Shown: piece after piece, positions 1 through 64,000 of the stretch | Layout of the letters: each line of letters starts with the position of its first letter | How positions within the stretch are numbered: position 1 is the stretch's first letter | Assembly (NCBI GenBank): GCA_030654015.1 | Contig: JAURYI010000103.1 | Span: 1 to 64,000 of the forward strand | Reading direction: 5' to 3' | DNA: 64,000 nucleotides | Origin: Methylococcales bacterium | Lineage (GTDB): Bacteria > Pseudomonadota > Gammaproteobacteria > Methylococcales > Methylomonadaceae | Made by a program: the position numbers and the translations under genes | The notes under the pieces: generated by a model | Told to the model about the DNA's origin: nothing | What the model saw: the letters and a program-made list of their open reading frames with translations, nothing else | Databases searched by the model: none

Positions 1-644
1 ATCCTAATTGGGTGAAAGAAATGCAGAAAGAGGGTTACTCAGGCACGTTGCAAATGCTCAACACCGTCAATAATTTCTGGGGTTGGCAAACGGTGGACAA
101 AAACGTGGTGCGCGACGACCAGTGGCAAGAGTTTCATGAAGTGTATGTGAAAGATAAATACAAGCTCGGTACGCGCGAATGGTTTGAAAAATCCAATCCG
201 ACCGCACTGGCACAAATCACCGAACGCATGATTGAAGCTATCCGTAAAGATTACTGGAAAGCTGACGAACAAACCAAAAAGGAACTGGTAGAAATTTATC
301 AGGAAATTGCTCAAAAGCACGACGTTCAGACTAACAACGAAGCCTTCAAAACCTATGTAGCCCAATTAGCACAAGGCTACGGCGTGAGTGCCAATGCCGC
401 TCCTGCGGCGGCGCAGGCAACACCTGCACAACAAGCAACTGCGCCGCAAACCCCGACGGTATCAGTGCAAGGGCAACAGCTGCAAAAACAAGAAAAAGCC
501 AGTGATACCGAACCCGACTGGACGCGCTGGCTGTACTTGCTGCCCGTATTATTGAGTTTATTCGGCGGTATGTTGTGGCAATTGCTGATGCAAAAACAGC
601 CAAACCAAGGCAATAAAAAAGCGGGGTTATTGACATCCAGCTAA
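1..644 (+). CDS. CobN-like metal chelatase, C-terminal part with membrane anchor (partial)
   Basis: The reading frame is open at the left edge, so only the last 213 or so residues are visible. The first ~110 residues match the C-terminal end of the CobN/magnesium-chelatase H family: GYSGTLQMLNTVNNFWGWQT, then a helical stretch with NPTALAQITERMIEAIRKDYW. After it come an Ala/Gln/Pro-rich linker (about residues 125-165) and one hydrophobic helix (WLYLLPVLLSLFGGMLWQLL) with a short Lys-rich tail. CobN proteins of B12 synthesis normally lack this anchor. The next two genes encode an ExbB/TolQ-like channel and a DUF2149 protein. By family knowledge, anchored CobN homologues beside such genes (HmuS type in Bacteroidetes) act on haem or other tetrapyrroles. 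That role is inferred here, because the catalytic part lies outside the window. Confidence 0.8.
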   Translation, partial: PNWVKEMQKEGYSGTLQMLNTVNNFWGWQTVDKNVVRDDQWQEFHEVYVKDKYKLGTREWFEKSNPTALAQITERMIEAIRKDYWKADEQTKKELVEIYQEIAQKHDVQTNNEAFKTYVAQLAQGYGVSANAAPAAAQATPAQQATAPQTPTVSVQGQQLQKQEKASDTEPDWTRWLYLLPVLLSLFGGMLWQLLMQKQPNQGNKKAGLLTSS

Positions 645-654
645 CGTTCTCCTA

Positions 655-749
655 GTTCCCACGCGCTGCGTGGGAATTCATACAGACCGCGCTGCGGTCT
701 ACTACAACGCGGCGCGTTGAAACTGCATTCCCACGCAGCGCGTGGGAAC
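655..749. repeat. REP-like element with three nested palindromes
   Basis: The ends, gttcccacgcgctgcgtggg (655-) and its inverse up to 749, are inverted copies of each other and each is also a near-palindrome. Between them lie two shorter hairpins, agaccgcgctgcggtct and caacgcggcgcgttg. The layout resembles paired REP/BIME elements. It fills most of the gap between the CobN-like gene and the ExbB-like gene. Confidence 0.7.
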
Positions 750-793
750 GAGAAAAACCCATAATTTTAAACCCATAAGAGAATTACCAAATT

Positions 794-1285
794 ATGTCAT
801 TTATCGAATTATCACTCTACGAAGTGACCAAATATTTTTTAACCCCTGTATTACTGCTTATCATCACCATGTTCCTCTATGCGTTTTTTATGTTCGGCAT
901 ATTTTTGATGGAATTAGGGCAGAGAATGTGGGCGAACAGCCAACAACAAACCTACCCTAACAGCCTTGACAGCTATCGCCAGAGCATCAAAAACTGCACC
1001 ATTGAAGACATGGAGTTATTCATTCTGAAACAGTTAGAACCGCTGAAAATTGTCTCGCGTGCCGCGCCGATGCTGGGCTTGGTTGCCACTATGATTCCGA
1101 TGGGGCCTGCGTTGCTATCACTCACCGAAGGCAATAGCCGTAACGTCAGTGAAAACTTAGTGGTGGCGTTTTCCGCCGTTATCACCGCGCTATTAGCCGC
1201 GTCCATCACTTTCGTGATTCTTACCGTCCGCCGCCGCTGGTTATTAACGGAATTGCGTGCGGTCAACCAATTGATGGGTGAATAA
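794..1285 (+). CDS. MotA/TolQ/ExbB family proton channel protein
   Basis: This 163-residue protein has a hydrophobic helix near residues 17-40 and two more at about 90-112 and 120-147. The segment AAPMLGLVATMIPMGPAL is the MotA/TolQ/ExbB signature that precedes the paired pore helices. Family members form proton-driven channels in the inner membrane that power a partner protein. The DUF2149 gene starts 2 nt after the stop and a CobN-like gene lies upstream, so the likely unit is chelatase plus energiser, with the DUF2149 protein in the ExbD role. No TonB gene is in view. The substrate is unknown. Confidence 0.85.
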   Translation: MSFIELSLYEVTKYFLTPVLLLIITMFLYAFFMFGIFLMELGQRMWANSQQQTYPNSLDSYRQSIKNCTIEDMELFILKQLEPLKIVSRAAPMLGLVATMIPMGPALLSLTEGNSRNVSENLVVAFSAVITALLAASITFVILTVRRRWLLTELRAVNQLMGE

Positions 1286-1287
1286 TC

Positions 1288-1626
1288 ATGGCTAAAAGCA
1301 GACTGCACATTTTAGAAGATGAAGAGCTTGATGATCCTATTTTGTCGATAGTGAATGCCGTTGATGTGTTTTTGGTCATTATTGCCATTTTGTTCATCAT
1401 CGTGATGGAAAACCCGCTCAATCCATTTAATGAAGATAAAGTCGTGGTCGTTAAAAACCCAGGTGAAAAAAACATGGAAATGACCATCAAGGACGGCAAA
1501 AAAATGGAAAAATACAAAGCGACAGGCAAAATCGGCGAAGGTGAAGGCATGAAGGCGGGTGTGACTTACCAGCTGAAAGACGGCTCTTTTGTCTATGTGC
1601 CAGAGCAAGATGCCGCTCCGAAATAG
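1288..1626 (+). CDS. DUF2149 family single-pass membrane protein
   Basis: This 112-residue protein has a short acidic N-terminus (LEDEELDDPILSIVNAVDVF), one membrane helix (about residues 27-42, VFLVIIAILFIIVMEN) and a charged, probably periplasmic C-terminal domain. The order of parts recalls ExbD/TolR, although the sequence belongs to DUF2149. It starts 2 nt after the ExbB-like gene, so the two are probably translated together. Family knowledge links DUF2149 with CobN-like chelatases and ExbB-like channels. Its molecular function is not established. Confidence 0.8.
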   Translation: MAKSRLHILEDEELDDPILSIVNAVDVFLVIIAILFIIVMENPLNPFNEDKVVVVKNPGEKNMEMTIKDGKKMEKYKATGKIGEGEGMKAGVTYQLKDGSFVYVPEQDAAPK

Positions 1627-1641
1627 CAACATGACGTTGCC

Positions 1642-1673
1642 CAACCATGAGCCGCTAGAGCAGCTCATGGTTG
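1642..1673. terminator. Hairpin between convergent genes
   Basis: A perfect 11-bp stem (CAACCATGAGC / GCTCATGGTTG) with a 10-nt loop lies between the DUF2149 gene and cysM, which converge. Neither side has a clear T-run, so a terminator role is inferred from position. Confidence 0.5.
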
Positions 1674-1684
1674 ATAAACGACCA

Positions 1685-2575
1685 TCAGCTGGGAAAGACA
1701 CCCGTTGATAAATAGCGGTCGCCTCGGTCACAAATAATCGCCACAATCACCGCATTTTCAACTTCTTTGGATAAGCGTAATGCGGCGGCTATTGAACCAC
1801 CCGATGACACACCCGCAAAAATACCTTCTTCAGCCGCTAACGCCCGCATGGTGCTTTCCGCGCTGTGTTGATCCATATCTATAATGCGATCTACTCGGTG
1901 GGGTTCGTAAATTTTGGGTAGATATTCGGTTGGCCAGCGACGAATCCCCGGGATTTTGGCATTACCCTCAGGTTGTACGCCGATAATTTGTATGTCGGGA
2001 TTTTGTTCTTTCAAATAACGCGATGTGCCCATAATCGTACCCGTTGTTCCCATACAACTGACAAAATGCGTAACCTGCCCCTCGGTATCCTGCCAAATTT
2101 CAGGGCCGGTACTTTCATAATGGGCGCGTGGATTATCGGGGTTGGCAAATTGATCCAGAATGCGCCCTTTACCCGCCGCTTCCATGTCCCGCGCCAAATC
2201 AATTGCCGCTTCCATACTGCCCGCAGCGGGCGTTAAAATAATCTCCGCGCCGTAGGCTTTCATGGAAGCGATGCGTTCCATGCTCATATTGTCAGGCATA
2301 ATCAAGGTCATTTTATAACCTTTAATCGCCGCCACCATCGCCAAGGCTATGCCCGTATTGCCGCTGGTGGCTTCAATCAAACAATCGCCCGCTTTAATTT
2401 CACCGCGTTCTTCGGCGCGTTTAATCATGCTCAATGCAGGTAAATCTTTTACTGAACCTGCGGGATTATTGCCTTCCAGTTTAGCAAGAATGATATTGCT
2501 GGTGTTGCCAGCCAGACGCTGTAAACGCACCAGCGGCGCATTACGCACAAAGGCTTCGATAGTTAAGTAGTTCAT
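1685..2575 (-). CDS. cysM: Cysteine synthase B (O-acetylserine sulfhydrylase B)
   Basis: This 296-residue fold-type II PLP enzyme makes L-cysteine from O-acetylserine and sulfide or thiosulfate. The PLP lysine is K43 in GNNPAGSVKD. The substrate loop EATSGNTGIALAM and the phosphate-binding GTTGT segment are intact, and FAGVSSGG and ICDRGDRYLSTGVF are typical of the CysM branch. One oddity is KDLPALSM where CysM normally has KDRxALSM, so the residue after the KD pair is Leu instead of Arg. It is transcribed towards the DUF2149 gene and looks monocistronic. Confidence 0.93.
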   Translation of the reverse strand: MNYLTIEAFVRNAPLVRLQRLAGNTSNIILAKLEGNNPAGSVKDLPALSMIKRAEERGEIKAGDCLIEATSGNTGIALAMVAAIKGYKMTLIMPDNMSMERIASMKAYGAEIILTPAAGSMEAAIDLARDMEAAGKGRILDQFANPDNPRAHYESTGPEIWQDTEGQVTHFVSCMGTTGTIMGTSRYLKEQNPDIQIIGVQPEGNAKIPGIRRWPTEYLPKIYEPHRVDRIIDMDQHSAESTMRALAAEEGIFAGVSSGGSIAAALRLSKEVENAVIVAIICDRGDRYLSTGVFPS

Positions 2576-2618
2576 ATATAAGTGTCTCTGCTGGGTGAAA
2601 ATAGATTATGTACAATGA

Positions 2619-4058
2619 TTACACAATCTTGGCAAGATAATCGGTTAATTGATAGACGTTAATGAATGTAATGTCAAACATTGCGGTTAAGCCTTTCGTT
2701 TTGGTGTCATTCATATCGGCAACTAAAAATAAAAAATAAGGCTTGTCGATAGCCAGTTGTTTGCGTAGCTTGCAATACTTATCAATAAACTGTCGATATT
2801 CGCCTGATTTGCATTCAATAAATAACGGTGTGTTATTAATTAAAAAGAATACATCAATTTCGTAACGTCCATTAATAGTATCTATCCGCATATTGCGCGT
2901 ACAGGAAAAATCCAGTTGCCGTGAATAACAATAATCGACAATTTTCATAAACGCATACCATTCTAACCATTCGCCATTAAAAAACTGTACAATACGAGTA
3001 GCAGATTGTAAATTCAAAGTAATTAAATTTTTTTGAGCATGATAAGAGTACCGTGCAACAAAGGAATAATCATACAATTCTTTACAAAACTTTTTTATTA
3101 TTTCACCGTCTTTATTATCATAATGAGATAATTCAATATAGGCTCTGTCTTTATTGGCTAATTGACGGTGTTTTATTTTATTACTGACTGTTTTTAATAC
3201 CGCATAATTATCGCCTAATGCGACCGCTATTTCATCAAAAAAACCTGTGGTATCCATTGCCTCGGCATTGACTTCAACGGTGATATATTTACGTTTAAAC
3301 CAATGAGTAATCGGCTCATATTGTGCTTTTAGAGTCAACGCATCGGTATCGTGAATATTAATAGTGTTGGCTAAAGTGGCTGTTTCTAGTGTCGATTTTG
3401 GTTTTAAAGATTTATTTTTCTTTAAAGAAGGTTGGAGTTTAGTATTTTTATGTGGATGAATATCAATGGTTTTTTGCGTATTATTTGCTGGCGTTATAGC
3501 AGCCAAAGGCATGGGTTCAGATTCAATAGCAACACCAAAATTCCCTGCTAATACTGCCAATCCCTTGGTATAGCCCTGTCCTATGGCTCTAAATTTCCAT
3601 GCGTTTTGATGGCGGTACAGTGTCGCCAAGATAATCGCGGCTTCTCTACTGGTGTCGGTTAATTGGTATCTGACAATCTCTTGTTTAGTGGCAAAATTAA
3701 ATACTTTGATATTGATATTGTTGACTAAAGAGAAATTGTGTTTTCGATGTTTGGCTTCATGAATAGATAAGACAAATGCAACGTGGCTAATATCAGGTGA
3801 CAGCTGTTTTAAACTGACTTTAAAACGGCGGTCTTTGAATAAAACGGCATTATCTGAGGAACGTGGTTGATTATAAAAAATAAAATCGCTATCAGCTTTT
3901 ACTTTATTGTGTTCTGTTAATAAAAAAGCACTGACATCAATATCTAGCGGCGGAGTCATTGTGTTTGTTTGCCATTCGGTGACAATGACGACATCACTGA
4001 GCAGCTGGTCTTGCGTAGCTAACGAAATATTTTCTCCTTTTTGTAGGCAATGCGTCAC
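2619..4058 (-). CDS. TerD-domain protein fused to a PD-(D/E)XK nuclease domain
   Basis: A 479-residue two-part protein. Residues 4-178 are a TerD domain: LQKGENISLA, PLDIDVSAFLL, ADSDFIFYNQ, SHVAFVLSIHEA and WKFRAIGQGYTKGLAVLAGNFGV. The Asp-rich loop usually found between the two halves is shortened to FKDRRFKV. A Lys/Thr-rich linker (about 180-250) leads to a second globular region. Residues 362-450 carry a nuclease-like core: GEWLEWY (E366), YEIDVFF (E400, D402) and FIECKSG (E415, K417), the ExD...ExK arrangement of the PD-(D/E)XK fold, similar in pattern to DUF1887/Card1-type nucleases. TerD proteins are calcium-binding stress proteins. A TerD sensor controlling a nuclease would suggest stress or phage response, which is inference. 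The gene is visibly A+T-richer than its neighbours and stands alone, without terB, terC or terZ. Confidence 0.75.
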   Translation of the reverse strand: MTHCLQKGENISLATQDQLLSDVVIVTEWQTNTMTPPLDIDVSAFLLTEHNKVKADSDFIFYNQPRSSDNAVLFKDRRFKVSLKQLSPDISHVAFVLSIHEAKHRKHNFSLVNNINIKVFNFATKQEIVRYQLTDTSREAAIILATLYRHQNAWKFRAIGQGYTKGLAVLAGNFGVAIESEPMPLAAITPANNTQKTIDIHPHKNTKLQPSLKKNKSLKPKSTLETATLANTINIHDTDALTLKAQYEPITHWFKRKYITVEVNAEAMDTTGFFDEIAVALGDNYAVLKTVSNKIKHRQLANKDRAYIELSHYDNKDGEIIKKFCKELYDYSFVARYSYHAQKNLITLNLQSATRIVQFFNGEWLEWYAFMKIVDYCYSRQLDFSCTRNMRIDTINGRYEIDVFFLINNTPLFIECKSGEYRQFIDKYCKLRKQLAIDKPYFLFLVADMNDTKTKGLTAMFDITFINVYQLTDYLAKIV

Positions 4059-4165
4059 TATAAATTCCTTGGGTGTGTGCCTAAAATATGCACCATGATA
4101 TTAATCAGTATTTGAGTTGGTTGGTATGGTATCAATAATTGTGAATATTGACACCGCACGGTCAG

Positions 4166-4196
4166 GACAGATACTTATCAATCATAAGTATCTGTC
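4166..4196. repeat. Perfect 13-bp inverted repeat downstream of glgP
   Basis: GACAGATACTTAT and ATAAGTATCTGTC are separated by CAATC. The repeat lies 26 nt after the glgP stop and 108 nt before the TerD-fusion start. No T-run follows in either direction, so it could be a palindromic repeat, an operator or a weak terminator. Confidence 0.6.
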
Positions 4197-4221
4197 AGCA
4201 AATTTACACTTATCTTGGTTG

Positions 4222-6735
4222 TTATTTACGTTTTACAGGCTGGGGTGTCAGTTTCCAGATGTCGTTATTGTATTCATTAATGGTGCGGTCGGTAGAAAAT
4301 TTACCGCTGTTGGCGCAATTTAAAATGCTCATGCGTGTCCAGTGATCTTTATCACGGTAGGCATCTTCAACCCGTTTTTGCGCATCAACGTAACTGCGAA
4401 AATCGGCAACTGTCATCCACGGATCATGCGGACATTTGATGGAGTTGATTAAATCATCAAATATCCCCGTTTCAAACTGATTAAAATGCGCGGATTCCAG
4501 CAGGTGTATGACACGGCGCAAATCGTCATCCATGTTGATAATTGCCATTGGATCGTAATGATGACGGCGTGCGGCAATTTGTTCTTCCGTTAAGCCGAAC
4601 AGGAAAAAGTTATCGTCACCGACTTCTTCGCGAATTTCAATGTTTGCGCCATCCAGCGTACCGATGGTAATCGCGCCATTCATCATCAGCTTCATGTTGC
4701 CTGTGCCTGAGGCTTCTTTGCCTGCGGTGGAAATTTGCTCTGATAAATCCGCCGCCGTACATATTTTTTCCATTGCCGATACGCGATAATCGGGTAAAAA
4801 CAACAAGGTTAATTTATCGCCTACGTCAGGGTCAGCGTTGATGACGTTGGCAACGTTGTTGATTAACTTGATGATTTTTTTCGCCATGACATAACCAGGG
4901 GCAGCTTTGCCACCGATGAGTACACAGCGTGATACCCAGTTTTTGGTATCACCGCGTTTAATACGGTCATAAAGATGAATAACGTGCAGGACATTCAACA
5001 GTTGGCGTTTGTATTCGTGAATCCGTTTGACTTGAACATCAAATAAAGCCTCGACATTAAGATGCAGTTCGCCCTCATGCTTGTCTTTTTTATAGTCAAT
5101 CAATCGGGCTTTTGCCGCCTGTTTAATCGCGTGCCAACGATGTCTGAAATCGGCATCTTCGGCGTAAGGTTCTAATTTTTTCAGTTGTGCCAAATCAGTC
5201 ACCCAGCCGTTGCCGATAGTGTCGGTTATCAAAGCGGCAAGTTCTGGATTACAGCCCGCCAACCAGCGGCGGGGAGTTACGCCGTTGGTTTTGTTGTTGA
5301 ATTTATGTGGCCATAGCTGGTAAAAATCGTGAAATAAGCCTTGTTGCAGCAACTGGGTGTGTAATTGCGCTACGCCGTTCACCGAAAAACTGCCCGCTAT
5401 TGCCAGATGCGCCATTCTGACCAGTTTTACCTGACCTTCTTCGATAATCGACAAATTACGCAATCGCTCGCCTTCTCCCGGCCAGTGCATGGCGACTTCT
5501 GCCATAAAACTGGCATTTATGCTGAAAATAATGTCCATGATGCGCGGCAATAAGCGTTGCATCAGGTTCACCGACCATTTTTCCAGTGCTTCGGGTAATA
5601 AGGTGTGATTGGTGTATGCCATGGTGCTGCGGGTAATTTTCCACGCCGCATTCCATGATAAACCGTGAATATCCATCAACAGGCGCATCAGTTCGGGTAT
5701 GGCGATGCTGGGATGGGTATCATTGAGCTGGAAGCAGTTTTTTTCGGCGAACTGGGAAAAATCTTTGCCGTGTAAGCTAATCCAATGGCTCAACACATCT
5801 TGTAAACTGGCGGAGGCGAGAAAATACTGTTGGCGCAAGCGCAGTTCCTTGCCGTTTTCACTGCTGTCATTCGGATACAGTACCATCGTAATATTTTCAG
5901 CGGCAATTTTAGAGGCCACCGCTTCCGCATAATCGCCCGCATGAAACTCATCTAAATTGAATTCTTCGGTAGCGACCGCTTTCCATAAACGCAGGGTATT
6001 GACCGTGCCGTTCTTATAACCGGGAACAGGCGTGTCATAAGGCATTGCCAATACATCATTTGAGCCTACCCAGCAAAAGCGTTGTTTGCCGTTTTCATCC
6101 ACATGATCTTCAACATAACCGCCAAATTTGATGCGATGTGAATATTCCAGTCGCTCAATTTCCCAGACGTTGCCGTGCCGCAACCAATGGTCGGGTTTTT
6201 CCACCTGTTCGCCATCGACGATACTTTGGGTGAACATCCCATATTCGTAACGCAAGCCATAACCGATAACAGGCAATTGCAAGGTGGCACAGCTGTCGAT
6301 AAAGCAGGCAGCAAGCCGACCTAAACCGCCATTACCCAAGCCTGCATCCTGCTCACAGGCAATCAGTTCTTCAATTTCAATACCGAGGTCGTACATCGCC
6401 TGACTGACGGTATCGGTAACGCCCAAATTAAGCATGGCATTACTCAGTGTGCGCCCCATTAAAAATTCCATGGACAGATAATAACCGCGTCTGCAATTAT
6501 TGTCTTTGTAGGTGTGATGGGTGGCTTTCCAGCGTTCCATCAGGCGGTCTCTTATCGACATTGACAGGGCTTCACCTGCATAAAAGGGTGAGCTGGTGTG
6601 TTCGTCACGCCCCAGTAAATGCACATAGTATTGTTTAAAATCATCAATAAAATCGGCTTTTTCCATGCCCTGTTCAGGGAGATCCGTCATTAATGATGAG
6701 TTAACTTGACTGGTTACAAATTTTTTAGTCGGCAT
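4222..6735 (-). CDS. glgP: Glycogen/starch/alpha-glucan phosphorylase
   Basis: This 837-residue enzyme releases glucose-1-phosphate from alpha-1,4-glucan ends using PLP. The PLP lysine is near residue 682 in EASGTGNMKLMMNGA, and GTLDGANIEI is intact. N-terminal sites GRDEHTSSPFYAGEALS, YYLSMEFLMGRTLSNAM and GNGGLGRLAACF are conserved. The ATG at 6735 was chosen over one 27 nt upstream because AAGG lies 8 nt before it and the protein then has the normal length. ppk1 ends 34 nt upstream on the same strand, so glycogen and polyphosphate storage genes are probably cotranscribed. Confidence 0.95.
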   Translation of the reverse strand: MPTKKFVTSQVNSSLMTDLPEQGMEKADFIDDFKQYYVHLLGRDEHTSSPFYAGEALSMSIRDRLMERWKATHHTYKDNNCRRGYYLSMEFLMGRTLSNAMLNLGVTDTVSQAMYDLGIEIEELIACEQDAGLGNGGLGRLAACFIDSCATLQLPVIGYGLRYEYGMFTQSIVDGEQVEKPDHWLRHGNVWEIERLEYSHRIKFGGYVEDHVDENGKQRFCWVGSNDVLAMPYDTPVPGYKNGTVNTLRLWKAVATEEFNLDEFHAGDYAEAVASKIAAENITMVLYPNDSSENGKELRLRQQYFLASASLQDVLSHWISLHGKDFSQFAEKNCFQLNDTHPSIAIPELMRLLMDIHGLSWNAAWKITRSTMAYTNHTLLPEALEKWSVNLMQRLLPRIMDIIFSINASFMAEVAMHWPGEGERLRNLSIIEEGQVKLVRMAHLAIAGSFSVNGVAQLHTQLLQQGLFHDFYQLWPHKFNNKTNGVTPRRWLAGCNPELAALITDTIGNGWVTDLAQLKKLEPYAEDADFRHRWHAIKQAAKARLIDYKKDKHEGELHLNVEALFDVQVKRIHEYKRQLLNVLHVIHLYDRIKRGDTKNWVSRCVLIGGKAAPGYVMAKKIIKLINNVANVINADPDVGDKLTLLFLPDYRVSAMEKICTAADLSEQISTAGKEASGTGNMKLMMNGAITIGTLDGANIEIREEVGDDNFFLFGLTEEQIAARRHHYDPMAIINMDDDLRRVIHLLESAHFNQFETGIFDDLINSIKCPHDPWMTVADFRSYVDAQKRVEDAYRDKDHWTRMSILNCANSGKFSTDRTINEYNNDIWKLTPQPVKRK

Positions 6736-6769
6736 TATTTTTTCCTTAATCGTGTAAATCAAAAACAGG

Positions 6770-8983
6770 TTAGCCTTGCGCCTTTTGTCTCGCGCTTTTA
6801 GTTTTTAGTTTTTTACCTTTTTCGGCGGCTTTCAGTCGATTATTAGCGGATTCAATCAATGTTTCCTGAACGCCTGTTTTATCTTGTTTGTCTGTAGGAT
6901 TCCGCTGAATGTACTGACCATCGGGCTGCATATCCCACACACTGCGTTGATTCTCGAGTTGTACGGTTAAAATTTGGCGCAACGCGGCTTGTAATTCAGG
7001 TTTCTGTACGGGTGTGACCACTTCGACGCGACTTTCCAGATTGCGTTTCATGCAATCGGCTGAACCGATAAAGTATTCTTCGTCGCCGCCGTTGTGAAAA
7101 TAAAAAATGCGTGAATGTTCTAAAAATCGCCCGACGATACTGATAACACGCACGGTTTCAGACAGCCCTGCGATATTGGGTCGCAAGCGGCAGGTATCGC
7201 GAATAATTAAATCAATTTTTACCCCTGCCTGTGAGGCGCGATACAGGGCTTCGGTAATGTCGGCATCTTCCAGTGCGTTCATTTTAAATTGAATCAAACC
7301 CTGATTGTGTTCGCTGTGCTTGCTGATTTCGCGTTCAATTTTTTTGAGCAAGCTGGGTTTTAATACTTTAGGGGCGGGTAGCAGACTTTTATAATTGCGT
7401 TTCGGCACTAGCCCAGTGGTTAAATAATTGAATAATTCGGTTAAATCTTCGCCTATCTGCTGGTCACAGGTCAAAATACCCAAATCGGTATAAATCCGCG
7501 CCGTGCCTGCGTGATAATTGCCCGTGCCGATGTGCGCGTAACGACGTAAGCCATTGTAATCCTGCCGCACCACATACACTACTTTGCTGTGGGTTTTTAA
7601 GCCGACCACGCCATAAGTGACATGAACACCCGCATTTTCCATGCGATGCGCCCATTTGATATTGGCGGATTCATCAAAACGGGCTTTTAATTCTACTACC
7701 ACTGCGACCTGTTTACCGCTCAGCGCGGCATCAATCAGGTATTGAATGATTTTAGTGCCTGCGGAGGTGCGGTACAGGGTCATTTTAATCGCCTGTACAT
7801 TGGGATCACGACTCGCTTCCTTGACAAACCGCTCGACGGTGGTGACGAACGATTCATAAGGATGCTGTAATAAAATCGTGCCTTGGTCTCTAATGGCATG
7901 AAAAATATTCGGGGCATTCAATAATTTTGGATGATCGCAAGGGTGATGCGGAGGATCAAGTAAATCAGGGCGGTCGATGGCGGTCAGCTGAAATAAATCA
8001 GACATTGCCATCAGACTGTCAACGCTGAATATATCCTGCTCATCTAAACCCAGCTCCGCCATTAAGCGACCGCGTTGCAGTTTTGCCATGTTTTTCGATA
8101 CTTCAAGGCGGACGACGGAGGCGAATTTCCGTTCACGCAGTTCTGATTCAATCATTTGCAATAAATCATCTGCCTGTTCTTCGTCTTTTTCGGTGACGGC
8201 ATTACGGGTGACGCGAAACAACTCACAAAACGCCACTTTCATATCAGGAAACAGCATATCCAGATTGTTCGCCATTAAGTCACCTAACGCGACATAGCTG
8301 TGTTCATTGCCGATTTGAATAAAGCGTTTTATTTTCGGACTGACGGGTACTTTAATGCGCACTAGCGTCATGTCATCGGGTTCAGTCGAATAAATGCCTG
8401 CCAGTAAATTCAGTGCCAGATTGGAGATGAAGGGAAACGGATGCGCAGGATCAATGGCTTGCGGCGTGACCAGCGGAAAAATATTGCGAATATAATGTTC
8501 GCGCATGGTTTTCTGCTGTTCTTTTGACAGCTTGTTATAAGGCACGATACGGATGTTTTGCTGTTCAAGCAAGCCCATTACTTGGCTGAAGACCGCTCGT
8601 TTTTTCGCTTCTATTTGCCGTACCAGTGCGTAGCATTCGGTAATTTGCTGCTGCGAACTGCGTCCATCAATACTGAGTTCACTGATACCCGCGCCGACTT
8701 GTTGCTTCAGCCCGCCGATACGCTTCATAAAAAATTCGTCGAGATTGGCACTGACGATAGCAATAAATTTAACTCTTTCCAATAACGGTGTGCGCTCGTC
8801 TTCCGCCTCCCATAACACACGCTTGTTGAATTCCAGCCATGTTAATTCACGATTCAAATACCACTCAGGAGAGGTAAGGTCGATGTGCGGGGTGACGGTT
8901 GTTACGGATTCATCGGTAGCAGGTTGAGTAGTCATAGTGATTGATGATGAGTAGGTTGAAATAGTCTGGGCGTTGTTTGTCAT
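6770..8983 (-). CDS. ppk1: Polyphosphate kinase 1
   Basis: Transfers the terminal phosphate of ATP to polyphosphate, reversibly. The family start is visible as WYLNRELTWLEFNKRVLWEAEDE with SANLDEFFMKRIGGLKQQ soon after. The catalytic part has the KTHSK histidine motif (VGLKTHSKVVYVVR) and HIGTGNYHAGTARIYTDLG. The start is uncertain: ATG codons at 8998, 8983 and 8935 are all possible, giving 721-742 residues, and none has a good ribosome-binding site. The frame can be extended to a TTG at 9070, but that stretch is a transposase remnant in another frame and is rejected. The C-terminus is a Lys-rich tail beyond the usual family end. Confidence 0.93.
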   Translation of the reverse strand: MTNNAQTISTYSSSITMTTQPATDESVTTVTPHIDLTSPEWYLNRELTWLEFNKRVLWEAEDERTPLLERVKFIAIVSANLDEFFMKRIGGLKQQVGAGISELSIDGRSSQQQITECYALVRQIEAKKRAVFSQVMGLLEQQNIRIVPYNKLSKEQQKTMREHYIRNIFPLVTPQAIDPAHPFPFISNLALNLLAGIYSTEPDDMTLVRIKVPVSPKIKRFIQIGNEHSYVALGDLMANNLDMLFPDMKVAFCELFRVTRNAVTEKDEEQADDLLQMIESELRERKFASVVRLEVSKNMAKLQRGRLMAELGLDEQDIFSVDSLMAMSDLFQLTAIDRPDLLDPPHHPCDHPKLLNAPNIFHAIRDQGTILLQHPYESFVTTVERFVKEASRDPNVQAIKMTLYRTSAGTKIIQYLIDAALSGKQVAVVVELKARFDESANIKWAHRMENAGVHVTYGVVGLKTHSKVVYVVRQDYNGLRRYAHIGTGNYHAGTARIYTDLGILTCDQQIGEDLTELFNYLTTGLVPKRNYKSLLPAPKVLKPSLLKKIEREISKHSEHNQGLIQFKMNALEDADITEALYRASQAGVKIDLIIRDTCRLRPNIAGLSETVRVISIVGRFLEHSRIFYFHNGGDEEYFIGSADCMKRNLESRVEVVTPVQKPELQAALRQILTVQLENQRSVWDMQPDGQYIQRNPTDKQDKTGVQETLIESANNRLKAAEKGKKLKTKSARQKAQG

Positions 8984-9017
8984 TGAGATGGCAATCATAT
9001 ACTGTAAAACTATTGAG

Positions 9018-9215
9018 TTACATCTGCGTGTCAGTCGGCATGAAATGTCGCTTGCCCGCCAAGCGTTCAAAGAACATAAACAGGTTGCTTACGCCGTTGT
9101 GTTGGTATTGCATATCGTACTTTGCCAACTGTCGGCTGTCATTGTACAAACTTAATAGATGAGGGGGAATGTCTATCATTTCAAGGATGACTGATGATAG
9201 GAAACCTATAGACAA
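9018..9215 (-). pseudogene. IS630-family transposase remnant
   Basis: A 65-residue fragment contains LAKYDMQYQHNGVSNLFMFF followed by ERLAGKRH. This matches the IS630-type pattern (A)KYDYEYxRNGxxNLFxxxEPLAGxRHVxVT that precedes the second catalytic Asp. The frame stops right after the segment and nothing recognisable precedes it, so only a small internal piece survives. No terminal inverted repeats were found. It lies directly upstream of ppk1, whose promoter must lie in or beyond it. Identification is by recalled family pattern. Confidence 0.6.
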
Positions 9216-9244
9216 AAAAATACCCCGACAAGCGGGGTATTTTT
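9214..9244. terminator. Rho-independent terminator after fae
   Basis: ATACCCCG / CGGGGTAT stem (9220-9227 with 9233-9240) with a 5-nt loop, flanked by A7 on the left and T5 on the right. It can therefore act in both directions. It closes the fae operon on the minus strand. Confidence 0.85.
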
Positions 9245-9285
9245 CAACAATCGGTAGTAAACAAGGTGCATTAGCACCCCATTAA

Positions 9286-9804
9286 TTAACCTTCGTTGTT
9301 TACTGCGAACGGGTGTTTCGCTTCGCCTTTAGCTGCAACAACTTCAGCAGCAGTAGGAGAACCAGCAACAGCGCGTTTCAGAGCTTCTTTAGTTGCTGCA
9401 TAGTTGAATGATTCAATTTTTGCATCGTCTTCAGCCATCCAGTGAATGAATACGCCAACAGAGATGAATAAATCATCAGCTTCGTCAGCTGGGATAGTGC
9501 CGTCTTCAACACAATCAGCAACAGCCATAGCAACAGCACGTTGTGCTGGGCCGAACATTTGAACAGCTTGTTTAGCACCTTTGATAGTTACTTTGTTGAA
9601 CAAAATAGTAGCAGGTTTAACTAACAAGTTAGGAGCAACAACAGCTAACAAAGTAGAGAAACCGTCTTTGTTGTTTGTTAAAGCGTTTGCAAATGCAGAT
9701 TCAGCAGCTGAACCTCTTGGACCGATGATTAAGTCAATGTGAGCAATCTCGTTGCCTTCACCAACTAAAGATTCGCCAACCATCATTTTAGTGATTTTCG
9801 CCAT
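9286..9804 (-). CDS. fae: Formaldehyde-activating enzyme
   Basis: This 172-residue cytoplasmic enzyme condenses formaldehyde with tetrahydromethanopterin to methylene-H4MPT, the entry step of the H4MPT oxidation and detoxification route in methylotrophs. The N-terminus [19 protein letters not shown] and the following [12 protein letters not shown], with conserved His22, are near-identical to well-studied Fae proteins, as are [28 protein letters not shown] and [12 protein letters not shown]. It is the last gene of a minus-strand operon with the CitG-like and ATP-grasp genes and is followed by a strong terminator. It is the clearest methylotrophy marker in the window. Confidence 0.97.
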
Positions 9805-9839
9805 GCTTGTTTTCCCCTATGAAGAAATGTGAAAAATTA

Positions 9840-10688
9840 TTAAGTGTTGTTACTAATGAAATTCTCTAAAAATACCGTCAATACCGTTGCTACAGTCATA
9901 TCTGCCGTAGTACCTGGATTCACGCGCTTAGATTTAAGCTCCTGATCGATATTATGCAGTAACGGCACAATCAAATCGGGATTGTCGGTGTTAGACAGCT
10001 CATTACTGAGTTGAATCATTCGACTGGCTACCATTTCAGTGTATTGATCGCCGTATTTTCTTTCAATGTGACTATCAGGATAGCGGCTCAGCAAATCCGC
10101 ATAAACTGCGACTGCCGCCCAACTATGATTGCCCCACTTAAGAAGTCCATGATTATACCTTAAAACGGTAAAATCAAAAATATCTTTATAATCCGTCAGG
10201 TACTGAAGTGCAATACGGTCTTTACTGCTTGCCAGTTGCATGGCTTGCTGTAACGTCACCGACGCGCTTGCTTTTACATCTTGTTCTGCCACCTCGCCCA
10301 ACCCAGCAGGAGCGGCTAACGCAATGGCTTTAAATGCCCAATCAGCATCCGCTAGCGTGGTATTTTCAAGCACTTGATGCAATGCCTGTCTGAGCGTCAC
10401 GCCAGATGTGCAATAGCCAACTGCTTGCACCAGCGGCGCACACAATAAAATAATACCTAAATTGGTATTGCACCCCACCGCATCGCGCGTTGCTTTTACC
10501 GCATAAAATATTTTTTCGCCCAGTGAATAATTAGGATTACACAACGGCGCGGCACTCACGTTGGCACTGAGGCGAAAATCATCCACCGTCATATCATGCG
10601 CGGCAGAATAAATACTGACATTACCTGGTTTAAATGCCTGTAATTCCACTTCACAGGCTTGTTGATAGAGTTGTTCTAATTGATTCAT
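9840..10688 (-). CDS. Triphosphoribosyl-dephospho-CoA synthase-like (CitG family) protein
   Basis: This 282-residue protein has the CitG-family pattern: a start ACEVELQAFKPGNVS, a middle CNTNLGIILLCAPL and PGTTADMTVATV near the end. CitG itself makes the citrate-lyase cofactor precursor. No citrate-lyase genes are present here. In methylotrophs a CitG-like gene recurs with fae and other H4MPT genes, so a role in H4MPT or related cofactor synthesis is the better guess. fae starts 35 nt downstream and an ATP-grasp gene lies upstream across a palindrome. Confidence 0.8.
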   Translation of the reverse strand: MNQLEQLYQQACEVELQAFKPGNVSIYSAAHDMTVDDFRLSANVSAAPLCNPNYSLGEKIFYAVKATRDAVGCNTNLGIILLCAPLVQAVGYCTSGVTLRQALHQVLENTTLADADWAFKAIALAAPAGLGEVAEQDVKASASVTLQQAMQLASSKDRIALQYLTDYKDIFDFTVLRYNHGLLKWGNHSWAAVAVYADLLSRYPDSHIERKYGDQYTEMVASRMIQLSNELSNTDNPDLIVPLLHNIDQELKSKRVNPGTTADMTVATVLTVFLENFISNNT

Positions 10689-10699
10689 AATTTAGATTC

Positions 10700-10756
10700 G
10701 GAGTCCAAGGCATGACTTGGACGGATTAAAAACGCCCAAAACGTGTTTTGGACTCC
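10700..10756. repeat. Nested palindromic (REP-like) element
   Basis: The outer arms GGAGTCCAA and TTGGACTCC enclose two hairpins, GTCCAAG/CTTGGAC and CCAAAACGTGTTTTGG. It fills the gap between the ATP-grasp gene and the CitG-like gene inside an otherwise tight operon. Confidence 0.65.
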
Positions 10757-10788
10757 TAAAATAACAGATACACCCACTACCCTTATTT

Positions 10789-11676
10789 TTATAAATAACG
10801 GCGAATTAAATCATCAACCAATAACTGCGCAATATTAACATCACACGCACTTTCCAGACCTTTCCACGCGGGAATACTGTTGACCTCAATCACACTGTAA
10901 TGCCCGTCTTTATCCTGAATAATATCCACGCCTGCATAATCCATCTTTAACGCGGCAGTCGCTTGAATGGCTAACTCTGCCACTTCCGCATTTAAGTCAA
11001 TAGGTTCACAACTCGCGCCCTGCGCCACATTATTCAACCACGACTTACCACGCCGACGCATAGCGGCAACCGCCTGCCCGTTAATCACAAACACCCGCTT
11101 ATCCGAAAAACCAGCACCCGCACAATGCACAAAGCGTTGCAGATAATACACGCCACCACTTGCCGCCAACCATAATAAATCCGTCATTTTCTCAATGCGC
11201 CGTATGCCTTCGCCTTGCGAACCGAACAACGGCTTACTGATTAATAAATGTCCGTTTTTCAGTTCGTTTTCCGCAATGGCTAACGCCTGTTCACGGTCGC
11301 GTAATACCCACGTCAACGGCGTTGGCAGCCCTGCGTTATGCAGTAAAAAACTGGTCATGCCCTTATCAACACTGCGCTCTATCGCATGACCATCGTTATA
11401 CACGGGAATGTTGGACAATTTCAGTGCGTGCAAAAAATCCAGATACAACACCACTTCCTGCAACGAACCACCCGGTACGCCGCGCACAAATACCGCATCG
11501 GGTAACTTTTGTTCAAAACGGGGAATTTTAATCACGGACTGATTGGCTTGAATATCAAAACGGCATTCCGTTAACGATACATACTCACAATCATAATCAT
11601 ACTGAGCAAACGCAAGGCGTAACTGCTTGCCATGCCAACCCGCATCATCGGTAAAAATAGCAATACGTCCTGTCAA
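10789..11676 (-). CDS. RimK-like ATP-grasp ligase, probable H4MPT-associated
   Basis: This 295-residue ATP-grasp protein carries LLISKPLFGSQGEGIRRIEK (ATP-binding lid), a central MDYAGVDII and the metal-binding end SVIEVNSIPAWKGLE. RimK-family enzymes add glutamate to proteins or cofactors; archaeal MptN adds glutamate to H4MPT. Position in the fae operon supports a cofactor-ligase role. The start was set at TTG 11676: GGAG lies 7 nt upstream, the ORF then begins LTGRIAIFTDDAGW as expected, and the TTG overlaps the preceding stop as TTGA. The frame extends upstream to 11832, but that stretch overlaps the membrane-protein gene. Confidence 0.85.
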   Translation of the reverse strand: MTGRIAIFTDDAGWHGKQLRLAFAQYDYDCEYVSLTECRFDIQANQSVIKIPRFEQKLPDAVFVRGVPGGSLQEVVLYLDFLHALKLSNIPVYNDGHAIERSVDKGMTSFLLHNAGLPTPLTWVLRDREQALAIAENELKNGHLLISKPLFGSQGEGIRRIEKMTDLLWLAASGGVYYLQRFVHCAGAGFSDKRVFVINGQAVAAMRRRGKSWLNNVAQGASCEPIDLNAEVAELAIQATAALKMDYAGVDIIQDKDGHYSVIEVNSIPAWKGLESACDVNIAQLLVDDLIRRYL

Positions 11677-12023
11677 AGATGCACTCCAAAACGCCGTAAA
11701 ATCGGCAATAACACAAGGTAAGTAGTGACAGTAGTCGTGCTTGCCAAAAACAAACTCAACCAAAAATTCATACCTTGTTTCAGTAATAAGGGAAAAATAA
11801 GGAAAAATAATAACGACGGTAACACCAACCAAAAAATCTGCTCAACCAATTCGGCGATTTGCACAGTCGGTGAGCCCTCAATCCGCATCCAGATAATCGC
11901 CAACAACGTGGTCAGCGGCAAAGAAGCCAATAACGCCCCTATCCCAGTATTGCGTTTGGCAATTTCGGACACGGCGACAATAATCAGCGCGGAGACTATG
12001 AGTTTTAGAGCGTAATAAAACAT
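11673..12023 (-). CDS. DUF3147 family membrane protein
   Basis: A 116-residue, almost entirely hydrophobic protein with four predicted membrane helices (about residues 3-20, 27-46, 61-82 and 86-107). The segment NTGIGALLASLPLTTLLAIIW is typical of DUF3147. Its stop overlaps the TTG start of the ATP-grasp gene (TTGA), so the two are translationally coupled. It is the first gene of the fae operon. Its function is unknown. A 7-bp inverted repeat lies just upstream. Confidence 0.75.
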   Translation of the reverse strand: MFYYALKLIVSALIIVAVSEIAKRNTGIGALLASLPLTTLLAIIWMRIEGSPTVQIAELVEQIFWLVLPSLLFFLIFPLLLKQGMNFWLSLFLASTTTVTTYLVLLPILRRFGVHL

Positions 12024-12033
12024 TGAGTTAGTG

Positions 12034-12050
12034 TGAATTAATGTAATTCA
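12034..12050. promoter_or_regulatory. Operator-like inverted repeat upstream of the fae operon
   Basis: TGAATTA-ATG-TAATTCA, a perfect 7-bp inverted repeat with a 3-nt spacer, lies 10 nt before the first start codon of the operon. Its size and position fit a repressor site, but it may be chance in A+T-rich DNA. Confidence 0.3.
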
Positions 12051-12173
12051 TTTACCAAAATAAAATAAGAATATGTGAACGCAATAAGATGCAAATCCTA
12101 CGCACTTTACCCATTGTTTTCATCCGAACGCCAATGTTTAAAATTCTTACAAACTAAAGTAGCGATTTCTCGG

Positions 12174-12737
12174 CTAATTTTTAACGTCACGCAGAGTCTT
12201 TAAATACTCCACTGTCATAAACAACGCCGCTATCGACCGCGCTTCGGTGCATTCGCCTGTCATTAACAATTCGTTAATGTCGCTCAATTTCCATTCCACA
12301 ACTTCCAGTTCTTCGGGTTCATCGCCTAATAATCTTTCTGCGTATAAATCCTGCGCAACGATAATTTCGGTGGTGTGTTCCAGATAAGACGGAGCGAGGG
12401 AGAAGGTGCTGAGGTGATGCAACTGATTTGCACCATAACCGACTTCTTCTTTAAGTTCCCGATTTGCCGCTTCTAAAAAGGTTTCACCTGCATCGACTTT
12501 GCCTTTCGGTAAACCCAGTTCATAGCGGTGTACGCCTGCCGAATATTCACGAATTAATAACACGGTTTCATCGTCCAATAATGGCACAACCAGCACCGCG
12601 CCGTTGGAATGCCCACGCGCCAGACGTTCGTAGTTGCGTTGTACGCCGTTGCTGAATTCTATCTCCAGCGACTCAATACGAAACAGGCGGCTGGTGGCAA
12701 TCGTTTTCTTGTTGAGAATGGTCGGTTTCGTAGACAT
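12174..12737 (-). CDS. nudE: ADP compounds hydrolase, Nudix family
   Basis: This 187-residue Nudix hydrolase has a complete Nudix box, GKVDAGETFLEAANRELKEEVGY (G-x5-E-x7-REUxEExGU). It cleaves ADP-ribose, Ap3A and NADH-type substrates in the characterised family member. The NudE assignment is supported by synteny, since yrfG is divergent next door as in enterobacteria. The ATG at 12737 (MSTKPTI) was chosen over an upstream GTG at 12779, which would add 14 unconserved residues. Confidence 0.9.
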   Translation of the reverse strand: MSTKPTILNKKTIATSRLFRIESLEIEFSNGVQRNYERLARGHSNGAVLVVPLLDDETVLLIREYSAGVHRYELGLPKGKVDAGETFLEAANRELKEEVGYGANQLHHLSTFSLAPSYLEHTTEIIVAQDLYAERLLGDEPEELEVVEWKLSDINELLMTGECTEARSIAALFMTVEYLKTLRDVKN

Positions 12738-12785
12738 TGTGCTATGGTAATCAATTGTTTTTTGCTCACTATAACGCACTTAATC

Positions 12786-13442
12786 ATGATTGACTGGAAA
12801 TTTTGTGACACGGTTTTATTGGATATGGATGGCACGTTGCTGGATTTGAATTTTGATAATCATTTCTGGAAAGAGTTTGTGCCGTTGAAGTTTGCCGAAC
12901 TGCACAACGTGTCGCTAACGGAGGCAAAACAACAGCTAGAGCCGCGCTTTAAGCGCATGGAAGGCAAGCTGGAATGGTATTGTCTGGATTATTGGAGCGA
13001 GGCGTTACAGCTGGATATTGCAGGTTTAAAAGCCGAAATAGCGGGACTCATTGCGGTATTGCCGCACGTTACCGAGTTTTTAACCAAACTTCAACAAACG
13101 CCGAAAACAGTATTATTGGTGACGAATGCCCATCGTGACAGCCTGAATTTGAAAATGGAAAAAACCTGTTTACACACGTTTTTCGATGACATTATTAGTT
13201 CGCATGATGTGGGTTTTGCCAAAGAACATCCTGAATTTTGGCGGTTATTACACCAGCAACACGGCTTTGATAAAGCCACCACCTTGTTGGTGGATGACTC
13301 GCTGGCGGTGTTGAATGCTGCCCGAGCGTTTGGTATTGGTCAGATAGTGGCTGTCAGCAAACCAGACAGCCAACAAGCCAAACGCAGTATTAGCGATTTT
13401 TTGGCTATTGAGGATTTTCGGGAGTTGATGGTCGGTTTGTAA
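12786..13442 (+). CDS. yrfG: GMP/IMP nucleotidase, HAD family (YrfG)
   Basis: This 218-residue HAD hydrolase has motif I DTVLLDMDGTLLDLNFDN, motif II LLVTNAH, and motifs III/IV around KEHPEFW and LLVDDSLAVLNAA. WYCLDYWSE is characteristic of YrfG, which dephosphorylates GMP and IMP. The ATG at 12786 starts MIDWKFCDTVLLDMDG. A longer frame back to 12609 overlaps nudE and is rejected. It is divergent from nudE, with 48 bp between the starts. Confidence 0.92.
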   Translation: MIDWKFCDTVLLDMDGTLLDLNFDNHFWKEFVPLKFAELHNVSLTEAKQQLEPRFKRMEGKLEWYCLDYWSEALQLDIAGLKAEIAGLIAVLPHVTEFLTKLQQTPKTVLLVTNAHRDSLNLKMEKTCLHTFFDDIISSHDVGFAKEHPEFWRLLHQQHGFDKATTLLVDDSLAVLNAARAFGIGQIVAVSKPDSQQAKRSISDFLAIEDFRELMVGL

Positions 13443-13633
13443 CGCGGTACGCGGTTTGAACGCGCAACGCTTCGCTATTGGCAATTATTCGGGTCGAAAA
13501 TACCGATGTTTTCAGGTCGTTACAAGTACTTATATTTTCTTTTAACATTTAAAAATATGACAATATCACTCTCTTACACAGAGGATAAAAGTTTACCCTG
13601 TGGTTGCTTAACGGCTGTCAAATTGGGCGTTGA

Positions 13634-14266
13634 TTAATGTAGCATTGACAGGATTAAGAACAGCAGAAAACCAATAAAAAACGTTGCCGTAATATAAGCA
13701 TTATCGGGTAATTGATGGGCTTCGTGCAGTAACTCTTCTGTGACCAGATAAAGTAATGACGCTAATCCGAATGCCAGTAATAACGGAATGCCGGTCATTT
13801 TATGCAGCTTAGTTAGACCCAAGCTAACCGATAATGCGAGTCCCAGGGAAAACATTTCCAAGCCTAAAGCGATGGTTAAAAACTGCCCCGCCTGTTCATT
13901 AGCCGCAAAACTAACCCCGATTAAAAAGCCGTCTACAATCACATCGACACCCACTGCTCCTAGCATAGCGATAGGCATTCCAACTCGATCATGTTGATGC
14001 TGGTTAGCTTCTACTTTCTCTGCATAAGCGCGGATGAGGAGCATAAGCAGCACCCCACAGCTAAATCCAATGGCAACCTCATAGGGTTCATGACTTTTGC
14101 TAATGCCGGGCAATAAATCCACAGCGACCACCGCAAAAACTACCCCGGAGGTAAAATGCTGGATGACCGAACGCCATGTATTGGAGGGTTGTCGGATTTT
14201 TGCAACGATTCCGCCGAGGATGAACGTGACAAAGGGGATAAGGGCATAGAAAAAAACAGATTGCAT
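13634..14266 (-). CDS. ZIP family divalent metal transporter
   Basis: A 210-residue protein with about seven membrane helices. Helix IV-like HFTSGVVFAVVAVDLLPGI, GAVGVDVIVDGFLIGVSFA and the late LLYLVTEELLHEAH carry the His/Asp/Glu residues expected for metal binding in ZIP transporters. The His-containing loop EANQHQHDR lies between the halves. Metal specificity (zinc, iron or manganese) cannot be read. It stands alone on the minus strand. Confidence 0.8.
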   Translation of the reverse strand: MQSVFFYALIPFVTFILGGIVAKIRQPSNTWRSVIQHFTSGVVFAVVAVDLLPGISKSHEPYEVAIGFSCGVLLMLLIRAYAEKVEANQHQHDRVGMPIAMLGAVGVDVIVDGFLIGVSFAANEQAGQFLTIALGLEMFSLGLALSVSLGLTKLHKMTGIPLLLAFGLASLLYLVTEELLHEAHQLPDNAYITATFFIGFLLFLILSMLH

Positions 14267-14571
14267 AGATTGAAATTCTATTAAGGGAATAATGAACTGG
14301 CGGTTATCAACAAGTTGTCGAATATTAACAGCATAACGGCTTAAGATTATAGGAACCGTAAGTTTATGAGTAAAGCGGGCTATGATGGCGTGCTTGCCTT
14401 TGCGGAACGAGTAATTTTTGCGACAAAATGTCTCGAACCCATTGTTCAGCAGTGCTTGATAAATAACAAACTAGCCTTATGCCACTTGGCAAGTCACTGA
14501 TTTTATTGTCTTTAGTGGTTTACCTTGCTACTCTATATTGACACGTTCACATCGATTTTTTCGGAGGACAT
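14267..14571. other. Intergenic stretch, no clear feature
   Basis: Divergent promoter region between the ZIP gene and the aminotransferase. A 44-codon ORF (14366-14500, MSKAGYDGVLAFAE...) with a weak AGGAA upstream is present but matches nothing known. TTGACA at 14539-14544 may be a -35 element. GGAGG lies at 14563-14567, just before the TTG start of the next gene. Confidence 0.4.
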
Positions 14572-15726
14572 TTGAATAGTCGCACCATTAGCAACGTACA
14601 AGCCCCTATTATTCCTGTTGTTGCCAAATGGACACGCAACACGCCTGATACTTTATCCTTAGGGCAAGGCATGGTGTTTTATCCGCCGCCTGAACGTGCC
14701 TTAGCCGCCATTCGTGATTTTGGTCAACGCCCCGAAGAGCATCAATATGGTGCAGCATTAGGCGATAAACGCCTGTTAGATCTGATTGCCGAAAAACTGC
14801 GCAGTGAAAACCAGATTAATCCAAATGATTATCAGATTATGGTGACAGCCGGTGCAAATATGGCATTTTTAAATGTCCTGCTTGCGATTACTGATCCAGA
14901 AGATGAAATAATTTTGCCCGTGCCTTATTATTTTAATCAGGAAATGGCGATACGGATGCTGAACTGCACACCCGTCGCTGTGCCGACTGACCGCTATTAT
15001 CAATTACAGTTTGATAACATTGCCGCCGCCATTACCGAAAAAACCCGTGCCATTGTCACCGTTTCGCCCAATAATCCCAGCGGTGCAGTGTATTCAGAAC
15101 ACGATTTACGCGCGGTAAATGCCTTATGCCGTGAGCATGGGTTGTATCATATTTGCGATGAGGCGTATGAATATTTTGTCTATGGTGAGGCTTGCCATTT
15201 TTCTCCTGCCAGTCTTCCTGATGCCGCCGCGCATACCATTTCTCTGTATTCATTATCTAAAGCCTACGGTTTTGCCAGCTGGCGGGTGGGTTATCTCGTA
15301 ATGCCAAAAGACCTGCTACCCTCGTTGCTGAAAGTCCAAGATACCAATCTGATTTGTCCGCCGTTGATATGTCAACAAGCCGCTATGGGTGCGCTGGAAG
15401 TCGGTTCGGATTATTGCAAAGCACAGTTACCTCGTCTGTTGGCAATCCGTACTCAGGTTATCAGTCGTCTACAGGAAGTCAGCGATAAAATAGATGTGGT
15501 TGCCACAGAAGGCGCGTTTTATTTATTATTAAAACTCCACACGCAACGCAATGATTTGGACGTGGTAAAAACTTTGATTAGTGATTATCAGGTGTCGGCG
15601 ATTCCCGGTTGTGCGTTTGGTTTAACTGACGGCTGTTATTTACGCCTGTCTTACGGAATGCTCGATAGCACCCGTGCTGATGAAGCTATGACCCGATTGA
15701 TAAAAGGAATCAAAGCATTATGTTGA
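14572..15726 (+). CDS. Class I/II pyridoxal-phosphate aminotransferase
   Basis: This 384-residue fold-type I PLP enzyme has the internal-aldimine lysine in SLYSLSKAYGFASWRVGYL. TVSPNNPSGAVY and ICDEAYEYFVYG are the cofactor-binding segments, and YLRLSYGM holds the carboxylate-binding Arg. The family includes aspartate and aromatic aminotransferases, and the substrate cannot be assigned. TTG start at 14572 with GGAGG 4 nt upstream. The Rof-like gene follows 78 nt later. Confidence 0.88.
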   Translation: MNSRTISNVQAPIIPVVAKWTRNTPDTLSLGQGMVFYPPPERALAAIRDFGQRPEEHQYGAALGDKRLLDLIAEKLRSENQINPNDYQIMVTAGANMAFLNVLLAITDPEDEIILPVPYYFNQEMAIRMLNCTPVAVPTDRYYQLQFDNIAAAITEKTRAIVTVSPNNPSGAVYSEHDLRAVNALCREHGLYHICDEAYEYFVYGEACHFSPASLPDAAAHTISLYSLSKAYGFASWRVGYLVMPKDLLPSLLKVQDTNLICPPLICQQAAMGALEVGSDYCKAQLPRLLAIRTQVISRLQEVSDKIDVVATEGAFYLLLKLHTQRNDLDVVKTLISDYQVSAIPGCAFGLTDGCYLRLSYGMLDSTRADEAMTRLIKGIKALC

Positions 15727-15804
15727 CTACTTTTTTGTTATTTGAGTGAATTATTTTAATGTTAGATTAACTCCCGTTATTTCAAAATCAATCATCTATA
15801 AATT

Positions 15805-16059
15805 ATGAGCCAATGCACCATAAGCTGTGAACTTCATGATTACCTTGAAATTGCTTGTATGTATGGCTATCAGGTCAAACTGACGTTAAAAGATGATCGA
15901 ATTATTGAGGGCAAGGCTGTTGATGTACTGACGACTGCTGAAAAGCGGGAATACCTGATAATTGATACTGGACGCGAACAGCAGAAGATTGAATCCCATC
16001 AACTCAGCAAAATGCAGGTTCTGACAGCCAATGCCAAGTTTAAGGAAGTCTTGTTTTAG
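15805..16059 (+). CDS. rof: Rho-binding antiterminator (Rof/YaeO family)
   Basis: An 84-residue small beta-barrel protein. ISCELHDYLEIACMYGYQVK, LTLKDDRIIEGKAVDVLT and YLIIDTGREQQKIESHQLSKM follow the Rof pattern. Rof binds the primary RNA site of Rho and reduces termination. rho itself is 4.7 kb away in this window. The C-terminal tail (TANAKFKEVLF) is unremarkable. Confidence 0.8.
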   Translation: MSQCTISCELHDYLEIACMYGYQVKLTLKDDRIIEGKAVDVLTTAEKREYLIIDTGREQQKIESHQLSKMQVLTANAKFKEVLF

Positions 16060-16356
16060 GGGTGTGGTTAAACATTACCAATGCAAGCGCAGTTTAGTGG
16101 ATGGATATTACACGGGATACAGCCAACCACCCATAACATGATTATGTTAGACAACGTACAGACTAAAAACGCTGCTCCTATTATGTTTACTCTGGGTTCG
16201 ACACTAAAACCCAATGCAATCTGGTAACATAGAGCCAGAACCATTTATAAAAAATAGTCCGCTAAGGTTCACTAAATTCGGTGAAACGCCAAAACCTTGT
16301 GCGCCCTACCCCCACTTAGCTAATCAAGCTATCACACCTTAAATTTAGGAATTGTT
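16060..16356. other. Intergenic stretch, no clear feature
   Basis: A 48-codon ORF (16081-16227, MQAQFSGWILHGIQ...) lacks a ribosome-binding site and known relatives. AGGAATTGTT before the alcohol dehydrogenase ATG is that gene's likely ribosome-binding site. No repeat or RNA was recognised. Confidence 0.35.
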
Positions 16357-17421
16357 ATGTCAAAAGCCAAAGCGTATGCCGCATTTAACCCACATGACCC
16401 GTTAGCTCCTTTTGAATTTGAACGCCGCGAGTTGAAAGCCACCGATGTGCAGATTGATATTTTGTATTGCGGGGTCTGTCATTCCGATATTCATCAGGTG
16501 CGTGATGAATGGGGTAATTCCGCCTTTCCTATGGTGCCGGGACATGAAATTGTCGGTAAAGTCATTAACATCGGCAGCGACGTTAAAAAATTCTCCGTCG
16601 GCGACAAAGTAGGTGTGGGCTGCATGGTGGACTCTTGCCGTACTTGCCCTGATTGTCTGGAACAACAACAGCAATATTGCAATCATACGGTGTTTACTTA
16701 TAACTGCCCAGACCAGCACAGCAACGGTACGGTCAGCAATTATGGCGGTTATTCCAATCACATCGTGGTTGAGCAGGATTTTGTGTTAAAAATTGCTGAT
16801 AATTTGGATTTAGCCGCCAGTGCGCCGCTATTATGTGCAGGTATTACCACTTATTCACCGTTAAAACATTGGAAAGTCGGCGCAGGTCAAAAAGTGGGCG
16901 TGGTCGGTTTAGGCGGTCTAGGACACATGGGCGTTAAATTCGCCCGCGCTTTAGGTGCGCACGTCGTGTTGTTTACCACGTCGGCAAACAAAGTTGAAGA
17001 TGCCAAACGTTTGGGTGCGCATGAAGTAGTAATTTCTAAAAATGAGGATGAAATGGCGGCTCACATACAGAGTTTTGACTTTATTTTAAATACCGTTGCC
17101 GCCCCGCATAATCTGGATGCTTTTACCAACTTATTAAAACGTGATGGCACGCTGTGTTTAATCGGTGTGCCAGATCAACCGCATCCTTCCCCTTCGGTCG
17201 GCAACCTGATTTTCAAACGGCGTTCTATTGCAGGTTCTTTAATCGGCGGCATTCAAGAAACGCAGGAAATGCTGGATTTTTGTGCGGCACATAACATCAC
17301 CTCCGATATAGAGCTAATCCCGATTCAACGCATTAATGAGGCTTACGAGAGAGTGTTAAAAAGCGATGTCAAATATCGGTTTGTTATTGATTTAGCCAGT
17401 CTTGATGCTGAAACAGCATAA
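16357..17421 (+). CDS. Zinc-dependent NAD(P) alcohol dehydrogenase, YahK/CAD-like
   Basis: This 354-residue medium-chain dehydrogenase has catalytic zinc ligands C41 (GVCHSDIH) and H63-E64 (PGHEIVG). The structural zinc loop is GCMVDSCRTCPDCLEQQQQYC. The nucleotide-binding loop GLGGLGHMGVKFARALGA lies in the second half. The pattern fits the cinnamyl-alcohol dehydrogenase/YahK branch, which usually reduces a broad range of aldehydes with NADPH. A detoxification role would suit an aldehyde-producing methylotroph, but this is inference. Confidence 0.9.
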   Translation: MSKAKAYAAFNPHDPLAPFEFERRELKATDVQIDILYCGVCHSDIHQVRDEWGNSAFPMVPGHEIVGKVINIGSDVKKFSVGDKVGVGCMVDSCRTCPDCLEQQQQYCNHTVFTYNCPDQHSNGTVSNYGGYSNHIVVEQDFVLKIADNLDLAASAPLLCAGITTYSPLKHWKVGAGQKVGVVGLGGLGHMGVKFARALGAHVVLFTTSANKVEDAKRLGAHEVVISKNEDEMAAHIQSFDFILNTVAAPHNLDAFTNLLKRDGTLCLIGVPDQPHPSPSVGNLIFKRRSIAGSLIGGIQETQEMLDFCAAHNITSDIELIPIQRINEAYERVLKSDVKYRFVIDLASLDAETA

Positions 17422-17460
17422 GCGTTTCATTATTATTTATAGTGGTTTAGGAGAAATTTT

Positions 17461-18516
17461 TTGAAACCATCTTTTTATGACCTAAATTATTCTGATTTAG
17501 AAATGATTATAAATCAGAATAATTTAAACAGCTCAGCAGCGACAGTTCTTTTTAATTGGCATTATAAGAAAAAAGAAAATACTCAATGCCTTAATAAAAT
17601 TGCTAAATGCTCAGCGGATTTTTTTCAAAATAATTTCGACTTTTCACTACCCGAAATCGACACGGTTTACGAGTCAAAAAAAGATAGAACTGTAAAATTT
17701 CTTTTTAAACTTAAAGACCAGCATAAAGTTGAAACTGTGCTTATCCCGTTTAATAATAAATACTCCATTTGCCTTTCATCGCAGGTTGGCTGTGCGATGA
17801 ATTGTTCTTTTTGTTTTACAGGAAAACAAGGGCTTAAAAGAAATTTAACTACAAGTGAAATTGTCGGTCAGTTTCTACAGGCTTGGCGTTGGTTGGCGAA
17901 CAATAGAGCTGGAGAAGAGAGAATTTTAAATATTGTTTTTATGGGACAAGGCGAACCTTTACATAATTTTGATGCCGTCAAAAAAGCGTGCGAGATATTT
18001 CTATCAAAACATGGAACGTCAATTGGTGTTCAAAAAATTACTATTTCAACGGCGGGTTATATTCCAGGACTTAAAAGATGGAGTCAGGAAATTCCGAGAG
18101 TAAACCTTGCGTTATCTCTTCATTCCCCCTTTGAAGAAAAGAGGAATCAACTTATTCCCATTAATAAAAAATATCCGCTAGATGAGGTATTGGAAATTAT
18201 TGATAAAATACCTTTAAATAAAAAACAATTTATTACTTATGAATATATTCTGATAAAAGATTTTAATGATTCTCCAGAGGATGCTGAAAAATTGGGAGCA
18301 ATACTGGCGGGTAAAAGTGCTTATATAAACTTAATTCCTTTTAACTCCTTTCCAGAGTCACATTATCAGTGTCCTGATGTGGATAAAATTGAAAATTTTA
18401 AAGCGGTGTTAGATACTTTTAAAATCCCGACTTTAATCAGAGGTGCAAAAGGCGATGATGTATTAGCCGCGTGCGGACAACTTAATTCTAAAAATAAAAT
18501 CGCTATCGAGTGCTAG
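17461..18516 (+). CDS. RlmN/Cfr family radical SAM RNA methyltransferase
   Basis: A 351-residue protein with the radical SAM cluster C111-x3-C115-x2-C118 (CAMNCSFC) and the RlmN-type C338 in DDVLAACGQL. SSQVGCAMNCSFCFTGKQGL, INLIPFNSFP and SLHSPFEEKRNQLIPINKKYP follow the family that methylates A2503 of 23S rRNA. It has FMGQGEPL where RlmN has MGMGEPL, and the N-terminus is short and divergent. The DNA is visibly A+T-richer than its neighbours, and no hisS or ispG neighbours are present, so it may be a second, acquired copy. TTG start with AGGAG 7 nt upstream. Confidence 0.82.
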   Translation: MKPSFYDLNYSDLEMIINQNNLNSSAATVLFNWHYKKKENTQCLNKIAKCSADFFQNNFDFSLPEIDTVYESKKDRTVKFLFKLKDQHKVETVLIPFNNKYSICLSSQVGCAMNCSFCFTGKQGLKRNLTTSEIVGQFLQAWRWLANNRAGEERILNIVFMGQGEPLHNFDAVKKACEIFLSKHGTSIGVQKITISTAGYIPGLKRWSQEIPRVNLALSLHSPFEEKRNQLIPINKKYPLDEVLEIIDKIPLNKKQFITYEYILIKDFNDSPEDAEKLGAILAGKSAYINLIPFNSFPESHYQCPDVDKIENFKAVLDTFKIPTLIRGAKGDDVLAACGQLNSKNKIAIEC

Positions 18517-18539
18517 TGAAAGGAGTGATTATCTTTTTT

Positions 18540-18568
18540 GACAAAAACGCACACGCTACCGTTTTGTC
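18540..18568. terminator. Hairpin between convergent genes
   Basis: GACAAAAACG pairs with CGTTTTGTC (one bulged A) between the RlmN-like gene and rhlB, which converge. Its position suggests a shared terminator. No T-run follows on the plus strand. Confidence 0.4.
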
Positions 18569-18616
18569 TCGGCATTTATAACTTTGTTAGATAGCCTATG
18601 CAATCCAAAACCGAAT

Positions 18617-19864
18617 TTACGATGCTTTTGGACGGGGTTTATTAATCCGTTTATTGGGAGCCGACTTAGGTCTTGGGGGTCTTTTTTCTGGCTGGATAAT
18701 GTCCGCTAACAGGTCTTTAGTAATCGGTTTGATGGCGATTTTCTGCTCGGTATAGGCTTCAATATCAGGCATGGAATAGGCGTATTCTTCACAAATAAAG
18801 CTGATTGCGACACCACTGGCACCGAATCGCGCGGTGCGTCCGATTCTATGCACATAATCTTCTACATCTTGCGGCAAATCGTAGTTAAAAACGTGCGACA
18901 CATCGGCAATATGCAAGCCTCTGGCGGCGACATCGGTCGCAATCAATAGCGTGATGTTGTTTTCCTGAAAATCGTTGAGGATGCGCTGGCGTTTGTCTTG
19001 CGGCACGTCACCACTGAGCGCGGCGGTTTTGTAGCCATTGGCATTTAGCGTGTCTTCCAGCAATTCCGCACAGCGTTTGGTATTAACAAAAATAATACTG
19101 CGTTGCGGTTGGTATTGATTCAAGATACCGATTAACAGTGGAATTTTTTGTTCATTGGCGGGACAGAATGCGTATTGCTCAATGGCTTTAGAGGTGACTT
19201 CTTCGCTTTCAATACGAATCAACACGGGGTTATTCATGTGTTCGTAAGCCAGTTCTGTCACTTTATAAGATAGCGTTGCCGAAAATAACATATTCAGACG
19301 TTTGTCCGCTTCGGGCATACGGCGCAATAAAAACCGAATATCTTTGATAAAACCCAAATCGAACATACGGTCGGCTTCATCCATGACCATCACTTGGATG
19401 TTATCCAGCGTGAACGCATTTTGGCGATAAAAATCAATAATACGACCCGGTGTGCCGATGATAATATCAACATTGGATTTTATTTTATCCAATTGCTTCT
19501 GGTAATCAGTGCCGCCGTAAATCAGCGCGAATTTCAGCGTCAGGTGCTTGCTGAGTGCTACTGCGTCTTTGTGAATTTGAATGGCAAGTTCGCGCGTCGG
19601 GGCAATAATGATAGCGCGTGGGTTGTTAATTTTCTCGCTTTCATCGTTAATTAACCGCTGAAACGTCGCCAGTAAAAACGTTGCGGTTTTGCCTGTGCCT
19701 GTTTGCGCCTGCCCTGCCATGTCTTTATCGCGCAGCAAAATAGGCAAGGCTCTGTCTTGTATCGGCGTGCAGTGCGTAAAGCCCGCGTCGGTCAAGCCTT
19801 GCAGGATGATGTCAGACAATTCGAGATTGCTAAAGCGTGTTTGAGTTAAATGGGTCGTATTCAT
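18617..19864 (-). CDS. rhlB: ATP-dependent RNA helicase RhlB (DEAD box)
   Basis: This 415-residue DEAD-box helicase has Q motif TPIQ, AGQAQTGTGKT, PTRELA, GTPGR, DEAD, SAT, ARGLHI and HRIGRTAR all intact. The MYDLGFIKDIRFLLRRMP-type stretch (here RMFDLGFIKDIRFLLRRMP) and the N-terminus THLTQTRFSNLEL match RhlB, the degradosome helicase. The basic C-tail (PPRPKSAPNKRINKPRPK) fits RNA binding. It is divergent from trxA and rho, as in other gammaproteobacteria. Confidence 0.94.
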   Translation of the reverse strand: MNTTHLTQTRFSNLELSDIILQGLTDAGFTHCTPIQDRALPILLRDKDMAGQAQTGTGKTATFLLATFQRLINDESEKINNPRAIIIAPTRELAIQIHKDAVALSKHLTLKFALIYGGTDYQKQLDKIKSNVDIIIGTPGRIIDFYRQNAFTLDNIQVMVMDEADRMFDLGFIKDIRFLLRRMPEADKRLNMLFSATLSYKVTELAYEHMNNPVLIRIESEEVTSKAIEQYAFCPANEQKIPLLIGILNQYQPQRSIIFVNTKRCAELLEDTLNANGYKTAALSGDVPQDKRQRILNDFQENNITLLIATDVAARGLHIADVSHVFNYDLPQDVEDYVHRIGRTARFGASGVAISFICEEYAYSMPDIEAYTEQKIAIKPITKDLLADIIQPEKRPPRPKSAPNKRINKPRPKAS

Positions 19865-19964
19865 AGCCTATAGGATAACGCAAAAACGGCTATGATTGAA
19901 ATTGATTGACTGATACCCCTTATCCCTCCTATAGTTTTAAACTTTTAAGTAATGGAGAAATAAA

Positions 19965-20288
19965 GTGAGCAACGTAATTCATGTAACTGATGGCGATTTT
20001 GAACAAGTCGTTCTTAAAGCGACAGGCCCTGTATTAGTTGATTATTGGGCAGAATGGTGCGGCCCTTGCAAAATGATTGCCCCTATTTTGGATGAACTTT
20101 CCAAAGACTATGAAGGTAAATTAACAGTTGTTAAACTCAATATTGATGAAAATCCACAAACACCACAACGTTACGGTGTGCGCGGTATTCCAACATTGAT
20201 GATTTTTAAAGGCGGTGAAGTAGACGCAACTAAAGTAGGTGCGTTACCAAAAGGTCAGTTAGCCGAGTTTATCGACAGCAATCTGTAA
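19965..20288 (+). CDS. trxA: Thioredoxin 1
   Basis: This 107-residue thioredoxin has active site WCGPC at residues 31-35 and the cis-proline segment [11 protein letters not shown]. It reduces protein disulfides in the cytoplasm with NADPH and thioredoxin reductase. GTG start with GGAG 7 nt upstream. It lies between divergent rhlB and downstream rho, a standard order. Confidence 0.96.
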
Positions 20289-20297
20289 GCCTACCAC

Positions 20298-20331
20298 CTT
20301 GAGTTCGTCACAAAAGTTGGACGGACTCAAG
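20298..20331 (+). promoter_or_regulatory. Stem-loop in the trxA-rho gap
   Basis: CTTGAGT (20298-20304) pairs with ACTCAAG (20325-20331), with an inner GTC/GAC. No T-run follows. It may end trxA transcription or form part of a rho leader. rho is commonly autoregulated by attenuation in a leader, and 183 nt are available here. Confidence 0.35.
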
Positions 20332-20471
20332 TGCTTTACGTTATACTTGCCCCGCGTACACTCTGCGCACTCAATCTATCGTCCGATAATACTTTCATCC
20401 CTGAATTCCAAATTCTATCCCTGTCATTACGGTGTCTTGCTGTAATCACTTATCTTTGAGCACTCTTTTTT

Positions 20472-21728
20472 ATGAATCTAACCGAGTTAAAACTAAAACA
20501 AATCAGTGAAGTTATTGAAATAGCCGAGTCCCTTGGACTTGAAAATGTTGCCCGATCGCGTAAACAAGACCTTATTTTTGCCATTCTGAAAAAACAGGCA
20601 AAAGCAGGCGATGATATTTACGGCGATGGGGTACTGGAAATTTTACAGGATGGTTTTGGTTTTTTGCGAACGCCAGGGTGTTCTTATCTAGCAGGCCCAG
20701 ACGATATTTATGTTTCACCCAGTCAAATCAGACGCTTTTCATTAAAAACAGGCGATACCATCAGCGGTAAAATCAGACCGCCTAAAGATAACGAACGTTA
20801 TTTTGCGATGCTCAAAGTCGATCAAATCAACTTTGAACCCCCCGAAAATACCAAAAACAAAATCACCTTTTCCAACCTTACCCCATTATTTGCCAAACAA
20901 CGTTTTGTGCTTGAACAAGGCAACGGCACCAGCGAAGATTTAACAGGTCGTATCATCGACTTAATCGCCCCGATTGGTAAAGGTCAACGTGGCTTAATCG
21001 TGTCACCGCCAAAAGCGGGTAAAACCATGATTATGCAGGCTTTGGCACAAGCGATCGCCGACAAAAATCCTGAATGTTATCTGATTGTGTTACTCATCGA
21101 CGAACGTCCTGAGGAAGTCACCGAAATGGAACGTTGTGTACGCGGCGAAGTCATTTCCAGCACCTTTGATGAACCCGCCACCCGTCACGTCCAAGTCGCG
21201 GAAATGGTTATCGAAAAAGCCCGCCGTTTAGTCGAACACAAACACGACGTAGTCATTTTATTAGACTCCATCACCCGTTTAGCCAGAGCGTACAACACCG
21301 TTGTGCCATCATCAGGCAAAATTTTAACAGGTGGTGTTGATGCCAACGCGCTGGAAAAACCCAAACGCTTTTTTGGTGCGGCAAGAAATATCGAAGAAGG
21401 CGGCAGTTTAACCATTATCGCCACTGCATTGGTCGATACTGGCTCACGCATGGACGAAGTGATTTACGAAGAATTCAAAGGCACAGGCAACATGGAGCTG
21501 CATTTGGATAGAAAAATCGCTGAAAAACGTATTTACCCTGCGATTAACATCAACCGTTCAGGCACACGCCGCGAAGAATATCTGGTTGATCCCGATACGC
21601 TGCAAAAAACATGGATATTACGCAAAATCCTGCAACCGATGGATGAAACAGCGGCATCAGAATTCCTGATTGGCAAACTGAAAGATTTCAAAACTAACGC
21701 TGAATTTTTTGATTCGATGAAGCGATAG
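20472..21728 (+). CDS. rho: Transcription termination factor Rho
   Basis: This 418-residue hexameric RNA helicase has the N-terminal helical part [19 protein letters not shown], the RNA-binding cold-shock fold [13 protein letters not shown], Walker [15 protein letters not shown], Walker [17 protein letters not shown], and the Q/R loops. Its length is that of the family. It lies downstream of trxA and converges with xerC across a shared hairpin. Confidence 0.97.
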
Positions 21729-21737
21729 CTTATCCAC

Positions 21738-21780
21738 AAAGCCGTAGCGTGGGCGCGATTTTTGCCCGCTCTACGGCTTT
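21738..21780. terminator. Hairpin at the rho/xerC convergence
   Basis: AAAGCCGTAG (21738-21747) pairs with CTACGGCTTT (21771-21780), with an inner GGGC/GCCC. The right arm contains the xerC stop codon. It probably serves as a bidirectional terminator, although T-runs are short. Confidence 0.6.
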
Positions 21781-22691
21781 GGCTTTGGTGTTTGCTTCTT
21801 AGCGCGCGGATGCGCTTTATCATACACCGCCGCCAAATGTTGAAAATTCAAATGGGTATAAATTTGCGTGGTTGATAAACTGCTATGCCCTAACAATTCC
21901 TGTATCGCGCTTAAATCCTGACTGGCTTCCAATAAATGACTGGCGAACGAATGCCTGAGTTTATGCGGATAGACGCGCTCGGTAATGCCTTTTGTCTTGC
22001 ACCAGCGTTCCAGCCGTAATTCAATACTGCGCTGTCCTAAGCGTGTCCCCCGATTAGAGGTAAACACCGCTGTTTCACCGATAGCGACGGTTTTACGTTG
22101 CAGCAACCAGAGCTTAATAGCGGTAATGGCTTTACTGCCAACGGGCAATATGCGTGCTTTTCCGCCTTTACCTGAGCGCACCCGCAACGATTTATCGACT
22201 AAATCCAAGTCTTTTAAATCCAAATCGACCAGTTCACTCAAGCGTAAACCCGATGAATAAAATAATTCAAACATCGCCACATCGCGTATTTCTAAATCTG
22301 AACTGGTACCCGCATCTAACAAACCTGTCATTTGATCGACATCTAAAGTTTTCGGCAATCTGCGCGCTTGTTTCGGGCCTTTAACGTACTGAGCAGGATT
22401 GGCTGTCACCCATTGGTTTTTTAACAGATACCGATAAAAACTGCGAATTGCCGATAATTCACGGTGTAAACTTGTGCTGCTGATGCCTTGCCGATAACGG
22501 TTGGCGATATGCGTGCGTATATCGCTTTGTTGGATGTTCGCCCATTTGTCTATGTTCTTGGTCGCGCAATAGGTCATTAAATGATTCATATCAAACTGAT
22601 AACTTTTGATAGTGTGCGGTGAGGCGCGTCTTTCCACTTCCAGTTGCTGAAAAAAATCTGCCAGTTGTTGTTTAGCCTTGGCGTTCATCAA
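21771..22691 (-). CDS. xerC: Tyrosine recombinase XerC
   Basis: A 306-residue site-specific recombinase that resolves chromosome dimers at dif with XerD. Catalytic residues are in SSGLRLSELV (Arg), SGKGGKARILP (Lys), HKLRHSFASHLLE (His, Arg), LLGHSSLSTTQIYTHL (His, Tyr). The N-terminal SAM-like domain is complete. It starts 2 nt after the DUF484 gene, in the usual dapF-DUF484-xerC order, so it is not part of a mobile element. Confidence 0.94.
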   Translation of the reverse strand: MMNAKAKQQLADFFQQLEVERRASPHTIKSYQFDMNHLMTYCATKNIDKWANIQQSDIRTHIANRYRQGISSTSLHRELSAIRSFYRYLLKNQWVTANPAQYVKGPKQARRLPKTLDVDQMTGLLDAGTSSDLEIRDVAMFELFYSSGLRLSELVDLDLKDLDLVDKSLRVRSGKGGKARILPVGSKAITAIKLWLLQRKTVAIGETAVFTSNRGTRLGQRSIELRLERWCKTKGITERVYPHKLRHSFASHLLEASQDLSAIQELLGHSSLSTTQIYTHLNFQHLAAVYDKAHPRAKKQTPKPKP

Positions 22692-22693
22692 CG

Positions 22694-23359
22694 TTACCGC
22701 AACAAAGAAAACAAGCGGGCTTCAACAATTTCGCCGATTTGTGTTAAAAATAACTGCCCCATACTGTAATGAAACCGCCCCTGTTCACGACTGCCAATCG
22801 CCAAAATACCCGCTGAATCGCCCACAGTCAGCGGTACCATTGCACAGGAATTGACCTCCATTGCTGAGTCACCAAACAAAATTTTGGCTTGCGCGAGGGT
22901 CGGGCGGGCGCATTTGGTTTGTTTACACGCCAGTTCTTTCATAAACGGTTTAAGGTCTTCGCTGTCAGGGGTAATAAACCAATGCGCTATGGTCGCATCA
23001 GCACACGCTTGAATAACGCGCACTTCAACAAAATCAGTTGCAAAATACTCCGCCAACACCTGCTCAAGATTAGCCATCATTTCTTGCAGCGTCACCGCGT
23101 TAAGCAGCGACAGCGTGAGCTTATGCAGTTTCAGGAAAGCAATATCATTGGTTCTGGCAATGTCTATCAGCTCATTAAGTTGTGTTTCCTGCTCCCGATG
23201 CTTGTGCCTGAATAATTCCAGTTGTTTGGCAATCAACGACACTGCCGTGCCGCTGGGATGCGGAATACTGAGATGCTCCAATAATTCCTGATGTTCATGA
23301 AAAAAATCGGGGTTTTGTTGTAAGTAGACTTCAACGTCACTGGCAGTAAGCGTGTTCAT
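22694..23359 (-). CDS. DUF484 family protein (GAF-like)
   Basis: A 221-residue protein with the DUF484 start [28 protein letters not shown]-type segment, a coiled stretch around residues 45-70 and a GAF-like C-terminal half ([23 protein letters not shown]). Its function is unestablished. It overlaps dapF by 4 nt (ATGA) and xerC follows after 2 nt. Confidence 0.9.
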
Positions 23360-24183
23360 AACGCGATTACACCATCAAAAACAGCCACCGCTGCACCTGT
23401 CATCCACACGGGTTCGCCGCGCCCTGCCCAACGTATGTTTAATGTGCCACCTGCTAATTCCACCTGCACAGGACTATCCAATAACTGCTGTTCAATACCG
23501 ACCACCACCGCCGCACACGCGCCACTGCCACACGCCAGCGTTTCTGCCGCACCGCGTTCATACACCCGCAATTTTACCGAGTGGCGGTTGATAATCTGCA
23601 TAAAGCCGATATTGGCGCGTTCGGGAAATAATGCGTGGCTTTCCAGAGCTTTACCGAGTTCAGCCACAGGCGCGGTTTTAATATCGGCAACTTGAATAAC
23701 CGCATGAGGATTACCCATAGACACTGCGCCGAATTGGTATTGTTGATTTTCAACCTGCACAGCGTACAGCACGGCTTCCTGTTCAGCTGATAACGGCACT
23801 TCAGACGGCTGGTGGCGCGGCACACCCATATTCACCGTAATCAAACCATCAGCATCAAAACACAGTAATAACTGCCCTGCATCGGTATCAACGCGGATTT
23901 CATTTTTATCTGATAAGTTTTTATCGCGCACAAAACGCGCAAAACACCGCGCTCCATTACCGCATTGTGCAACTTCGCTACCATCGGCATTAAAAATACG
24001 GTATTTAAAATCGGCGGTATCGCTGACGGGCTTTTCCACCAGTAATAATTGATCGAAACCGATACCGAAATTCCGATTCGACATAAAGCGGATTTGCTCA
24101 GGGCTGAGACTAATAGTTTGGTTCATCGCGTCAATAACCACAAAGTCATTGCCGAGTCCGTGCATTTTAGTAAAGTGAATCAT
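23356..24183 (-). CDS. dapF: Diaminopimelate epimerase
   Basis: This 275-residue enzyme interconverts LL- and meso-diaminopimelate for lysine and peptidoglycan. Both catalytic cysteines are present, in [14 protein letters not shown] and [11 protein letters not shown]. The start [16 protein letters not shown] is the family start. A longer frame to 24231 adds unconserved residues. It is the first gene of dapF-DUF484-xerC. Confidence 0.95.
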
Positions 24184-24276
24184 AATGCTTTCTTGATTGA
24201 TGGCTGAGTCAGTAACTAATGAGCGTAGCATAAATAATGAAGTTGTTTAGGTTGGGCAGACTGCTGGTCATAAAAA

Positions 24277-25065
24277 TCAATGCCACAGCAACTTAGCCGC
24301 CATGATAAACAGCAACAGCGAAAAATACCGTTTCAGTGTAGCGGCGGGCAATTTGTGCGCCAGTTTCGCACCAAGCGGCGCAGTAAAAATACTGCTTAAG
24401 CCCGTGCCTAAAAACGCGGGCAGATACACATAACCCAAACAGCCTTCTGGCAAACGGGCATCCTGCCAGCCTAATAATACATAACTGACTGTACCCACAA
24501 GAGCTATCGGTAAACCACAGGCACTGGCAACTGCCACTGCCTGCCGCATGGTATATTGACCATGCACCAGATAAGGCACGGTCAATGTGCCGCCACCGAT
24601 ACCGACTATCGCCGACAATAAGCCGATAACCGTCCCGACCAGCGCGTCTAAAAATTTTGATTGCTTGACCGTGCCTGCTTTGGGTTTGATTTGTAACGCC
24701 ATTTGTATACCGACATACACCAAAAACACCACCAGAATCAGCCGCAAATAATCCGCACTGATTTGTTTGGCAACCACCGCACCCAGTGCCGCACCCAGCA
24801 TAATGGCAGGACTTAAGCTGAATACTTTCGCCCAGACCAGCGATCCTAAACGATGATGCGCGATAACGGAGGAAATCGCGGTAAAAATAATCGTCGCCAG
24901 TGAACTTGCCACAGCCATAATCATAATCAGTTCAGCAGGAAAATGATGTGCCGAAAACAACATCACCAGCACAGGGACGATGACCAAACCGCCACCGATA
25001 CCGAATAACCCTGCCAGTACGCCTGTCACCATGCCCAGCACGACAGTTGCTAAAAAAATATCCAT
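24277..25065 (-). CDS. TauE/SafE family sulfite/anion exporter
   Basis: A 262-residue membrane protein with about eight helices and the two family repeats: GVLAGLFGIGGGLVIVPVL near the start and LLSAIVGIGGGTLTVPYLV in the middle. The family exports sulfite, sulfoacetate or related anions. The substrate is unknown here. The ATG at 25065 was chosen over one at 25092 because GAGGAG lies 4 nt before it. It is divergent from cca. Confidence 0.88.
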   Translation of the reverse strand: MDIFLATVVLGMVTGVLAGLFGIGGGLVIVPVLVMLFSAHHFPAELIMIMAVASSLATIIFTAISSVIAHHRLGSLVWAKVFSLSPAIMLGAALGAVVAKQISADYLRLILVVFLVYVGIQMALQIKPKAGTVKQSKFLDALVGTVIGLLSAIVGIGGGTLTVPYLVHGQYTMRQAVAVASACGLPIALVGTVSYVLLGWQDARLPEGCLGYVYLPAFLGTGLSSIFTAPLGAKLAHKLPAATLKRYFSLLLFIMAAKLLWH

Positions 25066-25198
25066 AACGCTCCTCTTGAATGCAGTAAGCAATGCCTACC
25101 CGATAAAACGACGACTCTCATCACAAAGGACATTATGCCGTTTTTATGAGCGATTATGATATTCTTACCTTATATAAATGGATAATGAGTAGTCAGTA

Positions 25199-26431
25199 AT
25201 GAAAATATACCTAGTCGGCGGTGCAGTGCGCGATACCTTGCTGAATAGACCTGTCACCGAACGGGATTGGGTGGTGGTCGGAGAAACCCCTGAATCCATG
25301 TTAAAGCAGGGCTTTAAGCCTGTCGGTAAGGATTTTCCTGTATTTTTGCACCCCGACACTCATGACGAATACGCACTGGCGCGAACAGAACGCAAAACCA
25401 GTCACGGTTATACGGGCTTTGCTGTCCATGCTGATTCTGATGTGACGCTGGAACAGGATTTAATTCGCCGTGATTTAACCATTAATGCAATGGCAATGAC
25501 TCCTGAAGGCGACATCATTGATCCTTACAACGGACAACAGGATTTAGAGCGGCGTATTTTCCGTCATGTGTCGCCTGCATTTACCGAAGATCCCGTGCGT
25601 TTATTGCGACTGGCTCGCTTTGCCGCGCGTTACGCACATCTTGGTTTTACGCTGGCGGAAGAAACCAACGCGCTATTGGCGCAAATGGTTGCGGCGGGTG
25701 AAGTGGATTATTTAGTGCCTGAACGGGTATGGGCTGAGTGCGTGAAAGCACTAGGCGAACCCAACCCCAGCGCGTTTTTTTATGCGTTAAAAGACTGTGG
25801 TGCGTTGGCGAAAATTTTTCCTGAACTTGATGCTCTGTTTGGCGTGCCGCAACCTGCACAACATCATCCTGAAATTGATACGGGCATTCATTGTTTAATG
25901 GTGCTGGAACAGGCGGCGTTATTATCAGATAAAACCGAAGTGCGTTTTGCCGCCTTGGTGCATGATTTGGGCAAAGCCTTATCACCTAAAGCCGATTTAC
26001 CGCATCATCACGGTCACGAAACGGCGGGCTTGCCGTTATTGCATCAACTGTGTACCCGATTGCGCGTCCCGAATGCCTATAAAACCTTAGCCGCACACGT
26101 TATGCAGTATCACACCCATTGCCACCGTGCGCTGGATTTACGCCCGAAAACGCTCACCGATTTATTAGCCGCCCTTGGTACACATAAACAAAACAACCAG
26201 TTTGCCGAATTTTTATTAGCCTGTGAAGCGGATGCCAAAGGCAGAACGGGGTTTGAAAACCGCCCTTACCCACAGGCTGACAGGCTACGCATTGCCGCCG
26301 ATGCGATCGCCGCTGTCGATATAAGCTCGGTATTATCAGGTGAATTGCAGGGATCGCTGATTGGTGAGGCGATACGCGGCTTACGCATTAAAGCCGTTGC
26401 AGACGCTATCAATGCGCCGTCTGAGTTGTAA
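25199..26431 (+). CDS. cca: CCA-adding tRNA nucleotidyltransferase (multifunctional, with HD domain)
   Basis: This 410-residue class II nucleotidyltransferase adds or repairs the tRNA 3' CCA. The nucleotidyltransferase core has LVGGAVRD and, at 21-23, E-R-D where the E. coli enzyme has D-R-D. RRDLTINAMA and EDPVRLLRLARFAARY follow. The C-terminal HD phosphohydrolase domain shows HHPEIDTGIH and ALVHDLGKAL. Confidence 0.94.
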   Translation: MKIYLVGGAVRDTLLNRPVTERDWVVVGETPESMLKQGFKPVGKDFPVFLHPDTHDEYALARTERKTSHGYTGFAVHADSDVTLEQDLIRRDLTINAMAMTPEGDIIDPYNGQQDLERRIFRHVSPAFTEDPVRLLRLARFAARYAHLGFTLAEETNALLAQMVAAGEVDYLVPERVWAECVKALGEPNPSAFFYALKDCGALAKIFPELDALFGVPQPAQHHPEIDTGIHCLMVLEQAALLSDKTEVRFAALVHDLGKALSPKADLPHHHGHETAGLPLLHQLCTRLRVPNAYKTLAAHVMQYHTHCHRALDLRPKTLTDLLAALGTHKQNNQFAEFLLACEADAKGRTGFENRPYPQADRLRIAADAIAAVDISSVLSGELQGSLIGEAIRGLRIKAVADAINAPSEL

Positions 26432-26501
26432 AATACAATAAACATGACTGCCAGTCATTAAACCAACATTTTTACTTTTAATTTAACTTTAACGAATCGC
26501 T

Positions 26502-26984
26502 ATGCCCTCATTTGATATTATTTCCGAATTTGATATGCACGAAGCTAAAAATGCTGTTGATCAGGCCAGTAAAGAAGTCGATACCCGTTTTGATTTTAAA
26601 GGCACAAATTCCAGCTTTGAACTCAAAGATGAAAAGCTGATTATGGTGTCCGAATCGACGTTTCAACTGCAACAAATGTTCAGCATTATTTGTGCGAAAC
26701 TCAGCCGCCGTGGCATTGACATTGCCTGTATGGAAGTCGGTGAAGCCAAAGGTAGCGGTAAACTGATGCGTCAGGAAATCACCTTAAAACAAGGTATTGA
26801 ATCTGTCGCCGCCAAAAAAATCGTTAAGCTCATCAAAGACAAAAAGCTGAAAGTGCAAGCCGCGATTCAAGGCGATAAAGTGCGCGTTACGGGTAAAAAA
26901 CGTGACGATTTACAGGAAGTGATACAAATGTTACGCGACGAAAAGCTGGAAATACCCTTGCAGTTTGATAATTTTAGAGACTAA
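26502..26984 (+). CDS. YajQ family nucleotide-binding protein (DUF520)
   Basis: A 160-residue protein with the complete YajQ pattern: MPSFDIISEFDMHEAKNAVD, a central TRFDFKGTNSSFEL and KKIVKLIKDKKLKVQAAIQGD. Family members bind nucleotides, and some bind cyclic di-GMP and act with transcription factors. Its role here is unknown. It is followed by a strong palindrome. Confidence 0.92.
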   Translation: MPSFDIISEFDMHEAKNAVDQASKEVDTRFDFKGTNSSFELKDEKLIMVSESTFQLQQMFSIICAKLSRRGIDIACMEVGEAKGSGKLMRQEITLKQGIESVAAKKIVKLIKDKKLKVQAAIQGDKVRVTGKKRDDLQEVIQMLRDEKLEIPLQFDNFRD

Positions 26985-26992
26985 ATCAACGC

Positions 26993-27025
26993 AGACCTCG
27001 CAGGTTTTAAAAACCTGCGAGGTCT
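26993..27025. repeat. Perfect 16-bp palindrome (dispersed-repeat type)
   Basis: AGACCTCGCAGGTTTT and its exact inverse are separated by one A. It lies between yajQ and the O-methyltransferase gene and could also end yajQ transcription. Related AGACCT...AGGTTTT palindromes are, from memory, scattered in many unrelated genomes. Confidence 0.75.
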
Positions 27026-27049
27026 CATACACCACACGAGACCGCCATC

Positions 27050-27745
27050 ATGACTGACCATCTAAAATCCCCCAACGTAGTCAATCCCAGCGTATTACAA
27101 CCTGTGCATCCTGCCATTGAAAGCTACTTGCGCGGCTTAGTAAGTCATACCGATCACGCTGTATTAGCCGACATGGAAGACTTGGCGGAAAAAAATAACT
27201 TTCCTATTGTCGGTCGTTTAGTCGGTGTATTTTTAGAAACAATGGCGAAAACCATTAATGCCAAGCGGGTGTTTGAATTTGGCAGTGGTTATGGTTATTC
27301 GGCGTATTGGTTTGCGAAAGCCGTCGGTGCGACTGGGCAGGTGATTTGCAGTGAAGCCGATTTATTGAATAAAGCAAAAGCCGAAGCCTATCTCACTGAG
27401 GCGGGTTTATGGGATAGAGTCGATTTTCAGGCAGGTATGGCGCAGGATATTTTTGCCCAAACCGAGGGCTTGTTTGATATTTGTTATAACGATGTCGATA
27501 AAGGCGATTATCCTGACATCTGGTTATTGGCTAAAGACCGTATTCGCCCAGGCGGGCTGTATATTGCTGATAACGTGCTGTGGCGCGGACGGGTCGCCGT
27601 CGAACAGTTTACCGACGTGTTCCAAGGTTGGACAGAGGCGATTCGTGAACATAACGAGCTGATTTTTAATGATCCCGACTTCGATACTTTCATCAATCCA
27701 ACCCGCGATGGTGTCATCGTGGCGCGTAAAAAAACCACGGATTAA
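27050..27745 (+). CDS. SAM-dependent O-methyltransferase family 3-like
   Basis: A 231-residue class I methyltransferase with motif I VFEFGSGYGYSAYWFA, the Asp-rich metal/catechol-type segment YNDVDKGDYPD and DNVLWRGRV, matching bacterial catechol-type O-methyltransferases. The substrate is unknown. The stop lies 3 nt before the NuoL-like gene, so it is the first gene of the antiporter operon. Confidence 0.85.
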   Translation: MTDHLKSPNVVNPSVLQPVHPAIESYLRGLVSHTDHAVLADMEDLAEKNNFPIVGRLVGVFLETMAKTINAKRVFEFGSGYGYSAYWFAKAVGATGQVICSEADLLNKAKAEAYLTEAGLWDRVDFQAGMAQDIFAQTEGLFDICYNDVDKGDYPDIWLLAKDRIRPGGLYIADNVLWRGRVAVEQFTDVFQGWTEAIREHNELIFNDPDFDTFINPTRDGVIVARKKTTD

Positions 27746-27748
27746 TTT

Positions 27749-29311
27749 ATGGATGCTTTGGTATTATTAATTCCACTCGCCCCGCTGTGTGCCGCGTTAT
27801 TGATTGGCGGTGGTCATTTATTCGGTTTCTTAGACGGTGAAGAAAGCGAGCAGACCACCAGCAGTTGTGCTAATTGGGCAATCGCTCTGTCTTGTTTGTT
27901 GGCGTTAATTTTACTGGGTTCAAACCTGCTGAATATGAACGCGGGATCATTCAGTATCGGTCGCTGGTTAAGCAGTGAAGCATTAACGATACGCATGAAT
28001 TTCATTACCACTGGTTTTAATGTGCAGTTAGCGGCATTATTTTCTGTGCTATTGGCGATTGTGATGCGGTTTTCCACCCACTATATGCATCGTGAAGCGG
28101 GCTTTCATCGCTTCTTTTTTGTCCTCAGCCTGTTTGCTTTCGCCATATTATTATTGGTGTTATCAGGTAATGCAGTCGGTACTTTGGTTGGCTGGGAAAC
28201 AGCGGGACTGTGTTCCTATTTACTGATTGCCTATTCTTATCAGCGTTCGATTGCCGTTACCAATGCCACGCGGGTATTAGTCACCAATCACATTGGCGAT
28301 GCCTGTTTTATGATTGCCATCGGTTTAAGCGTTGCGTGGACAGGAACGGTAGACTGGAACGAGATGTTTGCCACCCTGCCCCAGCTGCCCACCAGTCAAA
28401 TCACCGGTCTTGCGCTGTGTTTCGCGCTTGCCGCGTTTGCTAAATCGGCACAACTGCCCTTTACCCCTTGGTTGGCGCGGGCAATGGAAGGGCCGACCCC
28501 TTCCAGCGCGGTATTTTATGGTGCGGTGATGATTCATGCGGGGGTTTATCTGGTGTGTTTATTACGCCCGTTGTTTGAACTCAGCACGTTTATTATGGCA
28601 ATTCTGGCGGTAGTCGGTTGCATGACCGCGTTATACAGTTTTATCGTCGGTCTGACGCAAACCGATGTAAAAAGTTCTTTGGTGTATGCCATATCGGCAC
28701 AACTGGGCTTGATGTTTTTAGAATGCGGTTTGGGCTTCTGGCAGTTGGCGAAATGGCATTTGTGCGCTCACGCCATCGTCCGCGCCTATCAATTATTATC
28801 CGCACCCAACTTGATGCACGCCGTGCATAATAATCCCATTAAACCCGTATCGCCCAAAATTGCACAACTACGCTGGGCGTATACCGCTTCGTTACAACGC
28901 TTTTGGCTGGATCAAATCACCGATTGGGCATTGGTCAAACCCGTGCGTCGTCTGGCGAATGATTTATGCTATTTTGATGACCATATTGTCGATCGCTTCA
29001 TGGGTGCGCCTAATCCTGTGTTAAACCAAATGTCATCCCTAGTGCAACTGGAAGAAACCAAAATCGGCGCACGTTTGGATAATAATGCCGATGAATTTGC
29101 CCAAGGCAGCGGTTTGGCAGGCACATTAACCCAATGGACAGCCGCTATTTCGCACTGGTTTGAAGAACATTTCGTATTACAAGGTGTCAGCAAAGGCGCG
29201 GTACGCTATGGTCGTGAACTGGGGCATCTTGCCAATAAAGTTGAACGACAGATATTAAGACCCCGTTATCTGGTCTTATTTGTTTGTATCACCCTGCTTG
29301 TTGCGTTTTGA
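27749..29311 (+). CDS. NuoL-like proton-pumping antiporter subunit (shortened)
   Basis: A 520-residue membrane protein of the complex-I antiporter family. Proton-path residues are kept: E150 (GWETAGLCSYLLIAYSY), K232 (FAKSAQLPF) and H263 (MIHAGVYLV), with EGPTPSSAVFYGAVMIHAG typical of NuoL. It is about 90 residues shorter than NuoL. After DVKSSLVYAISAQLGLMF (about residue 320) the last part of the helix bundle is missing, replaced by a charged stretch (WALVKPVRRLANDLCYFDDH...) and one final helix. No peripheral-arm (NADH) genes are near. A role as a separate proton or sodium module is inferred. Confidence 0.85.
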   Translation: MDALVLLIPLAPLCAALLIGGGHLFGFLDGEESEQTTSSCANWAIALSCLLALILLGSNLLNMNAGSFSIGRWLSSEALTIRMNFITTGFNVQLAALFSVLLAIVMRFSTHYMHREAGFHRFFFVLSLFAFAILLLVLSGNAVGTLVGWETAGLCSYLLIAYSYQRSIAVTNATRVLVTNHIGDACFMIAIGLSVAWTGTVDWNEMFATLPQLPTSQITGLALCFALAAFAKSAQLPFTPWLARAMEGPTPSSAVFYGAVMIHAGVYLVCLLRPLFELSTFIMAILAVVGCMTALYSFIVGLTQTDVKSSLVYAISAQLGLMFLECGLGFWQLAKWHLCAHAIVRAYQLLSAPNLMHAVHNNPIKPVSPKIAQLRWAYTASLQRFWLDQITDWALVKPVRRLANDLCYFDDHIVDRFMGAPNPVLNQMSSLVQLEETKIGARLDNNADEFAQGSGLAGTLTQWTAAISHWFEEHFVLQGVSKGAVRYGRELGHLANKVERQILRPRYLVLFVCITLLVAF

Positions 29312-29318
29312 GGTTTTA

Positions 29319-30908
29319 ATGGACATCAATATTACTCACTGGTCGCTGGTCACCAGCTTTCCACTACTCTCGGCGATGACCTTGTTACCATTAGCCACCG
29401 TGATTGGCGTATGGCAATCTCCATCTGCCACGCTTGCTTTACGCATCGGTTATGCAGGCGCGTTGCTGAACATTTTGCTGAGTGTTTATTTATTACTGAT
29501 TTTCGATTCTGAAAATCCGGGCATTCATCTCGCTGAACATCTGCATTTTATCGGCATGAGTTATGCGGTCGGCGTGGACAGCACCAATATTCTGTTCATC
29601 CCCTTAACCGCCGTATTGACCTTGCTGGCATTGATTTACACCTCCATTACCCGACACGTTACCGATAAACTGTTTATTGCCTGCATACTGGGCTATGAAG
29701 CCGTTCTGATTGGCGCGTTTGCCGCACTCAATGTTTTACAATTCTGGTTCTGGTGCGCACTGGAACTCATTCCTGTGATTCTGCTCACTGTCCACTCAGG
29801 CACAGGACAACATCGACGCTGGGTAGTTGCGCAATTATTGCAATACTGGGTCAGTGGTTTGTTAATGACATTTGCGGGCTTTATGTTTCTTGCCTTCGGC
29901 TTAATCGACTCAGAACACGCGCTGTCTTTTGACTGGCTGATGCTCAAACAAAACAATGCGTATCTGCATGATGAAGTATTGATTTTTGTGTTGCTGTTTT
30001 TTGGTTTTGCAATTCGTATGCCGCTGTTTCCGTTTCATGGTTGGCTGCCATTGTTAGCAGAACACGGTACGGTTGCCAGTGCGGCGATTTTTATCGTCGG
30101 CTTAAAGCTGGGGGTGTACGCGCTGATTCGTTTCATTATGCCGATGGTGCCGGGGGTTGCCGAACAGTGGGAAACTTTTGTGCTGACGCTGGGTTTAATC
30201 AGCATCTTTTACGGCGCGTTACTCGCCCTGATGCAAATCAATATCCGCCGTCTGTTAGCGTTTGCCGTCATCAGCCACACAGGGATGCTGGTCATCGGTG
30301 TATTTACCTTTAACGCAACAGGACTGGAAGGCAGTTTGTTATTGTCCAGCGTGTACGGTTTAGCCACAGCAGGAATGCTATTTTGCTCTGGACTTATTTA
30401 CGAACGCACTCGCACCGCGTTTATTCCCCGTTTAGGCAGCCTGTTTGATAGCAATACCGCTATCGCCGTTCTGTTCTTAATCTGCGCCTTAAGTACCATG
30501 GTGATGCCAGGTACACCGGGTTTTGATGCCGCCCATTTACTGATTGAAGGCACGATTGAAGAAGACGGCTGGTTGATTGCCATCGCCATTCTGGTTGGTA
30601 ATGTACTAGCGGCGGCGTTTCTGCTCCGCGCGTTCCAGCAAATATTTGTTGCCCATTCCAAACGTGCCACGCAACCGTATCGCTGTAGTCATCACTCAGC
30701 GATTAAAGAACGCATTATTACCGTTATTATTTGTGGTCTGCTGATTGTGTCGGGCTTTTGGTCTACCCCGTGGCTAAAATTTATCGACCAAGATGCGGTG
30801 GCAATCAGCCTGATGTACCCCATGCACAACGCCCAACCAGACACTAAACCCGCACCACCGAAGATAATCACCGCGCCTCTTGATGACAAGGATAGCCGTA
30901 ATGAATGA
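29319..30908 (+). CDS. NuoM-like antiporter subunit 1 (Lys to Arg variant)
   Basis: A 529-residue membrane protein with the antiporter fold. E149 (CALELIPV) is the helix-5 Glu. Where NuoM has FAVKAPLWPFHTWLP, this protein has FAIRMPLFPFHGWLP, so R233 takes the place of the proton-path Lys. LAFAVISHTGMLV follows. AGG lies 5 nt before the start ATG at 29319. A longer frame back to 29280 overlaps the NuoL-like gene. The last 8 nt overlap the next gene. Confidence 0.87.
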   Translation: MDINITHWSLVTSFPLLSAMTLLPLATVIGVWQSPSATLALRIGYAGALLNILLSVYLLLIFDSENPGIHLAEHLHFIGMSYAVGVDSTNILFIPLTAVLTLLALIYTSITRHVTDKLFIACILGYEAVLIGAFAALNVLQFWFWCALELIPVILLTVHSGTGQHRRWVVAQLLQYWVSGLLMTFAGFMFLAFGLIDSEHALSFDWLMLKQNNAYLHDEVLIFVLLFFGFAIRMPLFPFHGWLPLLAEHGTVASAAIFIVGLKLGVYALIRFIMPMVPGVAEQWETFVLTLGLISIFYGALLALMQINIRRLLAFAVISHTGMLVIGVFTFNATGLEGSLLLSSVYGLATAGMLFCSGLIYERTRTAFIPRLGSLFDSNTAIAVLFLICALSTMVMPGTPGFDAAHLLIEGTIEEDGWLIAIAILVGNVLAAAFLLRAFQQIFVAHSKRATQPYRCSHHSAIKERIITVIICGLLIVSGFWSTPWLKFIDQDAVAISLMYPMHNAQPDTKPAPPKIITAPLDDKDSRNE

Positions 30909-32439
30909 AAGCCATTTCCCGATATTAAGTCTGCTGATATTTCTGCCTTTATTAGGCGCGTTGATGACAGTGCTATGCGGCAATAGCCAGTTAGCTAAAA
31001 AAATAGCACTCACCTTTGCCAGCATTGAACTTATTGCCGCCTTAGCAGTAGTGGCGTTATTTCACAGCAATAATGGCGACTTTCAACTATTAGAACGTAG
31101 CGACTGGATACCCAGCCTGCACATTGAATTTCTGCTCGGCATAGATGGCATTTCCGTGTTATTTCTGCCCTTATCCGCCCTGCTCACACTCATGGCGATT
31201 ATCGCCTCATGGAATTCCATACAACACCTATCACGTCTGCATTTCGCGCTGTTATTAGCGTTGGAAGGCATTACGATGGGGGTGTTTTGCGCATTGGATT
31301 TAGTGCTGTTCTTCCTGTTCTGGGAACTGACCCTGCCACCGATTTTCTTTTTAATCAGCTTATGGGGCATAGGCCCCGAGCGGCGCGGCGCGGCGATGAA
31401 ATACACGCTGTTTATGTTATTTGGCGGCGTACCGTTATTATTCGCTATCCTCATTTTGTCGATGAATCACGCCACCGCCGTCAGTGGCAGCATTCCGCTC
31501 GACTTATCGTTCAGCCTTCCCACCTTATTAGCAACACCCCTGCCCGACTCATTACAAAGCACCGTCTTTTTCTTGCTCTTATTAGGCTTTGCCGTTAAAG
31601 CCCCGTTAGTCCCCTTCCACACTTGGCTACCGACCACCGCAATGGAAGGCGCGACACACACGACCGCTTTATTAGTCGGCTTAAAACTGGGCATTTACGG
31701 CTTGTTGCGTTTTGCCATGCCGCTTGCACCCTCAGCAGCAGTTCAATATAGCTGGGCGTTAGGTATTTTAGGAGCTATCACCTTGATTTATGGCGCGTTA
31801 ATCGCCTTACAACAAACCAACTTACGCCGCTTATTGGCGTACGCCAGTATCAGCCATGTCGGCTTAGTCATCATCGGCTTATCCGCTTTAAATATGCAAG
31901 GCTTACAAGGGGCGATTTTTCAACTGCTTAATTTCACGCTGATTGCCAGTTCCTTAATGCTAATCGCTGGTTTTATCCAACACCGTTTAGGCAGCACCGA
32001 AGCCCTGCATTTGGGCGGTCTGGCGAAAGTCATGCCGCGCTTAACCGCATTCTATTTTTTATTCATGCTTGCCAGTATGGGCGCACCCTTAACCAGCGGC
32101 TTTCCTGCTGAATTATTAATTATCATCGGCGCATTAACCGCCCACCCTACCCTAGGCGTTACCGCTCTGGCAGGTGCAGTATTGTGTGCAGCCTATATGC
32201 TGTCATTCACCCGCCGCGCGTTTTTTGGCGCAATCACGCAAACCAGTGTCGAACACGCACAAGACCTACGCCCACGCGAACTGGCATTATTATGCGTACC
32301 CGCTTTATTAATTCTGATACTGGGATTTATGCCGAATAAGGTACTGAAAATAAATCAAAAAACAGCAGAAGTGTGGCTAAATCGGCTGATGGCGGATCAA
32401 CCTGTGGTAGAAACGGGCGAGGAAATTCCTGCGCCTTAG
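30901..32439 (+). CDS. NuoM-like antiporter subunit 2
   Basis: A 512-residue protein that is the most canonical of the three. E142 (FLFWELTLPPIFFLISLWG), K233 (FAVKAPLVPFHTWLP), EGATHTTALLVGLKLGIYGL and LAYASISHVGLV are intact. The start ATG at 30901 overlaps the previous stop by 8 nt, with AAGGA 9 nt upstream. It ends the operon O-methyltransferase / NuoL-like / NuoM-like / NuoM-like. Confidence 0.9.
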   Translation: MNESHFPILSLLIFLPLLGALMTVLCGNSQLAKKIALTFASIELIAALAVVALFHSNNGDFQLLERSDWIPSLHIEFLLGIDGISVLFLPLSALLTLMAIIASWNSIQHLSRLHFALLLALEGITMGVFCALDLVLFFLFWELTLPPIFFLISLWGIGPERRGAAMKYTLFMLFGGVPLLFAILILSMNHATAVSGSIPLDLSFSLPTLLATPLPDSLQSTVFFLLLLGFAVKAPLVPFHTWLPTTAMEGATHTTALLVGLKLGIYGLLRFAMPLAPSAAVQYSWALGILGAITLIYGALIALQQTNLRRLLAYASISHVGLVIIGLSALNMQGLQGAIFQLLNFTLIASSLMLIAGFIQHRLGSTEALHLGGLAKVMPRLTAFYFLFMLASMGAPLTSGFPAELLIIIGALTAHPTLGVTALAGAVLCAAYMLSFTRRAFFGAITQTSVEHAQDLRPRELALLCVPALLILILGFMPNKVLKINQKTAEVWLNRLMADQPVVETGEEIPAP

Positions 32440-32458
32440 ATTGAATTAAAGATTTTTC

Positions 32459-32570
32459 CGTTCGCCTTGAACTGCAATCTTGTCGAACAGCCGAAGCGTG
32501 AACAAAAAAATCTGAAAGCACCGAAGTTAAGCCGTTCGTGCTGAGCTTGTCGAAGCATGAGCGGCTTAAC
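32459..32570. repeat. GTTCG...TTGTCGAA-type repeat, one degenerate and one palindromic copy
   Basis: A core copy at 32526-32570 has arms GTTAAGCCG and CGGCTTAAC around TTCGTGCTGAGCTTGTCGAA. A decayed copy (CCGTTCGCCTTGAA...CTTGTCGAA) starts at 32459. This motif is a common dispersed palindrome in many bacterial genomes, from memory. It fills the gap after the antiporter operon. Confidence 0.6.
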
Positions 32571-32613
32571 CTAACCATACACGCCACACTATTTCTCGCA
32601 CTAGAACGCCGTT

Positions 32614-33570
32614 TTAAACCTTATTCCAGTCTTGACTACGAATTAGCCCTATTTGATAGTAAGTAGAGACCAGTTCTACAAAATTTTTGAAATCAGAGTT
32701 TTCTATTACGATTCTATTCACTGATTGCCAGTCTATTTCAGGTCTGACAATCGCAGGTAAGAAAATCTCGCTTTCCGAGGGATTTTCTGGATTAAGCAAA
32801 ATAACACCAATGCCGTGTAATGCCGATAACATCCGTAATTCTTGATCAATATTGTTGGCTATGTTGGTCGCCACTAAATAACCCTCATTCGCCCAACTTG
32901 AATTACTCACCGCTTGGAAGAAACTCATCCGCACATTGGAACTGTTCAGTTCTTTTTTAACTTCAAACGACCACAAACGCACACGTTGCCCACCACCGTT
33001 CTGCACACACGCTCTAACCAACTCATTCCAGTCTTTATCAACAGGCTGCATGGCAACTATATCAGGATGCAGCCATTGATTGCCGCCATTACCCCGTTGA
33101 TTTTTAGAGCGTTTTTCATCAATACGTTGGCAAAACAGATTAAGCTCGGATTTTAGATAGTCAACTAATAACGGGTAAAGTTGATGCTCTGTTGAAACCA
33201 TATTATTTACTAAACTGTTGGTTTTAATCGGCGACTTATCTTCATCAATGGCTTCATCTTCCTGATTTTTATCAACTATTGTTTGTGGTTGCGTTTTATC
33301 AGGGTCATACCAATACACACGCGGACGCGGTTTGTCTTGCCAAAAAATATGTGGATTTTTTACTAGCGATTCTTTTTGCGCCCCTATTTCAGCAACAATT
33401 TGCGATATAAAAGCTCTATCATCGGCAAAGCGTGGGTTATCGCGTTTTTCAAGGTAGTCTTCAGGATACTTTTCAATTATATCCTTAGCAATTTCCCTAG
33501 CACCAAAACGAGTTAGTGGATGAGCTTGTAAAAAATTGATTATTTTTTGGACTTGAGAAATTTTCGACAT
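32614..33570 (-). CDS. HrgA-like protein: winged helix plus PD-(D/E)XK nuclease-like domain
   Basis: A 318-residue protein. Residues 1-90 look like the COG2958/HrgA N-terminal winged helix (QKIINFLQAHPLTRFGAREI, AKDIIEKYPEDY and PRPRVYWYD). An acidic linker spans about 95-120. Residues 128-240 contain WLHPDIVAMQ (D170) and LWSFEVKKEL (E203, K205), a PD-(D/E)XK-type metal site. HrgA genes can replace restriction genes in Helicobacter. No methyltransferase partner is seen here. The ATG at 33570 was chosen because the longer frame begins with a TTG lacking support. Codon use is A+T-rich. Function is inferred only. Confidence 0.7.
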   Translation of the reverse strand: MSKISQVQKIINFLQAHPLTRFGAREIAKDIIEKYPEDYLEKRDNPRFADDRAFISQIVAEIGAQKESLVKNPHIFWQDKPRPRVYWYDPDKTQPQTIVDKNQEDEAIDEDKSPIKTNSLVNNMVSTEHQLYPLLVDYLKSELNLFCQRIDEKRSKNQRGNGGNQWLHPDIVAMQPVDKDWNELVRACVQNGGGQRVRLWSFEVKKELNSSNVRMSFFQAVSNSSWANEGYLVATNIANNIDQELRMLSALHGIGVILLNPENPSESEIFLPAIVRPEIDWQSVNRIVIENSDFKNFVELVSTYYQIGLIRSQDWNKV

Positions 33571-33633
33571 GAATAGAATCAGCAAATAATCTGAGTTTGA
33601 TATAAAAAGTTGAGCAGATTTAGTTTCTATAAG

Positions 33634-33667
33634 GCATAAAAAAAGCCAGATAAACTGGCTTTTTTAT
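33634..33667 (-). terminator. Rho-independent terminator of the ribosomal superoperon
   Basis: AGCCAG / CTGGCT stem with a 5-nt loop, extended by flanking A7 and T7. It follows the rplQ stop by about 18 nt and ends the alpha operon. Confidence 0.88.
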
Positions 33668-33683
33668 TCGGCTTGCGTGGTAA

Positions 33684-34058
33684 TTATTCCGCGCTGGCTT
33701 CGGGCCTGTCAACTAGCTCGACATACGCCATCGGTGCATTATCACCTGTTTTAAAGCCGCATTTCATGATACGCAAATAGCCGCCTGCTCTATTTTTGTA
33801 ACGTGGACCTAGCTCATTGAACAGTTTAGTGACAACTTCACGGTCACGCAGTCTAGCAAATGCTAAACGTCTTTTAGCAACATTATCTTCTTTTGATAAT
33901 GTGATTAACGGCTCAGCAAAGCTTCTTAATTCTTTAGCTTTTGGTAAAGTCGTTCTAATAAGTTCATGTTTAAACAATGAACTTGCCATGTTACTGAATA
34001 GAGCCTTACGGTGGCTGCTATTCATGTTAAATTTTCTACCAGATTTACGATGTCTCAT
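33684..34058 (-). CDS. rplQ: 50S ribosomal protein L17
   Basis: A 124-residue L17 with the family start [20 protein letters not shown] and [19 protein letters not shown]. The ATG at 34058 is preferred to a TTG 6 nt upstream. It is the last gene of the alpha operon, 17 nt after rpoA, and is followed by a strong terminator. Confidence 0.97.
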
Positions 34059-34075
34059 TGTCAAAAGACCTAATG

Positions 34076-35089
34076 TTAGTGTGATGCTGTGTGAGTTTGA
34101 TCTGCAAGGTTTTCAGGCGGCCAGTTTTCCAAGCGCATACCCAGTGATAAACCTTTTAAAGCAAGAATGTCTTTTATTTCTGTTAATGATTTTTTGCCAA
34201 GATTCGGTGTTTTTAACAACTCAACTTCAGTGCGTTGAATCAAATCACCAATATAGAAAATATTCTCGGCTTTTAAGCAATTAGCAGAACGTACCGTCAA
34301 TTCAAGATCATCAACGGGGCGAAGTAAAACAGGTTCAAATACCTCTTCAACTTCCACTTTTTCATCTTCAAGCTGATCATTGACTTTTTCGAAATCGACA
34401 AAAACAGATAGCTGATCGTGAAGTATGGTTGCGGCAAGTTTAATCGTTGCTTCTGGATCAATTGTTCCGTTTGTTTCCAGTTCAATAATCAGCTTGTCTA
34501 GGTTAGTACGCTGTTCAACACGAGTGCTTTCAACCTGATAGGCTACTTTCATCACAGGACTATATGAAGCATCTAATTGTAGCGCACCGACCGCCAAGCT
34601 GTGTTCTGCATTGGCTTTACGAACGCTTACTGGCTCATAGCCTCTGCCGCGACGCACTCTGATTTTCATATTCAATGCACCAGCTTGAGTCAAATTAGCA
34701 ATGACTAAGTCGGGATTAACTATTTCAACATCGTGCGGCAAAGTAATGTCGCCTGCTGTAACACAACCAGCACCATTCTTACTCAGTGTCAGCTCGACTT
34801 CATCTTTTGAATGAAGGATAACAGCTAATTTTTTAAGGTTCAGTAAAATGTCAATTACATCTTCCTGAACACCTTCTATGGTTGTGTACTCGTGAAGCAC
34901 GCCTTCAATTTCCACATCTGTCACTGCACAGCCTGGAATAGTAGACAGCAACACGCGCCTCAACGCATTACCCAGAGAATGACCAAAACCGCGCTCTAGC
35001 GGCTCAATCACAATCCTAGAATGATTAGGTGTCTTGCTTACGACCTCAACTAATCGAGGCTTTAACAAGCCAGAAATAGAATTCTGCAT
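34076..35089 (-). CDS. rpoA: RNA polymerase subunit alpha
   Basis: A 337-residue alpha subunit. The N-terminal assembly domain includes [23 protein letters not shown]. The C-terminal domain (from about residue 250) has [20 protein letters not shown] and [16 protein letters not shown], which contact UP-element DNA and activators. It lies between rpsD and rplQ as usual. Confidence 0.98.
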
Positions 35090-35110
35090 TTATGTCCCTC
35101 GAAACTACGA

Positions 35111-35731
35111 TTATTTAGAATAAAGCTCTACAACTAGCTGTTCATTAATATCACTACCTAAATCAACACGATCAGGTAACGATGTAAATGTGCCAGACAT
35201 TGCTTTTGCATCAACGTCAACCCAAGCGGGAAATCCATATTGCTCAGTAACTACTAACGCATCAACGATTCTTTGTTGTTTTTTAGCTTTTTCTCTGACT
35301 GATAATACATCGCCAGGTGCAACTTGATAAGAAGGTACATTAATCAGTGAGCCATTAACCTGAATAGATTTATGACAAACTAATTGACGCGCTTCAGCTC
35401 TAGTGCAAGCAAAACCCATACGGTAAACCACGTTATCCAGTCTTGATTCAAGAAGATTCAACAAGTTTTCACCTGTCGCGCCTTTTTTCATATCAGCGGA
35501 TTTATAGTAGTTTCTAAATTGTTTTTCTAAAATGCCATAGATTCTGCGCAAGCGTTGTTTTGCTCTTAACTGCGTAGCGTAGTCAGAACTTCTAGCACGT
35601 TTAGTGCCATGCTGACCAGGTCTTTGATCTAATTTACATTTACCTTCTAGGGATTTGCCTCTGCTTTTTAAAAACAGGTCAGTCCCTTCTCTTCGACTTA
35701 ATTTACAGGTAGGTCCAAGATATCTTGCCAT
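35111..35731 (-). CDS. rpsD: 30S ribosomal protein S4
   Basis: A 206-residue S4 with [20 protein letters not shown], the S4 RNA-binding domain [20 protein letters not shown] and the C-terminal YSK. S4 nucleates 30S assembly and represses the alpha operon in E. coli by binding its leader. Confidence 0.98.
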
Positions 35732-35748
35732 GATGCTACTCCAGATTT

Positions 35749-36135
35749 CTAAACGCGGCGTTTCTTAGGTGGACGGCAACCATTATGTGGAATGGGTGTT
35801 ACGTCAACGATATTATTAATTTTAAATCCTAGGTTGTTCAAAGAACGCACCGCAGATTCGCGACCTGGACCTGGGCCCTTGATCATAACATCAAGATTTT
35901 TCATGCCGAATTCTTGCGCAACGATACCTGCTTTTTCAGCAGCAACCTGTGCGGCAAATGGAGTGCTTTTTCTGGAACCACGGAAGCCTGAGCCACCTGA
36001 GGTCGCCCAAGACAAAGCGTTACCTTTTCTATCTGTAATCGTTATGATAGTGTTATTGAAAGAAGCGTGTACATGAACGATGCCATCAGCAACTTCTTTT
36101 TTTATGCGTTTTCTAGCGCGATTGGGACTAGCCAT
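35749..36135 (-). CDS. rpsK: 30S ribosomal protein S11
   Basis: A 128-residue S11 with [38 protein letters not shown] and the basic end [11 protein letters not shown]. It forms the 30S platform. It lies between rpsM and rpsD. Confidence 0.98.
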
Positions 36136-36160
36136 TACTTTTATCTCTTAAAGGAATATC

Positions 36161-36517
36161 TTATTTTCTAATCGGTTTACGCGGACCTTTACGAGTACGA
36201 GCGTTAGTTCTCGTTCTTTGTCCTCTCAAAGGCAAACCTCGGCGATGTCTTATTCCGCGATAGCAACCTAGGTCCATCAAACGCTTGATATTCATAGAAA
36301 CTTCACGACGCAGATCACCTTCCACTGTCATCTTCGAAACGACACTACGAATAGCTTCCAATTGCTCTTCAGTCAGTTCTTTTATTTTTATGGAAGGTGC
36401 TATACCTACCTCAACGCAAATTTCACTTGCTGTTTGACGACCTACACCATAAATTGCAGTTAAAGCGATGACTGCGTGTTTATGATCTGGTACATTTATC
36501 CCGGCAATACGTGCCAT
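36161..36517 (-). CDS. rpsM: 30S ribosomal protein S13
   Basis: A 118-residue S13 with [20 protein letters not shown], a helical middle and the basic tail [21 protein letters not shown]-type end. It contacts the 50S and P-site tRNA. A 76-nt leader with a hairpin separates it from rpmJ. Confidence 0.98.
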
Positions 36518-36551
36518 CCAGATACTCCCCTGAGTAGTATTCTAAAGTTAA

Positions 36552-36585
36552 GTGCCAGATTATAGCATTACACTAATCTTGGCAC
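36552..36585 (-). promoter_or_regulatory. Hairpin in the rpmJ-rpsM gap
   Basis: GTGCCA-GATTA and TAATCTTGGCAC form an 11-bp stem with one bulge. It sits where the E. coli alpha operon carries its S4-binding leader. It may be an autoregulatory leader or a processing site; a pseudoknot was not demonstrated. Confidence 0.45.
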
Positions 36586-36593
36586 AACAAATT

Positions 36594-36707
36594 CTAGCCT
36601 TGGCGTTGTTTATGTCTACCATCTTCACAGATGACTCTAACAACACCATTTCTTTTTACGATTTTGCATTTTCTGCAAATTGTTTTAACCGAAGCACGAA
36701 CCTTCAC
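36594..36707 (-). CDS. rpmJ: 50S ribosomal protein L36
   Basis: A 37-residue L36 that is easily missed because of its size: [15 protein letters not shown], then a basic middle and [12 protein letters not shown]. The zinc ligands C11, C14, C27 and H32 are present, so this is the zinc-binding type. GTG start with AGGAG 6 nt upstream. It lies between secY and rpsM. Confidence 0.96.
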
Positions 36708-36721
36708 AGCTAACTCCTAAA

Positions 36722-38044
36722 TTATTTTTTCAGATTGGCTTTTTTCATCAAGCCTTCATATTGCTGAGACATAACATGGGTTTGCATTTGCGAAATAAAA
36801 TCCATGACGACTACTACAATAATCAATAAAGACGTTCCACCAAAGTAAAACGGAACGTTCCAATATACTATTAAAAACTCAGGTAGCAAACAAACCAAAG
36901 TAATATAAAAAGCACCGATTAAAGTTAATCGTGTCATTACTTTGTCTATGTAAGCACTGGTCTGAATACCTGGTCTGATGCCTGGTAAAAATGCGCCTGA
37001 TTTTTTCAAGTTTTCTGCGGTCTCTTTCGAATTAAATACCAATGCGGTATAGAAAAAACAAAAGAATATAATCGCTGTTGCGTAAAACATTACATAAACA
37101 GGCTGCCCAGGCGACAGCATTGTAGCAACATCCTGTAGCCAGCCAAAACCCTCACTATTGCCAAACCAGCCAGCTATAGTTGCTGGAAACAAAATAATAC
37201 TTGAAGCAAATATAGGTGGAATAACACCCGCCATATTGAGCTTTAATGGTAAGAAACTACTTTGTCCTGCGTATAACTTACGACCTTGCTGTCTTTTTGG
37301 ATAGTTAATGAGAATCCGTCTCTGCCCTCTTTCCACAAAGACAACCAGTGCTGTTACTGAAATAGACAACAAGAACAGCAGAATAATAAATCCGCCATTC
37401 ATTTCACCTGTTCTAGCCAGTTCCAATGTACCGCCGACTGCTTTTGGTAAACCAGACACAATACCTGCAAAGATAATCATTGAAATACCGTTGCCGATAC
37501 CACGCTCAGTAACCTGCTCGCCTAGCCACATCAAGAATATGGTTCCAGTAACTAAGGTGATAGTAGTTATTGCGACAAAACCTACACCTGGATTCAAAAC
37601 AACTGAAAGCCCACCAGCCGTTTGATTCTGTAATGCAACTGAGATACCAATCGCTTGGAAGGTTGCCAAGACTACCGTGCCATAGCGGGTATACTGGGAA
37701 ATCTTACGTCGCCCTGACTCACCCTCTTTTTTCATCTGTTCCATTGTGGGAATCACAACGGTCATCAACTGCATAATAATTGATGCTGAAATATAGGGCA
37801 TGATACCAAGAGCAAACAAACTTAATCGCATCAAAGCACCACCTGAAAACATGTTAAACATATCTAGGATAGAACCGCTTTGTTGCTCAAACATAACCGC
37901 TAGTGCTTTAGGATCAACTCCTGGAACAGGAATGTGCGCACCTACTCGGTAAACAAAAAAAGCACCCAAAACAAAAAGCAAACGTGCTTTCAGTTCTGAA
38001 GAACCGCCGACTTTGTTAGCCATCTGAGCTCTTGAAGTATTCAC
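36722..38044 (-). CDS. secY: Preprotein translocase subunit SecY
   Basis: A 440-residue inner-membrane channel with ten helices. The plug and gate region has [20 protein letters not shown], and the cytoplasmic loop [20 protein letters not shown] and the C-terminal [10 protein letters not shown] are typical. The GTG at 38044 has AGAGG 5 nt upstream. An ATG at 38023 (MANKVGG) is the alternative. It starts directly after the rplO stop. Confidence 0.97.
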
Positions 38045-38479
38045 TTACGCCTCTACTTTTCCGCCAGCAGCTTCGATAGATTCTCTAGCTCCGCCAGTCA
38101 CTTTAATACCTTTAAGAGTAACAGCTTTGCTAACTTCACCTGATTTAATGACTTTTGCTGTTTTAGTAAACGCAGGAACTATATTTGCGTCAATCAAAAC
38201 TTTTAAATCAATAACATCAGCAACCAAGTCATTCAACTCGTGTAAGCGAACCTCAGCTGAGTACATACTTTTGCGTGAAGTAAAACCAATTTTAGGTAAT
38301 CTACGTTGCAAAGGCATTTGACCGCCTTCAAAACCAACTTTATGAAACCCGCCACTACGCGCTTTTTGACCCTTGTGACCTCTGCCACAAGTTTTGCCAA
38401 GTGTACAACCAATACCGCGTCCTACGCGTTTCGATTTTTTGCGAGACCCTTCGCTTGCTTGGATGGTATTTAAAAACAT
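38045..38479 (-). CDS. rplO: 50S ribosomal protein L15
   Basis: A 144-residue L15 with [20 protein letters not shown] and [17 protein letters not shown]. Its start overlaps the rpmD stop by one base. Confidence 0.97.
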
Positions 38480-38664
38480 TATACTTCCTCGACTTTTAGC
38501 ATGTACGATACTTTGTTTATCATACCTCTGTTTTCAGCAGTATTCAGGACTTCAACTGTTTGGTTGATTTTTCGTAGTCCCAAGCCTTTTAAGCAGGCTT
38601 GATGACGTGGTAAACGTCCAAACTTGCTTTTTGTCATCGTAACACTTAATTTAGTACCAGCCAT
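38479..38664 (-). CDS. rpmD: 50S ribosomal protein L30
   Basis: A 61-residue L30 with [35 protein letters not shown] and [11 protein letters not shown]. It lies between rpsE and rplO. Confidence 0.97.
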
Positions 38665-38669
38665 TGCAA

Positions 38670-39176
38670 CTATCCGATAATCTGATCAACTGATAAGCCA
38701 CGTTTTGCAGCTATCTGGTTAGCATTGTGCATTCCTGTCAAACCATTAATAGTTGCTCTCACAACATTAATAGGATTGTTAGTACCAATACATTTTGCTA
38801 AGACGTTATGTACACCAACTACTTCAAATACTGCTCTCATTGCGCCACCGGCAATGATACCTGTACCTTCGGAAGCAGGCTGCATATAAACTTTCGCAGC
38901 ACCTGTGGTATTCATAATTGGGTATTGCAACGTATCGCCTTTTAAAGACACTTTACGCATATTTTTACGCGCTTGCTCTAAAGACTTTTGAATAGCAATA
39001 GGAACTTCGCGGGCTTTGCTCACGCCGTAACCAACACGACCTTCACCGTCGCCTACAACTGTCAACGCAGTAAAGCCGAATACTCTACCACCTTTTACAA
39101 CTTTTGCCACACGTCTTACATTGACTAACTTTTCCTGTAAACCGTCAGTACTACCTTGAGCGGGTGCTGTAGCCAT
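38670..39176 (-). CDS. rpsE: 30S ribosomal protein S5
   Basis: A 168-residue S5 with [40 protein letters not shown] and [20 protein letters not shown]. It is important for translational accuracy. It lies in the spc gene order after rplR. Confidence 0.98.
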
Positions 39177-39185
39177 TTTATTCTC

Positions 39186-39539
39186 CTAAAATTTCAAACC
39201 AGCTTCGCGTGCAGCATCAGCCAATGCTTTAACGCGACCATGGTATTTAAAGCCAGAACGATCAAAAGCAACTTCTGTTACGCCCGCAGCGATTGCTTTT
39301 TGAGCAACCCATTTGCCAACTTCAGTTGCAGCAGCGATATTATTGGTATTTTTTAACGCCGCTTTAATTTCTGCTTGGGTAGTTGATGCACTTGCTAACG
39401 TTGTTGTGCCATCGCCACTAATCACTTGAGCATAAATATGCTGTGATGTTTTGTGGATTGACAAACGTGTCGCGCCTAATTTTTTAATTTGGCTACGCAA
39501 TTTTAATGCGCGCTTCATACGAGTTTGTTTCTTATCCAT
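39186..39539 (-). CDS. rplR: 50S ribosomal protein L18
   Basis: A 117-residue L18 with [20 protein letters not shown] and [20 protein letters not shown], ending REAGLKF. It binds 5S rRNA. The ATG at 39539 (MDKKQTR) follows AAGG and matches the family length. Confidence 0.97.
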
Positions 39540-39548
39540 CACGCTACC

Positions 39549-40082
39549 TTACTTTTTCTTAGCTTCTTTTCTTGCAACATGTTCGTCAGCGTATCTGACA
39601 CCTTTACCTTTATAAGGCTCTGGTGGACGATATGCCCTGATTTTTGCAGCTACTTGACCTACTTGCTGCTTGTCACTTCCCTTGACGAGTATTTCAGTTT
39701 GAGTAGGGGTTTCAACCGAAACACCTGCTGGTACTTCAAAATCAACTGGATGCGAAAAGCCAAGCGACAAACTAAGGATATTTTCTTTTGCTTGCGCTCT
39801 GTAACCAACACCAATCAGTGTCAACTTTCTCTCAAATCCAGCAGAAACGCCAGTCACCATGTTACTAACGATAGCTCTTGCAGTACCTGCTTGAGCGGTA
39901 GCATTTTTATCATCTTTATTCCACTGCATAGAAATTACATTATCAGTAATTTCCACGCTGATAGCGGGATTGAAATCAAACGATAACTGACCCTTACTGC
40001 CTTTTACGGTCATATTGTTACCCTCTAGCTTTATATCCACACCACTGGGGATAATCACTGGGGCTTTAGCAATTCTTGACAT
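39549..40082 (-). CDS. rplF: 50S ribosomal protein L6
   Basis: A 177-residue L6 with [40 protein letters not shown] and the C-terminal [20 protein letters not shown]. It lies near the factor-binding site. Confidence 0.98.
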
Positions 40083-40096
40083 AAATCTAGCCTACA

Positions 40097-40492
40097 TTAA
40101 CAAACAGTACAGATAACTTCGCCGCCGTGTCCAATGGCACGGGCAGCTCTATCGGTCATCACACCATTTGATGTTGATACAATAGCAATCCCTAAGCCAC
40201 CAAGCACTTTTGGCAATTCGTCTTTAGATTTATAAATACGCAAACCAGGTCTACTAATTCTTTTTATGTTCTCGATTACAGGTGCACCTTTATAGTACTT
40301 TAACTCGACAGTCATTTCTGTATGACTACCTGTTGTTTCGGTGCTGAAATCTGTAATATAACCTTCGTCTTTTAAGACTTGAGCAATTGATACTTTCAAT
40401 TTCGACGAGGGTTGTTTAATGCTTTTTTTACCAGCAGATTGACCGTTTCTTATACGGGTTAGCATATCTGCTACTGGGTCTGTCATACTCAT
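40097..40492 (-). CDS. rpsH: 30S ribosomal protein S8
   Basis: A 131-residue S8 with [40 protein letters not shown] and GGEVICTVC at the end. GGAG lies 7 nt before the ATG at 40492, which supports this start over one 6 nt later. S8 represses the spc operon in E. coli. Confidence 0.98.
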
Positions 40493-40508
40493 TCTAATTC
40501 TCCAACCA

Positions 40509-40814
40509 TTACCAACTTGCTTTGACTACGCCAGGTACGTCACCGCGCATCGTCGCTTCTCTTAGTTTGTTGCGACTAAGACCAAACTTGCGGTAATACC
40601 CATGTGGACGACCCGTTAAGTTACAACGGTTGCGCACTCTTGTCACGCCAGAATCTCTTGGTAATTTTTGAAGTTGTAACTGAGCAGCTTCTTTAGCTTC
40701 AAATGATGTATTTGGGCTTCTAATTGCTTCTTTCAAAGCTCTACGCTTAACATCAAATTTCTTTACTAATTTCTTGCGCTTATCTTCACGCGCAATCATT
40801 GATTTTTTTGCCAT
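40509..40814 (-). CDS. rpsN: 30S ribosomal protein S14
   Basis: A 101-residue S14 of the long, zinc-free type: the four-cysteine ribbon is absent. [40 protein letters not shown] and [11 protein letters not shown] are typical. Confidence 0.98.
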
Positions 40815-40826
40815 GTCGAAAAGCCC

Positions 40827-41366
40827 TTAGTGCTTAAATGGAAAGTTGAACAGCTTTAACAACGCCAAACCTTCTTCGTTATTTTGAGCCGTTGTGGTAA
40901 TAGTAATATCCATACCACGCAAAGTGTCGATTTTGTCATAATCAATTTCAGGGAAAATGATCTGCTCTTTAACACCCATTGAATAATTACCACGACCATC
41001 AAAACTTTTAGGACTTAAGCCTCTAAAATCGCGAATTCGCGGAATAGAAATACTAATTAAACGATCCAAAAATTCATACATTCTATCGCTACGCAAAGTT
41101 ACTTTGCAACCGATAGGCATATCGTCACGGATTTTAAAACCAGCGATAGACTTTCTAGCCAATGTGATAACTGGCTTTTGACCAGAAATTTTTTCCATGT
41201 CGCCAACTGCTGACAGTAAAACTTTTTTATCTGCAACCGCTCCACCTACACCCATGTTCAGGGTTATTTTGGTAATGCGCGGCGCCTGCATCACAGACTT
41301 ATAACCGAACTGTTCCATTAAAGCAGGAAGTACGGTTTCTTTATATACGGATTCTAATCTAGCCAT
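40827..41366 (-). CDS. rplE: 50S ribosomal protein L5
   Basis: A 179-residue L5 with [40 protein letters not shown] and [15 protein letters not shown]. It binds 5S rRNA and P-site tRNA. Confidence 0.98.
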
Positions 41367-41374
41367 GATTCACC

Positions 41375-41692
41375 TTACGCATCAACAACTTCATTTGTTG
41401 ACTTAAAATATCTGACTTTTTTTCCATCTTCCAGAAATTTAAAGCCGACACGATCTGCTTTTTTTGTCACAGGATTATACAATCCTACATTGGAAATATT
41501 AATCGGCATATCCTTGACGATAATTCCACCTGAAACACCAGCATTTGGGTTGGGTTTTTGATTTTTCTTAACTTGATTGATGCCTTCAACTAAAACTTTG
41601 TTATCTTTCAAAACCTTAGTTACTCTACCGCTCTTACCTTTATCTTTGCCAGTACGAACGATTACATCATCGCCTTTTTTAATTTTTTGCAT
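41375..41692 (-). CDS. rplX: 50S ribosomal protein L24
   Basis: A 105-residue L24 with the KOW motif [20 protein letters not shown] and [15 protein letters not shown]. It starts 50S assembly. Confidence 0.97.
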
Positions 41693-41706
41693 CTTAAAAC
41701 CCCAAC

Positions 41707-42075
41707 TTATAATACTTCAGGAGCCAGAGAGATAATTTTCATAAATTTCTCACCTCTTAACTCACGCGTTACAGGCCCAAAAATCCGTGTACCTAAGGGC
41801 TGTAAATTGTTGTTGAGAATAACGGCGGCGTTTCCGTCAAAACGAATGACAGAACCGTCGGGTCTACGCACACCTTTAGCTGTTCTCACTACTAAAGCAT
41901 TGTAAACTTCGCCTTTTTTTACTCTACCACGAGGAATTGCATCTTTAATACTGACTTTGATGATGTCACCAATACCAGCATAGCGTCTATGCGACCCCCC
42001 TAATACTTTGATACACATGACCCTTTTGGCACCGCTATTATCGGCGACGTCAAGGTTAGTTTGCATCTGAATCAT
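41707..42075 (-). CDS. rplN: 50S ribosomal protein L14
   Basis: A 122-residue L14 with [40 protein letters not shown] and [19 protein letters not shown], almost the consensus. It is the first gene of the spc group. Confidence 0.98.
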
Positions 42076-42112
42076 GATTTATTCCTGTTATCTGTATATA
42101 AATAGCTGATTG

Positions 42113-42376
42113 CTATTTGTTAGCACTTTCTAAAACTGAAACCAATTTAAAGGTTTTATGCTTAGACATCGGTCTGCATGAGGTAATAGCAACGACATCA
42201 CCTTCTTGACAAAGATTCTGCTCATCGTGCGCCATCATTTTGGTTGAACGCTTAATGTATTTTCCATACACAGGATGTTTTACTACTCGCTCAACTAAGA
42301 CTGTAATAGTCTTGTCCATTTTATTGCTAACAACACGACCAGTGATGGTTCGCAATTTAGTTACATTTTCACTCAT
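42113..42376 (-). CDS. rpsQ: 30S ribosomal protein S17
   Basis: An 87-residue S17 with [40 protein letters not shown] and a central [13 protein letters not shown]. It overlaps the rpmC end by 4 nt. Confidence 0.97.
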
Positions 42377-42570
42377 GATTTCGCGCTCGCCATTTCATTT
42401 AATATGGTTTGGATACGAGCCACATCACGTCTGACCTTTTTTACTTGGTCTGGCTTGGACAGTTGACCTGTACCTTTTTGCATTCTAAGATTAAATCGCT
42501 CACGCGATAAATCGAGCATCAAAGCTCCTAACTCGTCTTTTGATTTCTGGCGTAATTCACTTGCTTTCAT
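42373..42570 (-). CDS. rpmC: 50S ribosomal protein L29
   Basis: A 65-residue helical L29 with [20 protein letters not shown] and [20 protein letters not shown]. It sits at the peptide exit near trigger factor. It overlaps rplP and rpsQ by a few bases. Confidence 0.97.
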
Positions 42571-42983
42571 TACATTATTGTCCGAACGGTAAAAAGTGTC
42601 TTCAAAGGCAGTTTAGCAGCCGCCAGTGTAAATGCTTCGCGTGCCAATTCTTCAGAAACACCTTGTATTTCATACAACATAGTTCCTGGTCTGATTTGAG
42701 CAACCCAGTATTCTACACTACCTTTTCCTTTTCCCATACGAACTTCTAAAGGTTTTTTCGTAATTGGCTTGTCTGGAAAAATTCTGATCCAAATTTTACC
42801 GCCACGCTTGACGTGACGAGTAATTGTTCTACGAGCCGACTCGATTTGTCTTGCAGTCAATCTGCCACGACTAACCGATTTAAGGCCATATTCACCAAAA
42901 CTAACTGATGAACCACGAACAGCAGTACCGTTATTTCTGCCTTTATGTTGCTTACGGAATTTAGTTCTTTTAGGTTGAAGCAT
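42570..42983 (-). CDS. rplP: 50S ribosomal protein L16
   Basis: A 137-residue L16 with [40 protein letters not shown] and [20 protein letters not shown]. It lies at the A-site. Confidence 0.98.
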
Positions 42984-42999
42984 CTCTTTATCCCTTCAA

Positions 43000-43671
43000 C
43001 TATTTTTTAGGTTCAGAATTAATAGACGCAATATGTGCGTCCATATCAAATACTTCGCCTTTGAATATCCACACTTTTATGCCGATAATTCCATAGGTAG
43101 TATTTGCTTCTGCGGTTGCGTAATCAATATCAGCTCTTAAGGTATGCAAAGGCACACGACCTTCTCTATACCATTCGCTACGCGCAATTTCTGCGCCATT
43201 TAAACGACCACCAACGTTAATTTTAATGCCTTCAGCACCTAAACGCATAGTATTGGTAACGGCACGCTTCATAGCACGGCGATACATAATACGTTTTTCG
43301 AGCTGTTGAGCAACGCCTTCAGCAACTAGCTGGGCATCTAACTCAGGCTTTCTGATTTCTTCAACATTCACTTGAACAGGAATACCTATCATTTTAGATA
43401 TTTCTTGTTTCAATACGTCAATATCTTCACCTTTTTTACCGATAACAATACCTGGTCTAGCGGTATGAATGGTGATATGTGCATTGTTGGCTGGACGATT
43501 GATTTGAATGCGACTAACCGAAGCATGAGCAAGTTTTTTCTTGATAAACTCTCTCACGGTTAAATCTTGATGCAGGAATACTGAGTAATCCTGACTATTT
43601 GCATACCATCTTGAATTCCAATCTTTGACGATACCAAGGCGTATGCCTATTGGATGTACCTTCTGACCCAT
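43000..43671 (-). CDS. rpsC: 30S ribosomal protein S3
   Basis: A 223-residue S3 with [20 protein letters not shown], the KH motif [20 protein letters not shown] and [20 protein letters not shown]. It is part of the mRNA entry helicase. Confidence 0.98.
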
Positions 43672-43680
43672 TTTCTGCCC

Positions 43681-44016
43681 CTACTCGACTTCTGCGACTT
43701 TAATTGTAATATGGCAGGTTCTTTTAAGGATATGGTTCGCACGTCCTTTAGCTCTTGCCTTGAATCTTTTCATCGTCGCCCCTTCATTGACATAAACGGT
43801 AGACACTTTCAATTCGTCAATATCCGCACTTTCATTATGTTCTGCGTTAGCGATTGCTGACTCCAGAACTTTTTTGAAAATGCCGGCCGCTTTCTTTGAA
43901 CTGAATTTCAAAACATTCAGTGCTTTGTCAACGGGTAGCCCACGAATTTGATCACCGACTAAACGTGCTTTTTGTGCAGATAGCGGGGCATTATTTAATT
44001 TTGCTGAAATTTCCAT
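43681..44016 (-). CDS. rplV: 50S ribosomal protein L22
   Basis: A 111-residue L22 with [36 protein letters not shown] and the exit-tunnel loop [17 protein letters not shown]. The ATG at 44016 is preferred to the GTG directly before it because AGG lies close upstream. Confidence 0.97.
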
Positions 44017-44021
44017 CACAC

Positions 44022-44294
44022 CTACCTAGATTTTTTATCAGCCACATGGCCTTTGTATGTACGAGTGGGTGCAAACTCACCTAATTTATGCCCGACCATA
44101 TTCTCAGAAATGAGAACTGGAATGTGCAGCCGCCCATTATGGATTGCAATAGTTAAGCCCAGCATATCTGGAATAATCATTGATCGTCTTGACCATGTTT
44201 TAATCGGTTTCCGATTATTGCTACTTACAGCATCTTCAACTTTTTTCAGAAGATGATGATCAATAAAAGGACCTTTTTTAATTGAACGCGGCAC
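44022..44294 (-). CDS. rpsS: 30S ribosomal protein S19
   Basis: A 90-residue S19 with [40 protein letters not shown] and [16 protein letters not shown]. It contacts A-site tRNA with S13. Confidence 0.98.
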
Positions 44295-44306
44295 GCTAAT
44301 TCCTCT

Positions 44307-45134
44307 CTATTTCTGCTTACGACGTCTGATAATCATATTATCAGTACGCTTGTTGTTTCTTGTTTTATAGCCTTTAGTCGGCATACCCCAAGGAGATACG
44401 GGATGTCTGCCACCAGAGGTCCGCCCTTCACCACCACCGTGTGGATGGTCAACTGGGTTCATGACCACACCGCGAACGGTTGGTCTAACGCCTCGCCATC
44501 TTGTCGCACCCGCTTTACCAAGTGAAATCAAGTTATGTTCTGAGTTTGATACTTCACCGATAACAGCATGACAATCAGCCATTACCTTGCGCATCTCACC
44601 TGAACGCAGTCTAATTGTTGCGTGTGCGCCATCTTTAGCTACCAGTTGTACTGATGTACCAGCACTTCTTGCAATCTGCGCACCTTTACCTGGCTGTAAT
44701 TCAACACAATGAACTGTTGTACCCATTGGAATGTTTCTCAACGGCATACAATTTCCTGGTTTAACAGGCACTGTTTCTGAAGAGATAATTTCTTGACCTA
44801 CAGTAAGACCCTTTGGAGCGATAATATATCTGCGCTCACCGTCTTTAAACAAAATCAGCGCAATATTGGCTGTTCTGTTTGGGTCATACTCCAAGCGTTC
44901 GACAACAGCTGGAATATCCGTTTTATTCCGTTTAAAATCAATAATACGGTAGTGTTGCTTATGACCACCGCCGACATGACGTGTTGTGATACGCCCGTTA
45001 TTGTTACGACCACCAGTTTTGCTCTTTTTAGCGAGCAAAGGAGCATAAGGTTTGCCTTTATGCAATTCATCATTTTTGATGCGTATTACAAACCGTGATC
45101 CTGGTGACGTTGGTTTTGACTTTACAATCGCCAT
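44307..45134 (-). CDS. rplB: 50S ribosomal protein L2
   Basis: A 275-residue L2 with [20 protein letters not shown], a central beta-barrel and the catalytic-centre segment [20 protein letters not shown]. It is needed for subunit joining and peptidyl transfer. Confidence 0.98.
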
Positions 45135-45172
45135 GCTTTCTACCGTTTCCTATTGATCTTTTGCTTTATGAA

Positions 45173-45472
45173 TTAAGCAGCAGAGAATTCTATATCGTGA
45201 CCAGACTTAAGTTTTACATAAGCCTTTTTCCAATCAGATCTTTGACCTAATGACTTACCAAACCGTTTCTGTTTGCCTTTAACGTTTAAAACTCGAACCG
45301 AATCAACTTCAACGCTAAACATCATTTCTACTGCACTTTTAACTTGTTTTTTAGTCGCTTGTTTTTGCACTTTAAAAACAAATTGTTTATTTTTTTCAGC
45401 GGCAATTGTACTCTTCTCAGAGATAATTGGTGCCTCAAGTACACTTGCCAATTGATAGTGATTTACACTCAT
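45173..45472 (-). CDS. rplW: 50S ribosomal protein L23
   Basis: A 99-residue L23 with [40 protein letters not shown] and a basic loop. The ATG at 45472 overlaps the rplD stop as ATGA, which marks translational coupling and supports this start over 45481. Confidence 0.96.
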
Positions 45473-46089
45473 GCCAAGCACTCCTCTAATTGTTTCAATG
45501 CTGCTGGGGTAGCAATTACTTTATCAGCTGCTACCAATAACACTGGACTTAAATTAGCTGCTTCAATCACTTCCACATAGGGAATATTTCTTGATGCTAA
45601 AGCTAGATTTACATCTACACTATCAACAACAATTAATATCCGTTTAGCATCAATTGCTTTTAACTTTACGTTCAACTCTTTTGTTTTGACAGTTTCAGGA
45701 AGAATATCACTGCTTACCACCAAACGATCCTGTCTCAACAGCTCAGATAAAATCGAACGAATACCAACGCGAAACATTTTTTTGTTTAGTTTCTGCTCGT
45801 AGTTTCTTGGTCTTGCGGCAAAAGCAACACCACCTGTACGCCAAACTGGACTACGGGTTGTTCCGGCTCTTGCACGACCTGTGCCTTTTTGTTTCCAAGG
45901 CTTTGCTCCGCCGCCGCTAACATCCGAGCGTGTTTTTTGTGCTTTAGTACCAGCACGAGCACCCGCCATATAGCGAACAACCAACTGGTGAACTAATGTT
46001 TCATTAAATGACTGACCGAAAACGGCTTCAGTAACTTCAACCATTCCAGCAGCATCTTGTTTATTTAAAGCAGGTATTTGCAAACCCAT
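45469..46089 (-). CDS. rplD: 50S ribosomal protein L4
   Basis: A 206-residue L4 with the basic tunnel loop [20 protein letters not shown]-type stretch and [20 protein letters not shown]. In E. coli L4 represses its operon through the S10 leader, which is absent here. Confidence 0.97.
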
Positions 46090-46092
46090 GGC

Positions 46093-46743
46093 TTAACCTT
46101 TATTTCGCATTTTCATGGCGGGAGTAATAATCACATCACCACCTTTGGCTCCAGGCACTGAGCCTTTCACTAAAATTAAATTTCTTTCAGTATCAATAGC
46201 ATGAATAGTCAAATTCTGAACAGTTACTTTCTCTGCTCCCATGTGACCTTCCATTTTTTTGCCTTTAAAAACACGACCAGGCGTTTGATTCATACCGATA
46301 GAACCCAATACTCTATGTGAACGTGAGTTACCATGAGTAGCGTCTTGCATACTGAAATTGTGACGTTTTATACCACCAGCAAAACCTTTACCGATACTTT
46401 TACCTTGAACATCAATTACTTGACCCACAGAAAAAATATCTAACGGCAAGGCGGAACCAGCAGACAAATCAGCACCTTCGCCATCTTCGAGTCTAAACTC
46501 CCAAAGACCACGACCAGCTGTCACATTAGCCGCTGCATAGTGACCTGCCATTGCTTTATTGACTCTTGAAGATTTTTTATCACCTGCTGCTACTTGAACA
46601 GCACGATAACCATCAACCTCAATACTTTTAACCTGAGTAACTCTATTTGAGTCAATCTGGAGAACAGTCACAGGTACTGACGATCCATCTTCACAAAAAA
46701 CTCTGGTCATACCACATTTACGACCAATAAGACCTATTGACAT
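46093..46743 (-). CDS. rplC: 50S ribosomal protein L3
   Basis: A 216-residue L3 with [60 protein letters not shown] and the glutamine methylated in E. coli (MQDATHG). It begins the 23S-binding part of the S10 genes. Confidence 0.98.
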
Positions 46744-46761
46744 CTGCCAATTCCTCTATTC

Positions 46762-47073
46762 TTAATTCAACTTTATCTGAACATCAACACCCGCCGCAAG
46801 ATCGAGCTTCATCAGCGCATCTACGGTTTTTTCTGTGGGCTCAACAATATCCAGTAATCGTTTATATGTTCTCAATTCGTACTGATCTCTCGCATCTTTA
46901 TTAACATGAGGAGAAATCAAAATCGTAAAACGTTCTTTTTTAGTAGGCAAGGGAATGGGGCCTTTTACTTGCGCCCCAGTTCTTCTTGCTGTTTCTACTA
47001 TCTCACCAGCCGATTGATCGATCAATTTATGATCAAATGATTTCAACCGAATTCTGATAGTTTGATTAGCCAT
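46762..47073 (-). CDS. rpsJ: 30S ribosomal protein S10
   Basis: A 103-residue S10 (NusE) with [40 protein letters not shown] and DPVEPT-type segments. It starts only 8 nt after tuf, so there is no separate S10 leader or promoter. It also serves in antitermination with NusB. Confidence 0.97.
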
Positions 47074-47081
47074 AATTATTA

Positions 47082-48272
47082 TTACTCGATGATTGACGCA
47101 ACAACACCCGCACCAACTGTACGACCGCCTTCACGAATTGCAAAACGCAGATTGTCTTCCATAGCAATAGAAGAAATCAGCTTCACTTTTACAGAAATGT
47201 TGTCGCCAGGCATTACCATCTCAACGCCTTCTGGTAACTCAACCGCACCAGTTACGTCAGTTGTTCTGAAATAGAACTGTGGACGATAACCTTGGAAGAA
47301 AGGTGTATGACGACCGCCTTCCTCTTTTGACAAAATATAAATCTCTGCATTGAAATAAGCGTGTGGCTTAATGGTGTTTTTGTGAGCCAATACTTGACCA
47401 CGCTCAACATCATCTCTCTTAGTGCCTCTCAATAACAAACCAACGTTATCGCCAGCTTCGCCTTGATCCAATAATTTACGGAACATTTCAACACCGGTTA
47501 CCGTTGTTGTGACGGTTGGTCTAATACCAACGATCTCAACTTCTTGACCAACTTTGATAATACCGCGCTCAATACGACCTGTTACTACAGTACCGCGACC
47601 AGAGATTGAGAATACGTCTTCAACAGGCATCAAGAATGCACCGTCTACAGCTCTTTCTGGTAAAGGAATGTACTCATCTAACGCTTTTACTAGTTTAACT
47701 ACCGATGGTACGCCAATTTCGCTTTCATCGCCTTGAAGAGCTAATAATGCAGATCCTTTGATGATTGGAGTATCATCACCAGGAAATTCATACATATCCA
47801 GCAATTCTCTGATTTCCATTTCAACCAATTCGATTAACTCTTCATCGTCAACCATATCAGCTTTATTCAAGAATACAACGATATAAGGAACACCAACTTG
47901 TCTTGATAATAAGATGTGTTCTCTAGTTTGTGGCATCGGGCCGTCAGCTGCCGAACAAACTAAAATCGCGCCATCCATTTGCGCAGCACCTGTAATCATG
48001 TTTTTTACATAGTCAGCATGACCTGGACAGTCAACGTGAGCGTAATGACGCGCATCTGATTCATATTCAACGTGTGAAGTCGCGATGGTGATACCACGCG
48101 CTCTTTCTTCAGGAGCGTTATCAATTTGATCGAATGCTTTAACTGCACCACCGTGTAACTTAGCCATTACAGTTGTCAAAGCAGCTGTTAATGTCGTTTT
48201 ACCATGGTCAACGTGACCTATTGTACCAACGTTGACGTGTGGCTTATTGCGTGAAAATTTTTCTTTGGCCAT
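47082..48272 (-). CDS. tuf: Elongation factor Tu
   Basis: A 396-residue EF-Tu that delivers aminoacyl-tRNA. The GTPase motifs [13 protein letters not shown] and NKAD are intact, as are [20 protein letters not shown] and the end [12 protein letters not shown]. It follows fusA by 25 nt and precedes rpsJ by 8 nt. A second tuf copy near the tRNA-Trp side, usual in gammaproteobacteria, would lie outside the window. Confidence 0.98.
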
Positions 48273-48297
48273 GAGTTAATACCTTGTGTTATTCAAA

Positions 48298-48528
48298 TTA
48301 TGAAGATTTTTTAATGATGACATCTGCTATATGTGCAGGTGTTTCATTGTATTTTTCAAACTGCATACTGTATGTAGCCCGCCCCTGCGTTGCTGATCGC
48401 AAATCAGTTGCATAACCAAACATTTCCGCCAACGGCACTTCGCAGCTAACTATTTTACCTGATGGCATATCATCCATCCCGTGAATGATACCACGTCGCC
48501 TGTTAATATCACCGACAACATGACCCAT
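48298..48528 (-). CDS. fusA: Elongation factor G, 3' part (domain V) after an in-frame stop
   Basis: A 76-residue frame, [20 protein letters not shown] followed by [15 protein letters not shown] and [13 protein letters not shown], which is domain V of EF-G. It lies in the same frame as the upstream 617-residue part, separated by TAA-GTA-TAT. In intact EF-G the residues here are P-E-x-Y-M-G, so the TAA stands where GAA is expected. Together the parts would make 696 residues, the normal EF-G length. No good ribosome-binding site precedes the ATG at 48528. It may be a broken gene, a sequence error or a readthrough product. Confidence 0.9.
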
Positions 48529-48534
48529 ATATAC

Positions 48535-50388
48535 TTAAGGTGTAGAGACTTCGAGTTTCATTATCGGCTCAAGCAAAACTGGACTTGCCTTTCTTGCGCC
48601 TTCTCTAAAGCACATTGAACCTGCAATTTTGAAAGCTATTTCGTTCGAATCAACATCGTGATAAGAACCGTCAAATAAAGACACTTTTACATCTAAAACA
48701 GGGTAGCCAGCAAGAACGCCGCTTTTCAGCTGCTCTTGAACTCCCTTATCCACTGCTGGTATGTATTCCTTGGGAACAACGCCACCAACAATTTCATTCA
48801 CAAATTCATAGCCAGCCCCCATTTCCTTGGGTTCAATTCGCAACCAAACGTGACCATACTGTCCACGACCGCCCGATTGCTTGATAAACTTTCCTTCTTG
48901 CTCAACCGTACTACGGATTGTTTCTCTGTAAGCGACCTGTGGCGCACCCACATTCGCTTCAACATTAAATTCTCTTTTCATTCGGTCAATAATAATTTCC
49001 AGATGCAACTCACCCATGCCAGAAATAATAATTTGACCAGACTCTTCATCAGTATGCACACGAAATGAAGGATCTTCTTGTGCTAATTTTGTTAAAGCAA
49101 CGCCCAATTTTTCTTGATCCGCTTTAGTTTTTGGCTCTACTGCAACCGAAATAACAGGATCAGGAAACTCCATACGCTCAAGAACAATAATATCTTTAGC
49201 ATCACACAGCGTATCACCTGTGGTGGTATCTTTTAGCCCAATGAATGCCGCAATATCACCCGCACAAACCGATTTAACCTCTTCCCTGCTGTTGGCGTGC
49301 ATCTGAACAATACGACCAACACGCTCTCTTTTCATTTTGACAGAGTTATAAATACTCTCGCCAGAGTTGAGCGTCCCTGAATAAACCCTAAAAAAAGTTA
49401 AAGTACCAAAAGGGTCAGAAACTATCTTAAAGGCAAGTGCCGAAAAAGGCTCGTTATCGTCCGCGTGGCGACAGGCTTCTGTTTCACCGTCTTCAAGCAA
49501 CCCTGAGATAGACTTAACATCCGTCGGTGCAGGCAAGTATTCAATAACCGCATCCAACATAGCCTGCACACCCTTATTTTTAAAGGCAGAACCACAAAAA
49601 GTCGGAACTATTTGATTCGCTATTGTCTGAACGCGTATACCATGCTTTATTTCTTCATCAGTCAAAACACCTTCTTCAAGGTATTTTTCCGTTAATTCTT
49701 CGCTGGCTTCTGCGGCAGCCTCAACGATTCGCTCACGCCACTCCTGACACTGGACTTGCATAGCTTCTGGAACATCCTTTTCCTGAAAAGTCATCCCCAT
49801 ATTGGATTCATCCCAATAAATAGCTTTCATTTTAATGAGGTCAACAACCCCCTCAAAACCATCTTCCGCACCAATAGGCAACTGCATAGGTACTGGATGA
49901 CCACCCAAACGAGCCTCAATTTGCGCAACAACCCTTAAGAAATCAGCACCTGACCTGTCCATCTTATTAACAAAGACCAGTCTAGGCACATGATATTTAT
50001 CAGCTTGTCGCCATACCGTTTCCGATTGCGGCTCGACACCGCCTACCGCACAAAAAACAGCACAAGCACCATCTAGGACACGCAAGGAGCGTTCAACTTC
50101 AATGGTAAAATCGACATGACCAGGCGTATCAATTATATTAATACGATGCGAAGGAAACTGCTTTCCCATGCCACTCCAGAAACAGGTTGTTGCTGCGGAG
50201 GTTATAGTAATACCTCGCTCCTGCTCCTGCTCCATCCAGTCCATGACGGCAGCACCATCATGTACCTCACCTATTTTGTGAGACACGCCCGTATAATAAA
50301 GTACACGCTCTGTTGTTGTGGTTTTACCCGCATCAATGTGAGCCATAATACCGATGTTACGATAATACTCTATAGGTGTTTTGCGCAC
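48535..50388 (-). CDS. fusA: Elongation factor G, 5' part truncated by an in-frame TAA
   Basis: A 617-residue frame covering EF-G domains I-IV: P-loop [38 protein letters not shown], and the domain [23 protein letters not shown] moves mRNA and tRNA through the ribosome. The frame stops at TAA (48535-48537) after MKLEVSTP, just inside domain V. The missing domain V continues in the same frame (48298-48528). A single G to T change in GAA would explain it. Everything upstream looks under normal constraint. It lies between rpsG and tuf in the str order. Confidence 0.95.
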
Positions 50389-50407
50389 TGTTACTTAAAT
50401 ATTTCAA

Positions 50408-50887
<480 letters not shown>

Positions 50888-50890
50888 CTA

Positions 50891-51268
50891 CTATTTGCCT
50901 TTAGGGCGTTTTGTTCCGTATTTAGAGCGACCACATTTTCTGTTGTTCACTCCAGAAGCATCCAGACTACCACGCACAACGTGATAACGCACACCTGGCA
51001 AATCCTTTACACGACCGCCTCTTATTAGAACTACAGAATGCTCTTGAAGATTATGACCCTCGCCGCCAATATAGCTACTAACTTCAGCACCATTAGTCAA
51101 CCTGACTCTAGCTACTTTACGCAATGCCGAGTTTGGTTTTTTAGGTGTTGTGGTATAAACGCGCGTACAAACACCTCTACGCTGAGGACATGCTTCCAAT
51201 GCTGGAACATTGCTTTTTTCAATTTTTTTAGCGCGCGGCTTACGAACCAATTGGTTGATCGTGGCCAT
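50891..51268 (-). CDS. rpsL: 30S ribosomal protein S12
   Basis: A 125-residue S12 with [40 protein letters not shown] and [20 protein letters not shown]. The lysines whose change gives streptomycin resistance are wild type. It is the first gene of the str group and has its own promoter. Confidence 0.98.
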
Positions 51269-51386
51269 ATTTTATCTACTCCAGTTTACAAATTAATTGT
51301 CAGATAGCGATTGAATCGTGACACAAGTACACAAGCATACAGTATTTCAACCCAGCCCAACACCCTATAACTTATGTGAGCTGAGT

Positions 51387-51415
51387 ATAATACTGCGCAA
51401 TCTTCCTTAGGTCAA
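51387..51415 (-). promoter_or_regulatory. Sigma-70-type promoter of the str operon
   Basis: TTGACC (-35, 51410-51415) and TATTAT (-10, 51387-51392) are separated by 17 bp. It lies in the 181-nt gap between rpoC and rpsL, giving a leader of about 110 nt. Confidence 0.7.
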
Positions 51416-51425
51416 GCTCATTTTT

Positions 51426-51440
51426 TAAACAGTCTGTTTA
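51426..51440. promoter_or_regulatory. Palindrome TAAACAG-T-CTGTTTA upstream of the str promoter
   Basis: A 7-bp inverted repeat with a 1-nt centre, 10 bp upstream of the -35 box and just after rpoC. It may be a protein-binding site or chance. Confidence 0.3.
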
Positions 51441-51449
51441 TCGCCAGAT

Positions 51450-54400
51450 TTATCCATTCAAGGCTAATTTAAGCGCTTCTTCTACATCGTCCGCATCAAC
51501 AACAGCGACTCCCTCATTTTCAACCATGGGCTGTTGAGAGAATCTGTTTTTTCTATGCTCATGGTAGGCCAACCCTGTTCCTGCTGGAATTAACCGACCT
51601 ACGATAACATTCTCTTTTAAGCCTTGCAGACTATCACTTAATCCGCGTACTGCGGCGTCGGTTAGTACGCGTGTGGTTTCTTGGAATGATGCCGCTGAGA
51701 TGAACGATTCAGTTGCCAGCGAGGCTTTGGTAATACCCAACAAAATAGATTCGTAGCTGGCAGGAATTTTCCCTTCCGCTTCCATTCTGTCGTTTTCTAC
51801 ACGCATTGCAGCGCGCTCAACCTGATCGCCTTTCAAGAAGCAAGTATCGCCTGATGCAGTGATTTCAACTTTTCTCAGCATTTGACGAATAATCGCTTCA
51901 ATGTGCTTGTCGTTGATTTTTACACCTTGCAGACGATAAACATCTTGAATTTCTTTCACCAGATAGTTAGCAAGCTCTTCTATGCCGCGCAATCTGAGAA
52001 TATCATGCGGAGTCAATTCACCTTCGGCAATGGTTTCACCTTTTTCCACATACTCACCTTCAAATACGGTGATGTGTCGCCATTTAGGTATCAAGGTTTC
52101 AACTTGCTCGCCTGCGGCATCAGTAATGATAACGCGCTGCTTACCTTTGGTTTCTTTACCAAAAGAAACCGTACCACTGGCTTCTGCCAATATAGCGGGA
52201 TCTTTGGTTTTTCTTGCTTCAAATAAATCGGCTACACGCGGTAAACCACCTGTAATATCACGGGTTTTACTAGATTCTTGTGGAATTCTAGCCAGTACGT
52301 CACCGACTTTTACTTCACCACCGTCTTTAATACCAGCAATCGCACCTGCGGGCAGGAAGTATTGCGCGGGAATTTCGGTACCGGGTAAGTAAATAGTACC
52401 GCCATTGCTGTCTGTCAGCTTCACCATAGGGCGTAATTCTTTACCCGCACTACCACGTTGCTTAGGATCAGTTACGACCAGTGAGCTTAAGCCTGTGACA
52501 TCGTCAGAGTGTTTTTGTACGGTGACACCGTCAACAAAGTGAATCAGCTCAACAATCCCGTCTACTTCAGTGATAACAGGATGGGTATGTGGATCCCAAG
52601 TAACGATAATGTCGCCTGCGTTGATTCGACTGCCTTCCTGCACTGATAAAACAGCACCGTAAGGAATTTTATAACGCTCTCTTTCACGGCCGTAATCATC
52701 GACCACGCCGACCTCGCCTGACCGAGAAACAGCAACCAGATTGCCTTCACGGTTGATGACCGATTTTAGGTTATTCAAGCGCACTGTACCCGCTGATTTA
52801 ACCTGCACATTACTGATAGCTGCTGAACGAGATGCCGCACCACCAATGTGGAAAGTACGCATGGTCAACTGTGTACCTGGTTCACCGATAGATTGCGCCG
52901 CAATAACGCCGACCGCTTCACCGATATTGACCAAATGCCCACGACCTAAATCACGACCATAACACGCTGCACAAACACCGTGTCTGTTTTCACAGGTAAT
53001 AATAGAGCGAACAATTACTTGGTCGATACTGTACTCTTCTAATACGCTCACCCAATGTTCGTCTAATAACGTGCCATTAGGCACGATGATTTTCTCACCT
53101 GCACCATCCATGATGTCACCTACAGCAACACGTCCTAACACGCGCTCTGATAACGGTTCAACCACGTCTCCACCCTCAATAATGGGGGTCATAATCAAAC
53201 CATTAGACGTGCCGCAATCATCGCCGATAATAACGAGATCTTGTGCAACATCGACTAAACGACGGGTTAAGTAACCTGAGTTTGCAGTTTTCAATGCGGT
53301 ATCAGCAAGACCTTTACGCGCACCATGGGTCGAAATAAAGTATTGCAGTACGTCCAAACCTTCACGGAAGTTTGCAGTAATAGGTGTTTCGATAATCGAA
53401 CCGTCCGGTTTCGCCATCAAACCACGCATACCCGCCAACTGCCGAATCTGTGCCGCAGAACCACGCGCACCAGACTCTGCCATCATGAAGATAGAGTTAA
53501 AGGATTTTTGCTTAACAGTATTACCTTCGGCATTCACTACTGATTCTTCGCCCAGACCATCCATCATCACCTTAGCGACTCTATCATTGGCATGAGACCA
53601 AATATCAACAACTTTATTGTAGCGTTCGCCATCGGTGACTAAACCAGATGAATATTGACGTTGAATTTCGCTTACTTCGTCATCGGCTGCTTTAATAATG
53701 TTTACTTTTTCCGCAGGAATCGCCATGTCTTCGATACCGAAAGACACACCTGAAATGGTGGCATAACGGAAACCCAAGTACATCAATTGGTCAGCCAATA
53801 TAACGGTGTCTTTATTGCCTAAAAAGCGGTAGCTGTAATTCACCAAACGCGAGATGTTCTTTTTAGTCATATCGCAGTTGACGATGTCAAACGGCATACG
53901 ATCTGGCAATATTTCCCAAATCAACGCACGACCGACTGTGGTATGTACACGATGAACCTTATCTTCCAGAACACCTTGTTCATTGGCTACTTTTTCAGTA
54001 ATGCGCAATTGAATTTTAGACTGTAGCTCTACGGTTTTAGCAAGCAGGGCTTTGTGTATTTCTGCCACAGTACCGAAAATACTGCCATCACCTTTAGCGT
54101 TGATTTTTTCACGGCTGATGTAGTACAAACCCAATACCACGTCTTGTGACGGGTTGATAACAGGCTCGCCGTTAGCGGGTGACAGAATGTTATTGGTTGC
54201 CATCATCAAGGTACGCGCTTCCAACTGTGCCTCTATGGACAGTGGAATATGTACCGCCATCTGGTCACCGTCAAAGTCGGCGTTGAACGCACTACAAACC
54301 AAGGGATGCAGCTGAATCGCCTTACCTTCGATAAGTGTTGGTTCAAAGGCTTGGATGCCCAATCTGTGCAAAGTCGGCGCACGGTTCAGCAGAATTGGAT

Positions 54401-55655
54401 GTTCACGAATCACTTCTTCGAGAATATCCCAGACTTCCGCGCCTTCGCGTTCGACCATTTTTTTAGCCGCTTTAATCGTTGTTGCCAAGCCGCGCAGTTG
54501 TAATTTACTGAAAATAAACGGTTTGAATAATTCCAACGCCATTTTTTTCGGTAAACCGCACTGGTGCAATCGTAAGGTAGGCCCTACGACAATCACCGAA
54601 CGACCTGAGTAATCGACACGTTTACCCAATAAGTTTTGGCGGAAACGTCCTTGCTTACCTTTAATCATGTCCGCTAAGGATTTTAACGGTCTACGGTTGG
54701 TGCCAGTAATCGCGCGACCGCGTCTACCGTTATCCAACAGGGCATCAACTGATTCTTGTAACATCCGTTTTTCGTTACGCACGATAATATCAGGTGCATT
54801 CAGGTCTAACAGTCTGTTTAAACGATTGTTACGGTTGATAACACGGCGATATAAATCGTTCAAATCTGAAGTCGCAAAACGACCGCCATCCAAAGGAACC
54901 AAGGGGCGCAATTCGGGTGGCAAAACGGGTAATACTTTTAAAATCATCCATTCGGGACGATTTTTTGAAGTCACCAGCGCATCCATCACTTTGAGGCGTT
55001 TGGCGTACTTTTTAATTTTGGTTTCTGAACTGGTCGAATTGATTTCTTCGCGTAAGATCTCAACTTGTTCTTTTAAATCTATGCTTTTTAATAAGTCATA
55101 GATAGCTTCCGCGCCCATTTTGGCAACGAAATCATCACCATGAATTTCAACGGCATCAAGATATTCATCATCAGTCAGTAATTGCCCTTTGGTTAAAGGG
55201 GTCATGCCTGGATCTAAAATTACGAATGATTCAAAATACAACACGCGCTCAATTTCACGCAATGTCATATCCAATAACAAAGCGATACGCGAAGGCAGTG
55301 ATTTTAAAAACCAGATGTGCGCAACTGGGCTGGCTAAATCAATATGCCCCATACGCTCACGGCGTACTTTAGACAGAGTAACTTCCACGCCGCATTTTTC
55401 GCAGATAACACCGCGATGTTTTAATCTTTTATATTTGCCGCACAGACATTCATAATCACTGATAGGTCCAAATATTTTGGCGCAGAACAGCCCATCACGC
55501 TCAGGTTTGAATGTACGATAGTTGATAGTTTCTGGTTTTTTTACTTCGCCATAAGACCACGAGCGAATCATATCAGGCGAGGCCAGACCTATGCTGATGC
55601 CGTCAAAATCGTCAGCGCGACCTTGGCGTTTTAGGAAGTTCATTAAATCTTTCAA
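51450..55655 (-). CDS. rpoC: RNA polymerase subunit beta'
   Basis: A 1401-residue beta' subunit. The zinc site starts [20 protein letters not shown], the catalytic magnesium loop is [16 protein letters not shown], and the bridge/trigger region has [23 protein letters not shown] start ([16 protein letters not shown]) with GAGGA 7 nt upstream. It normally follows rpoB closely, but here a 165-residue gene intervenes. Confidence 0.98.
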
Positions 55656-55724
55656 GAGTTTGTCCTCTTTAAATGTTTTTTATCGTTCAATCACACAAAA
55701 TACAAATTATATGTCTTCGTCTTG

Positions 55725-56222
55725 TTACGAACGCTGGTCATGCCATGCAATCATGTCTTGAATAAGCGTGTGCGAAAGTGTATCTGTATTTACCAATCCT
55801 TGAATGGTGAGTGTCATTTGTATTTCTTTGTTTCGTACCCATTTTTTATTCCCAACTACGAAATCGGAAAAATAAATTGGGTCTTTAATTCTACGAAAAT
55901 GTCTGAACCACACACCTAATTTTGGCTCTGTTCTTCTTATGTAGTTGTATTCACTATCAACTGTTACCACTGCAAATGGATGGTGATGAACTATAATTAG
56001 AACTTTGTCATTCACGACCATCTCCTTTGCGAAAGGAACAAAGTTTTCCTGAACTGACGATATTTTTTGATTATTGTCCGCTAGCAAATCACCAACAACA
56101 TTGCCATCTTCTGTTAAGGCAAAATCTAATCCAATGAAACCTGCTCCAATACTATGAACAGCATATTCCATAGCCCATGGCGAATCACCACCAGGGTGTA
56201 ATTGCATTCTCCAGTAGTTCAT
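55725..56222 (-). CDS. PUA/EVE-like domain protein inserted between rpoB and rpoC
   Basis: A 165-residue protein that is not a known partner of rpoB or rpoC. Visible elements are NYWRMQLHP (2-10), a GxGFIGLDF segment (26-34), FAKEMVVNDKVLIIVHHHPF (64-83), VTVDSEYNYI and GVWFRHFRRI. The pattern 'F-x-x-x-M-x-x-x-D-x-V-L-I...V-x-x-x-Y-N-Y-I...HFR' recalls PUA/EVE-type folds found at the N-terminus of McrBC-like and other restriction proteins that recognise modified bases. No catalytic motif is seen. It starts 73 nt after rpoB and ends 69 nt before rpoC, and lies next to a perfect palindrome. It was probably acquired; function is unknown. Confidence 0.75.
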   Translation of the reverse strand: MNYWRMQLHPGGDSPWAMEYAVHSIGAGFIGLDFALTEDGNVVGDLLADNNQKISSVQENFVPFAKEMVVNDKVLIIVHHHPFAVVTVDSEYNYIRRTEPKLGVWFRHFRRIKDPIYFSDFVVGNKKWVRNKEIQMTLTIQGLVNTDTLSHTLIQDMIAWHDQRS

Positions 56223-56268
56223 TTTAATTTTTCCTCAGAAAAAACATTGCATACAAGATAATGGAGAT

Positions 56269-56291
56269 TAGGGTACGCAATGCGTACCCTA
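56269..56291. repeat. Perfect 11-bp palindrome after rpoB
   Basis: TAGGGTACGCA and TGCGTACCCTA are separated by one A. It lies between the rpoB stop and the inserted gene and looks like a small dispersed palindrome. It could be an end of the inserted segment. Confidence 0.6.
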
Positions 56292-56295
56292 CGTT

Positions 56296-59200
56296 TTATT
56301 CCCTTTCTAACTCGATATTGACTGCCAATGAACGAATCTCTTTAAGCAATACGTTAAATGATTCGGGCATACCCGCTTCCATTTTATGATTGCCATCGAC
56401 GATGTTTTTATACATCCGCGTTCTACCCGTCACGTCATCGGATTTAACCGTCAACATTTCCTGCAAGGTGTAAGCCGCACCATAAGCTTCTAACGCCCAG
56501 ACCTCCATTTCTCCGAAACGTTGTCCACCGAATTGTGCTTTACCACCCAACGGTTGTTGCGTTACCAAACTGTAAGGACCTGTAGAACGGGCGTGCATTT
56601 TGTCATCGACCAAGTGATTCAGTTTCAGCATATACATATAGCCGACAGTCACTTCACGCTCAAAAGGTTCGCCTGTTAGACCGTCAAACAACTGGACTTG
56701 TCCATGCTCTGGCAAATCAGCCAAGCGTAACATAGTACGAATTTCTTCTTCACTAGCACCATCGAATACGGGCGTTGCCATAGGCACACCAGCAACCAGA
56801 TTAGCCGCCATTTCTAAAATTTCTTTATCAGTAAAGGAGTCCAGATTTTCCTTGCGACCACTACTGTTATAAATTTTATCCAGATATTCTCTGATGGCAG
56901 TGACTTTGGCTTTTTCTTGATCGTACTGAGCTTCCAGCATTTTACCAATCTTGATACCCAAGCCTTTCGCAGCCCAACCTAAATGGGTTTCCAGTACCTG
57001 CCCAACGTTCATACGAGACGGTACGCCTAACGGATTCAATACGATGTCAACAGGATTACCGTCAGCCGTAAATGGCATATCTTCAATCGGTCTGATCATC
57101 GAGATAACACCTTTGTTACCATGACGACCCGCCATTTTATCACCCGGTTGAATGCGTCGTTTCACAGCTAAGTACACCTTAACCATTTTTAACACACCTG
57201 GTGCTAAATCATCACCCATCGTGATTTTTTTGCGTTTTACTTCAAACTTTTCATCAAAATCTTTACGTTGCTGCTCAATTTGCGCAGAGACGGTTTCGAG
57301 TTGAACATTAAGTTCTTCCTCTTTCATTTTGATTTTCAGCCAATCTGAATGCTTGATGCTATTCAAATAATCCAGACTGATTTCAGTACCTGCTTTTAGC
57401 TGACCTGCGCCTGCTTGAGCCACTTTACCGTCCAGCATTTTGGCAACCCGCGCAAAAATATCTTCTTCAAGAATTTTTAGCTGATCATCCAAATCTTTGC
57501 GGTAACGTTTAATGGCATCTTGCTCAATGTCTAACGCACGTTTGTCTTTTTTAACACCGTCGCGAGTAAACACCTGCACGTCGATAACCGTACCTTCAAT
57601 ACTACCCGGTACACGCAACGAAGTATCTTTTACATCAGCGGCCTTTTCGCCAAAAATAGCGCGTAACAGCTTTTCTTCTGGAGTCAGTTGCGTTTCGCCT
57701 TTAGGCGTTACTTTACCAACCAGAATATCGCCGCCTTTGACTTCCGCACCGACATAAACGATACCCGACTCATCCAGTTTGGATAAGGCTTCTTCGCTGA
57801 CGTTAGGAATATCGGCAGTAATTTCTTCTGGACTGTGTTTGGTATCACGCGCCACACAGGTTTTTTCTTCGATATGAATGGTGGTAAAGCGATCTTCTTT
57901 TACAACGCGCTCAGAGACTAAAATCGAGTCTTCGAAGTTGTAACCATTCCACGGCATGAACGCAACCAGCATATTCTGCCCCAGTGCTAATTCACCCATA
58001 TCGGTTGAAGGACCGTCCGCCATAATATCGCCCGCTTGCACGATGTCGCCCGGCTTGACTAATGGTTTTTGGTTAATGCAAGTATTTTGGTTAGAACGGG
58101 TATATTTAATCAGGTTATAAATATCAACCCCTGATGTACCTGTTTCGGTTTCCGTATCATTAACACGCACTACGATACGCGCAGCATCAACCGCTTCAAT
58201 TTTACCGCCGCGTGTTGCAACAACCGTTACACCCGAATCTTTTGCTACCGTTCTTTCCATGCCTGTACCCACTAATGGCTTTTCAGCTCTCAGTGTTGGT
58301 ACTGCTTGACGCTGCATATTCGATCCCATTAATGCGCGGTTCGCGTCATCATGTTCTAAGAATGGAATAATCGACGCGGCGACTGAAACGATTTGCTTGG
58401 ATGATACGTCCATGTACTGCACGGTATCGGACATCGCCAGCGCAAACTCGTCTTTATGACGGCAAGATACTAAACCATCGACTAATTTGCCTTCTGCGTT
58501 GACAGGTACACTCGCCTGCGCAATAACAAACTCACCTTCTTCAATAGCAGACAAGTAATCCACTTGATCGGTCACTTTGCCATCAATCACTTTACGATAA
58601 GGCGTTTCCAAGAAACCATAGTTATTGGTACGCGCATACACCGACAGCGAGTTAATCAGACCAATGTTTGGACCCTCAGGCGTTTCAATCGGACACACAC
58701 GACCATAATGGGTTGCGTGTACGTCACGCACTTCAAAGCCTGCACGTTCTCTCGCTAAACCACCAGGCCCTAACGCAGATACACGGCGTTTATGCGTCAC
58801 TTGTGATAATGGATTGTTTTGATCCATAAACTGTGACAATTGGCTAGAACCAAAAAATTCTTTGACTGCCGCAGACACAGGCTTGGCATTAATAATTTCT
58901 TGCGGCACCAAGCCTTCTGAATCAGCCAAGGTTAGACGTTCTTTAACGGCTCTTTCAACGCGCACCAAGCCAACACGGAACTGGTTTTCAATCATTTCAC
59001 CGACTGAACGCACCCGTCTGTTACCTAAATGGTCGATGTCATCGACTACGCCATTACCATTACGGATTTTTATCAGCTCTTTAAGAACATCAATAATGTC
59101 ATCTTTGGTCAGTGTGCCTGTGCCGATAATTTCTTCTCTGCCTAAACGACGGTTAAATTTCATCCGTCCTACGGTGGATAGGTCATAGCGTTCATCAGTA

Positions 59201-60387
59201 AAGAATAAATTTTGGAATAAATTTTCCGCAGATTCTTTAGTCGGTGGCTCACCAGGACGCATCATGCGATAGATTTCAACCAAAGCCTCTAATGGGTTGG
59301 TCGTATTGTCTATGCGCATTGCATTGGATATATAAGGGCCATTATCCAAGTCATTGACAAACAAGGTATTCAGTTCCGTAATACCGCTGTCAATGCAGCG
59401 ATCAATCAGAACTTCGGTCAACTCATCATTTACATTGGCAATTAATTCGCCAGTGCTTTGGTCAATAATGTTATGACCGAGAATCTTACCAACCAAGTAA
59501 GATTTAGGAGCTTCCACTTGGGTCAGCCCGACTTTATTCATTTCACGGATATGCTTGGAAGTAATCCGTCGTCCTTCTTCGACCAAAATTTGATCGTTAT
59601 TTTTAATATCAAATGCTGCAATTTCACCACGCATTCTTTCAGGAACGATGTGAAATAAACATTTATCAGCACTTAATGTGAATTTATTGGTCTCGAAGAA
59701 TATTTTTATCATATCTTCGTTATCGTAGCCCAAACCTCTCAACAGAATGGTAGCTGGGATTTTTCTACGACGATCTATACGCACATAAACGCAGTCTTTG
59801 TGGTCAAATTCAAAATCCAACCAAGAACCGCGATAAGGAATCACACGCGCATTAAACAATAATTTACCAGATGAGTGGGTTTTACCCTTGTCATGGTCAA
59901 AAAACACGCCCGGTGAGCGATGTAATTGCGAGACAATAACCCGCTCGGTACCGTTAATAACAAACGTACCGTTATCCGTCATTAAAGGCAGTTCGCCCAT
60001 ATAAACTTCTTGCTCACGGATGTCTTTAACAACCTTGGCATTTACAGGTGTTTCTTTATCATAGATAACCAGTCGCACCAACACACGCAAAGGCGCGGCA
60101 AAAGTCGCTCCCCGTTGTTGACATTCTCTGACATCAAATAAAGGCTCGCCTAATCTATACTTTACATATTCCAATACGGCATAGCCTGAATGGCTTTCAA
60201 TCGGAAATACGCTGGAAAATGCCGCGTGTAGGCCAGTATCAGTGCGCTTTTCGGGCGTAGCACCTGATTGCAAAAAACTGGCATAAGAATCTATTTGCGT
60301 TGCTAAAAGATACGGGACATCAAGCACCTCAGTGCTTTTCCCAAAGTTGTTTCGTATACGCTTTTTTTCGGTAAAAGAGTAGGACAT
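56296..60387 (-). CDS. rpoB: RNA polymerase subunit beta
   Basis: A 1363-residue beta subunit. The rifampicin region [20 protein letters not shown] with [20 protein letters not shown] is wild type. [14 protein letters not shown] and [20 protein letters not shown] are intact. The ATG at 60387 ([17 protein letters not shown]) matches the family start and has GGAA 5 nt upstream. An upstream ATG adds 8 residues. Confidence 0.98.
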
Positions 60388-60490
60388 ATCGCTTCCAAAC
60401 CTTTTCATCATGAATTGTGTCTACTGTGCGGCGTGCAACAGGGGATAACTGCTGGAGACATAAATATTGAACATTTATGAAGCAGTAAAA

Positions 60491-60513
60491 GGCCGGTGAC
60501 ATAGTCACCAGCC
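60491..60513 (-). promoter_or_regulatory. Attenuator-like hairpin between rplL and rpoB
   Basis: GGCTGGTGAC / GTCACCGGCC stem with a 3-nt loop, followed on the minus strand by TTTT. It lies in the 166-nt gap before rpoB, where E. coli has a partial terminator and an RNase III site. It probably lowers rpoBC expression relative to rplL. Confidence 0.7.
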
Positions 60514-60553
60514 CTATTTACCAAGACGTAAGCCTTAGTGTGTGTCAACGATA

Positions 60554-60922
60554 TTATTTAACGTCGACAGTCGCGCCTGCTTCTAACAGTTGCTTTTTAA
60601 TGTCTTCTGCTTCAGCTTTAGGTGCGCCCTCTTTCAGGACAGTCGGTACGCCTTCAACAGCGTCTTTAGCTTCTTTCAAGCCTAAGCCTGTGATGCTACG
60701 AACTGCTTTAATAACGGCTACTTTATTTTCGCCGAAGCCAGTCAGAATAACATCAAATTCTGTTTGCTCTTCAACAGCTGCCGCAGCAGCAGCAGGTGCA
60801 GCTGCAACCGCAGCAGCAGCAGATACGCCGAATTTTTCTTCCATCGCTGAAATTAAGTCAACGATTTGCATAACGGTCATGTTGGAAACGGCTTCCAAAA
60901 TGTCTTCTTGTGATATTGCCAT
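60554..60922 (-). CDS. rplL: 50S ribosomal protein L7/L12
   Basis: A 122-residue stalk protein: the N-terminal dimer part, the flexible hinge [20 protein letters not shown] and a C-terminal domain [20 protein letters not shown] that binds translation factors. A small CCGCC/GGCGG hairpin lies upstream. Confidence 0.97.
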
Positions 60923-60985
60923 TGTGAGTTTCTCTAAAAAATAGTTCTAAACCGCCAAGACGGCGGAATAACAGGTTTAACGAAA

Positions 60986-61489
60986 TTATGCGGCTTCTTG
61001 CTCTTGCATCTGATCGCGAAGTGCAGCCAACGTACGAGCCAACTTCTCTGTAGGTGCTTTCATAACCGACATCAACAAGCTGATACCTTGATCGCGTGTC
61101 GGCAAACTTGCCAAACGCGCTAATTCAGAAGCATCATAAGATTGACCGCCAATAGCAACAACCTTGGTAATTAATTTGTCATGGGTTTTGGCAAAATTGC
61201 TGATTAAGCGTGCTGCACAGCCTGGGTCTTCCATTGAAAATGCAATCAGCAAAGGACCAACCAAGCTGTCCTGCATACATTCAAATTCAGTACCCGCTAC
61301 TGCACGTTTTGCCAGAGTATTTTTTACCACGCGCAAATAAACGCCTGTTTCTCTCGCCGTTTTACGCAGTTCGGTTAATTCCGTTACTGTTAAACCACGA
61401 TATTCTGCCGCAACAGCAGAATGGGCTTTAGCGGCGTATTGAGCAACTTCTTCTACGACGACTTTTTTGCCATCTAAATTGAGTGCCAC
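60986..61489 (-). CDS. rplJ: 50S ribosomal protein L10
   Basis: A 167-residue L10 with MALNLDGKKVVVEEVAQYAA, RGLTVTELTELRKTARETGV and the helical C-terminal end for L7/L12 dimers. A 200-nt leader precedes it. Confidence 0.97.
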   Translation of the reverse strand: MALNLDGKKVVVEEVAQYAAKAHSAVAAEYRGLTVTELTELRKTARETGVYLRVVKNTLAKRAVAGTEFECMQDSLVGPLLIAFSMEDPGCAARLISNFAKTHDKLITKVVAIGGQSYDASELARLASLPTRDQGISLLMSVMKAPTEKLARTLAALRDQMQEQEAA

Positions 61490-61691
61490 AGTTTACCTCC
61501 GGTAATGTTCTGGGTATCCAGATAAATAAAACGCATTCTATTGAAGAATACTTCCTTACGGTTTTCCCCAACTAGGTTCCAGCCCGTCTACGCAGGAACA
61601 CAGTTTTTCAACCATGTGACGATTAAGTTTTGCAACACCTGCGGTCTTTGACGGTTACCGAATAAACGGCAACCCAAAGTTTTTTTAATAC
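61490..61691 (-). ncRNA. L10 leader (ribosomal protein autoregulatory leader)
   Basis: The rplA-rplJ gap is 202 nt. Read on the minus strand it contains GCGTAGACGGGCTGGAACC, the segment ACCGCAGGTGTTGCAAAACT with the kink-turn-like GCAAAGCTAAT pattern of the E. coli L10 leader, and GGAGG before the rplJ start. The L10-L12 complex binds such leaders to repress translation of rplJ-rplL. Position and partial sequence resemblance support it; the full fold was not derived. Confidence 0.65.
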
Positions 61692-62387
61692 TTAGCCGTT
61701 AAGACTACCAAGATCCAACCACAAACCAGGACCCATCGTTGAAGATAGCGTCACTTTTTTGATGTAAACGCCTTTTGCTGCGGTTGGCTTCATTCTTTTT
61801 AAGTCAGCAAGCAAGGCTTCCAGATTACCCTGAACAGCTTCCGCTTCAAATGCCACTTTACCCAATGTACAGTGAATAATGCCAGATTTATCAGTACGAT
61901 AACGCACCTGACCTGACTTGGCATTTTTAACAGCAGTCGCAACATCAGTAGTCACCGTACCGACTTTAGGATTAGGCATTAAGCCTCTTGGACCTAAAAT
62001 CTGACCTAATTGACCGACAACTCGCATTGCATCAGGAGAAGCGATAACCACGTCAAAGTTCATTTCGCCTTTTTTGACCAAATCACCTAAATCGTCCATG
62101 CCGACAATGTCTGCACCAGCAGCTTTAGCCGCTTCTGCATTTGCACCTTGTGTAAATACCGCAACGCGTACAGTTTTACCTGTACCGTTTGGCAATACTG
62201 TCGCGCCACGCACGTTTTGATCTGACTTGCGAGGATCTACGCCTAAATTGACGCTTACATCAATCGCTTCAGCAAATTTAGCTGTACCAAGTTCTTTCAA
62301 GATCGCAACTGCTTCACTGATTGAATACTGCTTGGTTTTATCAACTTTTTCTTTAATGATTTTCGCTTTTTTTGATAACTTAGCCAT
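61692..62387 (-). CDS. rplA: 50S ribosomal protein L1
   Basis: A 231-residue L1 with [40 protein letters not shown] and [20 protein letters not shown]. It binds the E-site stalk and represses its own mRNA. Its start overlaps the rplK stop by one base. Confidence 0.98.
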
Positions 62388-62818
62388 TATAATCCCTCCA
62401 CATTCAGACCCATGCTACGCGCACTGCCTGCAATTGTTTTTACTGCTGCTTCAAGATTTGCAGCGTTTAAATCTTCCATTTTAGTTTTTGCAATTTCTTC
62501 TATTTGCTCGCGGGTCACAGTACCGACTTTTTTAGTATTCGGATTAGGACTGCCGCTTTTGATACCGACTGCTTTTTTCAGAAGAATTGACGCAGGAGGT
62601 GTTTTGGTAATAAAAGTAAAGCTACGATCACTATAAACAGTGATAACTACTGGTAAAGGCAAACCTTTTTCTACATCTTGAGTTTTTGCATTGAATGCTT
62701 TACAAAACTCCATGATATTAACACCACGTTGACCTAACGCAGGACCGACGGGTGGACTTGGATTTGCTTCACCTGCTTTTACTTGCAGCTTAATGTATGC
62801 CGTTATTTTTTTTGCCAT
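62387..62818 (-). CDS. rplK: 50S ribosomal protein L11
   Basis: A 143-residue L11 with [20 protein letters not shown], the proline-rich thiostrepton region, and [20 protein letters not shown]. It is part of the GTPase-associated centre. A terminator-like hairpin precedes it. Confidence 0.98.
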
Positions 62819-62865
62819 TTTTTACTCCTAGTGGGTACAAGCGCGTAATGCTCCCCTTTTAGACA

Positions 62866-62898
62866 CAAAAAATCCCTACCTTACACAGATAGAGATTT
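62866..62898 (-). terminator. Terminator-like hairpin between nusG and rplK
   Basis: AAATCTCTA / TAGGGATTT stem with an 11-nt loop, continuing into a T-run on the minus strand. It lies just after nusG, so secE-nusG and rplK-rplA are separate or attenuated units. Confidence 0.7.
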
Positions 62899-62922
62899 AG
62901 TAATTGCTAATTACAAAAATAA

Positions 62923-63456
62923 TTAACCTTTTTCAACCTGATTAAAGCCCAATTCTACAGATGTTGAGCGTCCAAAAATAAGCACTGATATTTTCAGCTT
63001 ATTTTTGTCATAATTAACTTCTTCGACAACGCCATTAAAATCCTTAAACGGCCCATCAACAACCCTGATTACTTCGCCGACTTCAAATAAAGTTTTAGGA
63101 CGAGGCTTATCAACACCTTCCTGAACTCTATCTAGTATGGACATTGCTTCTTTTTCAGAAATAGGGGCAGGACGATCAGAGGTGCCACCTATAAATCCCA
63201 GAACTCTTGGTACATCCTTAACCAAATGCCATGTTTCATCGGTTAATTCCATTTGAACCAATACATAACCTGGAAAGAATTTCCGTTCACTTTTTCGCTG
63301 TTGACCCATGCGCATTTCGACGACTTCCTCAGTAGGAACTAGGATTTGTCCGAAATATTGCTCTAAGCCTTCACGCTTAACCCTCTCTTCCAAGGCTTGC
63401 TTAACTTTATTTTCAAAGTTGGAATAGGCGTGTACCACATACCAGCGCAAAGCCAT
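62923..63456 (-). CDS. nusG: Transcription antitermination protein NusG
   Basis: A 177-residue NusG with the NGN domain [20 protein letters not shown] and [20 protein letters not shown], and the KOW domain (about 120-177, [20 protein letters not shown]). It links RNA polymerase with Rho or S10. It starts 3 nt after secE. Confidence 0.98.
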
Positions 63457-63459
63457 ATT

Positions 63460-63840
63460 CTATCCGCCCTGACCTGTTAGCAGACGCACTCCCCAAAAAA
63501 GGAACATATCTAAAAACCATAAGATAAGACCAACAATGGTAACCATCGCAAATACCAACAAGGTAGTACGCATGGTTTCTTCGCGAGTAGGCCAAATAAC
63601 TTTTCTTACTTCTTGTTTGGCTTCTAAAATAAAAAGCCAGACGCTTTTCCCTATGTCAGTAGTAAGCATTAAACCCACCACAGCCAGAACAACGATCAAG
63701 AGACCGATGACTCTGTACACAAGAGGAATGGCTTCTGAGAAATAGTAGAATGCTGCTACAGCGGCAACCACAAAGACAACGGAAAAGACTTGCTTGACGA
63801 CATCAAAAAGAGCTGTCGGTGCTTCTGCTTGAGTTTTCAT
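63460..63840 (-). CDS. secE: Preprotein translocase subunit SecE
   Basis: A 126-residue SecE with three membrane helices (about 14-31, 40-58 and 95-113) and the conserved amphipathic segment EAKQEVRKVIWPTREETMRT before the last helix. It stabilises SecY. It lies between tRNA-Trp and nusG. Confidence 0.96.
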   Translation of the reverse strand: MKTQAEAPTALFDVVKQVFSVVFVVAAVAAFYYFSEAIPLVYRVIGLLIVVLAVVGLMLTTDIGKSVWLFILEAKQEVRKVIWPTREETMRTTLLVFAMVTIVGLILWFLDMFLFWGVRLLTGQGG

Positions 63841-63885
63841 GTGTTATTTATTATGAACGAGATGCTATTTATTACTTTAACTGAA

Positions 63886-63961
63886 TGGCAGGCCAGGAGG
63901 GTCTCGAACCCCCAACCAGCGGTTTTGGAGACCGCCATTCTACCAATTGAACTACTGACCT
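63886..63961 (-). tRNA. tRNA-Trp (anticodon CCA)
   Basis: A 76-nt cloverleaf on the minus strand. The acceptor AGGTCAG pairs with CTGGCCT, the D-arm is AGTTCAATTGGTAGA, the anticodon stem GCGGT/ACCGC holds CTCCAAA (anticodon CCA), the T-arm is GGTTCGAGACC, and the 3' CCA is encoded. It directly precedes secE, as in other gammaproteobacteria. Confidence 0.96.
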
Positions 63962-64000
63962 ATTCAGAAAAAATCGAACTTACTATGATACATCAACCAA

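Follow-up and report, generated by a model that had tools for sequence, protein, structure and literature searches.

The window, which is the whole 64,000-nucleotide stretch of Methylococcales DNA analysed here, carries on its minus strand a gene that joins an N-terminal TerD domain, of the tellurite/phage-stress kind, to a Card1-type nuclease module. The gene lies between glgP and cysM, presumably so named, as both names come from our recognition of the neighbouring proteins. The reading frame proposed in the initial annotation is real. It opens with GTG behind a Shine-Dalgarno-like AAGGA, and its orthologues start at the same residue. Statements made below on the whole genome are based on family searches. 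The features of the locus are as follows.

2619..4058, minus strand: TerD / Card1-type nuclease fusion gene, GTG start, 479 aa, with orthologues of the same architecture
4066..4070, minus strand: Shine-Dalgarno-like AAGGA, 7 nt upstream of the GTG
4166-4178/4184-4196, no strand assigned: 13-bp perfect inverted repeat in the spacer between glgP and the fusion gene, one copy in the genome
3537..4058, minus strand: TerD domain, residues 1-174 (Pfam PF02342, E 2.1e-52), without the acidic GDNxTGxGDGDDE loop
3375..3515, minus strand: disordered basic linker, residues 182-228 (pLDDT < 50; K+R 8, D+E 2 in 47 aa)
3000..3362, minus strand: accessory subdomain of the Can2/VC1899-type nuclease region, residues 233-353 (AlphaFold2 pLDDT ~96 over the module; Foldseek; motif in PMC7969007)
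2622..2999, minus strand: PD-(D/E)XK nuclease core, residues 354-479 (PF09002, AlphaFold2, Foldseek)
2961..2963, minus strand: E366 in GEWLEWY, invariant in 59/59
2853..2861, minus strand: E400-I-D402, equivalent to Can2 Glu276/Asp278 by HMM alignment, invariant in 59/59
2808..2816, minus strand: E415-C-K417, the (D/E)XK motif, aligned with the Can2 ECK and invariant in 59/59

With 35.3% G+C against 43.7% across the remaining window, the gene is indeed A+T-rich, and this composition together with the inverted repeat had been taken to suit transfer. All fusion orthologues, however, have 30-35% G+C within flanks of 41-44%, and as low G+C is common to all of them, recent transfer judged from base composition was rejected. 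The 13-bp repeat exists but fails as a sign of transfer, being single in the genome and absent from the orthologous spacer of the relative G001; it is probably the 3' hairpin of glgP and not a mobile end. The fusion stands between glgP and cysM in G001 as well and adjoins cysM in G007. Thus a site common to relatives, equally A+T-rich orthologues and a single-copy hairpin leave transfer unsupported. Defence genes often have their home on plasmids, phages and viral contigs. No relative was found on those searched, and mobile-element cargo was likewise rejected, also in view of the single-copy repeat.

In the near relative G002 the site is empty (L164:7116-7201), with glgP and cysM 86 bp apart and flanks of ~95% identical DNA. 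Neither edge of the spacer in the window is related to these 86 bp, which are therefore not a clean excision scar. G001 and G007 share the site although each is a more distant relative of the window's genome than G002; it is therefore likelier that G002 lost or replaced the gene than that the gene arrived recently in the window's genome. No ter or defence gene adjoins the window copy. The gene had been described as alone, which holds for the locus but not for the genome, where a Ter operon and another fusion of TerD to a nuclease are found elsewhere. Separately, the orthologue on the G007 contig (Crenothrix sp. D3) has a Septu pair ~3.7 kb upstream (L021:3398-5193, plus strand; PtuA E 5e-91, PtuB E 4e-47).

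By both sequence and fold the N-terminus of the window protein is TerD. The PF02342 match reaches 177.8 bits against a cut-off of 25.3 and spans profile positions 1-187 of 187, and the TerD half of the full-length model matches the TerD structures 3ibz (E 4e-17) and 2kxt (E 8e-16) in Foldseek. Solved structures match each of the two halves, and the proposed fusion of TerD to a PD-(D/E)XK nuclease was confirmed. The acidic GDNxTGxGDGDDE loop, reportedly the TerD calcium site in the work behind 2kxt, marks the canonical TerD and not the entire PF02342 family; the title of 2kxt concerns calcium binding. In the alignment this loop was absent from all eight TerD-Card1 fusions, and it is present as GDN(R/K)TG(A/V)G(D/E)GDDE in the operon TerDs of the window's genome. 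Judged from these sequences, calcium control of the fusion protein is doubtful because the loop is missing from every fused TerD, and the calcium dependence initially suggested is left without support. A different TerD protein in G001 (L156:785-1936, minus strand) continues into several hydrophobic segments and is perhaps membrane-bound.

The C-terminal module was modelled with AlphaFold2 over residues 233-479 (247 aa, 59 homologues), with pLDDT 96.0 and pTM 0.92. In Foldseek the model aligned over 243-265 columns with VC1899 (E 2.6e-11), Cdn1 (5.5e-10) and Can2 (1e-8), and Card1 was also found (E 2.3e-7), so the nuclease fold and the DUF1887/Card1-type resemblance that had been suspected were both recovered. 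The match to PF09002 (Card1_endonuc, residues 357-423) is marginal, with E 3.5e-6 and 27.1 bits against a gathering cut-off of 26.4; several relatives fall under that cut-off, though each of the 59 module sequences gives a match at E <= 1. PADLOC profiles of CARF-PD-(D/E)XK proteins also match the window protein, the best with E 2.6e-13 over 356-473. E366, E400-x-D402 and E415-x-K417, read earlier as a metal site, stand at the positions given for them and are invariant across the 59 aligned homologues from three phyla, none of which lacks the acidic or lysine residues. In Can2 a flexible loop connects the CARF domain (3-151) with the nuclease domain (166-366), whose active site includes Glu276 and Asp278; beside the nuclease core lies an accessory motif, shared with VC1899, of two antiparallel strands flanked by four helices (PMC7969007). 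As the Foldseek match runs over the whole length, the catalytic residues are invariant and E400/D402 align with Can2 E276/D278, the module is, on sequence and predicted structure, a Card1/Can2 nuclease that lacks the CARF sensor.

The middle of the protein (256-350) had been left without a fold and offered as a ligand sensor. Structural alignments to Can2 and VC1899 cover this region at high confidence (pLDDT >90), and it (~233-353) is therefore the accessory subdomain, winged-helix-like in its order of elements, so that the reading as a ligand sensor was rejected; the structure model also ruled out an IF-1/OB fold, to which there had been weak matches. The full-length model keeps both halves and leaves residues 182-228 disordered, where the linker is basic as had been described, and at pTM 0.55 it does not fix how the two halves are oriented towards each other.

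Proteins of the same architecture occur in seven genomes within the genus and family, the window's included; when one genome per species was scanned, 80 loci carrying a related module came up. Apart from the TerD fusions (L031-L037), almost all of the close members of full length open with a zinc-ribbon-like motif (MAILRCNKCGHLREV...GKSVKCPxC) followed by a short charged, helix-like spacer; their hosts are Pseudomonadota, Thermodesulfobacteriota and Campylobacterota. True CARF-Card1 proteins were distant matches only (E about 1e-5). In a quick tree of the module, in which single placements are less certain, all eight TerD fusions fell into a single clade (SH-aLRT 99*) within the zinc-ribbon proteins; the wider set, of 26 rows, also reached 99*, and the CARF proteins lay outside on a very long branch. 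Because the fusions are one clade inside the zinc-ribbon family, the simplest history is a single swap in Methylococcales (methanotrophs), in which TerD replaced the zinc-ribbon-like N-terminal region. No recurrent partner gene was found across 62 loci beyond lineage synteny, zinc-ribbon relatives included, and no description of the zinc-ribbon-type Card1-like family was found in the literature searched.

Two further observations concern this family. Loci L038-L100 (e.g. L045:7758-8756, L042, L050, L055) make up a widespread CARF-less family of ~330 aa with the zinc-ribbon-like N-terminus, and many of its hosts are filamentous or flocculating (Thioploca, Halobeggiatoa, Electrothrix, Zoogloea). 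In Bacterium UASB270 a module protein (L041:7872-8750, plus strand) has a short Cys-rich N-terminus (MICPFCQQPKGNPRCGFC) of a different motif, perhaps a further swap of the front end.

Elsewhere in the window's genome, on another contig (G000:C118), lies a Ter operon (L029:3227-9215, minus strand) that encodes two TerDs, TerF (TerD-vWA), a further TerD-family protein, ATPgrasp_Ter, PRTase_2-TRSP and a HAD-like hydrolase. The PRTase and HAD enzymes of Ter are proposed to make a nucleoside-like signal sensed by TerB/TerD, and TerD has been proposed as a receptor for nucleotide derivatives (PMC7824862; PMC7159879); no TerD ligand was found reported in the literature searched. In the relatives set a strong ATPgrasp_Ter match was present in all seven fusion genomes but also in many without the fusion. 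As many members of the family and the whole genus have the operon, its association with the fusion is weak, compatible with a linked function rather than telling. The same genome holds a second TerD-nuclease fusion, TerD-HSDR_N (G000:C139, L028:8956-10242, minus strand; also L151 and L150), which is found in G007 and G015 too. Here a loop-less TerD is joined to HSDR_N_2 with D...EAK residues, and this TerD groups, though with moderate support (88/78), with those found in the Card1 fusions. A profile search of the window's genome gave no Cmr2 match, and the weak, sub-threshold Csm1 match is an HDOD-GAF-GGDEF protein. A role as type III CRISPR effector was rejected since no Cas10 was found in this genome, and the protein has no CARF domain.

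Our best guess is that the TerD-nuclease works as a one-protein sensor-effector. In its specific form, a Ter-linked, signal-gated effector nuclease with TerD in place of CARF, we hold the reading to be about as probable as all others together. TerD would be the regulatory front end, joined by the flexible linker to a metal-dependent accessory-plus-PD-(D/E)XK module, which probably functions as a homodimer, as in Can2. Ter-type stress, phage or a toxic oxyanion would be the trigger, and the signal bound by TerD would most likely be a nucleoside-like compound made by the Ter PRTase/ATP-grasp pathway; alternatively, TerD may join a Ter complex at the membrane. In Can2, binding of cA4 at the sensor reportedly rearranges the nuclease pair. 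In Cdn1, gating involves a rotation of the nuclease domain by about 75 degrees and the rebuilding of a metal site (PMC12825302). By analogy, activation of the nuclease dimer would lead it to nick DNA or cut RNA, probably without strong sequence specificity, and phage replication may thereby be slowed or the cell arrested. The empty site in G002 is as expected for a dispensable defence gene, and the Septu pair near the G007 orthologue, the Ter operon and TerD-HSDR_N of the window's genome and the hydrophobic C-terminal helix of three orthologues also speak for this reading. Against it stand the absence of ter and defence genes beside the window copy, the weak association with the Ter operon, the lack of a recurrent partner among the zinc-ribbon relatives and the lack of copies on the plasmids, phages and viral contigs searched.

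Another reading, which we consider possible though not probable, takes TerD as a tether and not a switch, bringing a constitutively weak nuclease to an inner-membrane Ter assembly where it would cut incoming DNA. TelA and TerF have been proposed to form sub-membrane structures that exclude phage or xenobiotics (PMC7824862), the long, disordered linker makes direct allostery harder, and in three of the eight fusions (L035, L036, L037) the C-terminal tail has one strongly hydrophobic segment (Kyte-Doolittle 2.3-2.4), by its composition probably a membrane-spanning helix that serves as an anchor. However, five of the eight fusions, the window protein among them, have no such helix, a free nuclease would be a danger to its cell, and those relatives that have been characterised, Can1, Can2, Card1 and Cdn1, are gated by ligands.

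It is rather unlikely that the protein is instead a DNA-maintenance enzyme, which would repair or process DNA with damage or mismatches and be brought to damaged DNA by TerD or the zinc ribbon. Among DNA-bound homologues the Can2 nuclease domain is structurally closest to EndoMS (PMC7969007), and the zinc-ribbon relatives lie on chromosomes, have no conserved partner and were not seen on the mobile elements searched; but neither the patchy distribution, with matches at E <= 0.001 in 14 of the 369 genomes of the class, nor the absence from the closest relative is what a housekeeping repair gene would show. That the gene is a degenerate or inactive relic of two unrelated domains, as its loss or replacement in G002 and the lost acidic loop of TerD might hint, is very improbable in view of the invariant catalytic residues, a frame that is intact in eight of eight fusions and a module identity of 83-86% between species.

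TerD occupies the place of CARF in a well-studied ligand-gated nuclease, and under the signal-gated reading nuclease activity becomes a read-out of whatever TerD senses, which bears on the role of TerD and on the purpose of the Ter-pathway metabolite. The homologues also suggest a Card1-like module wired to at least three different front ends. A broader and rather doubtful extension is a Cas10-independent second-messenger defence, in which the Ter PRTase/ATP-grasp pathway would supply a nucleoside-like signal and loop-less TerDs would act, CARF-like, as receptors on exchangeable nucleases of the Card1 and HsdR_N types. Both domains are known; as far as we searched, there is no earlier description of the two combined, of the parent family with the zinc ribbon or of loop-less TerD reused on two types of nuclease. 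No paper was found that treats TerD and DUF1887 together, and an earlier mention is possible in the key Ter survey (Anantharaman 2012, doi 10.1039/c2mb25239b).

Among the known systems close to the fusion are Can2, Card1, Cdn1 and VC1899 (DUF1887), with which it shares the accessory subdomain and nuclease core over ~245 residues, the catalytic E-x-D and E-x-K, and an N-terminal regulatory domain on a flexible linker, although sequence identity in the structural alignments is only ~12-18% and TerD stands where those proteins have CARF. The zinc-ribbon-type proteins of Methylomonas, Zoogloea, Desulfobulbus, Electrothrix, Thioploca and others, its direct parent family in the module tree, match the whole 247-aa module at 38-52% identity and have the zinc-ribbon-like region and charged helix-like spacer where the fusion has TerD. 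Canonical ter-operon TerD (2kxt, 3ibz) has the same beta-sandwich at 35% identity in structural alignment, but stands alone and carries the acidic loop that the fusion lacks. The TerD-HSDR_N fusion has the same loop-less N-terminal TerD on another PD-(D/E)XK type, the HsdR-N nuclease of type I restriction, whereas that of the window fusion is of the Card1 type.
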